64,000 bases of DNA from a virus: the IMG/VR virus record IMGVR_UViG_3300032307_000370, positions 62,001 to 126,000 of that record. The stretch is one strand, 5' to 3'. The notes under the pieces are model-generated. The model was not told the origin of the DNA. It saw only the letters and a program-made list of their open reading frames with translations, and did not search any database. Every line of letters starts with the position of its first letter. The first letter of the stretch is position 1. Shown here piece by piece: positions 1 to 64,000 of this stretch. Made by a program: the position numbers and the translations under genes.

Positions 1-2
1 TA

Positions 3-248
3 GTAAATGAAAAGATCGTTGATTTATCCACCCCTTTGATTTCTGAGGAAGGAAAAGAATTAGTTGAAATGTACCAATCAGAGTCGATGGATCCCGACGG
101 GAGAGGACATAGAAACTTAATTAGAATGATGATGGAAGATGGATTCTTCAAATACCTCCCAAAAGGAGATGATAATTGGGTTAATTTTTTAAAACCATTC
201 TTGAAATTATCAAGAAAAGAAAAAACAAAATTTAGAAACAAAAAGTAA
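3..248 (+). CDS. Hypothetical protein, 5'-truncated by the window edge
   Basis: The reading frame is open from base 3, so the gene begins upstream. The in-frame TTG at 36 has no special start context and is probably an internal leucine codon. The visible 81 residues are charged; the end is Lys/Arg-rich (SRKEKTKFRNKK). There is a gap of 10 bases to the next gene on the same strand, so the two are probably co-transcribed. I do not recognise the family. Confidence 0.6.
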   Translation, partial: VNEKIVDLSTPLISEEGKELVEMYQSESMDPDGRGHRNLIRMMMEDGFFKYLPKGDDNWVNFLKPFLKLSRKEKTKFRNKK

Positions 249-258
249 AAACAAAATT

Positions 259-708
259 ATGAGAGATCAAGATGTAACAAAAGTAGAGTTCTTGTTAATG
301 TGTAATGATAATATCGTAGTACAACGATTTTTTAATGTGAAAGGTTTTAATAGAAACGCTCACAAATCTGAAGAGTTTTATGACTATATCCGTAGTTTTA
401 CACAAAAACTTCAGAACAGTTTAAAGATGAGAAGTATTGTCTATATGTTAGACAATCAATATGAAATTGGGGAGAATCCTGAAATGTTAAATACGTCAAT
501 TACGGACGGTCCTGAAAATTTTAATGTATATATTAAGGTTGGGGATATGACAATTTGTCAGAGAACTTTTGACGCTAAACTATACCCACCAAAGGTAAGA
601 TACACCGTAGACCTACGCCCGCAACTAAAAGGCATACTAAGTGACCTGACTGACATTTTTTCAGGTAAAAATTTTAATTTTTATTATCCCGAATTTATCC
701 AAAACTAA
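259..708 (+). CDS. Hypothetical protein, 149 aa
   Basis: Soluble protein of mixed alpha/beta appearance with no signal peptide or membrane segment. It lies directly upstream of the replicative helicase gene, which has its own candidate TATTTATC promoter after this stop codon, so this is probably the last gene of the preceding operon. The start follows an A-rich stretch (taaaaacaaaatt), the usual start context in this genome. No catalytic motif was recognised. An accessory role in replication is possible from position only. Confidence 0.6.
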   Translation: MRDQDVTKVEFLLMCNDNIVVQRFFNVKGFNRNAHKSEEFYDYIRSFTQKLQNSLKMRSIVYMLDNQYEIGENPEMLNTSITDGPENFNVYIKVGDMTICQRTFDAKLYPPKVRYTVDLRPQLKGILSDLTDIFSGKNFNFYYPEFIQN

Positions 709-711
709 TAG

Positions 712-719
712 TATTTATC
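712..719 (+). promoter_or_regulatory. Recurrent TATTTAT motif upstream of the helicase gene
   Basis: TATTTATC lies 23 bases before the ATG at 743. It belongs to the coding-strand TATTTATA family described in the findings. It overlaps TATCTTTA, which also resembles a Bacteroidetes -7 element, so the site may serve either polymerase form. Confidence 0.4.
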
Positions 720-742
720 TTTACTAACAGAAGGAAAATTAT

Positions 743-2134
743 ATGGCGACAAACAAAAATTTTGAGTATTTGGGGAATGTATTCCAATTACAATTATTAA
801 ATCAAATGGTCCTAGACAAGGACTTTTCACACTCAATTATTGATGTGATTGAGAACAATTATTTTGAGAATAAATACTTTAAAATAATTGTACAAATGAT
901 TAGAGAGTATTATTCAAAATACAATCATACTCCATCATTTGAAACATTAGAACAGATTACAAAATCTGAATTACAACAAGAAATAGCATCCAAAGTTGTG
1001 TTGGACACAATCAAGAAAATTAAGGATGCACCTATTGACGGAGTAGATTTCGTTCAAGAGAAGGCTTTAAAATTTTGTAAACAACAAGAGTTACAAAAGG
1101 TAATGAATAAGGCACAAAAGATCATTGATGGTGGTGAATTTGAAAACTACGATGCTCTTGAAGAAATGGTTAGAGGCGCATTACAAGTTGGAGAAAAAGA
1201 CACAAGTATCTTAAACGTTTTTTCTAACATTGATCAAGTGTTAGATGACGATTATAGACACCCAATTCCAATGGGTATACCAGGGATTGACCGACTAATG
1301 AAAGGTGGATTGGCTAAAGGTGAAATTGGTGTGATTTTAGCGCCAACAGGTGTGGGTAAATCAACGGTATTAACCAAGATTGCGAACCACGCATTTAACT
1401 TAGGAAATAATGTGTTACAGATCTTTTTTGAGGACAATCCAAAGGTAATTCAAAGAAAACACTATACACTTTGGACAAAGATTCATCCTGACGAATTGTC
1501 AGAAAAAAGAGATGAGGTTGTTACAAGAGTTAAGGAGATTGAAGATACAATGGTAAACAAGTTGATCATGAAAAAATTACCATCAGATACCGTAACTATG
1601 TTACAAATTAAAAATCAAATTAGAAAGATGATTGCCGATGGGATGAAAATTGATATGGTGTTACTTGATTATATTGATTGTGTTGTTCCTGATAAAAATT
1701 TAGGTGATGAATGGAAGAGTGAAGGGTCTGTAATGAGAGCATTTGAGGCAATGTGTCACGAACTAAATTTGGTTGGGTGGACCGCAACACAAGGTAATAG
1801 AAGTTCTATCTCCTCTGAGGTTGTAACAACGGATCAGATGGGTGGATCTATTAAGAAAGCACAAGTTGGACACGTTATCATTTCCGTGGCTAAAACTTTA
1901 CAACAAAAAGAAATGAAATTGGCAACTATTGCAATTACTAAATCAAGAATAGGTGATGATGGGGTTGTATTTGAGAATTGTAAATTTGATAATGCAATGT
2001 TGGAAATAGACACCGAAAGTTCAATGACATTCTTGGGATTAGAAGAAAAGCAAGAAGAAAGACAAAGACAAAGAGTTAAAGAATTGTTGGAAAAAAGACA
2101 ACAAAGACAAAAAGACGAAACAAAAAATAATTAA
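743..2134 (+). CDS. Replicative DNA helicase, DnaB / T4 gp41 type
   Basis: Hexameric 5'-3' helicase that would unwind the fork and recruit primase. At 463 residues it has the usual DnaB length. An N-terminal helical region (about 1-150) precedes a RecA-like ATPase domain. The P-loop is APTGVGKST (residues 200-208), the Walker B strand is MVLLDYID (about 305-312), followed by the sensor-like stretch [11 protein letters not shown] and a KSRIGDDG segment typical of DnaB motif H4. The C-terminal 40 residues are Arg/Lys/Gln-rich. It sits just before nrdB-nrdA. A primase candidate is encoded at 32344-33243. The family call is strong; the specific T4 gp41 kinship is inferred from the rest of the phage. 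Confidence 0.92.
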
Positions 2135-2147
2135 AAATTTAAAGAAA

Positions 2148-3095
2148 ATGGAAAAAATATTAGTTGAAAATCCTAATAGGTTTGTCATCTTCCCAATTGA
2201 GCATAATGATATTTGGGAATTTTACAAAATGCATCAAGCGGCTTTTTGGACCGCTGAGGAGGTTGATTTAACGAATGATATTCGTGATTGGGAAAAATTG
2301 ACGGATAATGAGAAGTTCTTTGTAAAGAACGTATTATCGTTTTTTGCGGCTTCTGATGGAATAGTTAATGAGAATTTAGCTGAAAACTTTTACCGAGAGG
2401 TACAATACCCTGAGGCTAAGTTCTTCTATGGATTCCAATTAGCAATGGAAAACATTCACTCATTAATGTATTCGTTATTAATCGACACTTATATTAATGA
2501 TCCAAAAGAAAAAGATGAGTGTTTTAATGCAATTGAGAACTTACCTGCGGTTAAAAAGAAAGCAAATTGGGCGTTAAATTGGATTGATAATTCATCATTC
2601 CAAGAAAGATTAGTTGCATTTGCGGCGGTTGAAGGAATCTTCTTTTCGGGATCATTCTGTTCTATTTTTTGGATGAAATCAAGAGGTATTATGCAGGGAT
2701 TATGTAATGCTAACTCTTTAATTTTTAAAGATGAGAACTTACATTGTGATTTCGCGATACATTTGTTAAATAACCACTGTGATGAAAAACCATCAGAGAA
2801 AAGAATAAAAGAAATCCTTCTATCTGCTCTTGAGATTGAAAAAGAATTCATAACTGAATCATTACCTGTGTCACTAATTGGAATGAACTCAAATTTAATG
2901 AAACAATATTTGGAGTTTGTTGTGGATGGATTACTTGTTAAACTTGGTTGTAGTAAACAATTTAATGTAGAACAACCATTTAAGTTCATGGAGCAAATTG
3001 CGGTTGAAACCAAAGGAAATTTCTTTGAATCAAGAACGATGGAATATCAAAAAGCAAAATTGAACGAAACTATCACGTTTGAAGAAGATTTTTAA
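2148..3095 (+). CDS. nrdB: Ribonucleoside-diphosphate reductase beta subunit (class Ia/b)
   Basis: Provides the diiron-tyrosyl radical for deoxynucleotide synthesis. The ferritin-like fold has its metal ligands in the expected order: D40, E101 and H104 (ENIHSLMY), then E162, E196 and H199 (DENLH). Y108 sits where the radical tyrosine lies in the eukaryote-like IHSxMYSLLID motif. The length of 315 residues is normal for a compact R2. It is 13 bases after the helicase gene and 11 bases before nrdA, so the three are likely one operon, ended by the hairpin at 5562. All visible key residues are present, so it should be active. Confidence 0.96.
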
Positions 3096-3106
3096 ATAAA
3101 AAATAT

Positions 3107-5539
3107 ATGATGTCACTTAAAATACTTAAAAGAGATGGGGATAATGTATCATTTAACCCACAAAAAATTTATAATCGTGTAAAACGAGCAGCAAAAGGTT
3201 TGAATGTCAATTCGGACGAGATTTTTATTAAGGTTATTACCTCAGTTCCAACTGAGGGTGAAATAACAACAAAAGAATTAGATAAACTTGTGTATGAAAT
3301 TGCGGCTTCATATACTGGTAGTCATCACGATTACTCAAGATTAGCATCATCAGTTGCTATTTCATCATACCATAAAGAAACTAACCCTAGTTTTTCTGAA
3401 ACTATGATGATACTTTATAGTGATGGTATTATACACGATAAATTAATTGAAACCATTAAAGAATATGGTGAAGATACAATTGATGCTGTAATTAATCACG
3501 ATAATGATTATAATTTTGATTACTTTGCTTGGAGATCATTACAAGAAATGTATCTATTAAAAAGACCTAATGGGGTTACGATAGAGAGACCACAACATAT
3601 GTATATGAGAATTGCATTGTGGGTTACCGAAAGTTTTGTTGAAGCGGTTGAATATTATAAATCATTATCAAACCAACTAATTTCTAAAGCAACACCAATT
3701 ATGATCAATTCAGGTACAAAAGTACCTCAATTGGCGTCTTGTGTTTTGCATTATAACAATTCAGATTCAAGAAAAGGATTGTTAGATACATTAACTGATA
3801 TTTCAACATTCTCGTCAGACGCTGCGGGTATTGGATTATCAATGTCAAATATTAGAAGTAAGGAAAGTAGAATTTCAAGTTCAGGTGGATATGCTGGTGG
3901 TTTATTAAAGTATCTTAAAATTGTAAATGAATCATTACGTTTCTTTAATCAACAAGGACGTAGACCTGGATCTGCGGCGATTTATCTTGAGCCTTGGCAT
4001 AAAGATATTATTGATCTATTAGATATTAAAAAGAATACAGGTGCGGAGGAATTAAGGGCACGTGATTTATTTACCGCTCTTTGGTTACCTGATAATTTCA
4101 TGAAAGCGGTAAAAAATAATACAGATTGGTATTTGTTCTGTCCTAATGATATTATTAGTGCTGGATTGAAACCATTACAAGAATGTTATGGTGAAGAATA
4201 TGAAGAAGTTTATAATAAAGCCGTAGAAATGGGGTTAGGTAAAAAAGTTTCGGCTCAAACAATATGGACTAAGATTATTGAATCTCAGGTAGAAACAGGA
4301 GTTCCTTATTTGTGTTCTAAAGATAGTGCAAATAGAAAAACAAACCATCAGAATATTGGGGTTATTAAACAATCAAACCTTTGTAATGAGATTTATCAGT
4401 ACACCGATGAAGAAACAACCGCAATCTGTACTCTATCATCTATTGTATTGAAAAACTTTGTTAAAAATAATAAATTTGACTTCCAATTGTTATTTGAGGA
4501 AGTTAGAAAAGTTGTTAGAACTTTAAATAAAGTTGTTGATATTAATAACTACTCAACACAAAAAGGATTGAAAGGTGGTTTAGAACAACGAGCAATCGCA
4601 ATTGGCACACAAGGATTAGCGGATGTGTTCTATTTACTTGACATGATCTTTACTGACGAGGAGGCAAAAACTCTAAATAAACAAATCTTTGAGACAATTT
4701 ATTATGGGGCGATTTACGAAAGTAATGACTTATGTAAAAAAGAAAAATACAAACCATACAAATTCTTCAAAGGATCTCCAATGTCAAAAGGTATTTTCCA
4801 ATATGATATGTGGGGATTAACTGAAAATGATTTATCCGGATATTGGGATTGGAATAAATTAAAGAATGACGTTTCAGAATACGGAGTATGTAATTCTTTA
4901 TTTACGGCACAAATGCCGGTAGCATCTTCAGCTAAGATTACTGGTTCATTTGAAATGACAGAACCGGCTCACTCGGCATTATTTAATAGAAGAGTTGTTG
5001 GTGGTGAAATTATGATTGTTAACAAATATTTGATTGCTGACTTTGAGAAAATTGGTATTTGGTCTGAAGATTTAAAGAATGAAATTATAATGAATGAGGG
5101 ATCAATTCAAAACATAAACTTTAACAATTATTTAGATCCTGAGGATAAAAATTACAATAAGAAAGTAAAAAGAATCGAACACTTAATTCCTAAATACAAA
5201 ACAATTTGGGAGATTTCACAGAAAGAATTAATTAATATGGCGGCAGACAGAGCACCATTTATTGATCAATCACAATCAATGAATATCTATATGTCTAACC
5301 CAACATTATCAAAGATTACCTCATCACATTTCCATTCATGGGAAAAAGGATTGAAAACTTTATGTTATTATGTTAGAACTAAAGCAATTTCAACAGGGGC
5401 AAAACACTTAGCGTTAGATTTAAGTAAACGAGAAAAACCGAAGGTAACACCTGAACCACCAAAGGTTGATTTTTCAAATATGAATTTACCACCAAAACCT
5501 GATAGTTCAGAGTTTGAGTGTTTTGGATGTTCATCGTAA
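3107..5539 (+). CDS. nrdA: Ribonucleoside-diphosphate reductase alpha subunit (class Ia)
   Basis: Catalytic subunit that reduces ribonucleoside diphosphates. An N-terminal ATP-cone (about residues 1-95) suggests dATP feedback control. The active-site set is intact: C212 (QLASCVL), N424-x-C426-x-E428 (NLCNE) and C441. The C-terminal tail ends ECFGCSS, with C805 and C808 placed to receive electrons from thioredoxin or glutaredoxin; both are encoded at 57259-57874. The gene opens with two ATG codons; either could be used. An intrinsic terminator follows within 25 bases. Confidence 0.96.
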   Translation: MMSLKILKRDGDNVSFNPQKIYNRVKRAAKGLNVNSDEIFIKVITSVPTEGEITTKELDKLVYEIAASYTGSHHDYSRLASSVAISSYHKETNPSFSETMMILYSDGIIHDKLIETIKEYGEDTIDAVINHDNDYNFDYFAWRSLQEMYLLKRPNGVTIERPQHMYMRIALWVTESFVEAVEYYKSLSNQLISKATPIMINSGTKVPQLASCVLHYNNSDSRKGLLDTLTDISTFSSDAAGIGLSMSNIRSKESRISSSGGYAGGLLKYLKIVNESLRFFNQQGRRPGSAAIYLEPWHKDIIDLLDIKKNTGAEELRARDLFTALWLPDNFMKAVKNNTDWYLFCPNDIISAGLKPLQECYGEEYEEVYNKAVEMGLGKKVSAQTIWTKIIESQVETGVPYLCSKDSANRKTNHQNIGVIKQSNLCNEIYQYTDEETTAICTLSSIVLKNFVKNNKFDFQLLFEEVRKVVRTLNKVVDINNYSTQKGLKGGLEQRAIAIGTQGLADVFYLLDMIFTDEEAKTLNKQIFETIYYGAIYESNDLCKKEKYKPYKFFKGSPMSKGIFQYDMWGLTENDLSGYWDWNKLKNDVSEYGVCNSLFTAQMPVASSAKITGSFEMTEPAHSALFNRRVVGGEIMIVNKYLIADFEKIGIWSEDLKNEIIMNEGSIQNINFNNYLDPEDKNYNKKVKRIEHLIPKYKTIWEISQKELINMAADRAPFIDQSQSMNIYMSNPTLSKITSSHFHSWEKGLKTLCYYVRTKAISTGAKHLALDLSKREKPKVTPEPPKVDFSNMNLPPKPDSSEFECFGCSS

Positions 5540-5561
5540 GATGGATCGCGTATCATCAAAG

Positions 5562-5590
5562 AAATCCCGGAGTAATTCGGGATTTTTTAT
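5562..5590 (+). terminator. Intrinsic terminator after nrdA
   Basis: Inverted repeat AAATCCCG / CGGGATTT with an 8-base loop, running into TTTTTT. It ends the helicase-nrdB-nrdA unit and separates it from the tail block. Confidence 0.85.
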
Positions 5591-5599
5591 TTTGTAATG

Positions 5600-5607
5600 T
5601 ATTTATT
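5600..5607 (+). promoter_or_regulatory. Candidate TATTTATT motif before the tail block
   Basis: Lies between the nrdA terminator and the gp25-like ATG at 5638, 30 bases upstream of it. A second copy at 5626-5633 is only 4 bases from the ATG and is less likely to matter. This is a weaker member of the TATTTATA family. Confidence 0.3.
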
Positions 5608-5637
5608 CAAAAATTATTGAGAGTATATTTATTGAAT

Positions 5638-6096
5638 ATGGCAAATGGAATAACATATGGTATAAATTTCCCGTTTAGAGATTCGTTCGTTGGTAGATAT
5701 TTAGATACTTCTAACGATAGTGATGAGGAAATAAGAAGTAATCTTGTACACTTATTATTAAGTAAAAAAGGGACAAGATATTTTTTACCCGATTTTGGAT
5801 CAAGATTATATGAATATATCTTTGAACCGTTAGATGGTCCAACATTTAGTGAGATAGAAAGTGAAATAAGGGATTCGGTTGCTAAATATATGCCGGGAAT
5901 CTTAATTACTAGTATTAAGATTACTGACGCATCAATGGGGGAAGAAAATCAAGGTACTTATATAAACCAATATGGTGAGAAAGAATTTACGGTTCCAAAC
6001 ATTGCTCAATTAGAACACACGGCAAAAGTAAGAATTGATTATAGAAACACTAATAACGCTTTCAATTCAAGCGATTTTGTAATTATCAATATTTAA
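5638..6096 (+). CDS. Baseplate wedge protein, T4 gp25 / GPW family
   Basis: Small baseplate protein of 152 residues. In contractile tails gp25 forms part of the inner wedge and helps start sheath assembly. The family signature region is visible: a run of small hydrophobic turns, then LLSKKGTRYFLPDFGSRL, a glycine/Asp motif typical of gp25-type proteins, followed by an E-x-E helix (SEIESEIRDS). The start is the ATG at 5638; the frame is open 40 codons further upstream, but that extension runs through the nrdA end and the terminator. It is followed 6 bases later by the gp6-like gene, the same order as in T4-like wedge clusters. Confidence 0.85.
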   Translation: MANGITYGINFPFRDSFVGRYLDTSNDSDEEIRSNLVHLLLSKKGTRYFLPDFGSRLYEYIFEPLDGPTFSEIESEIRDSVAKYMPGILITSIKITDASMGEENQGTYINQYGEKEFTVPNIAQLEHTAKVRIDYRNTNNAFNSSDFVIINI

Positions 6097-6102
6097 TAGT
6101 AT

Positions 6103-7941
6103 ATGGCAAATAAAAAAATATCGTACACAACGAGAGATTTTGCGGGAATAAGAACTGAACTTATAAATTTCACAAGAACTTATTATCCCGATCTTGTTCA
6201 AAACTTTAACGATGCTGGTGTATTCTCAGTATTGTTAGATTTAAATGCTGCGGTAACAGACAACTTACAGTTCCAAATTGACAGAAGTATTCAGGAAACT
6301 GTTCTTCAATATGCACAACAAAAATCATCGGTATATAATATTGCTAGAACATATGGATTAAAAATACCAGGATCAAGACCATCCGTGGCTTTAGTTGATT
6401 TCTCCATAACTGTACCGGCTTTTGGTGATAAAGAAGATTTAAGATACTGTGGTATATTAAGAAGAGGGTCCCAAGTGAATGGTGCAGGGCAACCATTTGA
6501 AACAGTTTATGATATTGATTTCGCTTCACCAACTAATGCTGAAGGATCACCTAATAGGGTAAAGGTGCCAAATTTTGACTCAAATAATAATATCATTAAC
6601 TATACAATCACAAAAAGAGAAGTTGTTGTTAATGGTATAACAAAAGTTTTTAAGAGAGTTATAACACCAAATGATGTTAAACCATTCTTTGAATTATTTT
6701 TACCTGAGAAAAATGTTTTGGGTATTACAAGTGTCTTACTTAAAGATGGGACGCAATATACTTCACCACCACCAAACCAAGAATTTTTAGGTTTGGAAAA
6801 TAGATGGTATGAAGTACAAGCGTTGGCGGAAGATAGAGTTTTTGTTGAAGACCCAACAAAACCGTCAGATCAACCGGGAATTAAAGTTGGTAAGTATGTT
6901 GTAACGAACACTAAATTCATTAGTGAGTTCACACCTGAAGGATTTTGTAAATTAACGTTTGGGGGTGGAAATGTATCTGCTGATGAACAGTTAAGAGAAT
7001 TTGCGAGAGACGGGGTAGGATTTGACCTTAATAAGTATGTTAATAACCTTGCTTTAGGTAGTGCGTTAAAATCAAACTCTACGTTATTTGTTCAGTACAG
7101 AGTGGGTGGTGGACAAGCGACAAACTTGGGGGTTAATATTATAACACAAATAGGTACAGTTTCATTTTTTGTGAACGGACCATCGGAATCAATAAATTCA
7201 ACTGTTGTTAATTCACTTAGAGTAAATAACGTAACTGCGGCAATTGGAGGGTCCAATCCTCCAACAACTGAAGAAGTTAGACAATACGTTACATATAACT
7301 TTGCTGCACAAAATAGGGCGGTTACCATAAATGATTATGAATCTGCATTGAGAACAATGCCATCTCAGTTTGGGGCTCCCGGTAAAGTATCTATTGTTGA
7401 AGAAAATAATAAAATTAAAATTAAGATGTTATCTTACGATACCACCGGTAATTTAACTGAAGTCGTTTCAAATACACTTAAAAGTAATGTTGCAAATTAT
7501 TTATCTAATTATAGGATGATAAATGATTACATTTCTGTTGAAACCGCTAATGTTATTGACTTAGCAATTGATGTTGACGTTATTTTGGACTCAAGTCAAA
7601 ATCAAGGATCTGTTGTTGCTAAGATCATTAATATAATCACTTCGTATTTTAGTCCTGCGGTTAGAGGTTTAGGTCAAAACGTTTACATCTCAGAAATACG
7701 ACGATTAATCCAAAGTGAAAATGGAGTTATTTCAATATCCAATATACTTGTTTATAATAAAGTTGGTGGTCAATATTCGTCTTCTCAAACATCACAACCA
7801 TATGAAGATGCATCAACAAAACAAATCCAATTAATTGCGGATACTATCTTTGCGGAACCAACCCAAATATATCAAATTAGATATCCAAATAAGGATATTA
7901 CCGTTAATGTTCTTAACTTTAAAACGATTAATTTCGCCTGA
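6103..7941 (+). CDS. Baseplate wedge protein, T4 gp6 / baseplate J-like
   Basis: Structural wedge protein of 612 residues, close to T4 gp6 in length. The N-terminus (TTRDFAGIRTELINF) and the segment around residues 375-410 (GGSNPPTTEEVR then AVTINDYES) match the baseplate J / gp6 pattern of a TxEExR helix followed by raVTxxDYE. In T4, gp6 dimers form the inner ring of the baseplate and transmit the contraction signal. Together with the gp25-like gene it shows that this phage has a contractile tail. Confidence 0.85.
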   Translation: MANKKISYTTRDFAGIRTELINFTRTYYPDLVQNFNDAGVFSVLLDLNAAVTDNLQFQIDRSIQETVLQYAQQKSSVYNIARTYGLKIPGSRPSVALVDFSITVPAFGDKEDLRYCGILRRGSQVNGAGQPFETVYDIDFASPTNAEGSPNRVKVPNFDSNNNIINYTITKREVVVNGITKVFKRVITPNDVKPFFELFLPEKNVLGITSVLLKDGTQYTSPPPNQEFLGLENRWYEVQALAEDRVFVEDPTKPSDQPGIKVGKYVVTNTKFISEFTPEGFCKLTFGGGNVSADEQLREFARDGVGFDLNKYVNNLALGSALKSNSTLFVQYRVGGGQATNLGVNIITQIGTVSFFVNGPSESINSTVVNSLRVNNVTAAIGGSNPPTTEEVRQYVTYNFAAQNRAVTINDYESALRTMPSQFGAPGKVSIVEENNKIKIKMLSYDTTGNLTEVVSNTLKSNVANYLSNYRMINDYISVETANVIDLAIDVDVILDSSQNQGSVVAKIINIITSYFSPAVRGLGQNVYISEIRRLIQSENGVISISNILVYNKVGGQYSSSQTSQPYEDASTKQIQLIADTIFAEPTQIYQIRYPNKDITVNVLNFKTINFA

Positions 7942-7991
7942 TAATTTATTTTTCAAATAAAAGAATTATTTTTTGAAAATAGGAAATAAAC

Positions 7992-7999
7992 TATTTATC
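7992..7999 (+). promoter_or_regulatory. TATTTATC motif before the 1,891-aa gene
   Basis: CTATTTATCA lies 15 bases before the ATG at 8015, in a 73-base intergenic gap. It matches the recurrent coding-strand motif. Confidence 0.45.
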
Positions 8000-8014
8000 A
8001 AGAAAGAATAAATA

Positions 8015-11000
8015 ATGCCAAAATCATATAGAATACGTACAACACCTGGTACCGAGAAGACAATTAATATTCAGTTAGAGCAGGATTTTGAATTTTTGGA
8101 GATTTTATCTTTAAAGATTAATCAGGGTGACATATATAATAGAATGTGTTCTGATTACGGTGTTATAATCGGAAGGGTATTGGTGAACAATGGGTATGGA
8201 GTACCAAATGCGAGAGTTTCGGTATTCATTCCAATTGACGACATTGATATTGACAACCCAATAATATCTGAACTTTATCCATATCAAACATTATCTGATG
8301 TAAGTGCCGATGGATATAGATATAACTTATTACCTAAAGAACCGTCATACACAGGACACGCAGCTACAGGTACATTCCCATCTAAACAAGAAATTTTAAC
8401 AGACCAATCTTATGTTGAGGTTTATGACAAGTATTATAAATTCTCAGTAAGAACAAACGATAGTGGGGATTACATGATTTTTGGAGTCCCAACGGGAACC
8501 CAAACAATATTAATGGATGTTGACCTATCGGATATAGGTTGTTTTTCATTATCACCACAAGATTTAATAGATTCGGGTGTAGCTGTTGAATCACAAGTTA
8601 ACGGATCTAAATTTAAGACATCTACAAACCTTAACGAATTACCTCAGATTGTAACGTTAAATAAGATCATTGAAGTTGCTCCATTATGGGGGGAACCTGA
8701 AATTTGTTTATTAGGTATCACAAGAGCGGATTTTGATTTAACTGCGAGTGCGAATATTACCATAAAACCTAATGCTGTGTTTATGGGATCATTAATTTCA
8801 ACTACCGATGATGATGCGGTTAGGGCAACAACTTGTAGACCAAAAAATGATACAGGTAATTTATGTGAATTAATTGCAGGACCCGGTCAAATATTAACAA
8901 TTAGACAAACTATTGATGTGGATCAAGATGGTAGACCAATTCTTGAAACCCATGAATTAGATGAGGATGGTAAACTTATTGATGGTGACGGAACTTTTTT
9001 AATAAACGTCCCAATGAACTTAAATTATATTATTACTAATGAATTTGGGGAACAAGTTTTGTCAAACGACCCTAAAAAAGGTATTCCAACTAAAGGTAAA
9101 TATAGATTTAAATTTAAGTGGCAAAATGAGCAGGGATTACAAAACTCATATTTAAGAGGTCATTATTTGGTTCCTAATATAAAAGAACACGGGTGGATTA
9201 ACTCTTCTGTTGATCCATTAATAAATTATTCGACAACACAATATCAGTTCACATTACCTAATGGTACTCTTACCGCAACATTCCCATTAAATAATACCTC
9301 AACAGGAGGATTGGTTTTAGATAATAAAATTAATGTTGAAAGTTTTACAATTTTATTAAACGGTATACCATATTTTGGTGATTTGGAAAGTATTCCAATA
9401 ACGGTTGTCCCAACAACTATCACAATAAATGTGGTTCCTGTTAACCCTGGTACGTTAACTGAGTTTAATTATACATTTTATCAACAACCCACATTTAATG
9501 CCTTAAGATCATATGCATTTAGTTTAGATTGGAATGATTATGGTGATAATACAACGGTTGTTGGTCAACAAATGATACAAGAGGCAATTGATTGTGAAGA
9601 TAAATTTTATGAATTTAATTACAATAAAGTTTATACCACGGCAATGTTTTTAGATAGATACAAAAAAGGTGCTGGTAGAGCAAAACATTTAGGGATTAAA
9701 GAAATTGACGATAGAACTTGTAAATCTACGGTTAATACATTTCCTGTTAATGATATAATTCGAAATTTTGATTTTATATTTTTTGTATTTAATTTATTAA
9801 TTAATATCCTCGCTATACCAATATTAGTGATATTATTCCTTGCTCACTTTGTGGCTTGGTCTTGGCCGGTTTTAAAATATCTATTAGTGGTTTTAGGTAT
9901 TTATTTTGGTTATCAGGCAATACAAGAAGGCATAACTGTTGTGAATTCAATTTTAGAGGGCACCACTGGTTTTGCAGTCCCTGGTGGTCCTGTAGTTAAT
10001 GCGGGAGTTATTTTAAGAATTGCCGCACAACTTTTATCTGCGTTATTTAAGTTGGCATTATCGTTGGCATTTATTGCCTTTACTGCGATTTATTTAATAA
10101 AAATAACAAATTTCCCAAGAATTGGATTACCAATGTTATCTTATCCTGAATGTACAAGTTGTGATTGTGATTGTGGTAATGCTGAGTTAGATGATGATAT
10201 TGATGAGAATTCAGTTAATGCAAGTATAGAAGAACAGCAAAATGGTTTGGATGATAGTGGAATAGAATATGCTCAATCAACATCATTTATTGCTCCTGTC
10301 AATTTATCTTCGGCTTATGATGTTAATCACCCTAACTTAAATAACTTTCCGGGTGAAGATAGTAGTGATAATGACAAAGGTTATTTTTTCGCGGGAGCAT
10401 CTTTATCAACAAACAAACAATATAAATCACTTATTAATAGAGTTGTAGATGATGAAATAAGTGGTAATATTGTTGTGGATTCGGTTCTTGATTTTAGAAG
10501 ATTGTTTTCTGGGTTTGATATTTTATCAAGTACGACTGATCCTAATGCGTTTAATAAGTTTCACGCACCACAACCATTCTTATTTGCCGCTGAAAAAACA
10601 ACAGGTTTGGATCATAGATGGTTTGGGTATCCAAGAAGTGAGACATATCCTCAAAAATTAAATGAATTTAATACTAGAGATAAATATTTTGGTAATATCG
10701 GAACAGGTGGTGGTTCTAACATAATACGAACTACGGTAAACCCCCAATTAAGTGTTGCTCCATATAACTTAGGTACTCAACCAACATTTACCGATCAAAT
10801 CGTTGTTGTCTTAGCAAATGCGGGAACAGCACAAAAATTAGGTATTGGTGAATTAGTTACATTCCAAGACCCTAATTTTGATAATGGACTTGTGATATCA
10901 AGAAAAGTAAACTTAACGGGAGCAACAACAAATAGTTTTGGTAATAATGCGGTAACGGGAACAACAATATTATCTGCAGCACCAAATACAACATCTAATG

Positions 11001-13690
11001 TTGTTCCTATTGCGTCTAACATTACTTATGCGAATCCTATAAATGGGCAAACATCCTCAGTTAGTATTAATATTTTACAAACAGGTGATACAATAACTGA
11101 TTCTATTAAAGATGATTTCCTAAAATACCCAACCGATATGGAGTATTTCCAAGTGATTACAGGTGTGAGTGTTTCTGATTTTATTAATATGTCTAGTGTT
11201 TCAAATACTAATTTATTTCCTAAAAGATTTTTAAGGCATCAAATTGTGTATACAATAAGTAATCCTTCAGTTGTTTCTCAGGTTCCACCATCCTCGTTTT
11301 CATTATCGTCTCCTATTATACCACCGGCAACGGTAAATGGATTCACATATAATAATGTGAGTGGTGTTGCGGCAATTGATGCGAATTACTTTGACTGTTT
11401 AGATAGTTTATCAAATGGTTTAAATTATGAGGTAGTTATGTTTGTAAGGGGGGTTGATCCACACACTGAAAAACAAAATATAAGATATGATCTTTCTCGT
11501 ATCTTTGGATATACGGGATGGAACCAACCTGGATTGTCAATAACTGGTGACTATTACTTAAATCAACCAATAAAACCTATTGCCAATTCTGCACAATCTG
11601 CACCACTAACACATAACACACCAACAAATACGTTTAATAATTTATATTTCCCTTCCTTTACTTTTAATATTAGTCCTGCAATACCCGGAAATCCAAATTA
11701 CACTGCGTTTACATCTACATTACCGTATTATTATTTATCAACAGATGATAATTTTGCAACAGGATATATACCTGTCAACGGGTTCCCGACCAAAGGATCT
11801 TTAGATGCAACTTTACAGACGTTAATTGCGAATAGTAATTATACTTTACCAAGACAACAAACGGATTATATTGGTGGTGGATCATTTATTGCCTCATCGT
11901 TTAATAGTCCATATAATATTAATGGTATGTTTTATGGTCAAGTATCTTCTGAGGATGATTATGGTTATCCTACCTCTTTAAATAGTAATCAGTTTTTTGC
12001 GTTATATTCTACGGCATATTTTAAATACCCAACATTACTTGGTGTTAATTTTAATAATAGAAGTAGAATAGTTATGAGAAGTGATAGATTACCAACATCA
12101 ACTTGTGTTGAAAATGCTCCCGGTAATAGAACGGCTTATGCGTTACATCAAAACAATAAATTTTGTTATTACAAAACCGATGGTGTTGGAAGTGAACAGA
12201 CAAATAGTTTTGAAAGCAATTACGATATTACAGGAAATTTAGATCAATTTAGTGGTAATACGGGATTAACGCAAACACTTACTTGTGATGGGTTAATATC
12301 TTTAGAATGTTATTCAGGTAGTGGTACTAATGTCGGGGTTATACCTGCTAATCAATGTGCAATACCTGAAGATAGAGTAACTAAAGGATGTTATTGTTTA
12401 TTAAATAAAAAATATCTTGTTGAATATGGCGCGGACGCTAGATTATTTATGGAATGGAAAACAAGATTTACATTAGTGTTTGCAACTTGTAGGGGGGTCT
12501 TTGCTCAAACATTCCAAAATAATTGGATAAATGGTACGTTATATATGCCGTCTTTCAATAAAAGATCAATATATCCATTAAATAATCTTACTAATGCATC
12601 AACACCTAAATATGAATATTGTAGAGATATTGTGGTTTATAATAATATAAGTAACAATTTTTATTATAGAAGTTCTCCATGGAGTGATAATTCGCAAGAG
12701 TTTATTGGTAAAGAAGTATCACAACCGGCGAATTGGTTAACTCTTAATTTTAAACCTGGATATAACGATAAAAATATAATGTTCCCAACTACAATTTTAG
12801 ATATGGGTCCAAGAGATTCATATATAAGTGAAATTTGTAATAACCCAAATTTCAGAGGGTATATGAGTGATCAATTTAGGTCAACTAGTTATAATGAAAA
12901 TGGTGATATAATACAATTAGGGTTTTTATCTAGAATATTAAATGAGAATTTTAGACAAGTTATGATACCTATAACCACTGGTGGTAATAATTCAGAAGGT
13001 AAAGGTATTACACAATTCTTTAATAGTAATAGAGGTGGTGATAGAATAGATGGTGATTTTGCTCAGGCGTTATCAATCAATTCTGAATTTAGAATTAACC
13101 CATTTATTGATGAAAATTACGGTAACGTTGATATTTTCATTGGTGATGACGGTCAGACACCACCGGCTAGTAGACCTGTTTTTGGGGTATTTTATAGATC
13201 ATCCAACATTGATTATGCTTATAGAAGAAAATTAACACCGGGTATTGAAATTTACAATTTATCTCCTTTACTACAAGATGCGTATGGGCACCCAAAAACT
13301 CAGGTTGTACCAAACTATAAATGGATATTACAACCATCTAGTGTTATTTTTGGTGCTGAAGATAACAATTGGTATACAAACCCTAATCAAAGTGGTGGTA
13401 TTGGGTTCTTTAAAAAAGGATATCAAGATTTAGATTATAGTGTTGACCCTTATTTTACGACACCGGCATTACAACCTGGCAATGCATTACCTTTATTACC
13501 CCAAGGTTTTATAACTAACTTTGATCAAAACACATTATTACCTTCACCAACAATACCTGGTTCACCACTTGCGGTAAATGGTAATGTTTATTTAGTTGGA
13601 GCTCCAAGTCATTTTTATTTTGGATTAAATAACGGAAAAACAGCAATGAATAGATTCATAAAAAAATATATTGATACAGCGGAAATATAA
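8015..13690 (+). CDS. Giant tail/baseplate structural protein with membrane-like core, 1,891 aa
   Basis: Largest gene of the window. The N-terminal about 180 residues resemble a carboxypeptidase-regulatory-like beta sandwich (GRVLVNNGYGVPNARVSV, then a later SGDYMIFGVPTG). Beta-rich regions follow. Residues about 583-710 hold four or so long hydrophobic segments (e.g. LLINILAIPILVILFLAHF), then a Cys cluster CTSCDCDCG and an acidic linker. The rest is Asn/Ser/Tyr-rich beta structure. Its place after gp6 suggests the gp7-type wedge position, but I cannot show homology. Hydrophobic cores are unusual in wedge proteins. The stop overlaps the next ATG (TAATG), so the following gene is probably translationally coupled. 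Confidence 0.8.
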   Translation: MPKSYRIRTTPGTEKTINIQLEQDFEFLEILSLKINQGDIYNRMCSDYGVIIGRVLVNNGYGVPNARVSVFIPIDDIDIDNPIISELYPYQTLSDVSADGYRYNLLPKEPSYTGHAATGTFPSKQEILTDQSYVEVYDKYYKFSVRTNDSGDYMIFGVPTGTQTILMDVDLSDIGCFSLSPQDLIDSGVAVESQVNGSKFKTSTNLNELPQIVTLNKIIEVAPLWGEPEICLLGITRADFDLTASANITIKPNAVFMGSLISTTDDDAVRATTCRPKNDTGNLCELIAGPGQILTIRQTIDVDQDGRPILETHELDEDGKLIDGDGTFLINVPMNLNYIITNEFGEQVLSNDPKKGIPTKGKYRFKFKWQNEQGLQNSYLRGHYLVPNIKEHGWINSSVDPLINYSTTQYQFTLPNGTLTATFPLNNTSTGGLVLDNKINVESFTILLNGIPYFGDLESIPITVVPTTITINVVPVNPGTLTEFNYTFYQQPTFNALRSYAFSLDWNDYGDNTTVVGQQMIQEAIDCEDKFYEFNYNKVYTTAMFLDRYKKGAGRAKHLGIKEIDDRTCKSTVNTFPVNDIIRNFDFIFFVFNLLINILAIPILVILFLAHFVAWSWPVLKYLLVVLGIYFGYQAIQEGITVVNSILEGTTGFAVPGGPVVNAGVILRIAAQLLSALFKLALSLAFIAFTAIYLIKITNFPRIGLPMLSYPECTSCDCDCGNAELDDDIDENSVNASIEEQQNGLDDSGIEYAQSTSFIAPVNLSSAYDVNHPNLNNFPGEDSSDNDKGYFFAGASLSTNKQYKSLINRVVDDEISGNIVVDSVLDFRRLFSGFDILSSTTDPNAFNKFHAPQPFLFAAEKTTGLDHRWFGYPRSETYPQKLNEFNTRDKYFGNIGTGGGSNIIRTTVNPQLSVAPYNLGTQPTFTDQIVVVLANAGTAQKLGIGELVTFQDPNFDNGLVISRKVNLTGATTNSFGNNAVTGTTILSAAPNTTSNVVPIASNITYANPINGQTSSVSINILQTGDTITDSIKDDFLKYPTDMEYFQVITGVSVSDFINMSSVSNTNLFPKRFLRHQIVYTISNPSVVSQVPPSSFSLSSPIIPPATVNGFTYNNVSGVAAIDANYFDCLDSLSNGLNYEVVMFVRGVDPHTEKQNIRYDLSRIFGYTGWNQPGLSITGDYYLNQPIKPIANSAQSAPLTHNTPTNTFNNLYFPSFTFNISPAIPGNPNYTAFTSTLPYYYLSTDDNFATGYIPVNGFPTKGSLDATLQTLIANSNYTLPRQQTDYIGGGSFIASSFNSPYNINGMFYGQVSSEDDYGYPTSLNSNQFFALYSTAYFKYPTLLGVNFNNRSRIVMRSDRLPTSTCVENAPGNRTAYALHQNNKFCYYKTDGVGSEQTNSFESNYDITGNLDQFSGNTGLTQTLTCDGLISLECYSGSGTNVGVIPANQCAIPEDRVTKGCYCLLNKKYLVEYGADARLFMEWKTRFTLVFATCRGVFAQTFQNNWINGTLYMPSFNKRSIYPLNNLTNASTPKYEYCRDIVVYNNISNNFYYRSSPWSDNSQEFIGKEVSQPANWLTLNFKPGYNDKNIMFPTTILDMGPRDSYISEICNNPNFRGYMSDQFRSTSYNENGDIIQLGFLSRILNENFRQVMIPITTGGNNSEGKGITQFFNSNRGGDRIDGDFAQALSINSEFRINPFIDENYGNVDIFIGDDGQTPPASRPVFGVFYRSSNIDYAYRRKLTPGIEIYNLSPLLQDAYGHPKTQVVPNYKWILQPSSVIFGAEDNNWYTNPNQSGGIGFFKKGYQDLDYSVDPYFTTPALQPGNALPLLPQGFITNFDQNTLLPSPTIPGSPLAVNGNVYLVGAPSHFYFGLNNGKTAMNRFIKKYIDTAEI

Positions 13691-15459
13691 TGGGAGTAAA
13701 TGATACAACAAAAATTGTTTTAGGGTCATTGAGATACAAGGCATCTCCAAATACAGTATTATCTGTAAATGTTGATTTGAATCAAAACGAAAAAGAATTA
13801 ATTGAATTTGATCGAAATGTTGATTTAAGTTTACAACAAGTTTTTACCGATGAGAGACAACAGGGTACGATTTTTAGACCGGTGACTAAATATTCAATAA
13901 TATTTAAAAATGAATATACGGGATCAACAAATTATATCCCGTACAGAGATAATCTTTACTATACTAACGCGATTGGTAATACGATCTCGGCATATCCAGG
14001 TGGTAACTTACCACCCGCAGTTGCAAATCCGGCTGTTTTATGGGAAGGATATCCACAATATTTTGAATTTGATTTTATACGAACTGATAATAATGTTGTT
14101 GGATACACCGTACCGCCAAATAATCATATAAATTTTGTTAACAAAAGTGCAAGTACATATAACTGGACTCATTATTTGAGTTATGCGTTTAAAAATGACC
14201 CAAATAAACAAATGTATGTTATTGATAATACTACATCAACAAGTTGGGCTTGGGTTGCATCTGATGGAATACCTTTTATTATTAATCAAGGTAATGATGA
14301 TTTTGGACCTGTTATATCATTTAGATGTCCAATGAAACACGGGTTAAATATTAATGAATTTGTTGAATTATCTTTAACTTATAATAATACAAATATATTC
14401 CAAGTGATTAGTTTGGGGGATCCGGCTTTTGGTAGTGATGAATACATTTTTAATATATATAATATTGGATATGTTGGTACAACATTTAATAATGGTAATA
14501 CTGGAACCTTTAAAAGAGTTATTAATAGAAGTAATCTTAATGAAACCAAATCTGAATATTATGTAAGGGTTCATAAAATTTTAACAAATGCTGAAGATGC
14601 GGTTTTGGTTAAAGCTGGATTTGAACAAAATATTTTTAACCCTAAAACTAAATTTGAAACTGCGGTATTAACACCAAATGGGGTTTCAAGATCCTCAGTT
14701 AAAGAAGGTGGACAAGCTTACTCATTATCATTTAATGTTGATGTTGATGTTCAACCTCTTAGGGATAATCAAAATAGACCAATATCTGAATTATTTTTTA
14801 CGACCATATGGAAAGGTTATTTTGGGTGGACAAATAAATTAAAACAAGGGTGGAATTTTAATATACCCCTTGCTAACTCAATCCCGAATCCTTGGTGGGA
14901 TGTTTCAAATCCATTATCGAATGCAAATTTACCGACCAGTACATATAATAGTTTAACGGTTCCACCTGTTGGTCCATTTACATATACTGAAAATCTTAAA
15001 TCAGGTGATTTAATTGATGGGGATTATTGTGAATGGAATGATTATGAACAAACAGAAAGAGTTATCTCAAGATATAATAATAAAATAACGTTTAATCAAA
15101 CATATTTTGGGTTAAATACTAATGCACCACAATCGAATCAATTTGGGTATTATTATAACCCCCACGATCCGATAGTATTAAGGAGATATTCAACATATAT
15201 TGAAGAAGGTGATCCGTTAAAGGTGGTTAACATACCTGATTATGCTTTTTATTCAAACTTATCAAATAGTTTTAGATGGAGAGATATATATCCATATGGG
15301 TTTGTTGATAATGATGGTGTTGGTGTTGATTATCCGTTTATAAATGGTAAACATTATCCATTTGTAAATACCATCTTTAGAATAATACCTGAAGGAAGTA
15401 ATGTTGGTATTGATGACATAACCGTAATAGCAGAACCAATTGTAGATGATTGTGAATAA
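13690..15459 (+). CDS. Tail/baseplate structural protein, unknown family, 589 aa
   Basis: Beta-rich, Asn/Tyr/Pro-rich protein with no membrane segment. The opening GVNDTTKIVLGSLRYKASPNT is followed by several beta-repeat-like segments. It is coupled to the 1,891-residue gene by a TAATG junction and overlaps the next gene by 14 bases, so it belongs to the same tail operon. By position it may be a baseplate or short-fibre component. I recognise no named family. Confidence 0.7.
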   Translation: MGVNDTTKIVLGSLRYKASPNTVLSVNVDLNQNEKELIEFDRNVDLSLQQVFTDERQQGTIFRPVTKYSIIFKNEYTGSTNYIPYRDNLYYTNAIGNTISAYPGGNLPPAVANPAVLWEGYPQYFEFDFIRTDNNVVGYTVPPNNHINFVNKSASTYNWTHYLSYAFKNDPNKQMYVIDNTTSTSWAWVASDGIPFIINQGNDDFGPVISFRCPMKHGLNINEFVELSLTYNNTNIFQVISLGDPAFGSDEYIFNIYNIGYVGTTFNNGNTGTFKRVINRSNLNETKSEYYVRVHKILTNAEDAVLVKAGFEQNIFNPKTKFETAVLTPNGVSRSSVKEGGQAYSLSFNVDVDVQPLRDNQNRPISELFFTTIWKGYFGWTNKLKQGWNFNIPLANSIPNPWWDVSNPLSNANLPTSTYNSLTVPPVGPFTYTENLKSGDLIDGDYCEWNDYEQTERVISRYNNKITFNQTYFGLNTNAPQSNQFGYYYNPHDPIVLRRYSTYIEEGDPLKVVNIPDYAFYSNLSNSFRWRDIYPYGFVDNDGVGVDYPFINGKHYPFVNTIFRIIPEGSNVGIDDITVIAEPIVDDCE

Positions 15460-16267
15460 ATATAAAATAGTATTACCTGAGAATGATCAGTATTTAAACA
15501 TTCCTTTAGAAATGAATTGGGATTTTCTTGGAAGGGATGATAGTATTGAGGACTACCAAACTACAATGGTTAAAGAAGTCGTTGGTGGGGTTAATGATTT
15601 TGAGGTCCTCCAATTTTCACATAATGAATATGTTGATAATTTAAATTTTGAAAGAACAAATATAAATTATGAATTTTATTTTTATGATAATTCAGTACCA
15701 ATAACATCACCTTTAGTTAATAGTACGAATTGGAATAATAGTTATTTGGATGAGGGTTTTACGGTTGATGAGGTTTATTATTTTACAAAACCATTTACCA
15801 ATTCATTTTTTAAATTGGACTTATATGATACTGATGATGAAAAAACTCAAGTATTGTATTTGACAATTATCCTACCCGTCCAACAAGGATTTACACAGAC
15901 GGCATCTTTATCTTCTTTATTATCAAATGTTGATATAAGACGACCAAAATTTAGTTTAGATTACGTTGGTGATAAAGAAGGGTTTCACATATATTGGTTA
16001 AGAAAACAAGTGTATATCAATATAAGTGAATTTTATATGAGTGCTAAATTTTTTGATGCGAAATTAGGTGTTTATGTGAGAATGACTAACACACCACAAT
16101 CAAATATTGCAAACAAATTTACATTTAATCCTAATGATTATTTTTATTATAAGGTTAATTTGGATTATACAAATAAAACGTATGAAGTTTATGCGACTTC
16201 TAATTTAACACAGAGGGTTGGGATTGACGGATTCCCGATAATGTGGTATGAATATGTAAACCCATAA
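15446..16267 (+). CDS. Tail/baseplate structural protein, unknown family, 273 aa
   Basis: The start ATG lies inside the end of the previous gene, a 14-base overlap in another frame. The protein is acidic and rich in aromatic residues, with beta-strand character (FYMSAKFFDAKLGVYVRM). The C-terminal half has the look of a sugar- or ligand-binding beta sandwich, but no motif supports that. It is followed one base later by the PKD-domain gene. Unknown function within the tail block. Confidence 0.65.
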   Translation: MIVNKYKIVLPENDQYLNIPLEMNWDFLGRDDSIEDYQTTMVKEVVGGVNDFEVLQFSHNEYVDNLNFERTNINYEFYFYDNSVPITSPLVNSTNWNNSYLDEGFTVDEVYYFTKPFTNSFFKLDLYDTDDEKTQVLYLTIILPVQQGFTQTASLSSLLSNVDIRRPKFSLDYVGDKEGFHIYWLRKQVYINISEFYMSAKFFDAKLGVYVRMTNTPQSNIANKFTFNPNDYFYYKVNLDYTNKTYEVYATSNLTQRVGIDGFPIMWYEYVNP

Positions 16268-16268
16268 G

Positions 16269-17441
16269 ATGGAAGAACAAAAATATTATTTTAAAATATC
16301 ACCCGAAAATGTTAAGAGGGACATTGTGGAGGTTGTGTATGTTGGTAATACCGAATATACATATAGTGCCGACCCATGCTGTTCAATAACATCGGTAACC
16401 CCAACAACATTAACAGGTTTTACGGGGGTTTATTCAGGGATGTCTCAGATATTATCAGGGGGGACAAACGGTCAATCATTATTAACTGGTTTAACCGTTC
16501 CAATCCTTTTAACTGAAGTTGCGACTGATATAGGGTATTATTCGGTATTTGATGGTGCGATATTACAAAAAGAAGTTATAACCAACTTTTTATTTTCTGC
16601 AACAACAGGTAGTCCTTACACTTTTTATTTTTATAATACTTCGGATACGGAATTTAAGAAGTTTTTATCTGTTTCCACATATACTGTTGATTGGGGTGAC
16701 GGGTCACCAATACAAAACGTAACAAGTCCAACACAATATACTCACGTTTATCCTGTGGTTAACCAAACATTCACAATTACATTAAAGGCAACATCACCAT
16801 GGGGTATATCGGTAATTACCAAAACGGTTACGGTACCATTTACGAATGTTCCTATATTAAACCCTAATGGTGTTGCAACATTTACACCTGCGGGAGGTAG
16901 TTGGGTGAATACGTCGTTCAGTTATGACTATATTTTTTCAGGTGACTCAGGTACTGATGTGAATGATTATATAAGTTCAAATTATACGACCGTCCCATTT
17001 GTAATAACCGGATTTACTCAATCAAACGTAAATGATTTGGTTGTGTATGGTCCAAAGTATAATTTATTTGGTGGGAAATTCAAATTAGGCATACAAGTAA
17101 CGGGTTCATCGGAATCTGTGGGGACTTATTGGGGTCCAGATCCAACAAATACATACACTGCATATACAATTAATGATATTCTTTATTATGATTATAATGA
17201 TGGAACAACAATATACATTGTTGAATCATCTGGTTTTACTCAGAATGATTTAATATTATCTGCAATAACCAAAAATGAGGCGTTACTTAATGTTGTTGAT
17301 CAACCCGAAGTACAAACAGATGTGTATGTTGAGAGAGGAAAAAACTCGGCATTAGAATTTGTTGAACGACTTGGTGAAGTAGATAATGTTGGGGATTTAG
17401 AAAAATATGGATATGGATTTTTTAATGTTGAAAAACAATGA
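16269..17441 (+). CDS. Tail protein with PKD-like domain, 390 aa
   Basis: A PKD-type beta sandwich is visible at about residues 135-190: YTVDWGDGSPI, then YTHVYPVVNQTFTITLKAT. The WGDG and YxHxY elements are the usual PKD hallmarks. PKD domains act as spacers or adhesion modules in extracellular and virion proteins. The region before it is Thr-rich and the remainder is unknown beta structure. It starts 1 base after the preceding stop, so it belongs to the same operon. It is probably an exposed tail component. Confidence 0.7.
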   Translation: MEEQKYYFKISPENVKRDIVEVVYVGNTEYTYSADPCCSITSVTPTTLTGFTGVYSGMSQILSGGTNGQSLLTGLTVPILLTEVATDIGYYSVFDGAILQKEVITNFLFSATTGSPYTFYFYNTSDTEFKKFLSVSTYTVDWGDGSPIQNVTSPTQYTHVYPVVNQTFTITLKATSPWGISVITKTVTVPFTNVPILNPNGVATFTPAGGSWVNTSFSYDYIFSGDSGTDVNDYISSNYTTVPFVITGFTQSNVNDLVVYGPKYNLFGGKFKLGIQVTGSSESVGTYWGPDPTNTYTAYTINDILYYDYNDGTTIYIVESSGFTQNDLILSAITKNEALLNVVDQPEVQTDVYVERGKNSALEFVERLGEVDNVGDLEKYGYGFFNVEKQ

Positions 17442-17448
17442 TTTTGAG

Positions 17449-17456
17449 TATTTATA
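17449..17456 (+). promoter_or_regulatory. TATTTATA motif, internal promoter candidate in the tail block
   Basis: GAGTATTTATATT sits in the 50-base gap after the PKD gene, 35 bases before the GTG start at 17492. Exact TATTTATA on the coding strand. Confidence 0.45.
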
Positions 17457-17491
17457 TTTAAACGATAAACAAACTTTAAAAAATAATAATT

Positions 17492-18400
17492 GTGGCTACA
17501 GGTAATTACGGAACAATAAGAAGTGCAGATGTGAGCCCTGATGACGTAGAAATAATTTTAAATTATACACCATCAAGAGACGAGACAGACAATTTCGTAC
17601 TAACAAAATTAAATGCTAGTACAGTATTAAGACCATATTTCCATAATGGGACTACTGGTGGTAATGCGAATGTTGAAATACTTGGGGGGTTATACAATCT
17701 TAAATTACCAACAGATCAATTTAATCAATTAGGGATTTACACTTTATATATCAGACCTGCCGAAATCAGAACTAAAATTCTTGATTGTGGTATTTTATCT
17801 GCATTACCAAATGTAAAAGGTATTGTAATTGATATTAATAACGTACCTTCTAATTTTAGAAACAAATTTATTAATCAAGGTTTAGTTGGGTTTAGAGTTG
17901 AGTATCTAAATTCTGACGGAACTAAGATACCTAATTTCTTTAGAATTGTAACCTCATCGTTTTATTGTGAACCTGTTCTTGAAAATTTAACAAATACGAG
18001 TCAAAAGGCAATAAGATATAGATATGTGGAAGCATCAACAAATTTAATTTTTTGTACTCTATCACCATCTTCATCACCTACCAATAAACCAAATGCAACA
18101 CCATTTATTGGTCAACCTGATCAAAACATTATTATATCAAATACATTCTTCAATCCAACCACGGTTGAAATTGAAATTGTTGAACATGACATCTCAACGT
18201 TAGCAATTGCTCTATATGGTAATCAAACTAAATCTATGGATGATGGTATATACACCATATACGATAGTGATAACAACATTTACAAACAATACAACCTTTA
18301 CGAGATTAGAGATCAATTTAATAATTTATTATATGAGGTAAGACAAGATAGAGGTGATAATATTGATTTTAGTAAAAACTTCTCAAATATAACTTCATAA
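17492..18400 (+). CDS. Tail structural protein, unknown family, 302 aa (GTG start)
   Basis: Starts with GTG in an A-rich context (aaaaaataataattgtg). The N-terminus ATGNYGTIRSADVSP and the body are beta-rich; residues about 185-205 hold a Ser/Pro/Thr linker (LSPSSSPTNKPNAT). No transmembrane segment. The stop overlaps the next ATG (TAATG), coupling it to the 1,005-residue tail gene. Function unknown; probably a baseplate or tail-tube-proximal component. Confidence 0.68.
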   Translation: MATGNYGTIRSADVSPDDVEIILNYTPSRDETDNFVLTKLNASTVLRPYFHNGTTGGNANVEILGGLYNLKLPTDQFNQLGIYTLYIRPAEIRTKILDCGILSALPNVKGIVIDINNVPSNFRNKFINQGLVGFRVEYLNSDGTKIPNFFRIVTSSFYCEPVLENLTNTSQKAIRYRYVEASTNLIFCTLSPSSSPTNKPNATPFIGQPDQNIIISNTFFNPTTVEIEIVEHDISTLAIALYGNQTKSMDDGIYTIYDSDNNIYKQYNLYEIRDQFNNLLYEVRQDRGDNIDFSKNFSNITS

Positions 18401-21400
18401 TGGCGGTAAACACATATAAATGTCCTCCTCAACCTGCCAGTGGGCAAGGAACCTTTTCAGACAACTTGGTTGGTTTCCAATTAGTTGATGGGGGAGGTCT
18501 TACCCAAGCAAATTTTGAATTTACCACAAATATTTCCGAAAAACAAAACAGAACCTTTTCAATAGGATCATTTTCGGATCCAATATCGTTAGATAGTTTA
18601 GATATCAATAGTATTGAAGAATCAAAAAAATTAATTACAGATAATTTTAGAGTTTATCCTAATTTTGATTTAAGTCAGGTAACAAACTTTACTATGTTTG
18701 GTTCATTAACTAAAAGGTTATCGACATCTGTTACAAATATTATTAATTATTTTCCGGGAGCATTAGATATACAAAGCACGCAACCCAACTTTGTTACATC
18801 AATAACAGTTCAAAATGCGGTTTATAATAGTGTGGAAGATGAGACATATTTTGAAATACCAATTTCGGTTATTAGAAACCCATTTGGTATTGATTATACC
18901 GTTAATGCAACAAGAAACTTAGAATTAAGAGAAATACCAGTTTCATATTTACGAAACTTTACAACACAATATTTAAAATATTCATTGTTTTTTAATGATG
19001 TTGAATATCCTGTTTCTGATTTTATACCGGCACAACCAACAGATACTGTATTTAAAATATATGTTAATGGTAATCCATTTTTAAATGCTTCAAGTATTAG
19101 TGATAATTTCATAATAAGACCAAAACAACTATATGTTAACAAAGTTTTTAACGAAAATTTAGATCAAGTTGAAAACTTCTTACTTAATAGAAATATGGTT
19201 CCTATATATAGTGCCTATTTCCAAGTCCCTGTTGAGAATGAAGATGGTACATACTCATATAGTCAGGAGGTTGCAATATTCCCATTAAATGGAACGTGGA
19301 ACTTAGATATTGTTTCACCAAAATTCACAAATTATTTAACAAAATTAAATAATATTGCTGAATATATAGATTTATATAAAACAAACCTAATAACAAGATT
19401 TTTAACTGCAGACGCAATTAAAGAATTTGATACTCCTGATAGAAAGATGGAGAAGATCTTACAGATCTACGGTAGAAGTTTTGATGAAACAAGAAAATTC
19501 ATAACGGCACTTGCTAATATGAATTCTGTAAATTATAATGTTAAAAATGATATACCTTCACAATTACTTAAAAATCTTGCTCAAACATTAGGTTGGAATA
19601 TAAACATATCTCCTATAACTAATGACCAATTATTAAGTTCTGTATTTAGTGATGGAAGTAACGCGTTTACGGGATTACCTCAAGGTCAAACACCTGAGGA
19701 ATTAAATTATCAATATTTTAGAAATTTAATATTAAATTCCGCTTTCCTTTTCAAATCAAAAGGAACGAGAAAATCAATTGAAATATTATTAAGAATGGTT
19801 GGAGCTCCTGAAGCACTAACCGAATTTAATGAACACGTATATGTTGCCGATCAAAAAATTAACTTAAGACAATTTGATATACAATATGCTCAAATATCCG
19901 GTGGTACATATTCTCAAGAATTACCTGTTTTAGATACAAACGATCTATTCTCAATTATGGGCGTTCAATACACAGGATTTACAACAACAACTGTAACTCA
20001 AGATGTTACTTTAACACTTATTGATTACCCAATTGATAGTTTTGGATATCCAAGTATGCCGGTACCAACCGATACATATTTCTTCCAAATAGGTGGGGGT
20101 TGGTTTGAATCGACACCTCAACATAGAATGCCGGAACAAGTTGATTTAACTAATAGTGTGTTTACGGGCGCAAACCCTAACTACCAAACTAAGTTATTAC
20201 CATTTAATTACGGTCAAGAATATTTAGAAAGATATCGTAGTTTTCCTTATATGAATTTAGGGTTTAATCTTAGAAAAACTGTTGATAACAAAAAAAGTTG
20301 GACGGATAATGAGAAGTATTTAAGAAAAAATTTTGATGGTAATTTCAATGCTTATTATGGAGTTTCTGATGATAGATTAGTTATAAATGTTAAGAACATT
20401 GATTTATTTATGAACCCAGCGCAAGGGTTGTTATATGATGTATGGACAATGTCGAGAAGATATAACTATCCGATTCCTGAACAAGGATTGTTTTATGTTG
20501 ATCCTACATATTGTAATCCATACCCTAATATTGAATATCCAAATAGAGGGGGTATAGATTGGACAGTTATTGTTCCAAGACCAAAACAAAAAACATTTTT
20601 TGAGTTTGCCCAAACTTTTTGGAAAAACATGATTAATGTTAGGAATAGACAATTTATGACCGATGGTAAAACAAGTGGGTATCCAACTTTATCATCAATA
20701 TATTGGAAATATTTAGAATCCGAACAGGCGATCAATGTTCGTAATGATAATTTTAATTATCAAACAATGATTGATTATGTTGATGGTATGGGTGACTATT
20801 GGATTAGATTGGTGGAACAAATGATTCCGGCAACAACAATATGGAATACTGGTGTTAAATATGAGAACTCTATTTTCCATAGACAAAAATTTGTGTGGAG
20901 AAGACAAAGAGGTTGTGAAATTATACCGGTTCCTTGTAAACCTTGTAAATTAATAACTCAAATATTTTCATATGATTGCCCTGTACAACAAACAATAATA
21001 GGTCTTTATCCTTGGGATACAAATCCATCTATTACGTCTTTTGGGGCTTTATTGGGGGATTCTCTAACAACCTACGGTAATAATAATAATGTAGATATCA
21101 ATAATGATTGTTTATTAAATACTTTAGAGAGTGATTGGTATATAGATATTAGAATTGACGGTAATCCAATAATAATATATGAATTCTTTAATGGGGTTGG
21201 TTATTCAAACCCATCGTTAAGTGCTCCGACACCAAACGATTGGCTTAATGGTTTATATGATGCTTTAGTCGGTTTACTTGATTACGGTTTGGATTATATT
21301 ATTGATACTAATGATCAAACTATAACAATATATAACAATAATTGTTTACCGTTAGATATTACCCAAAACTTTGAATTAAATGTTGGGATAAACTTTGATA

Positions 21401-21417
21401 TTTTATGTAATCCGTGA
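18400..21417 (+). CDS. Large baseplate protein with tail protein I-like segment, 1,005 aa
   Basis: The central part carries a segment that resembles the P2 tail protein I family: a helix EKILQIYGRSFDETRKFI, an NDIPSQLLKNLAQTLGWN stretch, then FLFKSKGTRKSIEILLRMVG (about residues 448-468), where KxKGTxxxIExLL is the recurring pattern. In P2-type tails this protein links the baseplate to the fibres. The C-terminus contains a Cys cluster (CEIIPVPCKPCKL) and an Asn-rich domain. Its place just before the fibre genes fits that linking role. The GTG start of the next gene overlaps the stop codon. Confidence 0.7.
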   Translation: MAVNTYKCPPQPASGQGTFSDNLVGFQLVDGGGLTQANFEFTTNISEKQNRTFSIGSFSDPISLDSLDINSIEESKKLITDNFRVYPNFDLSQVTNFTMFGSLTKRLSTSVTNIINYFPGALDIQSTQPNFVTSITVQNAVYNSVEDETYFEIPISVIRNPFGIDYTVNATRNLELREIPVSYLRNFTTQYLKYSLFFNDVEYPVSDFIPAQPTDTVFKIYVNGNPFLNASSISDNFIIRPKQLYVNKVFNENLDQVENFLLNRNMVPIYSAYFQVPVENEDGTYSYSQEVAIFPLNGTWNLDIVSPKFTNYLTKLNNIAEYIDLYKTNLITRFLTADAIKEFDTPDRKMEKILQIYGRSFDETRKFITALANMNSVNYNVKNDIPSQLLKNLAQTLGWNINISPITNDQLLSSVFSDGSNAFTGLPQGQTPEELNYQYFRNLILNSAFLFKSKGTRKSIEILLRMVGAPEALTEFNEHVYVADQKINLRQFDIQYAQISGGTYSQELPVLDTNDLFSIMGVQYTGFTTTTVTQDVTLTLIDYPIDSFGYPSMPVPTDTYFFQIGGGWFESTPQHRMPEQVDLTNSVFTGANPNYQTKLLPFNYGQEYLERYRSFPYMNLGFNLRKTVDNKKSWTDNEKYLRKNFDGNFNAYYGVSDDRLVINVKNIDLFMNPAQGLLYDVWTMSRRYNYPIPEQGLFYVDPTYCNPYPNIEYPNRGGIDWTVIVPRPKQKTFFEFAQTFWKNMINVRNRQFMTDGKTSGYPTLSSIYWKYLESEQAINVRNDNFNYQTMIDYVDGMGDYWIRLVEQMIPATTIWNTGVKYENSIFHRQKFVWRRQRGCEIIPVPCKPCKLITQIFSYDCPVQQTIIGLYPWDTNPSITSFGALLGDSLTTYGNNNNVDINNDCLLNTLESDWYIDIRIDGNPIIIYEFFNGVGYSNPSLSAPTPNDWLNGLYDALVGLLDYGLDYIIDTNDQTITIYNNNCLPLDITQNFELNVGINFDILCNP

Positions 21418-24068
21418 GTTGTGGACAAATACTATATAATCTTTATATAACTGGCGATTGTACTAATACAAACGTTGGTGAAATTTATATTGAAATAACC
21501 GGAGGAACCTCTCCTTATACTGTTTATGAAGTTACGTCAACAGGATTATTACCAACATCTGCGGCAACCACAACTTATTATTTTAGTGGGATGTCTGCCG
21601 ATACATATACTTTGGCAATACAGGATTCTTGTATAAGTCCGGGACCTGATACAATATATTTAAATATACCAATATCGTCGGGCACAACAATAAGTGTAGA
21701 ATCTGAAATAGATACTATATGTGGTATTGATAATGGTGAGATTACATTTGGGTTTTCACCTTTTTACGGTTATGCTGAGGGATACTTATATGAAACAACA
21801 GATGGTTATATAACCAGCGGATCAACAGGAACAAGTGGGTTAACATTCTCAAATTTATCTGGGGGTACCTACTATATTATTGGTGATGATGGGGCCGGGT
21901 GTACGGGATCAAGTGCTAGTGTTATTATTTTAACATCAACAACCTTAGATTATGGGTTTTATGTGGTTGATGATGCTAGTTGTAATGCCGCTGGTGGTTC
22001 GGGTAAAATATTTGTTACCGGACAAACAGGTGTTGGACCATATACGTATATTTGGAGTGATGGTCAGACAGGATCAACAGCGACAGGACTAACTATTGGT
22101 TATTATAATGTAACTGTGACTGATTCAACGGGTTGTTCTGCAACTAGTGGAACATCCGTTAATAATGTACCACCAATTGGTATATCTTCATTTACCACAA
22201 CAGGTAGTACTTGTTTTAATAGTGATGGTTCGGTTGAAGTTACGGTGACTGGAGGTACGGCTCCATTCTTTTTCTCAGGGTCTAATGGTGATACAATTAT
22301 AACTTTTTCAAATTCATATATTTTTGAAAATTTATCTTCCGGAACATTAACGGTTACAGTTAAAGATGCTGGTTTGTGTAGTGATACTCAATCGGTATCG
22401 TTAATAACTCCAAATGGGTTTGCGGTATCGTCTATATCATCTACAAACTCAAATTGTGGTAGTAATGGATCAATAAATATATTAGTTAATACAGGATCAC
22501 CAACGGGTACATTTACATACACAATATTAGATTCTTCAGGTAATACTGTTAATACGGTTACATTAGGAACTAATGCGACATTTAATAATTTACCATCTGA
22601 CACGTATACGATATTAATTGATAATAATTCCGGTTGTATTTATACAGGATCTACTACTATTGTTAATGTTAATTTATTTACAATAACTGCGGTTACAACT
22701 AATACTACTTGTGGTTTAAATAATGGAACGTTACAAATATTAACAAGTACTGGTGGAACATTACCATATAGTTATCAAATAACGGGATATGCGGTTTCTC
22801 CAATTAACAGTTATAATAATTTACCTTCAGGGTTTTATACTGTTACAGTTACTGATGCTAATGGATGTTCTCAAACAACAACATCATATGTTGGACCATC
22901 AAGCTCTGTTTCTTGTAATTTATTTACTATACAACCTGTTAATGGAAATGATGGTGAAATTACTGCTTTGGTTAGTAGCGGAACACCACCTTTTACATAT
23001 AATTGGAGTTCAAATGTCAATTCTCAAACAGGATCTACGGTTACTAATTTAAGTGCGGGAACTTATACATTACAAGTGGTTGATAGTGTTGGATGTGTGG
23101 TTAATAAAACAACAACATTAAATGGAACAATACTTTTAGGAAATTATCAAGTTTATAATATTAGTGATACTAATTTTGTTAATAGTGGAATTGAAGGTAG
23201 AAGAGGGATAGGTCAAATGTATAATGAAGGGTTTTTTGATTTAACTGAAAATGATACTAATTGTATTCTTAATAGTGGGGAATTTATTATTGAAACCATA
23301 GTTAATGGTGAGGTAAAACAAAACTTATTTTACACATCAACGAGTATATATGATTTCCCAACAGACACTGAATGGACGGATGAAGTTAAAAGTATGTTAT
23401 TATCGTATCCTGACATTGGAGAAGTTGATATAGATATTACTAAAAATAAAATGACGGTCGTTAATGATTGTAAGGATATTAATAAAAATTGTAATCAAAC
23501 TAAATTCAATACATTAGCGGATGCTAAAGTTGTTGTTAATTTAATTATTAATTATGATATTTCTTGTGTTCAGTGTGATTACCCACCACCAAGTCCTACT
23601 ATGACATCAACACCAACAAACACTCCGACAAAAACTCCAACACCAACACCAACAAATACGTTGACACCAACAAACACACCAACAAATACTCAGACAAACA
23701 CATTAACACCTAGTGTGACAAAAACAAATACACCTACACCCACATTAACAAACACTCAAACCCCAACGGTTACTCCAACGGTCACTCCAACATTAACAAT
23801 GACACCAACGGTTACTCCAACATTAACATTAACTCCAACTCCAAGTGGTAATTTTTCGGTTTTTGCGGTAATCTATTGTTGTGATTTAGTAACTAAAGAA
23901 TGGGTGTTATTACCAACATCAACATCTATTGGAACTGTAATAGTTGGTAACGACTTCCAATGTTATACGGTGGAATCAGTGGATCCACAACCAATAACTT
24001 TAACTTGGAGTGGATTATCATACGTTGATTGTGATCTTTGTATTGCCTCTTATCCTTGTAGCGCATAA
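21414..24068 (+). CDS. Tail fibre/adhesin with SprB-type repeats and Thr/Pro stalk, 884 aa
   Basis: Begins with GTG overlapping the previous TGA. About seven modules of 75-95 residues each end in a variant of G-x-Y-x-V-x-V-x-D-x-x-G-C, e.g. GYYNVTVTDSTGCSAT (about 230), GFYTVTVTDANGCSQT (about 470) and GTYTLQVVDSVGCVVN (about 555). This is the SprB repeat of Bacteroidetes gliding adhesins. A Thr/Pro stalk of about 80 residues (TPTNTPTKTPTPTP type, about 725-805) leads to a small Cys-containing C-terminal domain (CCDLVTKEW). It is probably a receptor-binding fibre; the repeats may mimic or bind host surface adhesins. Confidence 0.82.
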   Translation: MSCGQILYNLYITGDCTNTNVGEIYIEITGGTSPYTVYEVTSTGLLPTSAATTTYYFSGMSADTYTLAIQDSCISPGPDTIYLNIPISSGTTISVESEIDTICGIDNGEITFGFSPFYGYAEGYLYETTDGYITSGSTGTSGLTFSNLSGGTYYIIGDDGAGCTGSSASVIILTSTTLDYGFYVVDDASCNAAGGSGKIFVTGQTGVGPYTYIWSDGQTGSTATGLTIGYYNVTVTDSTGCSATSGTSVNNVPPIGISSFTTTGSTCFNSDGSVEVTVTGGTAPFFFSGSNGDTIITFSNSYIFENLSSGTLTVTVKDAGLCSDTQSVSLITPNGFAVSSISSTNSNCGSNGSINILVNTGSPTGTFTYTILDSSGNTVNTVTLGTNATFNNLPSDTYTILIDNNSGCIYTGSTTIVNVNLFTITAVTTNTTCGLNNGTLQILTSTGGTLPYSYQITGYAVSPINSYNNLPSGFYTVTVTDANGCSQTTTSYVGPSSSVSCNLFTIQPVNGNDGEITALVSSGTPPFTYNWSSNVNSQTGSTVTNLSAGTYTLQVVDSVGCVVNKTTTLNGTILLGNYQVYNISDTNFVNSGIEGRRGIGQMYNEGFFDLTENDTNCILNSGEFIIETIVNGEVKQNLFYTSTSIYDFPTDTEWTDEVKSMLLSYPDIGEVDIDITKNKMTVVNDCKDINKNCNQTKFNTLADAKVVVNLIINYDISCVQCDYPPPSPTMTSTPTNTPTKTPTPTPTNTLTPTNTPTNTQTNTLTPSVTKTNTPTPTLTNTQTPTVTPTVTPTLTMTPTVTPTLTLTPTPSGNFSVFAVIYCCDLVTKEWVLLPTSTSIGTVIVGNDFQCYTVESVDPQPITLTWSGLSYVDCDLCIASYPCSA
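23599..23850 (+). repeat. Degenerate Thr/Pro-coding triplet-like repeat
   Basis: Runs of (CCAACA)n and (ACTCCA)n variants encode the Thr/Pro stalk of the SprB-repeat fibre. Similar DNA occurs at about 27775-27925 and, in inverted orientation, at about 30720-31760. It is a protein-coding low-complexity repeat with no separate spacers. Confidence 0.75.
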
Positions 24069-24105
24069 AATACACTTTTAAAAAATAATTAGTATCTTTT
24101 AATTT

Positions 24106-25086
24106 ATGGAAGATATAATTTTTGTTACGGCACAACCTGATGTCCCTTATTTTCATTGGCAGGTTAAACTATATACCCATAATTTTATTGAAAAAGGTAT
24201 CGACCCATGTCAAATCCACGTCGTTTTTGGTTTAACTAATGGACAAAAAGAACCATCTAAAGGTGCTTTAGAATTATGTGATTATGGTTTTAATGTACAT
24301 TTTTATTATGATGATAGAATTGGTAAAAATTATATACCGAGTATAAAACCGTATTTAATATCAAGATGGTTGTACGAACATCCCGAATATGGTAAAACTT
24401 TCTTTTTACATGATGCGGATATTATCTTTAGAGAATTACCTGATTTTGATAAATTAATGAAAGACGATACTTGTTATTTGTCGGATACGATTGGTTACAT
24501 TGGGTACAATTATATTATGGATTGCTGTAAAAGGTATGAGAATGTTCACCCAAAATCAGAAAAAGGTCAATTATTAAAAGAAATGGCGAATATTGTTGGG
24601 TTGGATGTGGAAACAATAAAATTAAATCAAGAAAATTCAGGTGGTGGTCAGTATTTGTTGAAAAATATGACATACGAACTTTGGGAAAAAATTTATATGG
24701 ATTGCGTCCCACTTTATAAACAAATGCATGATTACCATAAAAGACATCCAATTAGTCCTGGTGAGATACAATTTTGGACTGCCGAAATGTGGTCATTATT
24801 ATGGAATTTGTGGTTATTTAATTATAATACGAAAGTTGTTGATGACCTTAATTTTTCTTGGGCAACTGATGATATTACAGTTTACGAACAAAGACCTATT
24901 TTACATATGGCTGGAGTTACAGATAATTTAAGAGGTACCAAGTTTTATAAGGGGGAATACATTAATATTGACCCCATTCAAAAATTAAAAGAGAACCCAT
25001 CACATTTTGATTATATTGAAAAAAATAGTACAACAATAAAATATATTGAAGTAATGAAATCATTCATTCAAAAAACAATAAATTGA
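24106..25086 (+). CDS. Glycosyltransferase (GT-A-like, DxD motif), 326 aa
   Basis: Cytoplasmic protein with no signal peptide. An N-terminal Rossmann-like half (IIFVTAQPDVPYF) leads to FFLHDADIIF, with D103-A-D105 forming the DxD motif that binds the metal and nucleotide sugar in GT-A enzymes. Further aromatic and Cys-rich segments follow, with an acidic/His C-terminal part (ILHMAGVTDNL). It lies between two Thr/Pro-stalk fibre genes on the same strand. I infer that it glycosylates virion fibres or a host surface sugar. The exact GT family and donor cannot be told from sequence reading. TATCTTTT at 24093-24100 may be its promoter. Confidence 0.72.
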   Translation: MEDIIFVTAQPDVPYFHWQVKLYTHNFIEKGIDPCQIHVVFGLTNGQKEPSKGALELCDYGFNVHFYYDDRIGKNYIPSIKPYLISRWLYEHPEYGKTFFLHDADIIFRELPDFDKLMKDDTCYLSDTIGYIGYNYIMDCCKRYENVHPKSEKGQLLKEMANIVGLDVETIKLNQENSGGGQYLLKNMTYELWEKIYMDCVPLYKQMHDYHKRHPISPGEIQFWTAEMWSLLWNLWLFNYNTKVVDDLNFSWATDDITVYEQRPILHMAGVTDNLRGTKFYKGEYINIDPIQKLKENPSHFDYIEKNSTTIKYIEVMKSFIQKTIN

Positions 25087-25087
25087 T

Positions 25088-25095
25088 TATTTATA
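25088..25095 (+). promoter_or_regulatory. TATTTATA motif before fibre gene
   Basis: GATTATTTATATATT lies 19 bases before the ATG at 25115, immediately after the glycosyltransferase stop. Exact motif on the coding strand. Confidence 0.45.
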
Positions 25096-25114
25096 TATTA
25101 AACAAATAACTTAA

Positions 25115-27184
25115 ATGGCGATAATATATCAGGTACAGAATACAAGTCCAAATATATACAATAATTTTACATTTATTGATGGTAATGCGATTAATAAAAC
25201 ATTGGATTTATTACCAAATGTGGTTTATTATATTAATGGTAATAGTGTTGTATCACCTGCGCCTTTTATTACTATACTAAGTTTAGGTAAAGAAAACATA
25301 AGATATTGCTTTCAAAGTTGTTGTAATGGGGACATTATTGATTTTGATGGTAGTAATCAATATCCATTTATTACTTATCAAATTGGTGACACTTTATATT
25401 TTGACCAAGCAATTTCATCTTCAAATCCCAATAATTATAAATCAGGTTGTTACGAATTAATAAGTAGTGGTGACACAAATACTTATTCATGTTCGGTTGC
25501 GGGATCTGAAAATGTTAGTGTTATTGTTTTTGATAGTACATCGTATGATGATTGTAGTACTTGTATTGTTGACCACAGTTGTTGTGCAAATTATTTAGTA
25601 ACAAATCAGTCATCAACAAATGTAAAAACATCTGTTGAATTTACACCTTGTTGTGGTGAGAATAAAACATCGCCATATGTCATACCTTATCAGAGTGCAA
25701 TCTCAATATGCAGTTCAACGGGAGTTAAAGTTTTAGGGGGGGATGTTCAAGTTATTAATAATGGTGATTGTCCTGATTGTCCTGTTACTCCAACGACTAC
25801 TATATCACCACTTGTTACTACAACTACAACATTAATACCACCACCCGTACCGCCAATTGAACCTCTTAATGAGTGTTCTGTGATAACTATATTCCCACTT
25901 GGGGTTGAATGTTTTACTGTTGACCCAACAACGGAAGATTCATTTGACGGGGCAATTACATTAGGTATAACAGGAGGAACACCACCATATGAGGTTGTTT
26001 GGGAAAACGGATCGTTAGCTCAATCATTAAGTAATATTGGGGTTGGTTCATACAATTCAATAGTAACGGATTATTATGGTGATTTCACTGCTTATACTAC
26101 TTGTGTTTTAAGTGCTGAAACACCAATCATAACAACTACAACAACAAATATCTCACCATTACCTTCTTATCAAGATATATGTATTACAATAATAAGAGGT
26201 AATAAACAGAGTTCTTATGTTGAATATTATCAGTTTGATTTTAATGATTACATTGGTAACTACCCAACTTGGACAAATACGACAGATGGGTTAGGCATTG
26301 TGTGGAATGAAACGAATAATCAATGGGAAGTTTCTGGTTGGACAACAGGTCAATTAATTAATACTAATCCTGCGACACCACCATTAAGTGGGTGGGATTC
26401 TTTAGGATCTACGTTACCTGATAGAATATTATCAATAACCGCTGTTTTAGGGTTGTGTCAATTATTGAGTACCCCTAATTTAACTATACGTGTAAATGAT
26501 CCTGAATGTGGTTGTGATGGTAGTTTAATTTTAACACCATTCGGAGGAACACCACCATACCAATATTCAATAGATGGGGGAAATACATATGCTTCAACAA
26601 CAATTTATAATGATTTATGTCAAGGGTCATATGTTGTGTATGTTAGAGATGCTTCAGGATTCACATATACTCAAACCGCAACTTTATCGGCACCTACGGC
26701 TTCGGTTAATTATATATTAACTATGTCTTATTTAGGTGGAAACACATTTGGAGTTAGTATTTCACCATCATTACCAATTGGTACTACGGTAACTTTTGAT
26801 GTTATACATGAAAATACGTTTAATGTCGGACCTCAACCTTCAAGTGCAACATATAATAATGTGGTAACACTAAATGTTAATGGGTCACCTGTCCCTTATA
26901 CTCCACCACCTGTAATAAATCAACTTTCACCTGTACCACAACCATTCCCTTGTCAAGGATCATTCCAATATAACACAACAAAACAATTTACTTGGGTTGG
27001 TTTATCAATGACATTTGGAACTATTATAAATGGTTCATTTACAAATACAATATCACCTGTTTTACCTACACCACATTGTTTTGTGGCAACATCATCATAT
27101 TACATTTATATTAATAATGTGAGGATAAATAATGATTGTGATACAATAAGAGTTGTTAATCCTAAACCACCAAAAACTCAATAA
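25115..27184 (+). CDS. Fibre-type protein with Thr linkers and SprB-like modules, 689 aa
   Basis: The N-terminal domain is beta-rich and Cys-containing (CFQSCCNGD, CSTCIVDHSCC). Thr-rich linkers lie at about residues 225-250 (TTTTLIPPPVPP) and 340-355 (TTTTTNISPLP). Between and after them are SprB-like modules, e.g. GGTPPYEVVWENGS then GVGSYNSIVTDYYGD, and GGTPPYQYSIDGG then GSYVVYVRDASG. The conserved GGTPPY element of these repeats also occurs in bacterial adhesins. Probably a fibre or fibre-tip protein exported only in the virion, since no signal peptide is seen. Spacing to the next gene is 19 bases, with its own motif at 27190. Confidence 0.72.
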   Translation: MAIIYQVQNTSPNIYNNFTFIDGNAINKTLDLLPNVVYYINGNSVVSPAPFITILSLGKENIRYCFQSCCNGDIIDFDGSNQYPFITYQIGDTLYFDQAISSSNPNNYKSGCYELISSGDTNTYSCSVAGSENVSVIVFDSTSYDDCSTCIVDHSCCANYLVTNQSSTNVKTSVEFTPCCGENKTSPYVIPYQSAISICSSTGVKVLGGDVQVINNGDCPDCPVTPTTTISPLVTTTTTLIPPPVPPIEPLNECSVITIFPLGVECFTVDPTTEDSFDGAITLGITGGTPPYEVVWENGSLAQSLSNIGVGSYNSIVTDYYGDFTAYTTCVLSAETPIITTTTTNISPLPSYQDICITIIRGNKQSSYVEYYQFDFNDYIGNYPTWTNTTDGLGIVWNETNNQWEVSGWTTGQLINTNPATPPLSGWDSLGSTLPDRILSITAVLGLCQLLSTPNLTIRVNDPECGCDGSLILTPFGGTPPYQYSIDGGNTYASTTIYNDLCQGSYVVYVRDASGFTYTQTATLSAPTASVNYILTMSYLGGNTFGVSISPSLPIGTTVTFDVIHENTFNVGPQPSSATYNNVVTLNVNGSPVPYTPPPVINQLSPVPQPFPCQGSFQYNTTKQFTWVGLSMTFGTIINGSFTNTISPVLPTPHCFVATSSYYIYINNVRINNDCDTIRVVNPKPPKTQ

Positions 27185-27189
27185 TTAAC

Positions 27190-27197
27190 TATTTATA
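27190..27197 (+). promoter_or_regulatory. TATTTATA motif immediately before a fibre gene
   Basis: AACTATTTATATAC ends 6 bases before the ATG at 27204. If this is a -10-like element the transcript would be nearly leaderless; alternatively the gene is read from upstream. Confidence 0.4.
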
Positions 27198-27203
27198 TAC
27201 AAA

Positions 27204-29738
27204 ATGGCTTATATAATAAAAAATACATCAGGACTTGTTAACACTAGAGTGACAGATACAGGTAGATTAAAAATGTCCCAAGGGAATTTTAATATATCAT
27301 ATTTCCAAATTGGGGATAGTGAGGTATCGTACGATAAAGTTTCTAGTAGTTATAATCAGGCAAATAGTTTTGTTTTGATACCACCATTTGGTAGTCAAAA
27401 TAGTGATGGTGTACCAAAATCAAATAAGCAAAACGTTAAATATCCTTATTATGTTGATGGAAATGTGGGAAATACCTATGGGATTCCTTATATGGACTCA
27501 ACAGTTGAAAATGTGTTTAATAGGGCTCCTCTTAGAGGTTTTTTCTCAGGTAATACAACTGCAAGTACAATATCTTGGAGCGCATTAACCAGTAATAGTT
27601 ATGTAAAAACATCTAATTATTTAGTGGATCCATTGTCATTAAATGGCACAAATGAAATAACATTAATATATTCAGGTTGTAATACTTCAACAATAGGGAC
27701 ATTTGAAGTTGGGGATTTTATTACAATATATTTTGATGGTTTAGGTTGTCATAATTGTAGTTGCACTAACTTACCGACACCAACACCAACGGCATCTCAA
27801 GGGTCTACACCAACTCCTACACCAACACCATCGGCGACTAGCGGAACTATTAATTGTGCTAGTCCTACGCCAACACCGACACCATCTAAAACGCAGTGTC
27901 TAACACCAACACCAAGTAGACAATGTCCGGCGCCACCGGATCCTGTTTGTTTAATGTCTATGTATAGTTGTTATCCTATTTTAACTTATAGAATAGTTGC
28001 GGTTTGTGATAACAAAATAACATTAGATAGAACAACTCCTAATTTTGGGTTAATAAGTAACGAATGTTGTTTCAGGGCTTTAATTTACCCTAAAACAATG
28101 ACTGATTTATATGATAGTATAACACCTAGTCCTCATTGGGATAATGATGTTATTAATTATGAGACAATATGTGATGTTGATCAATTTGATGTTAAAATTT
28201 GGAACATGAATATTCCGTGGACTGAAAGCCCTGCGGGATTACTATCAACTCAATTTGAAGATTATACTTATTTTGGTTCCGTAAATTATATTGGAAGTAA
28301 GGAGTATTTTGGTTATAATTCAAATTCAGGGCAAACATTCTATGTAAATTCAACACTAAGTGCTGAAACTACTGACACATATTATTATAATTCTTTTGAT
28401 GAGGTAGTTAAAGTTGAACCTGAAGAACAAAAAGCAATTGCGATTATACATTATACTAACCAAACAATTGATTTCTTCTATGGTGAGAAATTTGCGTTAG
28501 AACCGTATGACCCATCCAACCCTGCTGATACAACAGGTCAAGCAAGAAACTTTAAATTACATATTCCTTGGATTATGTGGCATAAAAATCCTGAATGTTG
28601 TTTTGGTGATACGTTTTGGGTAGATCCTCCGGGATTTGATGGTAAAGGATTATTTGAAGTCCATTATATGGAATCAAATGTCAATAATGATATGAATAAT
28701 CCGGGGTTAAGATATTTTCATTTATGGGATACTCACCCTAATGATAATGGATTACCAAGTAGAATAGGAAAAGTTTTCCCTGATAGTCAAACTATTATTA
28801 TTGACGATGAAGAGATTGTTGCCGCATTATCTTATAAATCAAATAGAAATTGGACATTACCGGCACCACAAGTATCGTTAATTACTCCAAACATATGTGA
28901 TACAACCTCATCTACAATAAATGGTATATTAACGGGTAGCAATGAAACTATGTTCATCACATATCGTTTAACAAATGATTATGGATTTACAAATTCATTA
29001 CATTGTAATTATTACTTACAAATTACAGGTAACAATAATGATTGTAATCCTGATACATCTAAGAATGTTGCAATAAGATTTGCTGGTGAATTTGGTTGTT
29101 TAGTTGTACCTGGTTATAATCCAACAACCACAACTACAACATATAGTCCTGTTACAACAACAACAACATATAATAGTCCTGTTACCACAACAACAACATT
29201 ATGTCCTACCTGTGATATACCAAATGGGTTTTATGCTACAAAATTTGAAGTATTGGCTCAAAAAGTACCAACAGGAACGAGACCTAACCCATCTAATTGG
29301 AGATTGATTGATTTTACTAATAGTATAAGTGGTGACACAATCAATGGTTATATAACTGAAGATGCATTAACGGGAACTACATTTATAGTGACAGAATCAT
29401 TATATAATTCGGCACCTTATTACAATTTAAATAATTATATTGATTTAACACCACTTGGTAATACAAGTCCAAAATTAAACTTTGGGGATGAATATTATTT
29501 TTACGGTGGGATTGAAACTGACATTCAGGCAACTATATATGAGTTAATGTATAAAGTTAATTTAAATTATACTGAATTCCAAAATACATCTAACCCAACT
29601 TGGACACCGGGAACAAAATCATATATTACTGAAATAGCGTTGTTGGATGATAAAAAAGACGTGTTAGTAGTTTCAAAATTACAATCACCTGTCTTAAGAC
29701 AAGGTATCCAACAATTTTTAGTTAAGTTTGATTTCTAA
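27204..29738 (+). CDS. Fibre-type/tail protein with Thr/Pro stalks, 844 aa
   Basis: The N-terminal domain (IKNTSGLVNTRVTDTGRLKM) looks like a virion-attachment domain. A Thr/Pro stalk at about 192-240 contains repeated TPTPTPS units broken by Cys residues. A long beta-rich domain follows, then a second Thr stalk at about 640-670 encoded by a DNA tandem repeat, then a C-terminal domain ending FLVKFDF. No catalytic motif is visible. With the 884- and 689-residue proteins it forms a fibre set built from the same linker type. Confidence 0.72.
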   Translation: MAYIIKNTSGLVNTRVTDTGRLKMSQGNFNISYFQIGDSEVSYDKVSSSYNQANSFVLIPPFGSQNSDGVPKSNKQNVKYPYYVDGNVGNTYGIPYMDSTVENVFNRAPLRGFFSGNTTASTISWSALTSNSYVKTSNYLVDPLSLNGTNEITLIYSGCNTSTIGTFEVGDFITIYFDGLGCHNCSCTNLPTPTPTASQGSTPTPTPTPSATSGTINCASPTPTPTPSKTQCLTPTPSRQCPAPPDPVCLMSMYSCYPILTYRIVAVCDNKITLDRTTPNFGLISNECCFRALIYPKTMTDLYDSITPSPHWDNDVINYETICDVDQFDVKIWNMNIPWTESPAGLLSTQFEDYTYFGSVNYIGSKEYFGYNSNSGQTFYVNSTLSAETTDTYYYNSFDEVVKVEPEEQKAIAIIHYTNQTIDFFYGEKFALEPYDPSNPADTTGQARNFKLHIPWIMWHKNPECCFGDTFWVDPPGFDGKGLFEVHYMESNVNNDMNNPGLRYFHLWDTHPNDNGLPSRIGKVFPDSQTIIIDDEEIVAALSYKSNRNWTLPAPQVSLITPNICDTTSSTINGILTGSNETMFITYRLTNDYGFTNSLHCNYYLQITGNNNDCNPDTSKNVAIRFAGEFGCLVVPGYNPTTTTTTYSPVTTTTTYNSPVTTTTTLCPTCDIPNGFYATKFEVLAQKVPTGTRPNPSNWRLIDFTNSISGDTINGYITEDALTGTTFIVTESLYNSAPYYNLNNYIDLTPLGNTSPKLNFGDEYYFYGGIETDIQATIYELMYKVNLNYTEFQNTSNPTWTPGTKSYITEIALLDDKKDVLVVSKLQSPVLRQGIQQFLVKFDF
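29126..29207 (+). repeat. Short tandem repeat coding the second Thr stalk
   Basis: Two to three imperfect copies of a unit of about 30 bases combining an (ACA)n run and TATAGTCCTGTTA. It codes TTTTTYSPV repeats in the 844-residue fibre. Such repeats can change copy number by slippage or recombination. Confidence 0.65.
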
Positions 29739-29792
29739 TAAAAACTTTAGTTTTATATTCATCTAATTATATTATTATAAAATAATTATTAT

Positions 29793-30401
29793 ATGAGAAC
29801 ACCAATTAAAAACTCACCTAAAGTTTTAGGGTTAGATATTTCCACTAAAACCATAGGATGGGCGTTATTTGATATCAAGACACAAGAATTATTAGAATTA
29901 ACTCACGTATCCCCAAGACCTAAATCCAAAGATACTGAGGAAAATAAAATGTTAGAACTAATCCTTAAATCTGAAATTTTTAAAACAAAATTGGAGGAGT
30001 ATAAGAAATTAGGGATTGTGAGCGTGATCATTGAGGAACCATTACTTAATTCTAACAATATTTACACTATTCAAACATTATTAAGATTTAATACATTAAT
30101 ATGTAAAACCATATATGATATTATTGGTATAGTTCCTGAATTTATATCCACTTATAATTCAAGGAAGTTTGCTTTCCCTGAGTTAGTTAAAGAAAACGAT
30201 AAGAAGAAACACGTATTGTTTGGAGGTTTACCAAAAGACGTTGATAAAAAAATGATTATATGGGAACTTGTTGCAAAAAGAGAACCGCAAATCCAATGGC
30301 AATATACTAAAAATCAAACTCTTAAGAAAGAAAACTTTGATCAAACCGATGCTTACACCTGTGTGTTAGGGTATATGAGATCAAAAGGTATTTGGCAATA
30401 A
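29793..30401 (+). CDS. RuvC-like RNase H-fold nuclease, candidate Holliday junction resolvase
   Basis: At 202 residues it is close to RuvC in length. The acidic residues fall in the RuvC order: D15 in GLDISTKTIGWA, E81/E82 in IIEEPL, and D183/D186 in DQTDAY near the C-terminus. A basic insertion (NDKKKH, PKDVDKKM) may contact DNA. It would cleave four-way junctions or branched DNA during recombination or before packaging. It stands alone between the fibre block and a strong terminator. RuvC proteins of phages vary in substrate choice, so branched-DNA endonuclease is the safer statement. Confidence 0.82.
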   Translation: MRTPIKNSPKVLGLDISTKTIGWALFDIKTQELLELTHVSPRPKSKDTEENKMLELILKSEIFKTKLEEYKKLGIVSVIIEEPLLNSNNIYTIQTLLRFNTLICKTIYDIIGIVPEFISTYNSRKFAFPELVKENDKKKHVLFGGLPKDVDKKMIIWELVAKREPQIQWQYTKNQTLKKENFDQTDAYTCVLGYMRSKGIWQ

Positions 30402-30427
30402 TATCGGGTAAAATACCGATAATTTGG

Positions 30428-30457
30428 AATATCGTCTTTATAGACGATATTTTTTTT
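30428..30457 (+). terminator. Strong intrinsic terminator after the RuvC-like gene
   Basis: Perfect 10-base stem AATATCGTCT / AGACGATATT with a 4-base loop, followed by eight T. A weaker hairpin (TATCGG / CCGATA, 30402-30421) precedes it. It ends the plus-strand tail block and meets the end of the convergent minus-strand gene at 30456. Confidence 0.9.
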
Positions 30458-32048
30458 ATGGACAAACCACTACATTATTTATTACACCGAAAGAGTTAAC
30501 CTCAACTGCATAAATAACAACACCTGGTGCGGAAACTGATGATATGGCAATCCATTGGTTGTTTTGTCCCGAAACAGGTAAATTCGTACCATTATCTATT
30601 AATGTTGTTCCAATAGTTGGTGTTGGTGTTGAAGTTGTCCATCCGTTACTTGCAAATGAGAAATAATTACTACACGCTAAGACATCTGTTGACCACCAAT
30701 TAGACCCACTTGTCCATTCATAAGATGTTGGCTGACTTGTTAAAGATGGTGTAAGGGTCATTGTTGGTGTTGGGCTTGGGCTTGGACTTGGAAAACAAGG
30801 GGATCCCGTTTCACTAACAACTATTGCACCAAATAATGAATATGGTGTTGATAATGAATTAATGATTATGCTTTGGAAGGCATTTAATGTTTGAGATGAT
30901 GATAATCCTGATAAGTCGGTGTAAATATATGTTTGACCATTAATTGGTGAATTATTCGTTAATAAATATTGTGTACAAATAGCATTATTACAACATACTC
31001 CCACATTAGTAATTATTGCGCTACCCGTTGAAATTGTAGGTACTGTAGATGAACAAATGCGAACTATTCTATCACCCCAAGCTTGCCAACCCATTGATCC
31101 TGGTCTTAAATCTACTAATCTATTATCTGAACAATCATTAAATGTGATAACTGAAAGTTGGGCACTACTATCAAAGTTTGATATTGTATATGAGTTACAT
31201 AAACAAGGTTTTGTTGGTGTTGGAGTCATTGTTGGTGTTACGCTTGGTGTTGGTGTGATTGGAATACAATTTAAACAACTACCTTGACTTGAAGGTCCGT
31301 ATTCTGTGGTAATTGTGATTTTATCACCACCACTAATATTATCAACAATTGTTTGATAAATAAAACATGATGATTTACCATTAATTAAACCACCATAAAC
31401 ATCACCAATAACAAGTAGATTTCCGTTTGAATCAAATAAAGTTTGAGTTGTATAATATTCAATACCCGTAAAACAATCTTCAAACTTCTTACTTGTTGCA
31501 CAAACAATAAATCCATCAACATTATTAAATTTAGCTACACCATCATAATTACAAGGTCTATCAATTGGTGAAGAGGGTGTTGGTGTGTTAGTTGGTGTTG
31601 GAGTTGGGGTTGGTGAATAAGTATTTGCGGTTACATCTAAGGTAACTCCACCACATACATTAGTTGGGGTTGGAGTCATTGTGGGTGTAGGTGTTAGAGT
31701 AGAAGTTGGGGTGGGTGTTGGTGATGGAGCAACATCACAATCAAATTCCGCATTAAAATCAATATCACAAGGTGCCGGTGTGGGAGGAGTTGGTGGACAA
31801 TCTCCTTCAGATAAAATTGATGAGTAAAAATCGGGACAACTACTTGAAGTTGGGTTTGGACCAAACAAAATACAAGGATCCCCTAAGTTAGCGGCTAAAC
31901 ACCATCTATTTTCGGTTGATGAATAAAAAATATAGTAACCATTTGTGGCTCCCGTATAGTAATCTAAACTATTGTATAGACCATCAATGGTATATGTATC
32001 ATCATATATCCCTGCATTACTAATACATATATCTGTACTACAACTCAT
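30456..32048 (-). CDS. Fibre-type protein with several Thr/Pro stalks, minus strand, 530 aa
   Basis: Four or more Thr/Pro linkers (about residues 107-130, 143-162, 262-280 and 420-445, each of TPTPTPT type) separate small beta domains rich in Cys and Ser. The overall build is that of the plus-strand fibre proteins, but the gene is inverted. There is no signal peptide or membrane segment. It starts 1 base after the 73-residue gene upstream, so the two form a small operon. It could be an alternative receptor-binding protein, a capsid decoration or a tail tip; only the domain style supports a fibre role. Confidence 0.7.
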   Translation of the reverse strand: MSCSTDICISNAGIYDDTYTIDGLYNSLDYYTGATNGYYIFYSSTENRWCLAANLGDPCILFGPNPTSSSCPDFYSSILSEGDCPPTPPTPAPCDIDFNAEFDCDVAPSPTPTPTSTLTPTPTMTPTPTNVCGGVTLDVTANTYSPTPTPTPTNTPTPSSPIDRPCNYDGVAKFNNVDGFIVCATSKKFEDCFTGIEYYTTQTLFDSNGNLLVIGDVYGGLINGKSSCFIYQTIVDNISGGDKITITTEYGPSSQGSCLNCIPITPTPSVTPTMTPTPTKPCLCNSYTISNFDSSAQLSVITFNDCSDNRLVDLRPGSMGWQAWGDRIVRICSSTVPTISTGSAIITNVGVCCNNAICTQYLLTNNSPINGQTYIYTDLSGLSSSQTLNAFQSIIINSLSTPYSLFGAIVVSETGSPCFPSPSPSPTPTMTLTPSLTSQPTSYEWTSGSNWWSTDVLACSNYFSFASNGWTTSTPTPTIGTTLIDNGTNLPVSGQNNQWIAISSVSAPGVVIYAVEVNSFGVINNVVVCP

Positions 32049-32049
32049 A

Positions 32050-32271
32050 TTATATATTTAAAGTATCTGTTACGATGCAATCATTATTATCTACCACTTT
32101 TACAACAAATTCGGTTAAACTTGCATAAACTACCGGAATATCAAAACTATATGGTAAATCAACCGTATTAATGGTTGAAACATAAATACAAGTTGTTATA
32201 GGTGAATCACACACATAAACATCAAATGGTTGTGCTCCCGTAACGTTGTTAATTGTTATATTTGTTGGCAT
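32050..32271 (-). CDS. Small beta-domain protein, minus strand, 73 aa
   Basis: A single beta sandwich-like domain. The ending VVKVVDNNDCIVTDTLNI matches the last strands of the SprB-like modules seen in the 884- and 689-residue fibre proteins. It is first in a two-gene minus-strand unit with the 530-residue fibre-type gene. It could be a chaperone or accessory fibre subunit, or a detached first module of that protein. Confidence 0.62.
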   Translation of the reverse strand: MPTNITINNVTGAQPFDVYVCDSPITTCIYVSTINTVDLPYSFDIPVVYASLTEFVVKVVDNNDCIVTDTLNI

Positions 32272-32274
32272 ATC

Positions 32275-32282
32275 TATAAATA
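32275..32282 (-). promoter_or_regulatory. TATTTATA motif (minus strand) before the inverted fibre pair
   Basis: The plus strand reads TATAAATA, so the minus coding strand reads TATTTATA, the same orientation relative to the gene as at plus-strand genes. It ends 3 bases from the ATG at 32271, which is very close for a promoter. Confidence 0.38.
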
Positions 32283-32343
32283 TAGAACTTATTAAAAACT
32301 TGTGAAGTTGATATGTTCTTTTATTTTACCTATATTAATAAAA

Positions 32344-33243
32344 ATGGAAGAAAGCGAAGCAATAGTTGAATTACTGGAGGACCTTTTGGGTGATCATGGA
32401 TTACATTACCCAAATAGAGGTCAAATATCTTTTAATTGTCCTGTGTGCGATGAGGGTAGAAATAAACATAATTTAGAAATTAACTATATAAATAACGTTT
32501 ATAAGTGTTGGTCATGTGGTGATGTTGATGGAACTCATGGTTCTTTAGGTAAATTGTTTGATAAGTATGGTAATAAAAAACTAAAAAAACTATTCAATGT
32601 TTTAAAACCTGAAACTATACAACCAAAAAAACGAAGAACAAAAAAATTAACTTTACCTGAAGGTTTTACATTATTTAAGGACTCAAGTCCAGTGTATCCT
32701 GTTAGAAGACAGGCGTATAATTATTTAAAAAATAGAGGTATAACTGATGAAATTATTGAAAAGTATAACATTGGTTTTTGTGATCGTGGAGATCATTTAG
32801 GTAGAATTGTTGTTCCATCGTATGATATTAAAGGAGAGTTAAATTACTATATTGCAAGAAGTTGGGATCCAAAAAGTAGGTTTAAATATAAAAACCCTGA
32901 GGCAGAAAAAGATAAAATCATATTCAACGAAAGGTTAATTAATTGGGATAAAGACATATATCTGGTAGAGGGGGTTTTTGATGGGTTTTTCTTAGATAAC
33001 TCAATCCCAATGTTAGGTAAACATATGTCGGAAGTTTTATTTGAGAAAATCTATACAAAGGCAAAAGGTGATATAATAATAACTCTTGATGGTGATGCTT
33101 GGGATAATGCGGTTAAACTGTATCGTGAGTTAAATGGTGGTGAATTATACGATAGAATAAAAATCGTTCATTTACCCTTAGATAAGGATGTTTGTGATTT
33201 AAGAGGTAAAATTGAAGATTTTTTTGTAAAAATTAGGGATTAA
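32344..33243 (+). CDS. DNA primase, DnaG-type (zinc finger plus Toprim)
   Basis: Synthesises RNA primers at the fork with the DnaB-type helicase. The N-terminal zinc-binding domain has C32-P-V-C35 and C55-W-S-C58. The Toprim core shows VEGVFDGF (glutamate of the EGxxD motif) and the metal-binding TLDGDAWD. The chosen start is the ATG at 32344 after AATAAAA, giving 299 residues. The frame is open to a GTG at 32302, but the added 14 residues are hydrophobic and precede the zinc finger without need. A short DnaG-like primase without the long C-terminal helicase-binding domain is common in phages. Confidence 0.88.
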   Translation: MEESEAIVELLEDLLGDHGLHYPNRGQISFNCPVCDEGRNKHNLEINYINNVYKCWSCGDVDGTHGSLGKLFDKYGNKKLKKLFNVLKPETIQPKKRRTKKLTLPEGFTLFKDSSPVYPVRRQAYNYLKNRGITDEIIEKYNIGFCDRGDHLGRIVVPSYDIKGELNYYIARSWDPKSRFKYKNPEAEKDKIIFNERLINWDKDIYLVEGVFDGFFLDNSIPMLGKHMSEVLFEKIYTKAKGDIIITLDGDAWDNAVKLYRELNGGELYDRIKIVHLPLDKDVCDLRGKIEDFFVKIRD

Positions 33244-33256
33244 CAAATAAATATGT

Positions 33257-33264
33257 TATCTTTG
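33257..33264 (+). promoter_or_regulatory. TATCTTTG, Bacteroidetes-type -7 element
   Basis: Matches TAnnTTTG, the -7 box of Bacteroidetes primary sigma promoters, 18 bases before the ATG at 33283. No TTG is seen at the -33 position, so it is a partial match. Confidence 0.5.
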
Positions 33265-33282
33265 TAAGATTAAATAAAAATT

Positions 33283-34137
33283 ATGGATTTAAAAGAAGTT
33301 GCAAAAGAGATACGAGAAATCATATCTCAGAAACAAAAAGAACTTAATTTGACTTTTGAGGAGGATTCTCACAAGTATACAATGATAGATGTTGATGGTA
33401 AATTAAGAGATGATTTCCCATCGGTGTCAAAAGTTCTAAAATCATTCTATGAGGAGTTTGATGCTGAAGGTATTTCATACAGAAAAGCAAATGGGGATCC
33501 TTATGAGCAACAACGATTGTTAGATGAATGGGCGGCTGCGGGTGAATACTCGGTTAATGTTGGATCTCGTTCACATTTCTTTTTAGAAGAACACGTATTA
33601 AATGAGTTTGGTCTTGAGAAAGAACTTAGACAACCTGTTTTTAATTGTGATGCGGAACAAATAGTTAAAAGTGATACTATGATCGTTGCTGGTAAAAATT
33701 ATATTGAATTACTTAAAGAACGAGGATGTGTTTTACTTGATACTGAGATTGTGTTGGGACACCCTGAATTAGGGTATACAGGACAACCTGATAAAGTTTG
33801 GTTAGTTATTGGTGTTAATGGTCAAGTTGGTATTCTTATTACCGATTGGAAAACAAACAAACCAAAAAACTTTGAAATAAATAAGTTCACAAAACAGATG
33901 AAAAAACCATTAACTCATCTTCCCGACAATGCTCTTGGTCACTATAAAACACAATTACCACTATACGGTAAATTATTACTTAAAATGTTGGAAGGTTCTA
34001 AATATGAAAATATCCCATTGTTAGGTTGTATTATTGTGTTGATTACAGAAGAAAGAGAGTATGTTGAACATAGAGTTGATAAAAAGACAATTAATACTAT
34101 CTTAGAGATGGATGTTAAACAATATTTGAAAAAATAA
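33283..34137 (+). CDS. PD-(D/E)XK exonuclease, RecB/Cas4-like
   Basis: The motifs appear in order: GSRSH (H98) followed by E102/E103, GQPD (D170), ITDWKTNK (D188, K190), and Q224-x-x-x-Y228 in HYKTQLPLY. This is the RecB/Cas4-type nuclease pattern, including the QxxxY motif. No Cys cluster for an iron-sulphur centre is visible, unlike Cas4. It lies between primase and the SbcCD-type genes, so a role in recombination or end processing is likely. It has its own TATCTTTG promoter element. Confidence 0.85.
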   Translation: MDLKEVAKEIREIISQKQKELNLTFEEDSHKYTMIDVDGKLRDDFPSVSKVLKSFYEEFDAEGISYRKANGDPYEQQRLLDEWAAAGEYSVNVGSRSHFFLEEHVLNEFGLEKELRQPVFNCDAEQIVKSDTMIVAGKNYIELLKERGCVLLDTEIVLGHPELGYTGQPDKVWLVIGVNGQVGILITDWKTNKPKNFEINKFTKQMKKPLTHLPDNALGHYKTQLPLYGKLLLKMLEGSKYENIPLLGCIIVLITEEREYVEHRVDKKTINTILEMDVKQYLKK

Positions 34138-34155
34138 ACGTAAAAAATATATTAA

Positions 34156-34368
34156 ATGGATGATATTATAAAACCTAGAATTGACCTTAAACAACAACCG
34201 ACAGTTACTTGTGATGACTGCGGATCTAAGTACTTTAAAGAGGTGGTACTATTAAAAAAAGTACCAAAATTATTAACAGGAAGTCAAGAAGACACAATCG
34301 TACCATTCCCAACTTATATGTGTAATGCGTGTGGTTTTGTGAATGAGGATTTCATATTATTTGATTAA
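34156..34368 (+). CDS. Small zinc-ribbon protein, 70 aa
   Basis: Two CxxC pairs, CDDC near residue 20 and CNAC near residue 57, flank a basic hydrophobic segment (KKVPKLLTGSQED). This is a zinc ribbon of the kind found in small phage regulators or DNA-binding accessory proteins. It is 18 bases after the nuclease and 1 base before the next small gene. Function unknown. Confidence 0.72.
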   Translation: MDDIIKPRIDLKQQPTVTCDDCGSKYFKEVVLLKKVPKLLTGSQEDTIVPFPTYMCNACGFVNEDFILFD

Positions 34369-34369
34369 A

Positions 34370-34516
34370 ATGGAAATCGGTAAAATGACAATAAGCGAGG
34401 CTTATCCTTATTTAAAAACTATATCGCTTGCGTATGGTTTAAAGTTAAATAGATCAAAAGATTTCAAATTAGCAAGAATTATTTTAGCGAACCTATATAG
34501 TAGGGAATTAGTATGA
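34370..34516 (+). CDS. Small protein, 48 aa, filling the gap before 34513
   Basis: ATG at 34370 directly after the zinc-ribbon stop; ends with TGA at 34514-34516, overlapping the next ATG (ATGA). The short helical basic protein (ISEAYPYLKTIS, NRSKDFKLARIIL) has the composition of its neighbours. The perfect packing between two genes on the same strand supports a real gene. Function unknown. Confidence 0.62.
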   Translation: MEIGKMTISEAYPYLKTISLAYGLKLNRSKDFKLARIILANLYSRELV

Positions 34517-34773
34517 CATATAAAGAATTTTATTTTTGGTTAGATGGGTTTGTAACCAATAGACATTGGACACAATATAGGAATGAAGAGATTACATTAA
34601 TACTTCAAAAAATGAAGGAAGTTAAGGATGACGCATCTTCATTAGAAGATTTAAAAAAACGACCGGATTGGCTACCAATTCCTGTTCCTGTAAATCCATT
34701 TTCTCCAAACAAAGATCCATTAAGTCCGCCTTGGGAAATAACTTGCGAAACAAAAACACAATTAAATGATTAA
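34513..34773 (+). CDS. Hypothetical protein, 86 aa
   Basis: The N-terminus (MTYKEFYFWLDGFV) is aromatic and acidic, a pattern common in small phage proteins. The C-terminal half is Pro-rich (LPIPVPVNPFSPNKDPLSPP). The ATG overlaps the upstream TGA and its stop overlaps the SbcD-type gene by 8 bases, so expression is coupled along the recombination operon. Confidence 0.7.
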   Translation: MTYKEFYFWLDGFVTNRHWTQYRNEEITLILQKMKEVKDDASSLEDLKKRPDWLPIPVPVNPFSPNKDPLSPPWEITCETKTQLND

Positions 34774-35545
34774 TAAAATTATACACTTTTCGGATTTACA
34801 TATCCGTTTATTCAAAGACCATGATCAATACAGATCAATTTTAGAGGTTGCAATTAGTCAATGGAAAGAATTAAAACCTGATAGAATTGTATTCACGGGA
34901 GATCTTGTTCATTCTAAAAACCAAATGACACCTGAACTCATTGAGATGGTGAGTTGGTTATTAAAGGAATGTTCTTACATTGCTAAAACAATTATAATCC
35001 CTGGTAATCACGATTTTTTGGTGAATAATACCGAAAGATTGGATGCGTTATCGCCAATTATAAATTCACTTAATAATCAAAATATCTTTTATTATAAAGA
35101 TAGAGGGGTTTATGAGGATGAAAATATTAGTTGGTGCGTATATTCTCAATATCAAGGTAACATTCCACCTGATTTGAATGTTGCAACGGGAATTAAAATT
35201 GGGTTATTTCACGGACCAATACAAGGGATGAAAACCGACCTTGGATTTGATTTTGGTGAAGAAGCGTATGATGTTGATAAGTTCAACGGATTAGAAACTG
35301 TCTTGTGCGGAGATATACACAAAAGACAAGAGTTTAAATTTAAAACCGGTAAAGGTTACATGATCGGAAGTCCAATACAACAAAACATTGGTGAAAGTAT
35401 TGGTAAACATGGGTACGGTATATATGATGTTGTATCGAAAGATTATATATATGTTGACTTACCAAACCCAAAACCGTTCTTAAAGTTCTCCATAAAATCA
35501 TTTGAGGACATTGAGAATGGAACCGAAAAACTCCAAAATATTTAA
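34766..35545 (+). CDS. Recombination endonuclease subunit, SbcD / Mre11 / T4 gp47-like
   Basis: Calcineurin-type metallophosphoesterase with the five motifs in order: D10-L-H12 (FSDLH), FTGDLVH, PGNHD, LFHGP and GDIHKR. At 259 residues it is a minimal nuclease core, shorter than T4 gp47. It would pair with the SbcC/gp46-type ATPase at 36675 to process DNA ends during recombination-dependent replication. Four small genes lie between the two subunits, which are adjacent in many other phages. Confidence 0.9.
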   Translation: MINKIIHFSDLHIRLFKDHDQYRSILEVAISQWKELKPDRIVFTGDLVHSKNQMTPELIEMVSWLLKECSYIAKTIIIPGNHDFLVNNTERLDALSPIINSLNNQNIFYYKDRGVYEDENISWCVYSQYQGNIPPDLNVATGIKIGLFHGPIQGMKTDLGFDFGEEAYDVDKFNGLETVLCGDIHKRQEFKFKTGKGYMIGSPIQQNIGESIGKHGYGIYDVVSKDYIYVDLPNPKPFLKFSIKSFEDIENGTEKLQNI

Positions 35546-36062
35546 GAAAGAAACAATGCAGGCGGTGTCTGCATTTTGTGAATCTGAAAACATTGAAGAT
35601 GTTGATAATTTCATATACCTCTGCTTCAAACAAGGGTTTGATATAAAGAAATATGGTTTTTTAGGGGAGGGAGTTAGTAGGGAAGTAATAAAAGAAGTTG
35701 AGAAAATTGTTTATCAAACAGATGATTCTCAGATAAATGAATTGTTGTTAAAAATACAACAATTAGAAAATGAAATGTCTAAAAAGGATAAAGAATTAGA
35801 CGAACTTAGACGTAATTTAGACATAATTTTAGACAAACCACCGGTTGAAATTATCAAAGAGGTGGAGATTCTTAAAGAAGTTGAGGTCTCAAATGATAAA
35901 ATGGGAATGTTGCAGGAAACCCTACAGGTTTTAAGAAAAGAACTGCAAACAAAAAACGAAAGAATTAAAGAATTAGAAAAAATAAACCGAGATCTTGAGA
36001 ATACCTCGTCACAAACCAATGCGGTATTTCTCAGGGGATCAAATTTAAACAATAGAATATGA
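35517..36062 (+). CDS. Coiled-coil protein, 181 aa
   Basis: The ATG at 35517 lies 29 bases inside the end of the SbcD-type gene and is preferred to the in-frame TTG at 35502. The N-terminal 70 residues are globular; the rest is a long Glu/Lys coiled coil (NELLLKIQQLENEM, KTNERIKELEKINR) with a KPPVEIIKEVEILKEVEV segment resembling the repeat in the membrane protein at 43497. Its overlap with SbcD hints at a structural or regulatory partner of the nuclease complex. No named family recognised. Confidence 0.68.
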   Translation: MEPKNSKIFKKETMQAVSAFCESENIEDVDNFIYLCFKQGFDIKKYGFLGEGVSREVIKEVEKIVYQTDDSQINELLLKIQQLENEMSKKDKELDELRRNLDIILDKPPVEIIKEVEILKEVEVSNDKMGMLQETLQVLRKELQTKNERIKELEKINRDLENTSSQTNAVFLRGSNLNNRI

Positions 36063-36415
36063 TAGAATTATTAATTTGGATGATTGTGGCATATGGGATG
36101 ACCACAATTTTAGTGTACGGTTCAATCTTTAATGGGTTGAGAAATAATATTAAAACAGCGGGAACGAGTGAAGGATGGTTTTTAACAAGACCATTTTTTA
36201 AATTTGTGTCTGAGTTAATTTCTTGTATGTTATGTACGGGAACTTGGGTTGGATTTTTCCTTTCTTTAACTTTTTTTTCACCAATTTCACATTTCATTGG
36301 ACTTAATGAATATTATTCCGTATTCTTTGATGGAATGTTATCGGCAGGTTCAGTTTGGGGCATAAATGCGATAATTGAATGGTTTGAGGAAAATAGACCA
36401 AGTAATAACAATTAA
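36059..36415 (+). CDS. Small membrane protein with CxxC motif, DUF1360-like
   Basis: Three hydrophobic segments (about residues 3-22, 52-74 and 85-105). The second contains CMLCTGTWVGF, a C-x-x-C-x-G-x-W pattern like that of DUF1360 membrane proteins. Its ATG overlaps the upstream stop (ATGA). Its role in infection is unknown; an effect on the host membrane or redox state would be a guess. Confidence 0.65.
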   Translation: MIELLIWMIVAYGMTTILVYGSIFNGLRNNIKTAGTSEGWFLTRPFFKFVSELISCMLCTGTWVGFFLSLTFFSPISHFIGLNEYYSVFFDGMLSAGSVWGINAIIEWFEENRPSNNN

Positions 36416-36430
36416 ATAAATAATAACAAA

Positions 36431-36673
36431 ATGGGAAAAGCGGCAAAAGCACACAGAGCAAAAGTTGAAAAACGAAACAGAAAAATTGCACAAGAAAAAT
36501 ATGCAATGAAGAAAGCGATTGAGAGAATGTTTGAGGCTCAAAAAATGGCAATGGAAAACAATGAGAATGTAAATGTTGAATTAAATGGTCAAGATTTAGG
36601 GTTTGAAGTTGTTGACACTATTGAGATTAATGAACCACAAGTTGAAGAACAAATCTCTGAGTTAGAAAAATAA
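36431..36673 (+). CDS. Small basic/acidic helical protein, 80 aa
   Basis: The N-terminal 45 residues are strongly basic (GKAAKAHRAKVEKRNRKIA) and probably helical; the C-terminal half is acidic. The start follows AATAATAACAAA. It is followed 1 base later by the SbcC-type gene. The split charge resembles small nucleic-acid-binding proteins, but there is no family evidence. Confidence 0.65.
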   Translation: MGKAAKAHRAKVEKRNRKIAQEKYAMKKAIERMFEAQKMAMENNENVNVELNGQDLGFEVVDTIEINEPQVEEQISELEK

Positions 36674-36674
36674 A

Positions 36675-39047
36675 ATGGATTTGTTTAATCCCCCAAAATT
36701 ATTTAATTACAATATAATGATAAAAGATTTAGATTTCTCTACGTTTGAAAATCCATCAATACAAGTTGTGTGGGAAGACGTACCTGAGAACTTCACACAA
36801 GACAAGATTAAGAGTGTTAAACATTACTTCCAAAAGAAGTATAACACGACTAATGTCAATGTATTAACGAAAGTTAAAAACGTTGAGAAAGACACAATGC
36901 AAAGTATTGATGTATCTGTTAACGTTGCGGATGTTAATTACCAACTTGACTTGTTGAAAAAATTCTTAGAATCAAAAGGGTATAACGATTACTTGGATGA
37001 TGTATTGAGAATTAATACGATGGTTGAGAATAAAATGACCGAGGAAGAAGTTGAGACAACTCAATTTAAGAAATGGTATATCAGAAATATTGAATTTTCT
37101 AATTTTTTATCTTATGGTGAGAACCAAAGATTGGATTTTGATAAATGCAACGGAGTTGTAGTTGTAGAATCAAATCCACCAAACTTTGGGGGAAAAACAG
37201 TTCTTACTGTGGATTTGTTAATGTTCTTATTTTTTAATGAAACAACAAAAACAACCAAGGCAGAAGAAATCTTCAACCGATTTACTGACAAAAACAAAGT
37301 AACGGTTAAAGGTGAGATCACAATTGATGGGGAAGAATACATTATTGTTAGAAACATTGAACGAAAACTTTCTAAGAAAGGTGAGTGGAATGTTAAAACA
37401 GAGTTGGACTTCTTCAAGAAATTAGCTGACGGGAGTTTACAAAACTTCACAGGAGAACAAAGAAGGGAAACTGAGGCGTTCATTAAGAATTCCATCGGTA
37501 CAAAGGAAGATTTCCTTATGACCATTTTAACTACGGCAACAAACCTTGAAGAATTGTTGGAATCAAAACCAACGGCAAGAGGTCAAGTGTTGTCTCGTTT
37601 TATGGGGCTTGAGTTTTTAAAACGGAAAGAGGAAGTTGCGAAAGAGGTGTATTCGGAATTTAATAAATCAAAATTATCTAACATTTATAATTCTGAAATG
37701 TTAAAAACGGATAACGAATCTTACAATACTCAAATCGTTGAATTAAATGATCAAATTGGTGTATTAAAAACAGAGATTGACGATGTTGATGAGAAAATCC
37801 TAAAAGGGAAAGAATATCGTGATGATATGTTAAAGAAAAAACATGGAGATATTGACCATGAAATCAGTTTGATGAACCCGACTAAAACTCAAGAGGAAAT
37901 TGACTCTTTGGAACAAGAAAAAACAGGGTTTCAAAAGAAAGCAGAAGAACTTAAAGTTATTGAACCAAAAGAGTTTTATCACGAAGACCAACATGATAAA
38001 ATTAAGGAGGATTATAACGATACTTTTAAGTTGAAAATTGAGCTTGATACACAGATCAATGAAATTGAGAAATTGAAGAGTTCTGTGAGTGATGGTATCA
38101 AATGTGAACACTGTGGAATTGAGTTAATGAACGCTTCAATAACCCAACAAAAAATCAGTCAACTTGCCGACTTTATCCGTCAAAGAGACGAAAAAAAAGG
38201 GTTAATGGCGGATTTAACCAACAAAGAACAAGCTTTTGTACAACTTAAAAAAGATTTTGATGAGTATGAGAAAAACAAACTTATCAAAGAGAAGTATGAA
38301 TTAAGTATTGAAAGTTGTGACCTTAAGATTAGTACTTTAAAGGGTAAATTGGAAAGTTGGGGTAAAGTTCAGGACAAGATCAAAGAGAACACTAAGATTG
38401 ACGAAATGTTAATCAAAGCGGATGTAAGATTAGATGAACTTGAAAACATCAAAAAAACCAAAAACTCTCAAATTTCTAATAACGAATATCAAATTAAATC
38501 GTTGAATGAGAAGATTGAGAACAACAAAGGATTGATTGAAAAAATCAAATCTGAAGAAAGTAGAGAAAAAATCTACAAAATTTATTTGGAGGCGTATGGT
38601 AAAAACGGATTATCAAAAATCATTATGAGGACAATGATGCCGTTAATTAACTCCGAACTCCAAAGATTGATGGAAGACAGTTGTTATTTCAAATTAGAGA
38701 TTAGAATTAATGATAAAAACGAGGTTGAGTTCCTAATGGTTGATAATAGCACTGGTATTGAAAAATTAATGGTATCAGGATCGGGATATGAGAGAACAAT
38801 CGCATCATTAGCGTTAAGATCAGTCCTTAGTAAGATCTGTACTTTACCGAAACCAAACATCGTGGTTTTTGATGAGGTATTCGGTAAAATATCAAACGAC
38901 AATCTTGAAATGGTATCTGAGTTTTTCCAAAAAATTAAAGAATACTTTGGTAAAGTGTTCCTTATCAGTCACAATCCAATGATTAGTCAGTGGGGGGATA
39001 CGATCGTTAAAATTACAAAAGAAAACAATGTATCAAGAGTATTGTAA
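36675..39047 (+). CDS. Recombination endonuclease ATPase, SbcC / Rad50 / T4 gp46-like
   Basis: SMC-type ATPase that would work with the SbcD-type nuclease. The ABC head starts at about residue 135 (YIRNIEFSNFLSYGE), with the P-loop region NPPNFGGKTVL (K174, T175), a long coiled coil with zinc hook C477-E-H-C480, and the C-terminal signature and Walker B (IVVFDEVFGKI), then LISHNP. Odd points: the first glycine of the P-loop is replaced (N-P-P-N-F-G-G-K-T), and about 130 residues precede the ABC fold where bacterial SbcC begins almost at once. The conserved C-terminal parts suggest it is functional. Confidence 0.9.
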   Translation: MDLFNPPKLFNYNIMIKDLDFSTFENPSIQVVWEDVPENFTQDKIKSVKHYFQKKYNTTNVNVLTKVKNVEKDTMQSIDVSVNVADVNYQLDLLKKFLESKGYNDYLDDVLRINTMVENKMTEEEVETTQFKKWYIRNIEFSNFLSYGENQRLDFDKCNGVVVVESNPPNFGGKTVLTVDLLMFLFFNETTKTTKAEEIFNRFTDKNKVTVKGEITIDGEEYIIVRNIERKLSKKGEWNVKTELDFFKKLADGSLQNFTGEQRRETEAFIKNSIGTKEDFLMTILTTATNLEELLESKPTARGQVLSRFMGLEFLKRKEEVAKEVYSEFNKSKLSNIYNSEMLKTDNESYNTQIVELNDQIGVLKTEIDDVDEKILKGKEYRDDMLKKKHGDIDHEISLMNPTKTQEEIDSLEQEKTGFQKKAEELKVIEPKEFYHEDQHDKIKEDYNDTFKLKIELDTQINEIEKLKSSVSDGIKCEHCGIELMNASITQQKISQLADFIRQRDEKKGLMADLTNKEQAFVQLKKDFDEYEKNKLIKEKYELSIESCDLKISTLKGKLESWGKVQDKIKENTKIDEMLIKADVRLDELENIKKTKNSQISNNEYQIKSLNEKIENNKGLIEKIKSEESREKIYKIYLEAYGKNGLSKIIMRTMMPLINSELQRLMEDSCYFKLEIRINDKNEVEFLMVDNSTGIEKLMVSGSGYERTIASLALRSVLSKICTLPKPNIVVFDEVFGKISNDNLEMVSEFFQKIKEYFGKVFLISHNPMISQWGDTIVKITKENNVSRVL

Positions 39048-39059
39048 AATACTTTACTA

Positions 39060-39102
39060 TAAGAAATAAATTCTTACTATAATGGTTAAGAAATAAATTC
39101 TT
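39060..39102 (+). repeat. Direct repeat pair upstream of the restriction-modification gene
   Basis: TAAGAAATAAATTCTT occurs at 39060-39075 and 39087-39102, 27 bases apart. TTACTATA also recurs at 39054 and 39074. They lie between the SbcC stop and the next gene and could be operator sites or an insertion scar. Confidence 0.7.
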
Positions 39103-39107
39103 TATTA

Positions 39108-39115
39108 TATTTATA
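39108..39115 (+). promoter_or_regulatory. TATTTATA motif before the restriction-modification gene
   Basis: Exact motif on the coding strand, ending 3 bases before the ATG at 39119, directly downstream of the direct repeats. The short distance would give a leaderless message or means that transcription starts elsewhere. Confidence 0.38.
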
Positions 39116-39118
39116 ATT

Positions 39119-41473
39119 ATGAAAAAGAAAAGAATAAACGAAAGTAATTTACAAAATCAAGTTTGGTTACATTTTTATACCCAAGTTGAAAAAATTGGAA
39201 CTATAGATTCTCAAAAAACGGATAATGATAGAATCCATAATCTACTTAATGGTGCGTCAAAAACAGGAGGTAATGGATTGGGTAGACCTGAACACATTAT
39301 AACAATTAATAAATATTTAAATTTAGTTTTGATTACCGAATTAAAAGGTGATACATCATTACATGGGGATGATAAAGATGATTTAAATAAAGTTAAATAT
39401 GCGATTGATGGAGTTAAACATTATTCAAATGCTCTTTCTAAAGAATTTGATGTAATATCAATTGCTATTAGTGGTGATAGTATTGAAAATTCTAAAATAA
39501 CTCATTTTTATCAACCAAAAAAAAGTGCGCAACCTATAAAAATACTTGGTAATAAACTTTTAGACATTGAATCATATATTGAATTTTACACAAAAAATGA
39601 GGTGGTAATATCTCAAGATTATGAAAAATTACGAAACTACGCTAATGAATTAAATTTGATGTTACATTCAAATAAAATATTGGAAAGTCAGAGAAGTCTT
39701 TTATTAAGTGCTATTTTAATGGGGTTGGATGTTGATGATTTTAAAGAAACTTATCAATTTATTAGTGATCCATCAAAATTATCTAAATTTTTACATTCTA
39801 ATGTATGTGATTACATAAAAAAAGAAAGTGGGTTATCAAATGATAAAATAGATTTTGTTAATTCACAATTTAATTTTATTCTTAATGATGTTAGTTTGTG
39901 TACTAAACAAAATGTTTTAAAAAATATAATTTTAAATATAGATAAAAACATTAAAAGTTTTGTTGATACCTACAAATATAGGGATGTTTTGGGTGAGATT
40001 TATAATGTATTTTTAAGTTATTCAAATTCAGATAAAGGGCTTGGAATTGTATTAACACCACCACACATTACTGAATTTGTTTGTGAATTAACACAAGTAA
40101 ATTCAAAAAGTATAGTATTAGATAATTGTACAGGAACAAGTGGGTTCCTCATTTCCTCAATGAAATATATGGTTGAAGATTGTAAAGGTGATGAGCAGAA
40201 AATTAAATACGTGAAAGAAAATCAATTAGTAGGTGTTGAATACCAATCGCACATTTACGCTTTGGCGGTTTGTAATTTTATAATCCATAAATCATTTCCT
40301 AAAAATATTTTAAGTGGTTCTTGTTTTGATGAAAAAATAATTGATGAGGTTAGAGAAAAAAAACCAAACATTGGATTTTTAAATCCCCCTTATAAATCTG
40401 ATAAAAAAAATGATATAGAAGAATTAGAATTTGTGTTAAACAATCTAAATAATTTACAAATTGGTGGAAAATGCGTTGCTTTATTACCGATGTCTTGTGC
40501 GGTGAGAGGAGATAAAAAAATACAATTTTTAAAAGAAAAAATTTTGGAATCCCACACTTTAGAAGGGGTTTTATCTATGCCTGATGAGCTTTTTTACAAC
40601 TCTAACGCTGGGGTAGTTTCATGTTTAATGATATTCACTTCAAACATACCTCATAATTTTGAAAAAGAAGTGTTTTTTGGTTATTATAAAGACGATGGAT
40701 TTGTAAAACGAAAAAATTTAGGAAGAGTAGATTATTTTAATAGATGGGGAAAAATAAAAAATAATTGGATTAATAATTTTTTAAATAAAAAAGAAGAAAA
40801 AGGAGTTTCAGTAAAAAAATGTATAACTAAAAATAGTGAATGGTCAGTTGAAAAATATTTAGTTACTGATTATGAAAGTTACACTAAAGATTTTTTTGAA
40901 AATGAATTACATGACTATTCAGCATATCTATTCAAAAGTAAAATATTAAATGGTGTTACCTCGGAAAAACTTTTAGAAGATGATATATCACTTTTTGAAA
41001 AAAGATGGGAACTTTATAAACTTACTGATATTTTTACTATTACGGGGACTAAAACTACTAAACCGGATTTAATAAAAGATTTTGAATTTGGACCTTATCC
41101 TTATGTGACAACTCAGGCTAGTAATAACGGTGTTGAAAAGTTTACTAATTATTTTACCGAATTAGGTGGTGTATTAACTATTGATAGTGCGGTTTTGGGT
41201 TATACTTCCTATCAGAAAGATAATTTTTTGGCATCAGATCACGTTGAAAAATTAACACCAAAATTTGATTTTAATATTTTCAGTATGTTTTTTTTAAAAA
41301 CAATATTGAATTATGAACAATATAGGTTTAATTACGGTAGAAAAGCCAGTCAAACTAGGTTGAAAGAATTAAATATTTTTTTACCAACAAATGATCGTGG
41401 TGAGATTGATGTAGAATTTATGGAAAATTTTATAAAAACTTGCAACTACTCATTTAATCTAAAAAATATCTAA
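39119..41473 (+). CDS. Single-chain restriction-modification enzyme (type IIG-like): nuclease, N6-adenine methylase and recognition domain
   Basis: Three parts are visible in 784 residues. Residues 1-130: a PD-(D/E)XK-like nuclease, with RPEH (57-58) and ITELKGD (E74, K76). Residues about 290-560: an HsdM-like gamma-class methylase, with LTPPHITEF (motif X), LDNCTGTSGFLIS (motif I, 334-346) and LNPPY (motif IV, 421-425). Residues about 640-780: an HsdS-like recognition domain (KRWELYKLTDIF, then GGVLTIDSAVLGY). Such fused enzymes cut and methylate without partners. The gene stands alone between recombination and sigma-factor genes, with repeats on both sides, suggesting a moron acquired as a unit. 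It could restrict competing phages or the host, or act only as a methylase. Confidence 0.82.
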   Translation: MKKKRINESNLQNQVWLHFYTQVEKIGTIDSQKTDNDRIHNLLNGASKTGGNGLGRPEHIITINKYLNLVLITELKGDTSLHGDDKDDLNKVKYAIDGVKHYSNALSKEFDVISIAISGDSIENSKITHFYQPKKSAQPIKILGNKLLDIESYIEFYTKNEVVISQDYEKLRNYANELNLMLHSNKILESQRSLLLSAILMGLDVDDFKETYQFISDPSKLSKFLHSNVCDYIKKESGLSNDKIDFVNSQFNFILNDVSLCTKQNVLKNIILNIDKNIKSFVDTYKYRDVLGEIYNVFLSYSNSDKGLGIVLTPPHITEFVCELTQVNSKSIVLDNCTGTSGFLISSMKYMVEDCKGDEQKIKYVKENQLVGVEYQSHIYALAVCNFIIHKSFPKNILSGSCFDEKIIDEVREKKPNIGFLNPPYKSDKKNDIEELEFVLNNLNNLQIGGKCVALLPMSCAVRGDKKIQFLKEKILESHTLEGVLSMPDELFYNSNAGVVSCLMIFTSNIPHNFEKEVFFGYYKDDGFVKRKNLGRVDYFNRWGKIKNNWINNFLNKKEEKGVSVKKCITKNSEWSVEKYLVTDYESYTKDFFENELHDYSAYLFKSKILNGVTSEKLLEDDISLFEKRWELYKLTDIFTITGTKTTKPDLIKDFEFGPYPYVTTQASNNGVEKFTNYFTELGGVLTIDSAVLGYTSYQKDNFLASDHVEKLTPKFDFNIFSMFFLKTILNYEQYRFNYGRKASQTRLKELNIFLPTNDRGEIDVEFMENFIKTCNYSFNLKNI

Positions 41474-41527
41474 AAAATAGTATAATTACCTAAAAAAATT
41501 AGTACATATACCCAAAAAATTAGTACA
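41472..41527 (+). repeat. Three phased A-tract repeats (about 21 bp) downstream of the R-M gene
   Basis: Two perfect copies of AAAAAATTAGTACA (41493-41506 and 41514-41527) and a degenerate one (AAAAAATAGTATA from 41472) are spaced 21-22 bases, about two helical turns. They end 18 bases before a TATCTTTG element. The arrangement is that of operator iterons for a dimeric regulator acting on the 41577 promoter. Confidence 0.75.
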
Positions 41528-41544
41528 AGTTCTATTTTTTTGGT

Positions 41545-41552
41545 TATCTTTG
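41545..41552 (+). promoter_or_regulatory. TATCTTTG, Bacteroidetes-type -7 element
   Basis: Exact TAnnTTTG match, 25 bases before the ATG at 41577, just downstream of the phased repeats. No clear TTG at -33. Probable start of the unit that contains the sigma factor gene. Confidence 0.55.
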
Positions 41553-41576
41553 TTGAAATAATTAAAACATAAAAAT

Positions 41577-42065
41577 ATGAAGTATTTACTCTTTGCTTAT
41601 TATTCGGAAGGTGAAAAAACCGAAGAAGAAATTCACAAAATTGCGGAAGAATTGGCACCTATTGTTGATTCGGATGAAATAAAATATGTATATGGTCCAT
41701 CACACGTAGTATTTAATTTTATTACCGAAATGTCTTTAGAGGAATTGTCAATATATGTTGATATCGTCATTGAAGAGACAGGACCATTTAAGTATATTTT
41801 AATCCCAACCCCAAAACAAATTGCGTCAAACATGGATCCTGAACATTTAGAACATCTTATGCAAGTTAGAGGTGATAATGATGAGGGGGAAATATCGCCA
41901 AATTTCATAGAATTTCTAAAAGAAAGTTTTGCGGGAACAAACCCAAATGTTTGTTCTTTAACAATAGATGAGATCTTAGAAAAAATTAAACAAACTGGAG
42001 TTGGATCACTCTCCACACAAGAAAAAGAAAAATTAGATAATTATTCACAATCAATCCAAAATTAA
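41577..42065 (+). CDS. Hypothetical protein upstream of sigma, 162 aa
   Basis: The N-terminal about 100 residues form an alpha/beta domain (YLLFAYYSEGEKTEEE, VVFNFITEMSLEEL). The C-terminus IDEILEKIKQTGVGSLSTQEKEKL matches the pattern DEILDKIxxxGxxSLTxEEKxxL found at the C-termini of Bacteroidetes rhomboid-type proteins (DUF6576). Only 3 bases separate it from the sigma factor, so the two are co-expressed, and it could be a regulator or partner of sigma. That role is inference from position. Confidence 0.72.
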   Translation: MKYLLFAYYSEGEKTEEEIHKIAEELAPIVDSDEIKYVYGPSHVVFNFITEMSLEELSIYVDIVIEETGPFKYILIPTPKQIASNMDPEHLEHLMQVRGDNDEGEISPNFIEFLKESFAGTNPNVCSLTIDEILEKIKQTGVGSLSTQEKEKLDNYSQSIQN

Positions 42066-42068
42066 TTA

Positions 42069-42869
42069 ATGAAGGACAAAAACTTAGGAATACCCATTAA
42101 CCAAGACGAAGTTTACCACTACCTTAAAGACATCAGAAAAATTAAAGTAATGACTCCCGACAGAGAGCGTGAGTTAGCGGTTAAAATGAAATCAAACGAG
42201 ATTTCAGAAAGAGAGAGAAAACAAATTGAGGAAGAACTTCTTACGGGTAACCTAAGATTTGTTATTACTGTTGCTAAACAGTATCAAAATCAAGGATTAG
42301 ATCTACAAGATCTAATTGCCGAAGGAAATTACGGACTAATGAAGGCAATCAAGAATTTTGATTGGGGAAAAGACCTTAGATTTATATCATATGCGGTATG
42401 GTGGGTCAAACAATCAATCATCCAATCCTTAAATGATAATGCTAGAACAATACGATTACCGGTAAATGTTGTTCAGGACCTTCATAGAGCTAAGAAAGAA
42501 TTAGAACAATCCGGTAAGAAGTTAGAAGATAAGTTTTCCACTTTACCATCAATTATTGATTTAGATATGAGAATCAATGAAGAAGGGGATACCCTTATTG
42601 ATATGATTGCTAATCAAGATGCGGATGCTCCTGATGCCTCATTTCACACTAAAGACATTTTAAAAGAAAAGATGATGACTTTGTTGGATGTCTTGGATGA
42701 TCGAGAAAAATCAATCATCGGTGATTACTTTGGTTTGACAGGAACACCAAGAACTTTAGAAGACATCGGATCTGATTTTGGTTTAACAAAAGAACGAGTA
42801 CGACAAATAAAAGAAAAAGCGTTGAGACGATTACGAAATGATAGTTCTGAATTATTTGATTATTTGTAA
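42069..42869 (+). CDS. RNA polymerase sigma factor, sigma-70 / RpoD-like
   Basis: Regions 1.2 to 4 are all present in 266 residues: a region 1.2 helix (DEVYHYLKDIRKI, TPDRERELA), region 2 (NLRFVITVAKQYQNQGLDLQDLIAEGN, then FISYAVWWVKQSI), region 3 (LPVNVVQDLHRAKKELE) and a region 4 helix-turn-helix (RTLEDIGSDFGLTKERVRQIKEKALRRLR). It resembles the short RpoD of Bacteroidetes more than T4 gp55, which lacks several of these regions. It would redirect host RNA polymerase to phage promoters; the TATTTATA motif is a candidate target. A terminator follows. Confidence 0.93.
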   Translation: MKDKNLGIPINQDEVYHYLKDIRKIKVMTPDRERELAVKMKSNEISERERKQIEEELLTGNLRFVITVAKQYQNQGLDLQDLIAEGNYGLMKAIKNFDWGKDLRFISYAVWWVKQSIIQSLNDNARTIRLPVNVVQDLHRAKKELEQSGKKLEDKFSTLPSIIDLDMRINEEGDTLIDMIANQDADAPDASFHTKDILKEKMMTLLDVLDDREKSIIGDYFGLTGTPRTLEDIGSDFGLTKERVRQIKEKALRRLRNDSSELFDYL

Positions 42870-42870
42870 A

Positions 42871-42968
42871 ATGGGTTGAACCGAGATTACCCATACAACT
42901 CGGCGGAATGGGACACGAGGTTCCTGGGTGAAACTCCCCAATCTTATCTATATGGTAAGATGAAACAC
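42871..42968 (+). ncRNA. Candidate structured RNA element between sigma gene and terminator
   Basis: Intergenic, and visibly richer in G and C than neighbouring genes. ATGGGT (42871-42876) can pair with ACCCAT (42889-42894). The loop holds CCGAG (42881-42885), which can pair with CTCGG (42899-42903), giving an H-type pseudoknot. A second stem-loop ATCTTATC / GGTAAGAT lies at 42941-42961. Between them GAGGTT and AACTC can pair with one bulge. No tRNA or known riboswitch core was recognised. It may be a small RNA transcribed with the sigma gene, a 3' stability element, or an independent ncRNA. Confidence 0.45.
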
Positions 42969-42999
42969 AACCCTCACTGGTACCGGTGGGGGTTTTTTA
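42969..42999 (+). terminator. Intrinsic terminator after sigma gene / structured element
   Basis: Stem AACCCTCAC / GTGGGGGTT (one G-T pair) with an 8-base loop, followed by TTTTTT. It also lies at the 3' end of the convergent minus-strand gene ending at 42997. Confidence 0.85.
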
Positions 43000-43446
43000 T
43001 ACCCATATAACTGTCTGCCAATCGGCGACTTTAAATGGATTTTCTTTTGATTCTCTAAAAACTGTAACAACCTTTAATGACCAAGACAAATCATCAGTTT
43101 GTATAGGATTGATTGCAATAGCAATTTCCCACTTTAAAGATTTAACAACAAATCTCTTGTCTGTTCTTATTTCGTGGGATACTATTTTTTCTGCTATTTG
43201 ATTTTTTGCTTTAAGTAAGATTTCTTTTATTTCAGAATTACTTATTTCTCTTTGATTATAATCGTAACTAAATTTACCGGTTAAATCCTCACCTCTACCC
43301 TCTAAATCAGGTCTAGTTCTTCTTGACCACGAATGATTTAACCTGTCAACCTCAATTGAAAAATCAGAATTTACACTTACCGACATATTCCCGATAACTT
43401 TTTCAATTAATAAATGTTTCAATATTGTATTCCTAAGTGATGACAT
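42997..43446 (-). CDS. Hypothetical protein, minus strand, 149 aa
   Basis: Soluble alpha/beta protein with a conserved-looking central RTRPDLEGRGEDLTG stretch and a C-terminal Trp-rich end (VADWQTVIWV). It is single on the minus strand, convergent with the sigma gene and divergent from the membrane protein gene at 43497. Both divergent genes have a TATTTATA motif on their own coding strand. Function unknown. Confidence 0.65.
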   Translation of the reverse strand: MSSLRNTILKHLLIEKVIGNMSVSVNSDFSIEVDRLNHSWSRRTRPDLEGRGEDLTGKFSYDYNQREISNSEIKEILLKAKNQIAEKIVSHEIRTDKRFVVKSLKWEIAIAINPIQTDDLSWSLKVVTVFRESKENPFKVADWQTVIWV

Positions 43447-43451
43447 ATAAT

Positions 43452-43459
43452 TATAAATA
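43452..43459 (-). promoter_or_regulatory. TATTTATA motif, minus-strand half of a divergent pair
   Basis: The plus strand reads TATAAATA, so the minus coding strand has TATTTATA, 5 bases from the ATG at 43446. It faces the plus-strand copy at 43472. Confidence 0.42.
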
Positions 43460-43471
43460 CCTTATTATTGA

Positions 43472-43479
43472 TATTTATA
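43472..43479 (+). promoter_or_regulatory. TATTTATA motif, plus-strand half of a divergent pair
   Basis: TGATATTTATAAAC lies 17 bases before the ATG at 43497. It falls inside the open frame upstream of that ATG and so supports the shorter start. Confidence 0.48.
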
Positions 43480-43496
43480 AACACATAACAATTATT

Positions 43497-44582
43497 ATGA
43501 AAGAAAAATTTTTACCTTGGTTTTTATTATTTTGTGCCTTGGGACTATCGGCAACCGCGGCTTATTATAGTGTGGTAGGTCTATCAATAGTGTTTGTTGG
43601 AGTTGCAATACCTGTTATTATTATGGGTGGATTTTTAGAAGTATCTAAAATTGCGATTGCGACTTATTTACACGATAAATGGAAAGAAACATATGGAGCA
43701 TTGAAAATTTACTTAACAATGGCATTAATTATTTTGTCAGTCATTACATCTATTGGGATATACGGGTTATTAAGTACGGGGTTCCAATCAAACATTGCTA
43801 AATTGGAGATCAATGATAAAAAGATCAAAAACATTGAAGTAAAAAAAGAACGATTTGAAGAAATCAAATTAGAATACACTAAAGAAAAAACTATCCTTGA
43901 TAAGGACATCTCAAAGTTAAGGGATGGTCTTTCAAGTAATACAACAACTCAAACGGTTGATAGACAAACAGGTCAAATTGTTACAAGAGCAAATAATGCT
44001 AATAGACAATCATTTGAAAGACAATTAAAAACGGCTCAGGATAACAGAGATGTGATATCAGGTAAGATTGATTCGATGAATGATAGTATTACAAAGTTAG
44101 ATATACAAATATTGGACATGGAATCTCAAGAGATTGAAGGTAATGAACTTGGAGCAATTAAATATGTGAGTGAATTGAGTGGATGGGGTCTTAATGAAGT
44201 GGCTAATTTATTTATATTGATTTTGATCTTCGTATTTGACCCATTGGCGATCACTTTAGTTATTGCGACCAACCAAGCGTTTAAAGCAAATAGAAAACGT
44301 AAAGATGATGCGGAAATAGTTCCTGAAGAAAAGGTAGTTGAAATAATTAAAGAAGTTGAAAAAATAGTTGAGGTTCCTGTTGAAGTTATTAAAGAAGTTG
44401 AAAAAATAGTTGAGGTTCCTGTTGAAATAATTGTAGAAAAAGATAAGGTTGTTCCCGATTTTGAAGAATTGTTTGAATCGGATGATGTTTATATGGATAC
44501 AGAAATAATTGAAGATACCACCACAACTACGACCCAAGAAGGTCCTAAAGTATTAAGATACACTAAAAACAATGTTGGATGA
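43497..44582 (+). CDS. Membrane protein with coiled-coil loop and EVPVE repeat tail, 361 aa
   Basis: Four hydrophobic segments (about 5-23, 25-47, 70-92 and 225-250). Between the third and fourth is a soluble coiled coil of about 130 residues. The C-terminal cytoplasmic tail carries two copies of a 14-residue IKEVEKIVEVPVEV repeat, then an acidic Thr-rich end. The frame is open 20 codons upstream, but ATG 43497 starts directly before a lysine and a hydrophobic segment and follows the TATTTATA motif. The function is unknown; the topology suits an inner-membrane scaffold made during infection. Confidence 0.7.
   Translation: MKEKFLPWFLLFCALGLSATAAYYSVVGLSIVFVGVAIPVIIMGGFLEVSKIAIATYLHDKWKETYGALKIYLTMALIILSVITSIGIYGLLSTGFQSNIAKLEINDKKIKNIEVKKERFEEIKLEYTKEKTILDKDISKLRDGLSSNTTTQTVDRQTGQIVTRANNANRQSFERQLKTAQDNRDVISGKIDSMNDSITKLDIQILDMESQEIEGNELGAIKYVSELSGWGLNEVANLFILILIFVFDPLAITLVIATNQAFKANRKRKDDAEIVPEEKVVEIIKEVEKIVEVPVEVIKEVEKIVEVPVEIIVEKDKVVPDFEELFESDDVYMDTEIIEDTTTTTTQEGPKVLRYTKNNVG
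44346..44429 (+). repeat. 42-bp tandem repeat, two copies, inside the membrane protein gene
   Basis: ATTAAAGAAGTTG...CCTGTTGAA recurs at 44346 and 44388 with nearly no change, in frame. It encodes the duplicated 14-residue unit. The high identity suggests recent duplication or frequent copy-number change. Confidence 0.85.
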
Positions 44583-45171
44583 ACTAACGAAATACGGGAA
44601 CTTCCAATCGGAGGGGAGGAACGAAAACAAAAAACAAATTATCCTCACCAACACATCCCGAAACGTAAAGGATTATTTGCAATCACTAAAATATAGATAT
44701 AACGGTAAATACGATAAAATACCAAACTATATTGTAACTAGAGATGGTAAGATTTTACAGTTATTAGAGAATGATGAATACGGTAAATATAATGGTAATA
44801 AAAAAGTAGATGAGAATTCTATTATTATTTCATTAGAGAATTTAGGTTGGTTAGAAAAAGAACCACTAAAAAATTCACACATTAATTGGATTGGGGATAT
44901 TTATAATCAAAAGGTTTTTGAACGAAAATGGAGAGATTATTTCTTTTGGCAACCATATGTTGAGGAACAGTTAAAATTAACTGCTAAACTATGTCTTGAA
45001 ATAACAAAAGAAACGTCAATCCCTTTAGTAAGTGTTGAACATAACACAAAAATAAATGGTGTTGAAAAAATTGAAGGTATTGTAACGAGAAGTAATTTTG
45101 ATAGTGATTTTACTGATGTTACTCCGGCTTTTAATTTTGAATATTTTATAAAACAATTATACAATGAATAA
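44572..45171 (+). CDS. Amidase_2-like protein lacking the zinc ligands, 199 aa
   Basis: The order of elements follows N-acetylmuramoyl-L-alanine amidases: IILTNTSRN (usually IxxHHT), YIVTRDGKILQLLEN (vxrDGxixql), KYNGN (usually WHaG), SIIISLENLGWLEK, YVEEQLKLTAKLCLEI, then GIVTRSNF and TDVTPAFNFEYF (usually HxDxxxxxkxDPGpaF). The histidines expected at about residues 26, 73 and 173 are replaced by T/N, Y/N and R. It is therefore probably a catalytically dead amidase used for binding, unless the metal site is built differently. Overlaps: 11 bases with the upstream gene, 8 with the next. Confidence 0.62.
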   Translation: MLDELTKYGNFQSEGRNENKKQIILTNTSRNVKDYLQSLKYRYNGKYDKIPNYIVTRDGKILQLLENDEYGKYNGNKKVDENSIIISLENLGWLEKEPLKNSHINWIGDIYNQKVFERKWRDYFFWQPYVEEQLKLTAKLCLEITKETSIPLVSVEHNTKINGVEKIEGIVTRSNFDSDFTDVTPAFNFEYFIKQLYNE

Positions 45172-45796
45172 CTACGACGAAATAAAAATGTTGGTTGAGG
45201 CTTCTAGACGAGCTTTATCTAAAAAATTAAATGAAAGTCAGTCAACGGACATTCGTAAACAATATGGTTTATTAACGGAACAACCTGTTGAAGATCCTGA
45301 GGCGAGAATAAATATCATGAAAGATATTGAAGATAAAATTGAGGACGATACAGAATACGAAACCGCGGAAAACCCTGAAGATGATGAAAAAGAGTTTGAT
45401 GATATAAAATCAGACAAAAAGAAGGCATATAGAATTTCTGGAGGCATAATGGTCATTCATAGTAAAGATACAAGTGATTTACAACTAACTACTGATGATA
45501 AACTTGCGTTTCAGGAAAGCATGGATGAGTTCAAACAAGATGTTACTGAAATGGCAGATTTTAATAAATTAAATCTTTACCCAACAAATGTTGAGTGGTC
45601 AGGAAAAGTAACGGAATTGGACATTGAATTTTTCTTTTCAATTGGAGAAACAAATGGTGTGTATATTAATGGTACCATGATCAAACTTGATGATGAATTT
45701 AGTGAGATGACAACAAAATTAAAGTCGTATTATGATAAGTTCAAAACAAAATGGGCTAAAATTATATCAATGAGAAAAAAAGTTAGTGAGTCATGA
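45164..45796 (+). CDS. Hypothetical acidic protein, 210 aa
   Basis: The N-terminal helix (DEIKMLVEASRRALSKKLNES) is amphipathic, followed by a strongly acidic linker (about 60-85) and a globular alpha/beta domain (LDIEFFFSIGETNGVYINGTMIKL). Such a short N-terminal helix before an acidic spacer recurs in several proteins of this window. Its start overlaps the amidase-like gene by 8 bases and its stop overlaps the next gene by 4. Function unknown. Confidence 0.68.
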   Translation: MNNYDEIKMLVEASRRALSKKLNESQSTDIRKQYGLLTEQPVEDPEARINIMKDIEDKIEDDTEYETAENPEDDEKEFDDIKSDKKKAYRISGGIMVIHSKDTSDLQLTTDDKLAFQESMDEFKQDVTEMADFNKLNLYPTNVEWSGKVTELDIEFFFSIGETNGVYINGTMIKLDDEFSEMTTKLKSYYDKFKTKWAKIISMRKKVSES

Positions 45797-46146
45797 GAGA
45801 ATTCTTAAGTAAAAATTTTAAATACATTATCACACCAATTTTAATTATATTAATTGGTGTAATGATTTATGACATCGCAAGTAAAGACAATGGAATGTCT
45901 AATGAAGATAAAAAAAGATTGGAACAACTTGATAAAGATATTAATCACATGATTGAATATCAAAAACAATTAGATGTTAAAATTGAGATATACAATAAAG
46001 AAATTGAAAAAGTTGATTCTGTAATTACAAACATAAAAATAAAAAAAGAAGTTGTTAATAACTACTACCAACAGAAAGGTGAAGAAATTAAAAACGCTGA
46101 TGTTAAACAAATTGATAGTTTATTACGATCAAGATACAAATTTTAA
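45793..46146 (+). CDS. Inner-membrane anchored coiled-coil protein, spanin-like topology, 117 aa
   Basis: One N-terminal transmembrane segment (YIITPILIILIGVMIYDI, about 11-28), then an all-helical Lys/Glu coiled coil to the end. This is the topology of Rz-type i-spanins, which join inner and outer membranes in the last lysis step. It lies after an amidase-like gene and before a secreted coiled-coil gene. No lipobox partner is obvious, so the spanin call is an inference from topology. Confidence 0.5.
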   Translation: MREFLSKNFKYIITPILIILIGVMIYDIASKDNGMSNEDKKRLEQLDKDINHMIEYQKQLDVKIEIYNKEIEKVDSVITNIKIKKEVVNNYYQQKGEEIKNADVKQIDSLLRSRYKF

Positions 46147-46149
46147 AAT

Positions 46150-46548
46150 ATGAAAAACTTATTATTAATATTATTTTTTTCTGTGGTGTTTACCTCATTT
46201 GGTCAAGATACTACAGAAATTTGTTTACCATTTAGAGTTGGTAAACAAATCATGTTAGATTTAAATAGATTAGATTCCACAACAGCAGTCCTTAAATTAT
46301 CTGAAGAGGAAAATGTACAGTTAAATAAAAAGATTGTTTTATTGGAATCGGTTAATGATGTAATGGAGGAGAAAGTGAAGACGAGTGAATCCATAGTTCA
46401 AAAAACAAACGAGAAATTTCAAATAGTTGATAATATCAATAAAGATTTAACTTCGGAGAATAAGAAATTAAAAAGAAAAAATACAATCACTCAAATAGTT
46501 GCGGGAGTAATTATTGGGGTATTAACCTATACTACAATATCTAATTAA
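46150..46548 (+). CDS. Secreted coiled-coil protein with C-terminal membrane anchor, 132 aa
   Basis: A Sec signal peptide with a typical Bacteroidetes cut site (LLLILFFSVVFTSFG then QD, about residue 19), a helical coiled-coil region (about 45-105), and a C-terminal hydrophobic segment (ITQIVAGVIIGVLTYTTI). It starts 3 bases after the single-membrane coiled-coil gene, so the two may form a pair across the periplasm. A two-gene lysis or envelope complex is plausible; there is no family proof. Confidence 0.55.
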   Translation: MKNLLLILFFSVVFTSFGQDTTEICLPFRVGKQIMLDLNRLDSTTAVLKLSEEENVQLNKKIVLLESVNDVMEEKVKTSESIVQKTNEKFQIVDNINKDLTSENKKLKRKNTITQIVAGVIIGVLTYTTISN

Positions 46549-46549
46549 A

Positions 46550-46795
46550 ATGGCGTTAACTCAGGCGGATAAAAGGGAAATTGAAACACTTATTAAAAAA
46601 GAAATAAAAGATTTCTTGGGATCTTCTACTGCCAAACAATTTGAGGACAAATTAGTAGAAAGAATCTCAAAAGAGATGAAAAAAGGTAAGTTGGAAAAAG
46701 ATGTTAAAGAATTAATAATTAAATCATTTAGGGAATTTTATACCATAATGTACCAGCAAAGAAGTTTTTGGGAATCTAAATTTAAGAGTTCATAA
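46550..46795 (+). CDS. Small helical protein, 81 aa
   Basis: An all-helical Lys/Glu-rich protein (EIETLIKKEIKDFLGSST, ISKEMKKGKLEKDVKELI) ending with an aromatic helix. It starts 1 base after the previous stop and its TAA overlaps the next ATG (TAATG). Small helical proteins of this kind occur in the structural modules of T4-like phages of marine hosts, which I recall only as a pattern. Function unknown. Confidence 0.65.
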   Translation: MALTQADKREIETLIKKEIKDFLGSSTAKQFEDKLVERISKEMKKGKLEKDVKELIIKSFREFYTIMYQQRSFWESKFKSS

Positions 46796-47556
46796 TGGAT
46801 TTAATTAATTTATTTAATAAAGAATATAATAAAAATGCTACCGATTTGGGAGTTACTGGAACCGAATTGGCTAAACAGAGAAAAAATTTCCAACCAATGG
46901 CAGAAGAAGAAAAGAAGAAAAAAACAAAACCACAGGATTACCTTAAAGATAAGAGTGATTTAAAAGATATTTTATTATTAGTAAAAAACAAAAAATTATC
47001 CGCTAATAAAATAAAAGTTGAATTAAAAAAAATGTTAGAGGAACCTGAAGATCTTAATGATTTTCTTAATTCATTATTGAAAGTAACAAAAGGTAAAAAA
47101 GAGGAACCTAAAGAAATGGGGGCGGTATCAGCCGGAGCATATTCAGGTCAACTTTTTTCCTCTAAAGAAATGAAAGAAGAGAAATATTGTGAAAAATGTA
47201 AAAACATAGAAAAAAATTGTACTTGTAATAGACCTAAAAAGGTTGAAACAAAAGAAGGTACTAGTACCTCATCATCAGGTCAATACTCAACTCCCAAGAT
47301 GTGGGCGAAGTCAACTAGTAAAAAAGATTGGGGACCAAGCCGTAAAACACAATTACCTGGAGGTAAGTTTGTTCAAGTTAAGAAAAAGTGTAAAAAATTT
47401 CCTTATTGTAATCAGGGCGATATTAACGCACTTAAAATCTTTGAAAATGAAGGGTTAAAGAAGGTAATATCAAATATAAGTGAATCTTATGGTCTCACAG
47501 AGAGTTATATTAGAAACATAATTTATTTGGAGATGGAAAAATTGAATAAACATTGA
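46795..47556 (+). CDS. Lys-rich protein with CxxC cluster, 253 aa
   Basis: Four parts: a basic/acidic helical N-terminal half, a Cys cluster CEKCKNIEKNCTC (about 131-144), a Ser/Thr linker, and a C-terminal helix (YGLTESYIRNIIYLEMEKLN). The tail LTES-x-I-x-x-II resembles the N-terminal helix ITESNLIKIIKNII of the protein at 59977. The Cys cluster may bind zinc. Possibly a virion or prohead internal protein; this is inference only. Confidence 0.62.
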   Translation: MDLINLFNKEYNKNATDLGVTGTELAKQRKNFQPMAEEEKKKKTKPQDYLKDKSDLKDILLLVKNKKLSANKIKVELKKMLEEPEDLNDFLNSLLKVTKGKKEEPKEMGAVSAGAYSGQLFSSKEMKEEKYCEKCKNIEKNCTCNRPKKVETKEGTSTSSSGQYSTPKMWAKSTSKKDWGPSRKTQLPGGKFVQVKKKCKKFPYCNQGDINALKIFENEGLKKVISNISESYGLTESYIRNIIYLEMEKLNKH

Positions 47557-47564
47557 TATTTATA
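47557..47564 (+). promoter_or_regulatory. TATTTATA motif before the 568-aa gene
   Basis: TGATATTTATATAA lies 15 bases before the ATG at 47580, directly after the upstream stop. Exact coding-strand match. Confidence 0.47.
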
Positions 47565-47579
47565 TAAAAAAACAAGAAA

Positions 47580-49286
47580 ATGAAAGATAACAAATATTAT
47601 GATGTTTTATTGAAAAAAATCCTCAATGAAACTTTAGAAGATAAAGCAAATGAAGTAATGGAAAAATTAAAATTTAATAAACCAGGTTCTTCATTTGATT
47701 ATGTTGAGGAAGGTGAAACTTGCGAATGTGGATCACCTATGGTTGAAGGGCAATGTATGGAGTGTGGTTATATGAAAGATGGTGAAGTATTAGAAATTGG
47801 ATTAGATGATCTTGAAGTTGATAAAAAATATAAATACAACCCAAAAAAGTTCAAGAGAGAAGAAAGTGGAAAAGAATTATCTTATAAAGGTAGGACTAAT
47901 TACCCACAAGGAGGAACTCAACATAACATATTCCAAGACGATATGATGGGTATGTTAGTACCTGATGAAGGTTTGGATGATTTTGATGAAATTGATATTG
48001 AAGAAATTACCGAAAGATTGTTAGGTAAACAAAAAAATATTGATAAAAATCGTAACGGTAAAATTGATGCCGAAGATTTTAAAATGTTAAGAAAAAAGAA
48101 TGTAAAAAGAAAACACGATTCTGAAATTGATGAAAATTTTTTAAAAAGAATTATAGGAAGAAAAGAAAAACCAATGGAGACACCAAAGTCAGAAAAAAAC
48201 CAAGTTGGTTTCCGTTACGACCCCTCAGATTTTGACCCACATACAATGATGCACAGATCTGATATGGAAGCTATGGATAATGAATTTAGAAATAGAAGTA
48301 AAAATCCGCAACCCGCAGAAAACCAACCTCGTGAAAAAAAATCAACTATGAGTCCTGAAGCAGAAAAAATGGATAAAGATTGGGGTGGTCTTGCATCAGT
48401 TATGGGTGTTGATCCTCGTGAAGCACAAAGACTTTCAGACATGATGAAAGGCGAAACAAATGAAGTGGAGTTTGAAAAAGAAATGGAAGAAGGTAATGCG
48501 TTTACGGATAAGTTAAGACATACACCAAAAGGTGGCAAATTTAAACTTGGCAATAAAGAATATACTGATAACTCTTCATTAGAAGAAGAAGTATTATATA
48601 GATTACAGTCAGGTAAAGATTCTGAATTATTTACTGAAAGTGAAATTGTTGATATGATAGAACAAATTATTATGGAAGAAAAAGATAATATTAAAAAAGG
48701 TCAAACACCGGCTGGTTTAACGGCATATGAAAAGGCTCATAAAGGATCGGGTAAAGAAAACGAAGATTATATGAAAGAATTCACTAAAAAGATTACGGAA
48801 TATACTAAAGACGGATCAAAAGAAAAGTTTACAACAGAACCAAAACATTTCCCAAAAGGTAACGGTGAGTTAGAAAAAATGAGTAAAAAGGCATATGTTA
48901 TGTCTGACGGTGGAAAAGAGTTTTTAGATGATTATATGAGACCTGGAATGGAAGATTTCGTTCCTGAAGAGATTGAATACGATGAAAATTGGGTAAAAGA
49001 TAACATCAAAGGTTCGGCAAGAACTGGTAATAACCCTGAGTGGGCTAATGCGGAAGAAACTGGATTAGGTGAAAAATTAGTTAAAAAACAAAAAGCTAAA
49101 AAATTCCATAAAGCAAAAGAGACGGCATATAGAAAATCAAAACAACCTGTAACTGATGGTACTGGTGAGAATTCTGGAAGTGGTGTTAATATTAAACTTG
49201 AGAGTGTTGATAAAAAAACAGAAAAATTAAATGAAGAATTTAATAGAATGAAAAGTTTAATTGGATACAACCAAAAGACCCAATAA
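47580..49286 (+). CDS. Large charged protein with zinc ribbon and EF-hand-like loop, 568 aa
   Basis: The N-terminal helix (YYDVLLKKILNETLEDKANEVM) precedes a zinc-ribbon-like CECGSPMVEGQCMECG (about 49-64). A loop DKNRNGKIDAEDF (about 158-170) fits the 12-residue EF-hand consensus D-x-N-x-N-G-x-I-D-x-x-D. Long acidic, low-complexity stretches follow, and the C-terminus (EEFNRMKSLIGYN) has a short conserved-looking helix. The composition suits a scaffold, a packaged internal protein or a disordered virion protein. It has its own promoter motif and is followed by a hairpin. Confidence 0.65.
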   Translation: MKDNKYYDVLLKKILNETLEDKANEVMEKLKFNKPGSSFDYVEEGETCECGSPMVEGQCMECGYMKDGEVLEIGLDDLEVDKKYKYNPKKFKREESGKELSYKGRTNYPQGGTQHNIFQDDMMGMLVPDEGLDDFDEIDIEEITERLLGKQKNIDKNRNGKIDAEDFKMLRKKNVKRKHDSEIDENFLKRIIGRKEKPMETPKSEKNQVGFRYDPSDFDPHTMMHRSDMEAMDNEFRNRSKNPQPAENQPREKKSTMSPEAEKMDKDWGGLASVMGVDPREAQRLSDMMKGETNEVEFEKEMEEGNAFTDKLRHTPKGGKFKLGNKEYTDNSSLEEEVLYRLQSGKDSELFTESEIVDMIEQIIMEEKDNIKKGQTPAGLTAYEKAHKGSGKENEDYMKEFTKKITEYTKDGSKEKFTTEPKHFPKGNGELEKMSKKAYVMSDGGKEFLDDYMRPGMEDFVPEEIEYDENWVKDNIKGSARTGNNPEWANAEETGLGEKLVKKQKAKKFHKAKETAYRKSKQPVTDGTGENSGSGVNIKLESVDKKTEKLNEEFNRMKSLIGYNQKTQ

Positions 49287-49299
49287 TTTACATATAACA

Positions 49300-49307
49300 T
49301 ATCTTTA
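49300..49307 (+). promoter_or_regulatory. TATCTTTA, possible -7 element before 49334
   Basis: A variant of TAnnTTTG. A start about 7 bases downstream would begin the message right at the hairpin that covers the next ATG. No TTG at -33. Confidence 0.35.
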
Positions 49308-49316
49308 TTATAATTT

Positions 49317-49347
49317 CTCCATAGACACAATCTATGGAGAATTTTTT
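49317..49347 (+). terminator. Terminator-like hairpin overlapping the start of the 155-aa gene
   Basis: Perfect 9-base stem CTCCATAGA / TCTATGGAG, loop CACAA, then AATTTTTTT. The ATG at 49334 lies inside the 3' arm and the T-run codes Phe-Phe of that gene. It can act as terminator for the 568-residue gene, as a control hairpin for the next gene, or both. Confidence 0.7.
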
Positions 49348-49801
49348 TAACTATATAACTCAACCAATGAAACCTGAAGATGTTGATATTTGGTTTAGGA
49401 TTAATAATATAATTCCTGAAAAGATGGATTTGTATTATGATTTCACGTTTTCATTATATTACTTAATAGTTGAAACATATTTAGGTGATGATAATAACGG
49501 AACTGAAACAAAAATCGTTATGACAGATGACGATAAAAAAAACCACTTTCAGTGGTGTTGGAAAAAAACCATAGAAAATTTTAATAAAGAAAGCATCGTC
49601 TTCAACGATAAAGGGGAACATCTTGATTACTTCTTAGATTTTTTTATGGAAATATTTTATAACCAAAAAGAGGATAAAATAAAAAATTCAATAGGTACTT
49701 TTTTCACCGATGTATTTGACAGAAAGAAGCCTTTTACCAAATCAGATTTAGACATGATCTCAAGTATATATAAATCGTTAGATAAAAATATACTCTTATA
49801 G
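49334..49801 (+). CDS. Hypothetical protein, 155 aa
   Basis: Acidic, aromatic alpha-helical protein (MKPEDVDIWFRINNII, HFQWCWKKTIENF). The first ATG (49334) lies inside a terminator-like hairpin; an in-frame ATG at 49367 (MKPED) is an alternative giving 144 residues. I keep the longer form because ENFFNYIT reads as natural protein sequence rather than a chance extension. The role is unknown; DNA- or virion-related functions cannot be separated. Confidence 0.6.
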   Translation: MENFFNYITQPMKPEDVDIWFRINNIIPEKMDLYYDFTFSLYYLIVETYLGDDNNGTETKIVMTDDDKKNHFQWCWKKTIENFNKESIVFNDKGEHLDYFLDFFMEIFYNQKEDKIKNSIGTFFTDVFDRKKPFTKSDLDMISSIYKSLDKNILL

Positions 49802-49868
49802 TATTTACAAACGGGATTTATTGATTTAGATTTGATTATATAAAAATAAACAATTATTATTTTACACA

Positions 49869-50042
49869 ATGGAAACTTTAGAAAAAATTAAAACGTTAAC
49901 AGAAGAATTAAATGTTGATGTTACTAAATTCTACGGTGGTAACAAAAGCGCTGGTACACGTGCTAGAAAAACATCACAAGAATTGAAAGCGTTGTTACAA
50001 ACACTTAGAGGTGAGATTTTGGAAGCAAGAAAAAATGACTAA
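49869..50042 (+). CDS. Histone H1-like small basic protein (Hc1-type), 57 aa
   Basis: Reads METLEKIKTLTEELNV..., then FYGGNKSAGTRARKTSQELK and ALLQTLRGEILEARK. The pattern GNKxAGTRxRKxxQELKxLxxxxRxEI is that of histone H1-like (Hc1 family) proteins of Bacteroidetes and their phages. It is expected to bind DNA and may help condense phage DNA or disturb host chromatin. The start follows an A/T-rich leader. The next gene's ATG at 50035 overlaps its last codons. The ORF is below 60 residues and easily missed, but the motif is clear. Confidence 0.8.
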   Translation: METLEKIKTLTEELNVDVTKFYGGNKSAGTRARKTSQELKALLQTLRGEILEARKND

Positions 50043-50223
50043 TATTAATACAATATATTTATTTGTTTTTGTTTTCTCGGCAATCTTATTGATGAGAACG
50101 ACGTTCAAATTTATTATCTCCTTACTACAAGTTAATCCTGAAAGAATGGTTTTAAGTAGTAGGGAGATTCTATTCAATGGTTTAGCATTAAGTTATTTAA
50201 TAACATATTTAATACAAGTATAA
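50035..50223 (+). CDS. Small membrane protein, 62 aa
   Basis: The ATG at 50035 overlaps the end of the histone-like gene. Two hydrophobic segments (about 6-22 and 42-60) are joined by RTTFKF and a short polar loop (NPERMVLSSRE). It ends directly before the next gene's ATG. Function unknown; small two-segment membrane proteins in phages include holins, but nothing specific supports that here. Confidence 0.6.
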   Translation: MTNINTIYLFVFVFSAILLMRTTFKFIISLLQVNPERMVLSSREILFNGLALSYLITYLIQV

Positions 50224-50658
50224 ATGAGCTTATTTAAGGAATTTACAATATTATTCCCATATTTACAATCTGTTAGGAAGTTAAAAACATATCTTTCATT
50301 TGATATTGAGTTTCCAGAAAGTTGGAAATTACCTAAAAAATATGTCAATGAAGAAAAAGTGGTAGAAAATGAAAAATCAAAACAAGGATTTAGATTTTTC
50401 TCTTTTGTTTCTGAATTTGATGAAAATTCGGTAGATGAGATAATATCAAATATAAAAAATATAATTGCTTACAACAAAGAACGAGAAGAAAAAGAAAGAT
50501 TATTTCAGTTGAAAGTTGATGAGTTGAAGAAAATGTTTGAAAAAGAAAAATTAGGTAACTTACAAGCCTTAAAATTTGAAATCACTGAAGAAAAAATTGA
50601 ATTAGATGACTCAGAAGAAACCATCAAGCCGGTTGGAGGGAATGCAACAGTGGCTTAA
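50224..50658 (+). CDS. Hypothetical coiled-coil protein, 144 aa
   Basis: The N-terminal half is globular with an aromatic patch (FRFFSFVSEFDENS). The C-terminal half is a Glu/Lys coiled coil (EREEKERLFQLKVDELKKMF) followed by an acidic tail. No spacer to the upstream membrane gene; overlaps the following short gene by 17 bases. The function is unknown. Confidence 0.62.
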   Translation: MSLFKEFTILFPYLQSVRKLKTYLSFDIEFPESWKLPKKYVNEEKVVENEKSKQGFRFFSFVSEFDENSVDEIISNIKNIIAYNKEREEKERLFQLKVDELKKMFEKEKLGNLQALKFEITEEKIELDDSEETIKPVGGNATVA

Positions 50659-50812
50659 TAATGAAATCGAAAAAGATCAACTTGATTTAATAAATGAAAA
50701 AAATAGATTTATTGATCAAATTAAAAAAATAAAAAAAGAAGATATAATCCCTGTTAAACAAGAGATTAAATTAACAATATGGCAGAAGATCAAAAAAGTA
50801 TTGATGGGATAA
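50642..50812 (+). CDS. Small helical protein, 56 aa
   Basis: The ATG at 50642 begins MQQWLNNEIEKDQLDLINEK; the frame is open to another ATG at 50606, deeper inside the previous gene, and the shorter form is more plausible. Basic helix at the end (TIWQKIKKVLMG). It overlaps both neighbours (17 and 34 bases), typical of tightly packed phage small genes. Function unknown. Confidence 0.5.
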   Translation: MQQWLNNEIEKDQLDLINEKNRFIDQIKKIKKEDIIPVKQEIKLTIWQKIKKVLMG

Positions 50813-51102
50813 TTGAGAAGTTGGCATTAATAACAGACGCAACTCAAACATTATTCCCAAATGGGAAAAGTGTAATAATCTTTGAATTACAATATGATGA
50901 TTTTAAAAAAGTCCAATCAAACTTTAGACAAATTGATCAAGGGTATAATCAATTTAAAATAGATTTATCTGGTGTTGAGGTGGTGTTTATATTAGACGGA
51001 ACATTTAAAGAACAAGAAGTACCAAAAGAAGAAAAAAAACAGAAAGGGTTTTTTTCTAAATTACTATCTCTTATAGGTGGTGAATCTACGGTAAAGAACT
51101 GA
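50779..51102 (+). CDS. Hypothetical protein, 107 aa
   Basis: Alpha/beta domain with a central beta strand SVIIFELQYDDF and a Lys-rich C-terminal segment (KEEKKQKGFFSKLLSLIGG) that is amphipathic. Its 3' end overlaps the convergent minus-strand gene by 39 bases, so transcripts from both strands would share antisense ends. Function unknown. Confidence 0.6.
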   Translation: MAEDQKSIDGIIEKLALITDATQTLFPNGKSVIIFELQYDDFKKVQSNFRQIDQGYNQFKIDLSGVEVVFILDGTFKEQEVPKEEKKQKGFFSKLLSLIGGESTVKN

Positions 51103-51699
51103 TTTAGAATAACCATTCTCAGATAAAAGATCATACATATACTTTTTCTGATCTTTAGACGAATCCTTTACCAAAATACAATCAATCCTTCCTTCATTTA
51201 ACATATGTGATGATAGACAATCCATTAACCTATCGCAATCATCTTCACTTTTAAGTGAAAAAAGAAATATCTTATCATCGTTTTGTATTACAATTTTGTT
51301 ATTGAGTTTAGAAACCAATTTAACACCAACTTTAGGTAAGTATTGTTTTAACATAGTTGGTACGGTTATTCTTTTTGATTTATTAACATCGTAAATTAAT
51401 TCTTCTTTATTAAATTCGTTAATAATAGTTATGTTAAAATCAGGATCCTCAAGATCAATTTTAATTTGTCTACCAAATTTATCCCTAACAAAATATGGTC
51501 TATGAGAAATGACCCTCTCTAAAAATCCTATTTCATATTCGCAAGGTTTACCATTTTCAGTTCTGGTCCCAAAAATAACTGATTGGCTTTCCAAGAGTAA
51601 ATTATCATAGAATTTTTTTGCTCTATCAAATGTCTTGAATTTCTTGATAATTTTCTTTTTTGTTTTATTTTTAAACAATACGATTATATAGTTATCCAT
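51064..51699 (-). CDS. Hypothetical protein, minus strand, 211 aa
   Basis: The start was placed at 51699 (MDNYIIVLFKNKTKKK). The frame is open 33 codons further up, but that extension is hydrophobic, runs into the DnaJ gene on the other strand, and has no start context. The protein is basic at the N-terminus, with a beta-rich middle (FGRQIKIDLEDPDFNITII) and a Cys/Leu helical C-terminus. It is convergent with the 107-residue gene and divergent from the DnaJ gene. Function unknown. Confidence 0.65.
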   Translation of the reverse strand: MDNYIIVLFKNKTKKKIIKKFKTFDRAKKFYDNLLLESQSVIFGTRTENGKPCEYEIGFLERVISHRPYFVRDKFGRQIKIDLEDPDFNITIINEFNKEELIYDVNKSKRITVPTMLKQYLPKVGVKLVSKLNNKIVIQNDDKIFLFSLKSEDDCDRLMDCLSSHMLNEGRIDCILVKDSSKDQKKYMYDLLSENGYSKSVLYRRFTTYKR

Positions 51700-51750
51700 T
51701 TTGATTATTATATATCTGTTAAATATAAGTGTAAATAAGTTAAAATAAAT

Positions 51751-52680
51751 ATGGAAGATTATTATAGTGTATTGGGGGTTAGTGAAACGGCAACTCAAGA
51801 TGAAATTAAAAAAGTATATAGAAAATTAGTTAAGGAAAATCATCCTGATAAAGGTGGTGATGAAGAAAAGTTTAAAAAAATATCAACGGCATATGATACT
51901 ATTGGCGACGAAAACAAACGTAGACAATACGATCAACAGAAAAATAACCCATTCGGTAATATGGGTGGATTTGGTGGAGCGTCTATGGAAGATATGTTAA
52001 ATAATATGTTCGGTGGTAATCGTAGACAACAAAACAGAGTTCATGATACTGTTATAGACGTGAATGTTGGTGTGTTAGAATCTTATAAATCGGGAAAGAA
52101 AACAATCACTTACAATAGAAAAGGTAAGTGTGATCCTTGTAATGGTACTGGTGGTGAAAAGAAAGTGTGTCACACCTGTGGGGGTCAAGGATATACCGTA
52201 AAACAAATGGGATCTGGTATGTTTGTTCAGATTATGCAGGTTGCTTGTAATACTTGTAATGGTGTTGGAAAAATAACTACCGCAGCTTGTTATGCGTGTG
52301 GTGGTCAAGGTGCGAGAAATGAAATAAAAACCGTGGATGTGCAATTACCACACGGTATTGATGACGGTCAGTTTTTAAGATTACAAGGACTTGGTGATTA
52401 CAGAAATGGTGGTTACGGTAATTTAGTTATAAGAATTAGAGCTATAAACGAAGGTAATTTTGAAAAGTCAGGACCAAATTTAGTTTATAATGCTTTTCTA
52501 AACATTGAGGACTTCCAAAAAGGGTCTTTTGATGTACCCCACCCAGATGGAACTATGAATATTAAATTCCCTATTAATATAGATACCTCAATGCCTCTAA
52601 GAGTTAAAGGTAAAGGATTTAAATACCAACAACAAGGTGATTTATTAATTAATCAATATCTTAAGTTTAACAGGTCTTAA
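51751..52680 (+). CDS. dnaJ: DnaJ / Hsp40 co-chaperone
   Basis: Full type I domain order in 309 residues: J-domain 1-65 with H31-P32-D33, a Gly/Phe linker (NPFGNMGGFGGA), four zinc repeats (CDPCNGTG, CHTCGGQG, CNTCNGVG, CYACGGQG), and C-terminal substrate-binding domains, slightly shorter than in bacterial DnaJ. It would recruit host DnaK, as host DnaJ does in lambda replication, or assist virion assembly. No dnaK or grpE is present in the window. Divergent from the 211-residue gene. Confidence 0.93.
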   Translation: MEDYYSVLGVSETATQDEIKKVYRKLVKENHPDKGGDEEKFKKISTAYDTIGDENKRRQYDQQKNNPFGNMGGFGGASMEDMLNNMFGGNRRQQNRVHDTVIDVNVGVLESYKSGKKTITYNRKGKCDPCNGTGGEKKVCHTCGGQGYTVKQMGSGMFVQIMQVACNTCNGVGKITTAACYACGGQGARNEIKTVDVQLPHGIDDGQFLRLQGLGDYRNGGYGNLVIRIRAINEGNFEKSGPNLVYNAFLNIEDFQKGSFDVPHPDGTMNIKFPINIDTSMPLRVKGKGFKYQQQGDLLINQYLKFNRS

Positions 52681-52844
52681 AATAGAGATTTAATGTCGTA
52701 TATTAATGACACTAAACCATAAATTGATAATCCAAACATTAACCCGCCGGCAATAAACACAAATTTTTGTGTTTTACCTGATGTTTGGTTACATTTTCTA
52801 CATCCTGTTACTTGTGTTGCTTCAGTTTTCATATCTTCTTCCAT
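52677..52844 (-). CDS. Small membrane protein with CxxC, minus strand, 55 aa
   Basis: The start MEEDMKTEAT at 52844 is preceded on its strand by A-rich sequence; the longer frame to 52892 adds a hydrophobic stretch with no support. GCRKC (CxxC) precedes one hydrophobic segment (FVFIAGGLMFGLSIYGLVSL). Its stop codon overlaps that of dnaJ, so the two genes converge. The CxxC may bind metal or sit in the membrane interface. Function unknown. Confidence 0.55.
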   Translation of the reverse strand: MEEDMKTEATQVTGCRKCNQTSGKTQKFVFIAGGLMFGLSIYGLVSLIYDIKSLF

Positions 52845-52920
52845 GTTTTCTTTTTTATTAATAATAAATATTATTGATTGACATATAAACATAAAACTAC
52901 TATTTTTATATTAAAAAAAT

Positions 52921-53760
52921 ATGCTATCATACATTGGAGGTAAAAGTAAAATCGGGAAATGGATCGTTCCTTTCTACGATAAAAATATGGAAACATATGT
53001 TGAAACATTTGGGGGGATGTTTTGGTGTTTCTTTAATATGGATCTTAAACAGTTCCCTAATTTAAAAAGAGTTGTATATAACGACTTCAACCCATTAAAT
53101 TATAATTTATTTAAATGCATTCAAAACCCTGAACGTTTATTAGTTGAAATAAATAATATACCGTGTCAACAAAAGGGTGAAGAAATTACGGATCCGATAT
53201 ATAAACAACAATTTGAATTATTCCAATCGGAAATCTTTGGTAAAGATTTTATTGTGGGAGATACTGATTATGTTGTTGCTGCTAAATATGTTTATATTCT
53301 AACACAAGTATTTAGTGGGTCTAAACCTGAAACATCAAATTTTATTGATTTAAAAGGTAAATACAAATCAAAATATCTTACTTTTAGAGATAAGTTATCA
53401 AAACCTGAATGGATTGAACATTTTCTTAAAATAACAGAAGTTGAGAATATGGACTTTGAAGATGTGATAAATAAATATGACTCACCAACAACTTATTTTT
53501 ATGTTGATCCACCATATTGGAAAACTGAGAACTATTATTCCAACCATGATTTTGATAGAGAAGATCACGAGAGATTGGCGAACACTCTTAAAGGTATGAA
53601 AGGTAAATTTTCACTATCTTATTATAATTTTGATATTTTATGCGAATGGTTTCCAAAAAATGATTATCTTTGGCAAACAAAAGAATTTGCGAAAGCAGCT
53701 TCGGCAAAAAAAGGTGAAAAACAAAATATGGGTGAGGAATTACTTATAATGAATTATTAA
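52921..53760 (+). CDS. DNA adenine-N6 methylase, Dam / D12 class
   Basis: Orphan methylase of 279 residues. YIGGKSKIGKWI (4-15) and ETFGGMFWCFF (28-38) form the AdoMet-binding motifs, and YVDPPYW (DPPY 196-199) is the catalytic motif. The order motif X-I-IV is that of the alpha (Dam/D12) class. It probably methylates adenines to protect phage DNA or mark it for a phage process. No cognate restriction gene is adjacent; the R-M enzyme at 39119 has its own methylase domain. A variant of the TATTTATA motif (TATTTTTATA) lies upstream. Confidence 0.88.
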   Translation: MLSYIGGKSKIGKWIVPFYDKNMETYVETFGGMFWCFFNMDLKQFPNLKRVVYNDFNPLNYNLFKCIQNPERLLVEINNIPCQQKGEEITDPIYKQQFELFQSEIFGKDFIVGDTDYVVAAKYVYILTQVFSGSKPETSNFIDLKGKYKSKYLTFRDKLSKPEWIEHFLKITEVENMDFEDVINKYDSPTTYFYVDPPYWKTENYYSNHDFDREDHERLANTLKGMKGKFSLSYYNFDILCEWFPKNDYLWQTKEFAKAASAKKGEKQNMGEELLIMNY

Positions 53761-53779
53761 TTTTTTTTTGTTTATTAGA

Positions 53780-53787
53780 TATTTATA
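53780..53787 (+). promoter_or_regulatory. TATTTATA motif before the WCTS/leucine-rich protein
   Basis: AGATATTTATAATA lies 16 bases before the ATG at 53804. Exact coding-strand match. Confidence 0.47.
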
Positions 53788-53803
53788 ATATAAAAAACTC
53801 ATT

Positions 53804-55753
53804 ATGGAATTAGTTGGACTCTTGTCAAAAATTGTTAAAGAAAACGTTAACGTTAAGAAAATATTATTAGAGTATCCGGAATCTACGGTAAAAAAATTAT
53901 TGGATAAATTCACAAAAGAGACGGATGATACCGAAGACGAAATCAAAAAAGTAATTTCTGATTTTGAGAGGTTCAAATCTTCATTTGATAATGAGGATAA
54001 GGATATCTTTAGACATAGTTATGAAAAATTAAAACAACTTGTTGCGGATAAATCCACAAAACAAAAAACCAAAAAAGATCTTGAAGGATTGGCCCAAGAA
54101 TTTGTTACAAAACATAAAGGTGCCGATTTACAATTAGTAAAAACAAATATCAAGAAGTATTTTGAATTAAAAACATTGTTTCCAGAACAAAAATTATTCA
54201 AAAAAGACGTTACCGATTTTACTCCATCACAATTAAATGATATTGTTAATAGATTTTTTGGTAAGTTTGATGAAAATGGTGAAAACGAATTAACAAAAAG
54301 AATGACAGAAAAATTCATGAAGGATAATCCGGATGATGATCCACTTACTGTTATTCTTCCAAGAGTAAAAAGATTTGTTAGACATTTTGAATCTATCCCA
54401 TTAAACTCTAAGTTAAGTGCGTTTATGACATTTGATGAGTTTGAACACATTGTTGATGGTTATACACCAATGGGTGAGGATGAATATAGTTTACCTGATA
54501 TTGACTTAGAAGATGTTAATATTGCTTATGAGGATGATAATGTATTAATATTTGCTCCTGAGGAAAAACAACAATGTATTAACATTAGAAAAAAACACGC
54601 ACCTGATAGAAGATGGTGTACATCTTGGGAAGGTTCATCCAACTACTATTACAATTATAGATTGAATCAAAATTTAACATTATATTATGTTATAAGTAAA
54701 AATTTACCTGAATCAGATGTTAATTATGCTGTTGTTGTCCTTGTTGATAGATATGGTGATATGAGATTAGCTGACGGAACAAATTCAGGTAGATTTTCTG
54801 GTGGTCAAACAATTGATTGGGATGAAATTATTAGAAAAGTACCAGCATTAAAAGGTAAAAAAGAATATCTTGAACCAAAACCGTTTACAGCAGAGGATCA
54901 AGATAAAATGCAAAGATATAAATCATACAACCTTAAAACTACGGATCCTGTTGAAGAATTAGGTAGTGTTGAGGAGGTTGAGTTATGGATGGAATTAAGA
55001 GGTCCTGATTTTAGTCATATAACAAATGGGGATTTAATTTTTGGTAACCTTCCTGAGGAACTACAAAAGAAATATATTGGTCTTGGAACTGAATTAAGTG
55101 GAGGAATGGTTAAAATGCTTAAAGATGGGGCAATGTCATACTATGTCTCAAAGAAAAAAGAAAAACTACTTACAAAAACTTTAAGTCAATTAACGTCGAG
55201 TGATATTGAGACAATTAAGACCAAAGAAATGAGACCATATTTTAGACAATTAAAGAGAAAATATGGTGAAGAATTAGTTGCTAAAGATACTGGAACATTC
55301 GTTCAATTAGAATACCCTAAAGATGATGCTTCAAAATACATTGCGTTATTTGGTTTTGATGAGTATTTTGATTCTATTCCTGACAATGTTGAGTTCATTA
55401 ATATGGAAAATAAATCAAATGACACAATAAGTTTAGAATTACCGGAATCAATAGGTAGATTTACAGAACTTAAAACATTAGTGATAGATAACATGATTAA
55501 GTCACTTCCTGAAAGTATTGGAAATTGTAGACAATTATCATTCTTAAATCTTACTAATAACTCACAATTGGATAAATTACCTGAATCAATTTCTAAGTTA
55601 ACTTGTTTGGAGTTTTTCTCAATAATGGGATCTGACCCAAATATTAAAATACCTAAGAAATTAGAGGAATATATGACACCAGATGAGGACTTCTGGTTGA
55701 TCCACTTCCCTGAAGATATGAAAACACATTGTACCGGAATGGTAGGATTTTAA
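53804..55753 (+). CDS. WCTS-motif protein with C-terminal leucine-rich repeats, 649 aa
   Basis: The N-terminal half is helical and charged. A central domain holds RRWCTSWEGSSNYYYNY followed by LTLYYVISK and VVVLVDRYG (about residues 268-325); W-C-T-S/A with a following F/Y-x-x-Y and G/N-x-LYxI is a pattern I have seen in large-phage proteins of unknown function. The last 110 residues form leucine-rich repeats (LPESIGRFTELKTL, LPESIGNCRQLSFL, LPESISKLTCLEFF). Such a fusion suggests protein binding, perhaps to a host target. Enzyme activity is unproven. Confidence 0.7.
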   Translation: MELVGLLSKIVKENVNVKKILLEYPESTVKKLLDKFTKETDDTEDEIKKVISDFERFKSSFDNEDKDIFRHSYEKLKQLVADKSTKQKTKKDLEGLAQEFVTKHKGADLQLVKTNIKKYFELKTLFPEQKLFKKDVTDFTPSQLNDIVNRFFGKFDENGENELTKRMTEKFMKDNPDDDPLTVILPRVKRFVRHFESIPLNSKLSAFMTFDEFEHIVDGYTPMGEDEYSLPDIDLEDVNIAYEDDNVLIFAPEEKQQCINIRKKHAPDRRWCTSWEGSSNYYYNYRLNQNLTLYYVISKNLPESDVNYAVVVLVDRYGDMRLADGTNSGRFSGGQTIDWDEIIRKVPALKGKKEYLEPKPFTAEDQDKMQRYKSYNLKTTDPVEELGSVEEVELWMELRGPDFSHITNGDLIFGNLPEELQKKYIGLGTELSGGMVKMLKDGAMSYYVSKKKEKLLTKTLSQLTSSDIETIKTKEMRPYFRQLKRKYGEELVAKDTGTFVQLEYPKDDASKYIALFGFDEYFDSIPDNVEFINMENKSNDTISLELPESIGRFTELKTLVIDNMIKSLPESIGNCRQLSFLNLTNNSQLDKLPESISKLTCLEFFSIMGSDPNIKIPKKLEEYMTPDEDFWLIHFPEDMKTHCTGMVGF

Positions 55754-55762
55754 TATAAAAAT

Positions 55763-56059
55763 ATGAAAAACATAGATGTTGAGATTTACATAAGTCAGAT
55801 GATTACATTTTTTGAGAGTAACCCATCTGACTTTATGGATTTAGTCGGAACCGCCCAAAAAGATGAATTCTTCCAAAAGATGAAAGAAAAGTCATTAGAA
55901 AATGTTGAAAATGGTGAAGATTTTATTCTGACAAAACAACAAATTTTAGATATTGTCTTAGAATTGAAGGCACCTGAATTGGTGGAAAAGTTAGGTTCAA
56001 TTGAAAAAATTGAACATCACATCATGAAAACAAAATTTGGGGATATATTTTTAAATTAA
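55763..56059 (+). CDS. Hypothetical protein, 98 aa
   Basis: A small acidic helical protein (MKNIDVEIYISQMITFFES, ILDIVLELKAPELVEKLG). It starts 9 bases after the leucine-rich-repeat gene and is probably co-transcribed with it. It could be a partner or an antidote of that protein, but there is no evidence beyond position. Confidence 0.6.
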   Translation: MKNIDVEIYISQMITFFESNPSDFMDLVGTAQKDEFFQKMKEKSLENVENGEDFILTKQQILDIVLELKAPELVEKLGSIEKIEHHIMKTKFGDIFLN

Positions 56060-56073
56060 TTTTTCAAAAAGTA

Positions 56074-56103
56074 TTGTAGGTTTAAAAAAAAATATTACCT
56101 TTG
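56074..56103 (+). promoter_or_regulatory. Bacteroidetes primary-sigma promoter, TTG-N19-TACCTTTG
   Basis: TTG at 56074-56076, a 19-base spacer, and TACCTTTG at 56096-56103 match the -33/-7 promoter of Bacteroidetes (TTG, 19-21 bases, TAnnTTTG) exactly. It is 23 bases before the ATG at 56127. It implies that the DUF932-like gene is read by the unmodified host polymerase, probably early. Confidence 0.82.
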
Positions 56104-56126
56104 TAGGGTAATTAAATTTTATACTT

Positions 56127-56882
56127 ATGTTATACACTCCAGAATTAATCAAAAAAGCGGCACCTTCAGTGTTTGCGACAGAACCATCAAACAAATTATC
56201 TAACAAGTATTCTTTTGTACCTACAGATCAGGTTATTGAGTATTTCCAAAGAGAAGGTTGGGATGTTTCATCTGTTAGTCAAACAGGAAGAGGAATTCAT
56301 GCATTACATGAAGTTAAATTCCGTAATGGTCAATTACCAAAAGTTGGTGACACGTTAGTTGAGGCAATTGTTCGTAACTCACACAATGGTACTTCAGGTT
56401 TCTCTTTAGGGGCCGGTCTTTACCGATTGGTTTGTAGTAATGGACTTATTGTTCCGACATCCGTTTCAGAAAGATTTAATATTCGTCATAACTCTTTTAC
56501 CTTAGATGAAGTTAAGGAGTTGAGTGAGAATTTTGCAAAAAAATTACCTAAGATTGAACATTCAGTTGGTAAAATGATGGAAAGAATCTTAACTTTTGAT
56601 GAAAAGATTGATTTTGTTGAACAATCATCTAAATTTAGATGGTCTATGGGATCTATCCCGAAAGAATTAAATGTTGAGGAGATTTTAACACCTTTGAGAC
56701 ACGAAGATTCGGGGGATGATTTATGGACAACATTCAACCTTGTACAGGAAAAATTTGTTCGTGGGGGTATTGAGTATAAAACAAAAACTGGTAGAAAGTC
56801 AAGTTTACGAAGTTTAAAAAATATTGCATCTTTAAACTATGTGAATACAAAACTTTGGGAAACGGCTGAAGCTATGTTGTAA
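56127..56882 (+). CDS. DUF932-like phage/plasmid protein, 251 aa
   Basis: The pattern YSFVPTDQVIEYFQREGW with a following SVSQTGRGIHALHEVKF resembles DUF932 proteins of phages and plasmids. A central glycine-rich stretch (NGTSGFSLGAGLYRLVCSNG) is also typical of the family. At 251 residues it is near family length. It forms a single-gene unit between a host-type promoter and a terminator, so it is likely an early gene. Its biochemical role is not known. Confidence 0.8.
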   Translation: MLYTPELIKKAAPSVFATEPSNKLSNKYSFVPTDQVIEYFQREGWDVSSVSQTGRGIHALHEVKFRNGQLPKVGDTLVEAIVRNSHNGTSGFSLGAGLYRLVCSNGLIVPTSVSERFNIRHNSFTLDEVKELSENFAKKLPKIEHSVGKMMERILTFDEKIDFVEQSSKFRWSMGSIPKELNVEEILTPLRHEDSGDDLWTTFNLVQEKFVRGGIEYKTKTGRKSSLRSLKNIASLNYVNTKLWETAEAML

Positions 56883-56888
56883 ATACTA

Positions 56889-56914
56889 TGGGGTCTACGG
56901 ACCCCATTTTTTTA
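56889..56914 (+). terminator. Intrinsic terminator after the DUF932-like gene
   Basis: Perfect 8-base stem ATGGGGTC / GACCCCAT with a TACG loop, then a T run. It closes the single-gene unit. Confidence 0.92.
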
Positions 56915-56918
56915 GATT

Positions 56919-57254
56919 ATGGAAGATAAATATTTTACAAAGGAAAAAGATTTTTTGGAGATTATTAAGAATAGATACCAAAAATTATATGGTATTATAA
57001 AAGTTAATAGTCACCTCATTTTAAGCCCTGAATTATTGATCCAAAAGGAATTTGTTATTGAATATCTTAATGGTGATGAATATAACGGAGAAATTAAATT
57101 CAATGAAGGGATATTCAAACACAGATCTGGATTTTATATATATTTATCTAAGATTACATCAACAGAATTGAATTTTAATGTTAGAGTTTATTATGATGTT
57201 GAACAATTAGAAGAAGTAAAATTCTTCATAAAAAATTTATTAAAATTAAAGTAA
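56919..57254 (+). CDS. Hypothetical protein, 111 aa
   Basis: Beta-rich middle (FVIEYLNGDEYNGEIKF) with acidic ends. It begins right after the terminator of the DUF932-like gene and lies 4 bases before the thioredoxin gene. The start context is A/T-rich. Function unknown; a link to the redox genes is only positional. Confidence 0.6.
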   Translation: MEDKYFTKEKDFLEIIKNRYQKLYGIIKVNSHLILSPELLIQKEFVIEYLNGDEYNGEIKFNEGIFKHRSGFYIYLSKITSTELNFNVRVYYDVEQLEEVKFFIKNLLKLK

Positions 57255-57258
57255 AAAA

Positions 57259-57573
57259 ATGGAAATTACGAGTGTAGAATTACAAGAAAAAATTAACAAA
57301 GGTGAAAAGTTAATTATTGAATTTTGGGCAGAATGGTGTGGTCCTTGTAGAATGATGAAACCAATTTTTGAAAGAATCTCAAATGAAAATACTTCAGATG
57401 TACAAATGTACACGATGAATGTTGATATGAATAGAGAAGTCGGTGCTTCATTAGGAATCAGAAGTATCCCAACTATTAAAGTAATTAACGGTGGTGAAGT
57501 AACAGAAACAAAAGTTGGTATGTTAAATGAGGGGCAACTAAAAGAGATGTTAACCGAATTAATAAATGGATAA
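57259..57573 (+). CDS. trxA: Thioredoxin
   Basis: At 104 residues it is the normal length. FWAEWCGPCRMMKP carries the redox pair C27/C30, and the RSIPTIKV cis-proline lies near residue 75. It reduces ribonucleotide reductase and other disulphides. The gene overlaps the glutaredoxin gene by 8 bases. Phage thioredoxins (e.g. T4 nrdC product) serve phage ribonucleotide reductase; the NrdA here has the C-terminal CxxC that needs such a donor. Confidence 0.94.
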   Translation: MEITSVELQEKINKGEKLIIEFWAEWCGPCRMMKPIFERISNENTSDVQMYTMNVDMNREVGASLGIRSIPTIKVINGGEVTETKVGMLNEGQLKEMLTELING

Positions 57574-57874
57574 GGTTGCGGTACTTTTTACGATGAAACA
57601 ATGCCCGTTTTGTCATATGTTGAAAGAAATGTTAGACAAACAGGGCATTGAATATGTTGATCGTGATATTCACGAATATGAGGAAGAATACAACTTATTC
57701 GTTGAGGTTACCGAAAATGAATTTGTTCCGGCTTTTATGTTAATAGAATCTCCAGAAGATAACCCAACAACTAAGTTATTTGCTCCTGAGAGAGATTTTG
57801 AAGACATTAATGAAGGTGCTAAAATCATTAAAGAATTTTTTGAAGATGGATTAGAAGACGATTACGTCCTCTAA
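57566..57874 (+). CDS. Glutaredoxin-like protein, 102 aa
   Basis: The thiol pair lies in TMKQCPFCHML (C13/C16), the glutaredoxin CPxC type; NEFVPAFMLI may provide the cis-proline. The rest is acidic. It overlaps the thioredoxin gene, indicating co-expression as reductants for NrdAB. Its 3' end overlaps the convergent minus-strand gene by 24 bases. Confidence 0.85.
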   Translation: MDKVAVLFTMKQCPFCHMLKEMLDKQGIEYVDRDIHEYEEEYNLFVEVTENEFVPAFMLIESPEDNPTTKLFAPERDFEDINEGAKIIKEFFEDGLEDDYVL

Positions 57875-58546
57875 TCTATCTTGAATTAAATATGGTTTTT
57901 CTCCTGTAGGGTCTAATATATCTTGTAAAAGATCATAATCCTCCACTTTAGTTTTAAAGTCCTCTAAATCAAAGTCAAATAGATCTAATATTAAAGATTT
58001 GATAATAGATTTATCTAAACCTGATTTAGGGACGACTTTAATATTAAAATCCTCATCCTCATTTAACTTTTTTGTAAAAAATAATTGAACTTCATCGGTC
58101 ATAATTGTACTATACATTTGATTAAACATATAGTGAGTATAATAAACCATTAATCTACCACAATTTAAACTGTGACCATAAGGGAATTCTGAATTAATTG
58201 ATATTTCACTTAAAGGTTCAGGTTCTTCGATGAAAGGGATTTTATTAACTTTAACCCAACCCTTCTCAATGTTAGGTATTTTTTGGTTATACTTTATAAT
58301 ATCAATAACATTTAGTGATTTAATTTCTAAATCATTTAAAATATCTTGAAATTTTTCGGTAAATTCATCTCTAATCAAATTTACGTCTAAAAATGTTTCA
58401 CTTGTGGTTATACCATTTATAACATAAAAAGATCCCACATCTGAAACTTGTATTATTGAATTTTCATTCTTATCAATTTTAGATAAAATGAAATCGGCAA
58501 ATAAATTAACAATGCCTCTTTTTGAATTTTTATTTATTAATCTCAT
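57851..58546 (-). CDS. Hypothetical acidic protein, minus strand, 231 aa
   Basis: Alpha/beta protein with an N-terminal basic opening (MRLINKNSKRGIVNLFADF) and a long acidic body. A GHSLNCGRLMVYYTHYMFNQM segment sits mid-protein. It is followed by convergent overlap with the glutaredoxin gene and preceded by a TATTTATA motif on its own strand. Function unknown. Confidence 0.65.
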   Translation of the reverse strand: MRLINKNSKRGIVNLFADFILSKIDKNENSIIQVSDVGSFYVINGITTSETFLDVNLIRDEFTEKFQDILNDLEIKSLNVIDIIKYNQKIPNIEKGWVKVNKIPFIEEPEPLSEISINSEFPYGHSLNCGRLMVYYTHYMFNQMYSTIMTDEVQLFFTKKLNEDEDFNIKVVPKSGLDKSIIKSLILDLFDFDLEDFKTKVEDYDLLQDILDPTGEKPYLIQDRLEDVIVF

Positions 58547-58584
58547 ACCTTTTTTTTACAATTGATATGGATTTTAAATGAATA

Positions 58585-58592
58585 TATAAATA
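58585..58592 (-). promoter_or_regulatory. TATTTATA motif on the minus strand
   Basis: The plus strand reads TATAAATA; the coding strand of the downstream gene reads AACTATTTATATATT. It is 38 bases before the ATG at 58546. Its flanks resemble those of the copies at 25088 and 27190. Confidence 0.45.
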
Positions 58593-58607
58593 GTTAATTA
58601 TTTTTAG

Positions 58608-59690
58608 TTAAATATATGAGGTTAACATCTCATTTATATTTTTATCAACTTCTCGGTGATCAGGATAATCCGGTATTCTAAAATCTAAATATTCCATAGA
58701 GCCATCATCCATTAAATGTTTAATCATCTGTGTGTATGACCCATGATATTCAAGAGAATCATCATTATATGTACCGGTAAATTCGGTTAAAAATGTATAG
58801 ACATTACCAGAAAAATCACGTATTTTAATATATGGGCTATAATAAGTTTTATCATTTCTTGTATATTGTTCTTCAGTTATATTACCAATAAATAATCTTT
58901 CTAATTCTGACATAACATCATCATAAATTTCACTTTCATAAGCTGAGTTATATGAGTTATTATGGAGTGAATCTAATTCTTGTTTTAAATCGTTAAGATC
59001 CTCATCTAGAAGTAATTTCATTGATTCCTCATCTCTAAGTAATTCACTTATATTTTCCGCCGTAATTGTAAATTCACCCGATTCGTTTGAAATACCCTCA
59101 AAAAAATCAGTATCATATTCCAAGGTTGATAAAGACTTATTACCAATATGTTCAAGTATGTAATTAGAGAGAACATCCAAGTTCTCTTTATTTAAAACTT
59201 CAATAACATCACTATACACATCATTGGTTGTATCCCAATATCGTTCCCAAAAATCCTCACCTAAAACTGATTTTGCAACATCATAAGGTGATGTGTCTCT
59301 ACTATAAGACTTAAAAAATTCCGCAAGTTCTTCACGATCTTTTAAACGAAGATAATAATCTCCTTCACCTCTTATCTCTACATCAGTTAATATTTTATCA
59401 CAAATAAAAGATAAAGTTTCTTTCGGATCTTTAGATAATTTATACAGGAGAAATTTATTCTCTAATTCATCAGGTACTGTATCATAGTCTAAATTATTTA
59501 AAAGACCTAAAGAATCTAAAAACTCCATTTCAGGAAATTCATCACTTGGAATCTGATTAACATCAATCCTATCTAAAAGGTTTTTACCTTTCAAAAACTT
59601 TAAAAACGTCGTAATTTTATTATTGAAAATGGGGGATATATCTTCCCAATCACCATTATTAAACGACCACAAAATACCTTTTAAATCCAT
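58608..59690 (-). CDS. Hypothetical very acidic protein, minus strand, 360 aa
   Basis: The start was placed at 59690 (MDLKGILWSFNNGDWEDIS). The frame is open 20 codons further, but that part crosses a terminator and the TATTTATA motif. Asp/Glu-rich throughout, with repeated short helices and a terminal DHREVDKNINEML. No domain recognised. It shares its acid-rich style with the 510-residue protein encoded divergently nearby. Confidence 0.62.
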   Translation of the reverse strand: MDLKGILWSFNNGDWEDISPIFNNKITTFLKFLKGKNLLDRIDVNQIPSDEFPEMEFLDSLGLLNNLDYDTVPDELENKFLLYKLSKDPKETLSFICDKILTDVEIRGEGDYYLRLKDREELAEFFKSYSRDTSPYDVAKSVLGEDFWERYWDTTNDVYSDVIEVLNKENLDVLSNYILEHIGNKSLSTLEYDTDFFEGISNESGEFTITAENISELLRDEESMKLLLDEDLNDLKQELDSLHNNSYNSAYESEIYDDVMSELERLFIGNITEEQYTRNDKTYYSPYIKIRDFSGNVYTFLTEFTGTYNDDSLEYHGSYTQMIKHLMDDGSMEYLDFRIPDYPDHREVDKNINEMLTSYI

Positions 59691-59698
59691 AACTAATA

Positions 59699-59706
59699 TA
59701 TAAATA
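59699..59706 (-). promoter_or_regulatory. TATTTATA motif on the minus strand before the 360-aa gene
   Basis: The plus strand reads TATAAATA; the motif ends 8 bases from the ATG at 59690. It lies directly after the terminator of the upstream 44-residue gene, which supports a real promoter here. Confidence 0.48.
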
Positions 59707-59737
59707 TAAAAAAAGGTGGAAAAATAATTCTCCACCT
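59705..59737 (-). terminator. Intrinsic terminator after the 44-aa gene, minus strand
   Basis: On the minus strand AGGTGGA pairs with TCCACCT across a 9-base loop and is followed by a T run. It separates the 44-residue gene from the promoter motif of the 360-residue gene. Confidence 0.8.
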
Positions 59738-59758
59738 CAACAAATAGCATTACACCTA

Positions 59759-59893
59759 TTACTTATTCTTGTAATATTTCTCAACAATTTTTTTCACAGA
59801 TTCCTGAACCGTAGCATTTTGTGGTGCTGGTTGAGGTTGTGCTTGTGGTTGAGGTGCCGCTTGTGCTTGATTTTTTTTACATCCGCATCCCAT
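59759..59893 (-). CDS. Small Cys/Gln/Pro-rich protein, minus strand, 44 aa
   Basis: Begins MGCGCKKNQAQAAPQPQ, continues with a Pro/Gln/Ala linker, and ends with a basic helix (ESVKKIVEKYYKNK). The GCGCKK start may bind metal. It has its own TATTTATA motif 30 bases upstream and a terminator after the stop, so it is a complete single-gene unit. Function unknown. Confidence 0.65.
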   Translation of the reverse strand: MGCGCKKNQAQAAPQPQAQPQPAPQNATVQESVKKIVEKYYKNK

Positions 59894-59923
59894 AATCATT
59901 TGTTTTTATTAGGTTTATTTATC

Positions 59924-59931
59924 TATAAATA
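59924..59931 (-). promoter_or_regulatory. TATTTATA motif on the minus strand before the 44-aa gene
   Basis: The plus strand reads TATAAATA, 30 bases from the ATG at 59893. An overlapping plus-strand TATTTATC at 59916-59923 could serve the divergent 510-residue gene. Confidence 0.42.
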
Positions 59932-59976
59932 TCTAAAGATTATTATATTTGTAAATATTTGAATATTTATTGTTGT

Positions 59977-61509
59977 ATGTCAAGAGTTGTAAAAATTACG
60001 GAAAGTAACTTAATAAAAATTATTAAGAATATTATAAAAGAACAATCTGAGGGTGATGATGAATATTATGATATCACACCGGAACAATATTATAAATTAT
60101 TAACCTCTGTTGGTAATCAAGCACAAGCAATACCTAGATTACCAATGTTTAAAGGTAAGAGAGTTAGAGTAGTTGGTAATTTAGATCTAAATGGTAAACC
60201 AATTAAAAGTTTAGGTGAATTAACGGTAACCGGTAAATTAAATATCCCATATACAAAAATTGAAAATTTAAATGGGGTTGATTACGGCCAACTTGGGTCT
60301 TATTATAGTACACCATATAACGATGAGATTGAAAGACGTAGAAAACAAAAAGAAAAAAATGATGCTGACCAAAGAAGAATTGATGATGAATGGAATTTAA
60401 TGGATACCGACACCGAGGGTGAAATGGCTCACGCTGTTTTTAATTATATGGTTAGTGAAGGTCAAATTGATGAGTTATCATACCCTGAAGTGGAAGAATT
60501 AATTGGGTTAAAAAGAAGATTAAAAGAACTTGAGGATAGAATAGAAGTAGAAACGGATGCTGACGTTGTAGACGAGTTAACCAATGATTACGATGAATTA
60601 CAATATGATATAGATCAATTAGAAGATAGAGATAATGATGTTTATGGTTTAATACCTGATGGAACTCATTGGGATATGCATGAGTTTAGATCTATACATG
60701 ATGACACTAATGGAAATAGATATGCTGTTGGAACATATGCGGAAGCCGATAGATCCTTAAATGATTATTATGGTGATATGATAGATGATATGAGTAATAA
60801 TTTTGATCGTAATACTTTATCTTATCACATTGATGGTGATGAGGTTGCTGAATATTTTGAAGATTCGGTTAGAGAATGGGTATATAATGATCCTGATAAT
60901 TATGATATTAAAAGAGATTTATCGTCATATCAAGAAAAAGAAATTAAGGAATTAAATTCTGAAAGTGAGGAATTAAATATTGAACTTGGACTAATAAGAT
61001 ACGGTATTTTACCACCATTAACTTTTGTTGTTAATAAAGATAATAATTGGGAATTTACCGATGGTGAAGGTAATAAAATAAATTACGAATTAACTTCGGA
61101 TAATAATCACACCGTTTATATAAACGGAACCCCAACCCTTAAAAATCCTGTTTATAAAGATGTTGATTGGGATGAAGTATCTGATATAATTGAGGAGAGA
61201 ATTAGTGAGATTGAGGAAAGACTCATAGATATACCTGACGATATTGAATTCATTAGAGATAATCCTGATGGTGATCCTGATGATGATGATGTTGATGAAA
61301 AAGTTGATGAAATACTTGAAGAAATAAAAGATGATCCTGTTTCATGGTTAGATAATCATGGTATAGAATATACTAATTTTATTGATAAAGATTCCCTTAA
61401 AAGAGATTTAATTGATGAATCTGGGTATGGGGTATTATCATCGTATGATGGTACTTATGATGAAATTACTATAAATGATAATACCTACATTGTCTTTAGA
61501 ATTGATTAA
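59977..61509 (+). CDS. Hypothetical very acidic protein, 510 aa
   Basis: The ATG at 59977 (MSRVVKITESNLIKIIKNIIKEQ) is chosen; an in-frame TTG at 59959 lies in the TATTTATT region. The N-terminal amphipathic helix is followed by an acidic, partly repetitive body (DRIEVETDADVVDELTNDYDE). Two tandem Asp/Glu-rich segments frame an SxHxDGDEVAEYF stretch. No enzyme motif recognised. It may be packaged in the virion or act as a DNA mimic because of its charge; both are guesses. Confidence 0.66.
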   Translation: MSRVVKITESNLIKIIKNIIKEQSEGDDEYYDITPEQYYKLLTSVGNQAQAIPRLPMFKGKRVRVVGNLDLNGKPIKSLGELTVTGKLNIPYTKIENLNGVDYGQLGSYYSTPYNDEIERRRKQKEKNDADQRRIDDEWNLMDTDTEGEMAHAVFNYMVSEGQIDELSYPEVEELIGLKRRLKELEDRIEVETDADVVDELTNDYDELQYDIDQLEDRDNDVYGLIPDGTHWDMHEFRSIHDDTNGNRYAVGTYAEADRSLNDYYGDMIDDMSNNFDRNTLSYHIDGDEVAEYFEDSVREWVYNDPDNYDIKRDLSSYQEKEIKELNSESEELNIELGLIRYGILPPLTFVVNKDNNWEFTDGEGNKINYELTSDNNHTVYINGTPTLKNPVYKDVDWDEVSDIIEERISEIEERLIDIPDDIEFIRDNPDGDPDDDDVDEKVDEILEEIKDDPVSWLDNHGIEYTNFIDKDSLKRDLIDESGYGVLSSYDGTYDEITINDNTYIVFRID

Positions 61510-61517
61510 TATCTTTA
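61510..61517 (+). promoter_or_regulatory. TATCTTTA, possible -7 element
   Basis: A variant of TAnnTTTG with a TTG 17 bases upstream (61490), a slightly short spacer. It lies 33 bases before the ATG at 61551. Confidence 0.35.
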
Positions 61518-61550
61518 CAGAATAGTAAATTTTTATTATGTTTATGGTTA

Positions 61551-62333
61551 ATGGGAAGAAAGAAAAAAATAGAGTTTCTAATGAACACCGAATGGATGTT
61601 TGAAAAACCTATTGATCAAGAGCACAAAGAATATAAATTACTATCGTACTTCCAAAAAATGGGAGAAAAATTAGACAACATGGAACTATATCCAAGTTTC
61701 ATTGAATTGTCATTACATCTGGCAAATATCCAAACTTTAATTAAAGATAAAAAAATCATCTATACTGATAAGAAATTTTCAACTATAGACGATGAGTTAT
61801 TAGTTAAAGATCTGAAGATAAAAGAAATACCTAAATTAAATACGGAAGAAGGTGAAGAGTTTGCGAAAATTCTTACTTATAGCGCACCAAGAATGTTAGA
61901 ATACTTCAATATTGCCAAATCAGTTTGGGAAATAGTTTTTGATAGTATTAACATGAGGGTAAAAAAAAATAAAGATAATGTTTTGGATAAAAAAGGGTAT
62001 TTCTATTATGTTAACCCAAAAGATGAAATACATTATGTTTGGGAGTATGAAATAAAATCCGTTAATAAAAAATCACCTGAAAGTAAAACTTTAGTTAATT
62101 TAATTTATTCAGATAAAAAAAACGATTTGACTATAACAAAAATTATTAATACATTTAGTCAATGGAACTTAGAGAACAAATCAAAGTTACCTCTTTTTGA
62201 AATGGTTTGTGATGGGGAATTTCCTATAAACGAAACACTTTTACCATTATTTAAGAGAAAAATGATTAATTACGTTGGTCAGGTTCAAATGTTAGAAAAC
62301 TACAAGAAAAACAAGGAACAATTAAATTCTTAA
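61551..62333 (+). CDS. Hypothetical protein, 260 aa
   Basis: Basic opening (MGRKKKIEFLMNTEWMFEK), then a mixed alpha/beta body with Lys-rich loops (FDSINMRVKKNKDN) and a C-terminal helix. No signal peptide or membrane segment. It probably opens the operon that leads to the glutamine synthetase gene. The family was not recognised. Confidence 0.65.
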   Translation: MGRKKKIEFLMNTEWMFEKPIDQEHKEYKLLSYFQKMGEKLDNMELYPSFIELSLHLANIQTLIKDKKIIYTDKKFSTIDDELLVKDLKIKEIPKLNTEEGEEFAKILTYSAPRMLEYFNIAKSVWEIVFDSINMRVKKNKDNVLDKKGYFYYVNPKDEIHYVWEYEIKSVNKKSPESKTLVNLIYSDKKNDLTITKIINTFSQWNLENKSKLPLFEMVCDGEFPINETLLPLFKRKMINYVGQVQMLENYKKNKEQLNS

Positions 62334-62334
62334 T

Positions 62335-62409
62335 ATGGACAAGATTTTTGAAGAACTAATTAAAAAAGATTCTAAAACCCCCAAATTTAAATCTCATGGG
62401 GTTCAATAA
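62335..62409 (+). CDS. Possible small protein, 24 aa
   Basis: The ATG at 62335 lies 1 base after the previous stop; the frame ends at 62409, overlapping the next ATG at 62396 by 14 bases. Reads MDKIFEELIKKDSKTPKFKS. It fills the gap exactly, but its short length gives weak coding evidence. It could also be a translation-coupling leader for the 60-residue gene. Confidence 0.35.
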   Translation: MDKIFEELIKKDSKTPKFKSHGVQ

Positions 62410-62578
62410 GAGATTTTTCACCAAAGAACATATTGTAAGAAATGTGAATAATATTGAGAGATATCTCAATGTTGATGCCGCATTCTTACGAGATGAATTT
62501 TCAAGAAAGGTCTATAAGTTATTTAATGAGGGTAAAACAAAGGAAGAATTAATAAAATATATAAACGAAAATAAATGA
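62396..62578 (+). CDS. Small helical protein, 60 aa
   Basis: A charged all-helical protein (MGFNKRFFTKEHIVRNVNNI, then DEFSRKVYKLFNEG and KEELIKYINEN). Its stop overlaps the glutamine synthetase ATG by 4 bases (ATGA), so translation is coupled. Small helical phage proteins are often DNA-binding or regulatory, but no family motif is visible. Confidence 0.62.
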   Translation: MGFNKRFFTKEHIVRNVNNIERYLNVDAAFLRDEFSRKVYKLFNEGKTKEELIKYINENK

Positions 62579-63882
62579 AAGTTAAATTAGAGTATGTATG
62601 GTTGGATGGGTACAAACCAGAACCCAACTTAAGGAGCAAAGTTAAAATTGTGGATTTTGAAACTATAAAAGACCAATTGAGAGATGGTAAAACTTCAATA
62701 GGAATGTGGAACTTTGATGGGTCATCAACAAATCAGGCCGAGACCGGTAATTCAGATTGTTTGTTAAATCCTGTTAGAATCTACACAAAACAAGGGTTCC
62801 CAATGTATAACAGTACCGTTTATGTTTTATGTGAGGTATTAAACCCAGATGGGACACCTCATCAAACAAATAAACGATCAAATATTACTGATGGTTTTGA
62901 TGATCTTTGGTTTGGGTTTGAACAAGAGTATTTTATTCGTGAGGAAGTAAATGGTAATATCTTGGGTCACAAAAGAAATATTCTTAAAGGACAAGGTGAA
63001 TATTACTGTGGTGTTGGCCATAATGTTGTTGGTCGTGAATTTGTTGAAGAACATTTAGATATGTGTCTTGAGTACGGTATTGATATTACGGGAACAAACG
63101 CTGAAGTTGCTTTAGGGCAATGGGAATATCAAGTATTTTCAAAAGGGAAACTAAATGGAGGTGATGACCTTTGGATGACAAGATACTTCCTATTTAAGAT
63201 TGCGGAGAAATATGGTTACCATATTGAACTTCACCCAAAACCAATCACACACGGTGAGTGGAATGGTTCAGGTCTCCACACAAATTTCTCAACTGATATA
63301 ATGAGAAATGAAAGTAATGAGAAATATTTTATGTCTTTATTCAACGCATTTGAATCAAGACACGAAGATCACATTAAGGCTTACGGATCAAATAATAACC
63401 TTCGTTTAACCGGTGAATATGAAACACAATCAATTGATAAATTCAGTTGGGGAGTGTCTGATCGTGGAGCGTCAATTAGAGTTCCTAAGGACACGGCAAA
63501 AGAATGGAAAGGATATGTTGAAGATCGTAGGCCAGGATCAAATGCTGACCCATACAAAATCATTCGTGAGATTGTTAAATCATTGGATGTTACTCAGTTA
63601 TTATATGATACAAAAAGTATGATCAATAAAGATGTTGATATGAATGGTCTTAGTGAGAAGTATGGGACAATGTCTAACGAAGAATTATTAAAAGAATACC
63701 GAGAGGATGATGATTATGAGTTAGATGGTGAAACCATGTTATCCAAAACAAATATTGAACCACAAGAAGAAATTGATTTGGTACAAAACTACATTGATAA
63801 AAGAGATAACAAAATTGTCAACCCAATGCCGGATCTATTAAAAAATGCATTGATAAACGCTAAAAATTTAAACAATGGATAA
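62575..63882 (+). CDS. Glutamine synthetase type II (GSII), with C-terminal extension
   Basis: ATP-dependent synthesis of glutamine from glutamate and ammonia. The core (1-340) holds all GSII motifs: LEYVWLDG with LRSK (5-22), WNFDGSSTNQA, WFGFEQEY (112-119), GQGEYYCGVG, EVALGQWEYQ (177-186), NGSGLHTNFST (230-240), WGVSDRGASIRVP and EDRRPGSNADPY. All metal and substrate residues appear present. About 95 extra acidic residues follow the core (341-435), absent from typical GSII. Encoded after a 60-residue gene (ATGA overlap) and before a DUF3310-like gene. Such an enzyme in a phage is probably an auxiliary metabolic gene for nucleotide synthesis. Confidence 0.92.
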   Translation: MKVKLEYVWLDGYKPEPNLRSKVKIVDFETIKDQLRDGKTSIGMWNFDGSSTNQAETGNSDCLLNPVRIYTKQGFPMYNSTVYVLCEVLNPDGTPHQTNKRSNITDGFDDLWFGFEQEYFIREEVNGNILGHKRNILKGQGEYYCGVGHNVVGREFVEEHLDMCLEYGIDITGTNAEVALGQWEYQVFSKGKLNGGDDLWMTRYFLFKIAEKYGYHIELHPKPITHGEWNGSGLHTNFSTDIMRNESNEKYFMSLFNAFESRHEDHIKAYGSNNNLRLTGEYETQSIDKFSWGVSDRGASIRVPKDTAKEWKGYVEDRRPGSNADPYKIIREIVKSLDVTQLLYDTKSMINKDVDMNGLSEKYGTMSNEELLKEYREDDDYELDGETMLSKTNIEPQEEIDLVQNYIDKRDNKIVNPMPDLLKNALINAKNLNNG

Positions 63883-64000
63883 AGAATGTGTATGTGGTGG
63901 AACAGGACCTTGTCAATGTCCTACACCAAAATTAGAACAAGTAAATCACCCCCAACATTATGGTGGGGAAAATAACCCTTACGAAGCAATCAAAGTGATT
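63875..64000 (+). CDS. DUF3310-like protein, 3'-truncated by the window edge
   Basis: The visible 42 residues run MDKECVCGGTGPCQCP, then VNHPQHYGGENNPYEAIKVI. The NHPxHY...GxxxxEAIxVI motif is that of DUF3310 (nucleotide kinase-like) proteins of phages. A Cys-rich CxCGGTGPCxC leader precedes it and may bind metal. The ATG overlaps the end of the glutamine synthetase gene by 8 bases. Confidence 0.75.
   Translation, partial: MDKECVCGGTGPCQCPTPKLEQVNHPQHYGGENNPYEAIKVI

What the first reader, a model, noticed from the sequence alone, without database searches (positions are those of the whole stretch)
39119..41473. Self-contained type IIG-like restriction-modification enzyme carried by a phage
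One 784-residue polypeptide carries a PD-(D/E)XK-like N-terminus (PE 57-58, E74-x-K76), an HsdM-like N6-adenine methylase (TGTSG motif I, LNPPY) and an HsdS-like recognition domain. Fused enzymes of this kind are known as bacterial type IIG/BcgI-related R-M systems. Here it sits alone among recombination and sigma-factor genes of a large phage, with repeats at both borders. It may exclude rival phages, attack host DNA, or serve only to methylate.
Basis: partly seen in the sequence, partly recalled or inferred. Interest (0 to 1): 0.75.

Follow-up and report, generated by a model that had tools for sequence, protein, structure and literature searches.

The report
Swappable restriction-modification slot in giant phages
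The gene is an intact all-in-one restriction enzyme (it cuts unmarked DNA and chemically marks its own), and it sits in a slot where closely related large phages carry different DNA-cutting-and-marking systems, one of them a close relative of the laboratory enzyme EcoRI, as if these viruses swap weapons in and out.

Summary
The ORF 39119-41473 is real and intact. It encodes a 784-aa type IIG restriction-modification enzyme: PD-(D/E)XK nuclease (P57-E58, E74-x-K76), gamma-class N6-adenine methylase and one HsdS-type recognition domain. PADLOC's type IIG model matches at 6.6e-117, the AlphaFold model is good (pLDDT 86.5), and BpuSI and BsaXI are structural neighbours. Phage-borne enzymes of this BcgI-like group are known (Sau42I of phage phi42), so the gene alone is a new member of a known kind.

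The larger finding is the site. In related IMG/VR phages (58 species-level groups, largest records 274-317 kb, no tyrosine integrase found in 18 records) the gap between sbcC and the DUF6576-sigma pair is either empty (21) or filled (37). In 32 of the 37 the filling includes a DNA methylase, usually with a partner gene: EcoRI plus M.EcoRI, an IceA/NlaIII-like nuclease, PD-(D/E)XK and other type II pairs, type IIG. Phages with 96-99% identical sbcC hold different fillings or none, with sharp edges. The window and its two nearest relatives carry three different fillings. Most likely the slot exchanges whole R-M systems that mark the phage's DNA and cut unmarked host or rival DNA. Activity and target remain untested.

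The parts
36675..39047 (+). sbcC/gp46-like recombination ATPase; left boundary gene of the slot
   Evidence: phrog_77 SbcC-like 7.3e-40; next to the slot in about 150 loci
39048..39118 (+). left junction of the cargo; holds two copies of TAAGAAATAAATTCTT (39060-39075, 39087-39102), found nowhere else in the window; possibly a regulatory site (inference)
   Evidence: homology to L033-L035 ends at 39043 and to L116 at 39067
39119..41473 (+). type IIG restriction-modification enzyme, 784 aa
   Evidence: PDLC03608 6.6e-117; Pfam N6_Mtase and Methylase_S; AlphaFold pLDDT 86.5
39119..39598 (+). N-terminal PD-(D/E)XK nuclease domain, about residues 1-160; P57-E58 at 39287-39292, E74-x-K76 at 39338-39346
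   Evidence: motif conservation, predicted strands 59-63 and 66-76 plus helix 95-106 and strand 111-119, dN/dS 0.28 against L017
39914..40858 (+). gamma-class N6-adenine methylase domain, about residues 266-580; motif I D335-NCTGTSGF at 40121-40147, NPPY at 40382-40393
   Evidence: PDB relatives 2okc and M.EcoKI
41000..41440 (+). single HsdS-type target recognition domain, residues 628-774
   Evidence: PF01420 4.1e-16; 44% and 32% identical to the two recognition domains of Sau42I S
41474..41576 (+). right junction: tandem AAAAAATTAGTACA repeats (41493-41527) and Bacteroidota-type -7 box TATCTTTG (41545-41552) upstream of the DUF6576-sigma pair; belongs to the phage backbone
   Evidence: shared with L033-L035 and L116, which carry other cargo; a TAnnTTTG box is present at this place in 70 of 74 slots
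41577..42065 (+). DUF6576 protein, right boundary gene of the slot
   Evidence: PF20216 8.8e-11; present in all 75 distinct slots
42069..42869 (+). phage sigma-70-type factor
   Evidence: Sigma70_r2, Sigma70_r4 and r1_2
52921..53760 (+). core orphan D12-class adenine methylase, not part of the slot
   Evidence: phrog_56; PF02086 in G000 and in nearly all sister phages 11-13 kb past the slot

Best explanation
The gene is a complete, intact type IIG R-M enzyme that occupies a cassette-exchange slot (between sbcC and the DUF6576-sigma pair) in a lineage of large, probably virulent phages of Bacteroidota. Phages of the lineage gain, lose and swap whole R-M systems there. The methylase part marks an adenine in the phage genome at a site chosen by the single recognition domain. 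The nuclease part cuts DNA that lacks the mark, meaning the host chromosome and unmarked co-infecting phages or mobile elements. Because modification and cutting share one recognition domain, one gene is a self-consistent cassette, and replacing the cassette changes both activities at once. Shown: domain architecture, intact motifs, slot, swapping, purifying selection on both activities. Inferred: enzymatic activity, site, timing, and which DNA is the target.
For: Identity: (PDB fold hits include type IIG BpuSI 2.8e-15 and type IIB BsaXI 1.2e-14). Slot: 75 distinct slots in about 150 loci. The sbcC-DUF6576 gap runs from 8 to 4014 nt, against 5-35 nt for DUF6576-sigma and 6-200 nt for orf80-sbcC. 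58 species-level groups: 21 empty, 37 filled, 32 of the filled with a methylase. Cargo includes EcoRI (PF02963 5.1e-123, PDB 5.7e-108, with the catalytic IKPDGG...EAK motif kept) next to M.EcoRI (1.8e-145), IceA/NlaIII-like (2.5e-36), PDDEXK_11 and type II REase hits. Swapping: L038/L039 99% identical flanks, filled against empty; L171, L190/L062, L116/L033, L076/L081 likewise. The same type IIG group recurs in the slot of L016-L022. dN/dS 0.05 for methylase c1, 0.04-0.19 for nuclease partners, 0.28 for this nuclease domain. No tyrosine integrase in 18 records.
Against: No activity, methylation or expression data. Many slot partner genes have no recognisable family (c7, c8, c9, c14, c24, c33, c34 and others), so 'complete R-M' is proven by homology only for some fillings. 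The c2 partner model gave no significant fold match. Phage contigs are metagenomic and mostly incomplete. dS between the window and L017 is near saturation. Host and virulent lifestyle are inferred.
Confidence: 0.77

Rival explanations
1. Methylation only: the benefit is the mark, which protects the phage from host restriction of the same specificity. The nuclease is a tolerated passenger.
For: Orphan methylases are common in phages, and this lineage has two conserved ones outside the slot. Five filled slot groups have no methylase and empty slots are frequent.
Against: The nuclease motif is kept and under purifying selection. Separate nuclease partner genes are kept beside the methylases and also under selection. 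A pure anti-restriction role would predict loss of nucleases, whereas real EcoRI with its catalytic motif is retained.
Confidence: 0.17
2. Selfish cassettes: the R-M systems mainly spread themselves. In co-infections the nuclease cuts the genome of a phage with an empty or different slot and the cassette is copied in by recombination between shared flanks, as homing endonucleases do. Not exclusive of the best explanation.
For: Single-locus swapping with near-identical flanks; promoter-bearing direct repeats at both edges of several fillings, e.g. L038, L171, L053, L190; HNH-like, IceA and GIY-YIG-like nucleases and a TnpB among the cargo; the slot is next to a recombination gene.
Against: Methylases in 32 of 37 filled groups are not a homing feature. 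Flanking repeats are significant in only 9 of 46 filled slots. No cut at the empty site is shown.
Confidence: 0.3
3. Assembly artefact or bacterial contamination: the R-M genes are host fragments misjoined to phage contigs.
For: All contigs are metagenomic; the nearest cellular relatives of the enzyme are in bacteria.
Against: Dozens of independent assemblies show cargo bounded on both sides by phage genes in the same place; the same enzyme group recurs in this slot in separate phages; edges are exact.
Confidence: 0.03

Closest known systems
Sau42I (BcgI-like R-M system of Staphylococcus phage phi42, X94423)
   Same: Phage-encoded; its nuclease-methylase subunit aligns over most of the length with the same motifs (30-32% identity), and its first recognition domain is 44% identical to this one. 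Published as a phage-encoded BcgI-like system (Dempsey 2005, cited in PMC6536676 and PMC10053308).
   Different: Two genes with a two-domain specificity subunit, in a temperate converting phage; here one gene, one recognition domain, in a large phage lineage with no integrase found.
BpuSI (3s1s) and BsaXI (8w2p), type IIG / IIB enzymes
   Same: Fold neighbours of the AlphaFold model at 2.8e-15 and 1.2e-14.
   Different: Bacterial enzymes, 12-13% identity; BsaXI is type IIB.
Type I HsdM methylases (2okc, M.EcoKI) and HsdS
   Same: Methylase and recognition folds.
   Different: No nuclease in HsdM; no separate HsdR or ATPase here.
Chlorovirus and marseillevirus R-M systems
   Same: Viruses carrying complete R-M systems. 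In chloroviruses the nucleases are packaged and believed to degrade host DNA (PMC7019647). In marseilleviruses they do not degrade host DNA (PMC7253447).
   Different: Eukaryotic viruses; no single-slot exchange of unrelated R-M systems is described in the passages read.
Bacterial R-M hotspots such as the Listeria immigration control region (PMC10059834)
   Same: One locus, diverse R-M systems.
   Different: Chromosomal defence locus of a bacterium, not a virus.

Membership tests
Type IIG restriction-modification enzyme | Nuclease, methylase and recognition domain in one polypeptide | tested here: met
Type IIG restriction-modification enzyme | Intact PD-(D/E)XK nuclease active site | tested here: met
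   P57-E/D58 and E74-x-K76 conserved in relatives and present here; strands in the expected order. By sequence and model only.
Type IIG restriction-modification enzyme | Intact adenine methylase motifs I and IV (NPPY) | tested here: met
Type IIG restriction-modification enzyme | Cleavage at a distance from the site, methylation of the same site | not testable with these tools
   needs purified enzyme
BcgI-type (type IIB) system | Separate S subunit with two recognition domains | tested here: not met
   one fused recognition domain. Split R-M plus S versions occur in relatives, e.g. L021 in the same slot
BcgI-type (type IIB) system | Homology of the nuclease-methylase subunit | tested here: met
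   aligns with the Sau42I A subunit over most of its length
BcgI-type (type IIB) system | Cuts on both sides of the site | not testable with these tools
   needs an enzyme assay
R-M exchange slot of this phage lineage | Insertion exactly between sbcC and the DUF6576-sigma pair, with sister phages carrying other cargo | tested here: met

The most novel reading that the evidence does not exclude
A lineage of virulent jumbo phages keeps a dedicated genomic slot through which complete R-M systems of unrelated types (EcoRI, NlaIII-like, type IIG and others) are exchanged among phages as weapons against rival phages and/or host DNA, so that phage epigenetic identity turns over faster than the rest of the genome.
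Probability: 0.55. Interest if true: 0.87.

Novelty: new variant of a known kind. Interest (0 to 1): 0.74.

Why it matters
R-M systems are textbook bacterial defences against phages. Here a lineage of large phages appears to hold a standing site for swapping them, with catalytically complete examples that include an EcoRI relative. That turns the question of what a virus does with restriction enzymes into a testable one: the systems have predictable specificities, near-identical sister phages with and without cargo provide natural controls, and the slot is a source of unexplored nucleases (several partner families have no known relatives).

Tried and rejected
Single-sequence search of viral contigs with P0001 found no relatives; an alignment query was needed. 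Megablast of 20 kb against isolated phages: no match; the lineage has no close isolate (sbcC best about 24%). Avoidance of GAATTC in the EcoRI-bearing phage: 1 site against 3.6 expected, but sister phages without EcoRI are also low, so inconclusive. Structure of the commonest nuclease partner c2: model pLDDT 75, no significant fold hit. Profile search of PDB with c2: nothing. c10 (809 aa, L068/L072) looks like another fused enzyme by eye (CEFKKDF, NPPY) but has no informative family match and no PDB match. The N-terminal 160 aa alone finds no PDB nuclease by sequence. Two literature queries were malformed. Literature searches found no description of such a slot in phages, but the library holds open-licence papers only.

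Full report
What is there. The ORF 39119-41473 encodes 784 aa without interruption. Pfam finds N6_Mtase at 288-580 and Methylase_S at 628-774, and PADLOC's type IIG model PDLC03608 matches 29-604 at 6.6e-117. The window is bases 62001-126000 of a 127,725-base IMG/VR virus record, which holds a single PF02384 match, this gene.

Nuclease part. In 14-16 aligned proteins from Bacteroidota, Omnitrophota, Gracilibacteria (read with code 25) and other viral contigs, the stretch GxP(D/E)-x15-ExK is kept: P57, E74 and K76 are nearly invariant. AlphaFold from a 14-sequence alignment gives mean pLDDT 86.5, with strands 59-63 and 66-76, helix 95-106 and strand 111-119 carrying these residues as in PD-(D/E)XK nucleases. 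Foldseek against PDB returns type I methylases, type IIG BpuSI and type IIB BsaXI. Between this gene and its closest slot homologue (L017) dN/dS is about 0.28 for the nuclease part and 0.16 for the methylase, with dS near saturation.

Relatives. Phage-borne relatives include Sau42I of Staphylococcus phage phi42. Its nuclease-methylase subunit is about 32% identical and its specificity subunit carries two recognition domains, 44% and 32% identical to the single one here. So the enzyme is a fused, single-recognition-domain variant of the BcgI/Sau42I group. Split versions occur too, for example L021 in the same phage slot.

The slot. Relatives of the neighbouring sbcC and sigma proteins were fetched and the DNA between them examined. 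All 75 distinct slots keep the DUF6576 gene directly before sigma. Between sbcC and DUF6576 there is either a short gap or one to four genes. The gap runs from 8 to 4014 nt; neighbouring gaps run 5-35 nt (DUF6576-sigma) and 6-200 nt (orf80-sbcC). Grouping by 95% sbcC identity gives 58 groups: 21 empty and 37 filled. Of the filled groups 32 include a methylase, 30 by HMM and two (c10) only by motif in the printed sequence. The remaining five hold c7, c24, c33, c17 or a TnpB.

What fills it. L044 holds an EcoRI homologue (PF02963 5.1e-123; PDB EcoRI 5.7e-108, with the IKPDGG...EAK active-site stretch and the AGNAIER and LNRLDRLT segments kept) beside an M.EcoRI homologue (1.8e-145). L081 holds an IceA (NlaIII-type) nuclease between two methylases. 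The commonest filling is a PF01555-type methylase (c1, 27 genes) with one of about ten unrelated partner genes, some with type II REase or PDDEXK_11 hits. Other methylases are D12, M.TaqI/Eco57I-like and others, each with its own partner. L069 has a TnpB. The type IIG group seen here also fills the slot of L016-L022. PF02384 methylases in 25 sister records lie in the slot except one in G006 and one sub-threshold hit, while two other methylases (D12 and PF01555) form a conserved orphan background elsewhere.

Swapping. The nearest relatives of this phage (sigma 98%, sbcC 94% identical protein) carry other cargo: L033-L035 an HNH-like gene, L116 a different REase/methylase pair. Homology to the window stops at 39043 or 39067 and resumes at 41492 or 41472. 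L038 and L039, with 99% identical flanks, differ by a complete two-gene insert, and L171 has a third filling. In several fillings a promoter-bearing stretch, e.g. ATTTTATTCGTATATTTGT, stands at both edges; over all filled slots 9 of 46 have a repeat at p <= 0.01 against simple shuffles. This suggests exchange by recombination in shared flanking DNA, but it is not proof.

Setting. A TAnnTTTG box stands upstream of DUF6576 in 70 of 74 slots, while chance gives about 3 per 4257 intergenic bases. Only 2 of 50 window genes have a Shine-Dalgarno-like stretch. Both fit Bacteroidota hosts (inference from established knowledge of that phylum). The largest records are 274-317 kb, the six largest (290-317 kb) have a terminase, and no tyrosine integrase was found in 18 records, so the phages are probably virulent (inference). 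No isolated phage is close.

How it most likely works. Inference from the anatomy: the enzyme methylates an adenine at the sites chosen by its recognition domain in phage DNA and cuts DNA that lacks the mark. Targets could be host DNA, as believed for chloroviruses (PMC7019647), though related marseillevirus systems do not degrade host DNA (PMC7253447), or rival phages. Purifying selection on nuclease partners and methylases argues against a mark-only role. Selfish spread by cutting slot-less competitors remains a serious alternative and is not exclusive.

Novelty. The enzyme is a new member of a known kind. The repeated exchange of unrelated R-M systems at one locus of large phages was not found in the literature searched, within the limits of that library.

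Noticed in passing
L044:11611-13391: EcoRI and M.EcoRI homologues as the slot filling of a phage contig.
   Followed up: yes
L081:5440-6039: IceA/NlaIII-type nuclease flanked by two methylases in the slot.
   Followed up: partly
L069:12403-13578: TnpB/IS605 OrfB alone in the slot.
   Followed up: no
L072:7560-9986: 809-aa protein (c10) that looks like another fused nuclease-methylase (CEFKKDF, NPPY) with no informative match in Pfam, PADLOC, NCBIfam or PDB sequences.
   Followed up: partly
L090:12373-12861, L138:8854-9408, L086 (c7), L051:12398-13015: Slots with a single small gene and no methylase; c7 is elsewhere the partner of a methylase, so these may be solitary nucleases or remnants.
   Followed up: partly
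window 52921-53760: D12-class adenine methylase conserved 11-13 kb past the slot in almost all sister phages; a further PF01555 methylase lies 20-30 kb past the slot in most of them.
   Followed up: partly
window 41493-41527 and L033-L035, L116: Tandem AAAAAATTAGTACA-type repeats about 21 nt apart upstream of the DUF6576-sigma pair in the closest relatives only; possible binding sites.
   Followed up: partly
window 39060-39102: Two identical 16-nt near-palindromic repeats just upstream of the type IIG gene, nowhere else in the window; possible regulator sites.
   Followed up: partly
L009:4914-7370: Bacteroidales homologue with an in-frame stop just after the nuclease motif.
   Followed up: no
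L007, L008: Homologues in Gracilibacteria that are open only when TGA is read as glycine.
   Followed up: no
L017:9432-9902: Pyrimidine dimer DNA glycosylase next to the type IIG gene in the slot of a 317-kb phage.
   Followed up: no
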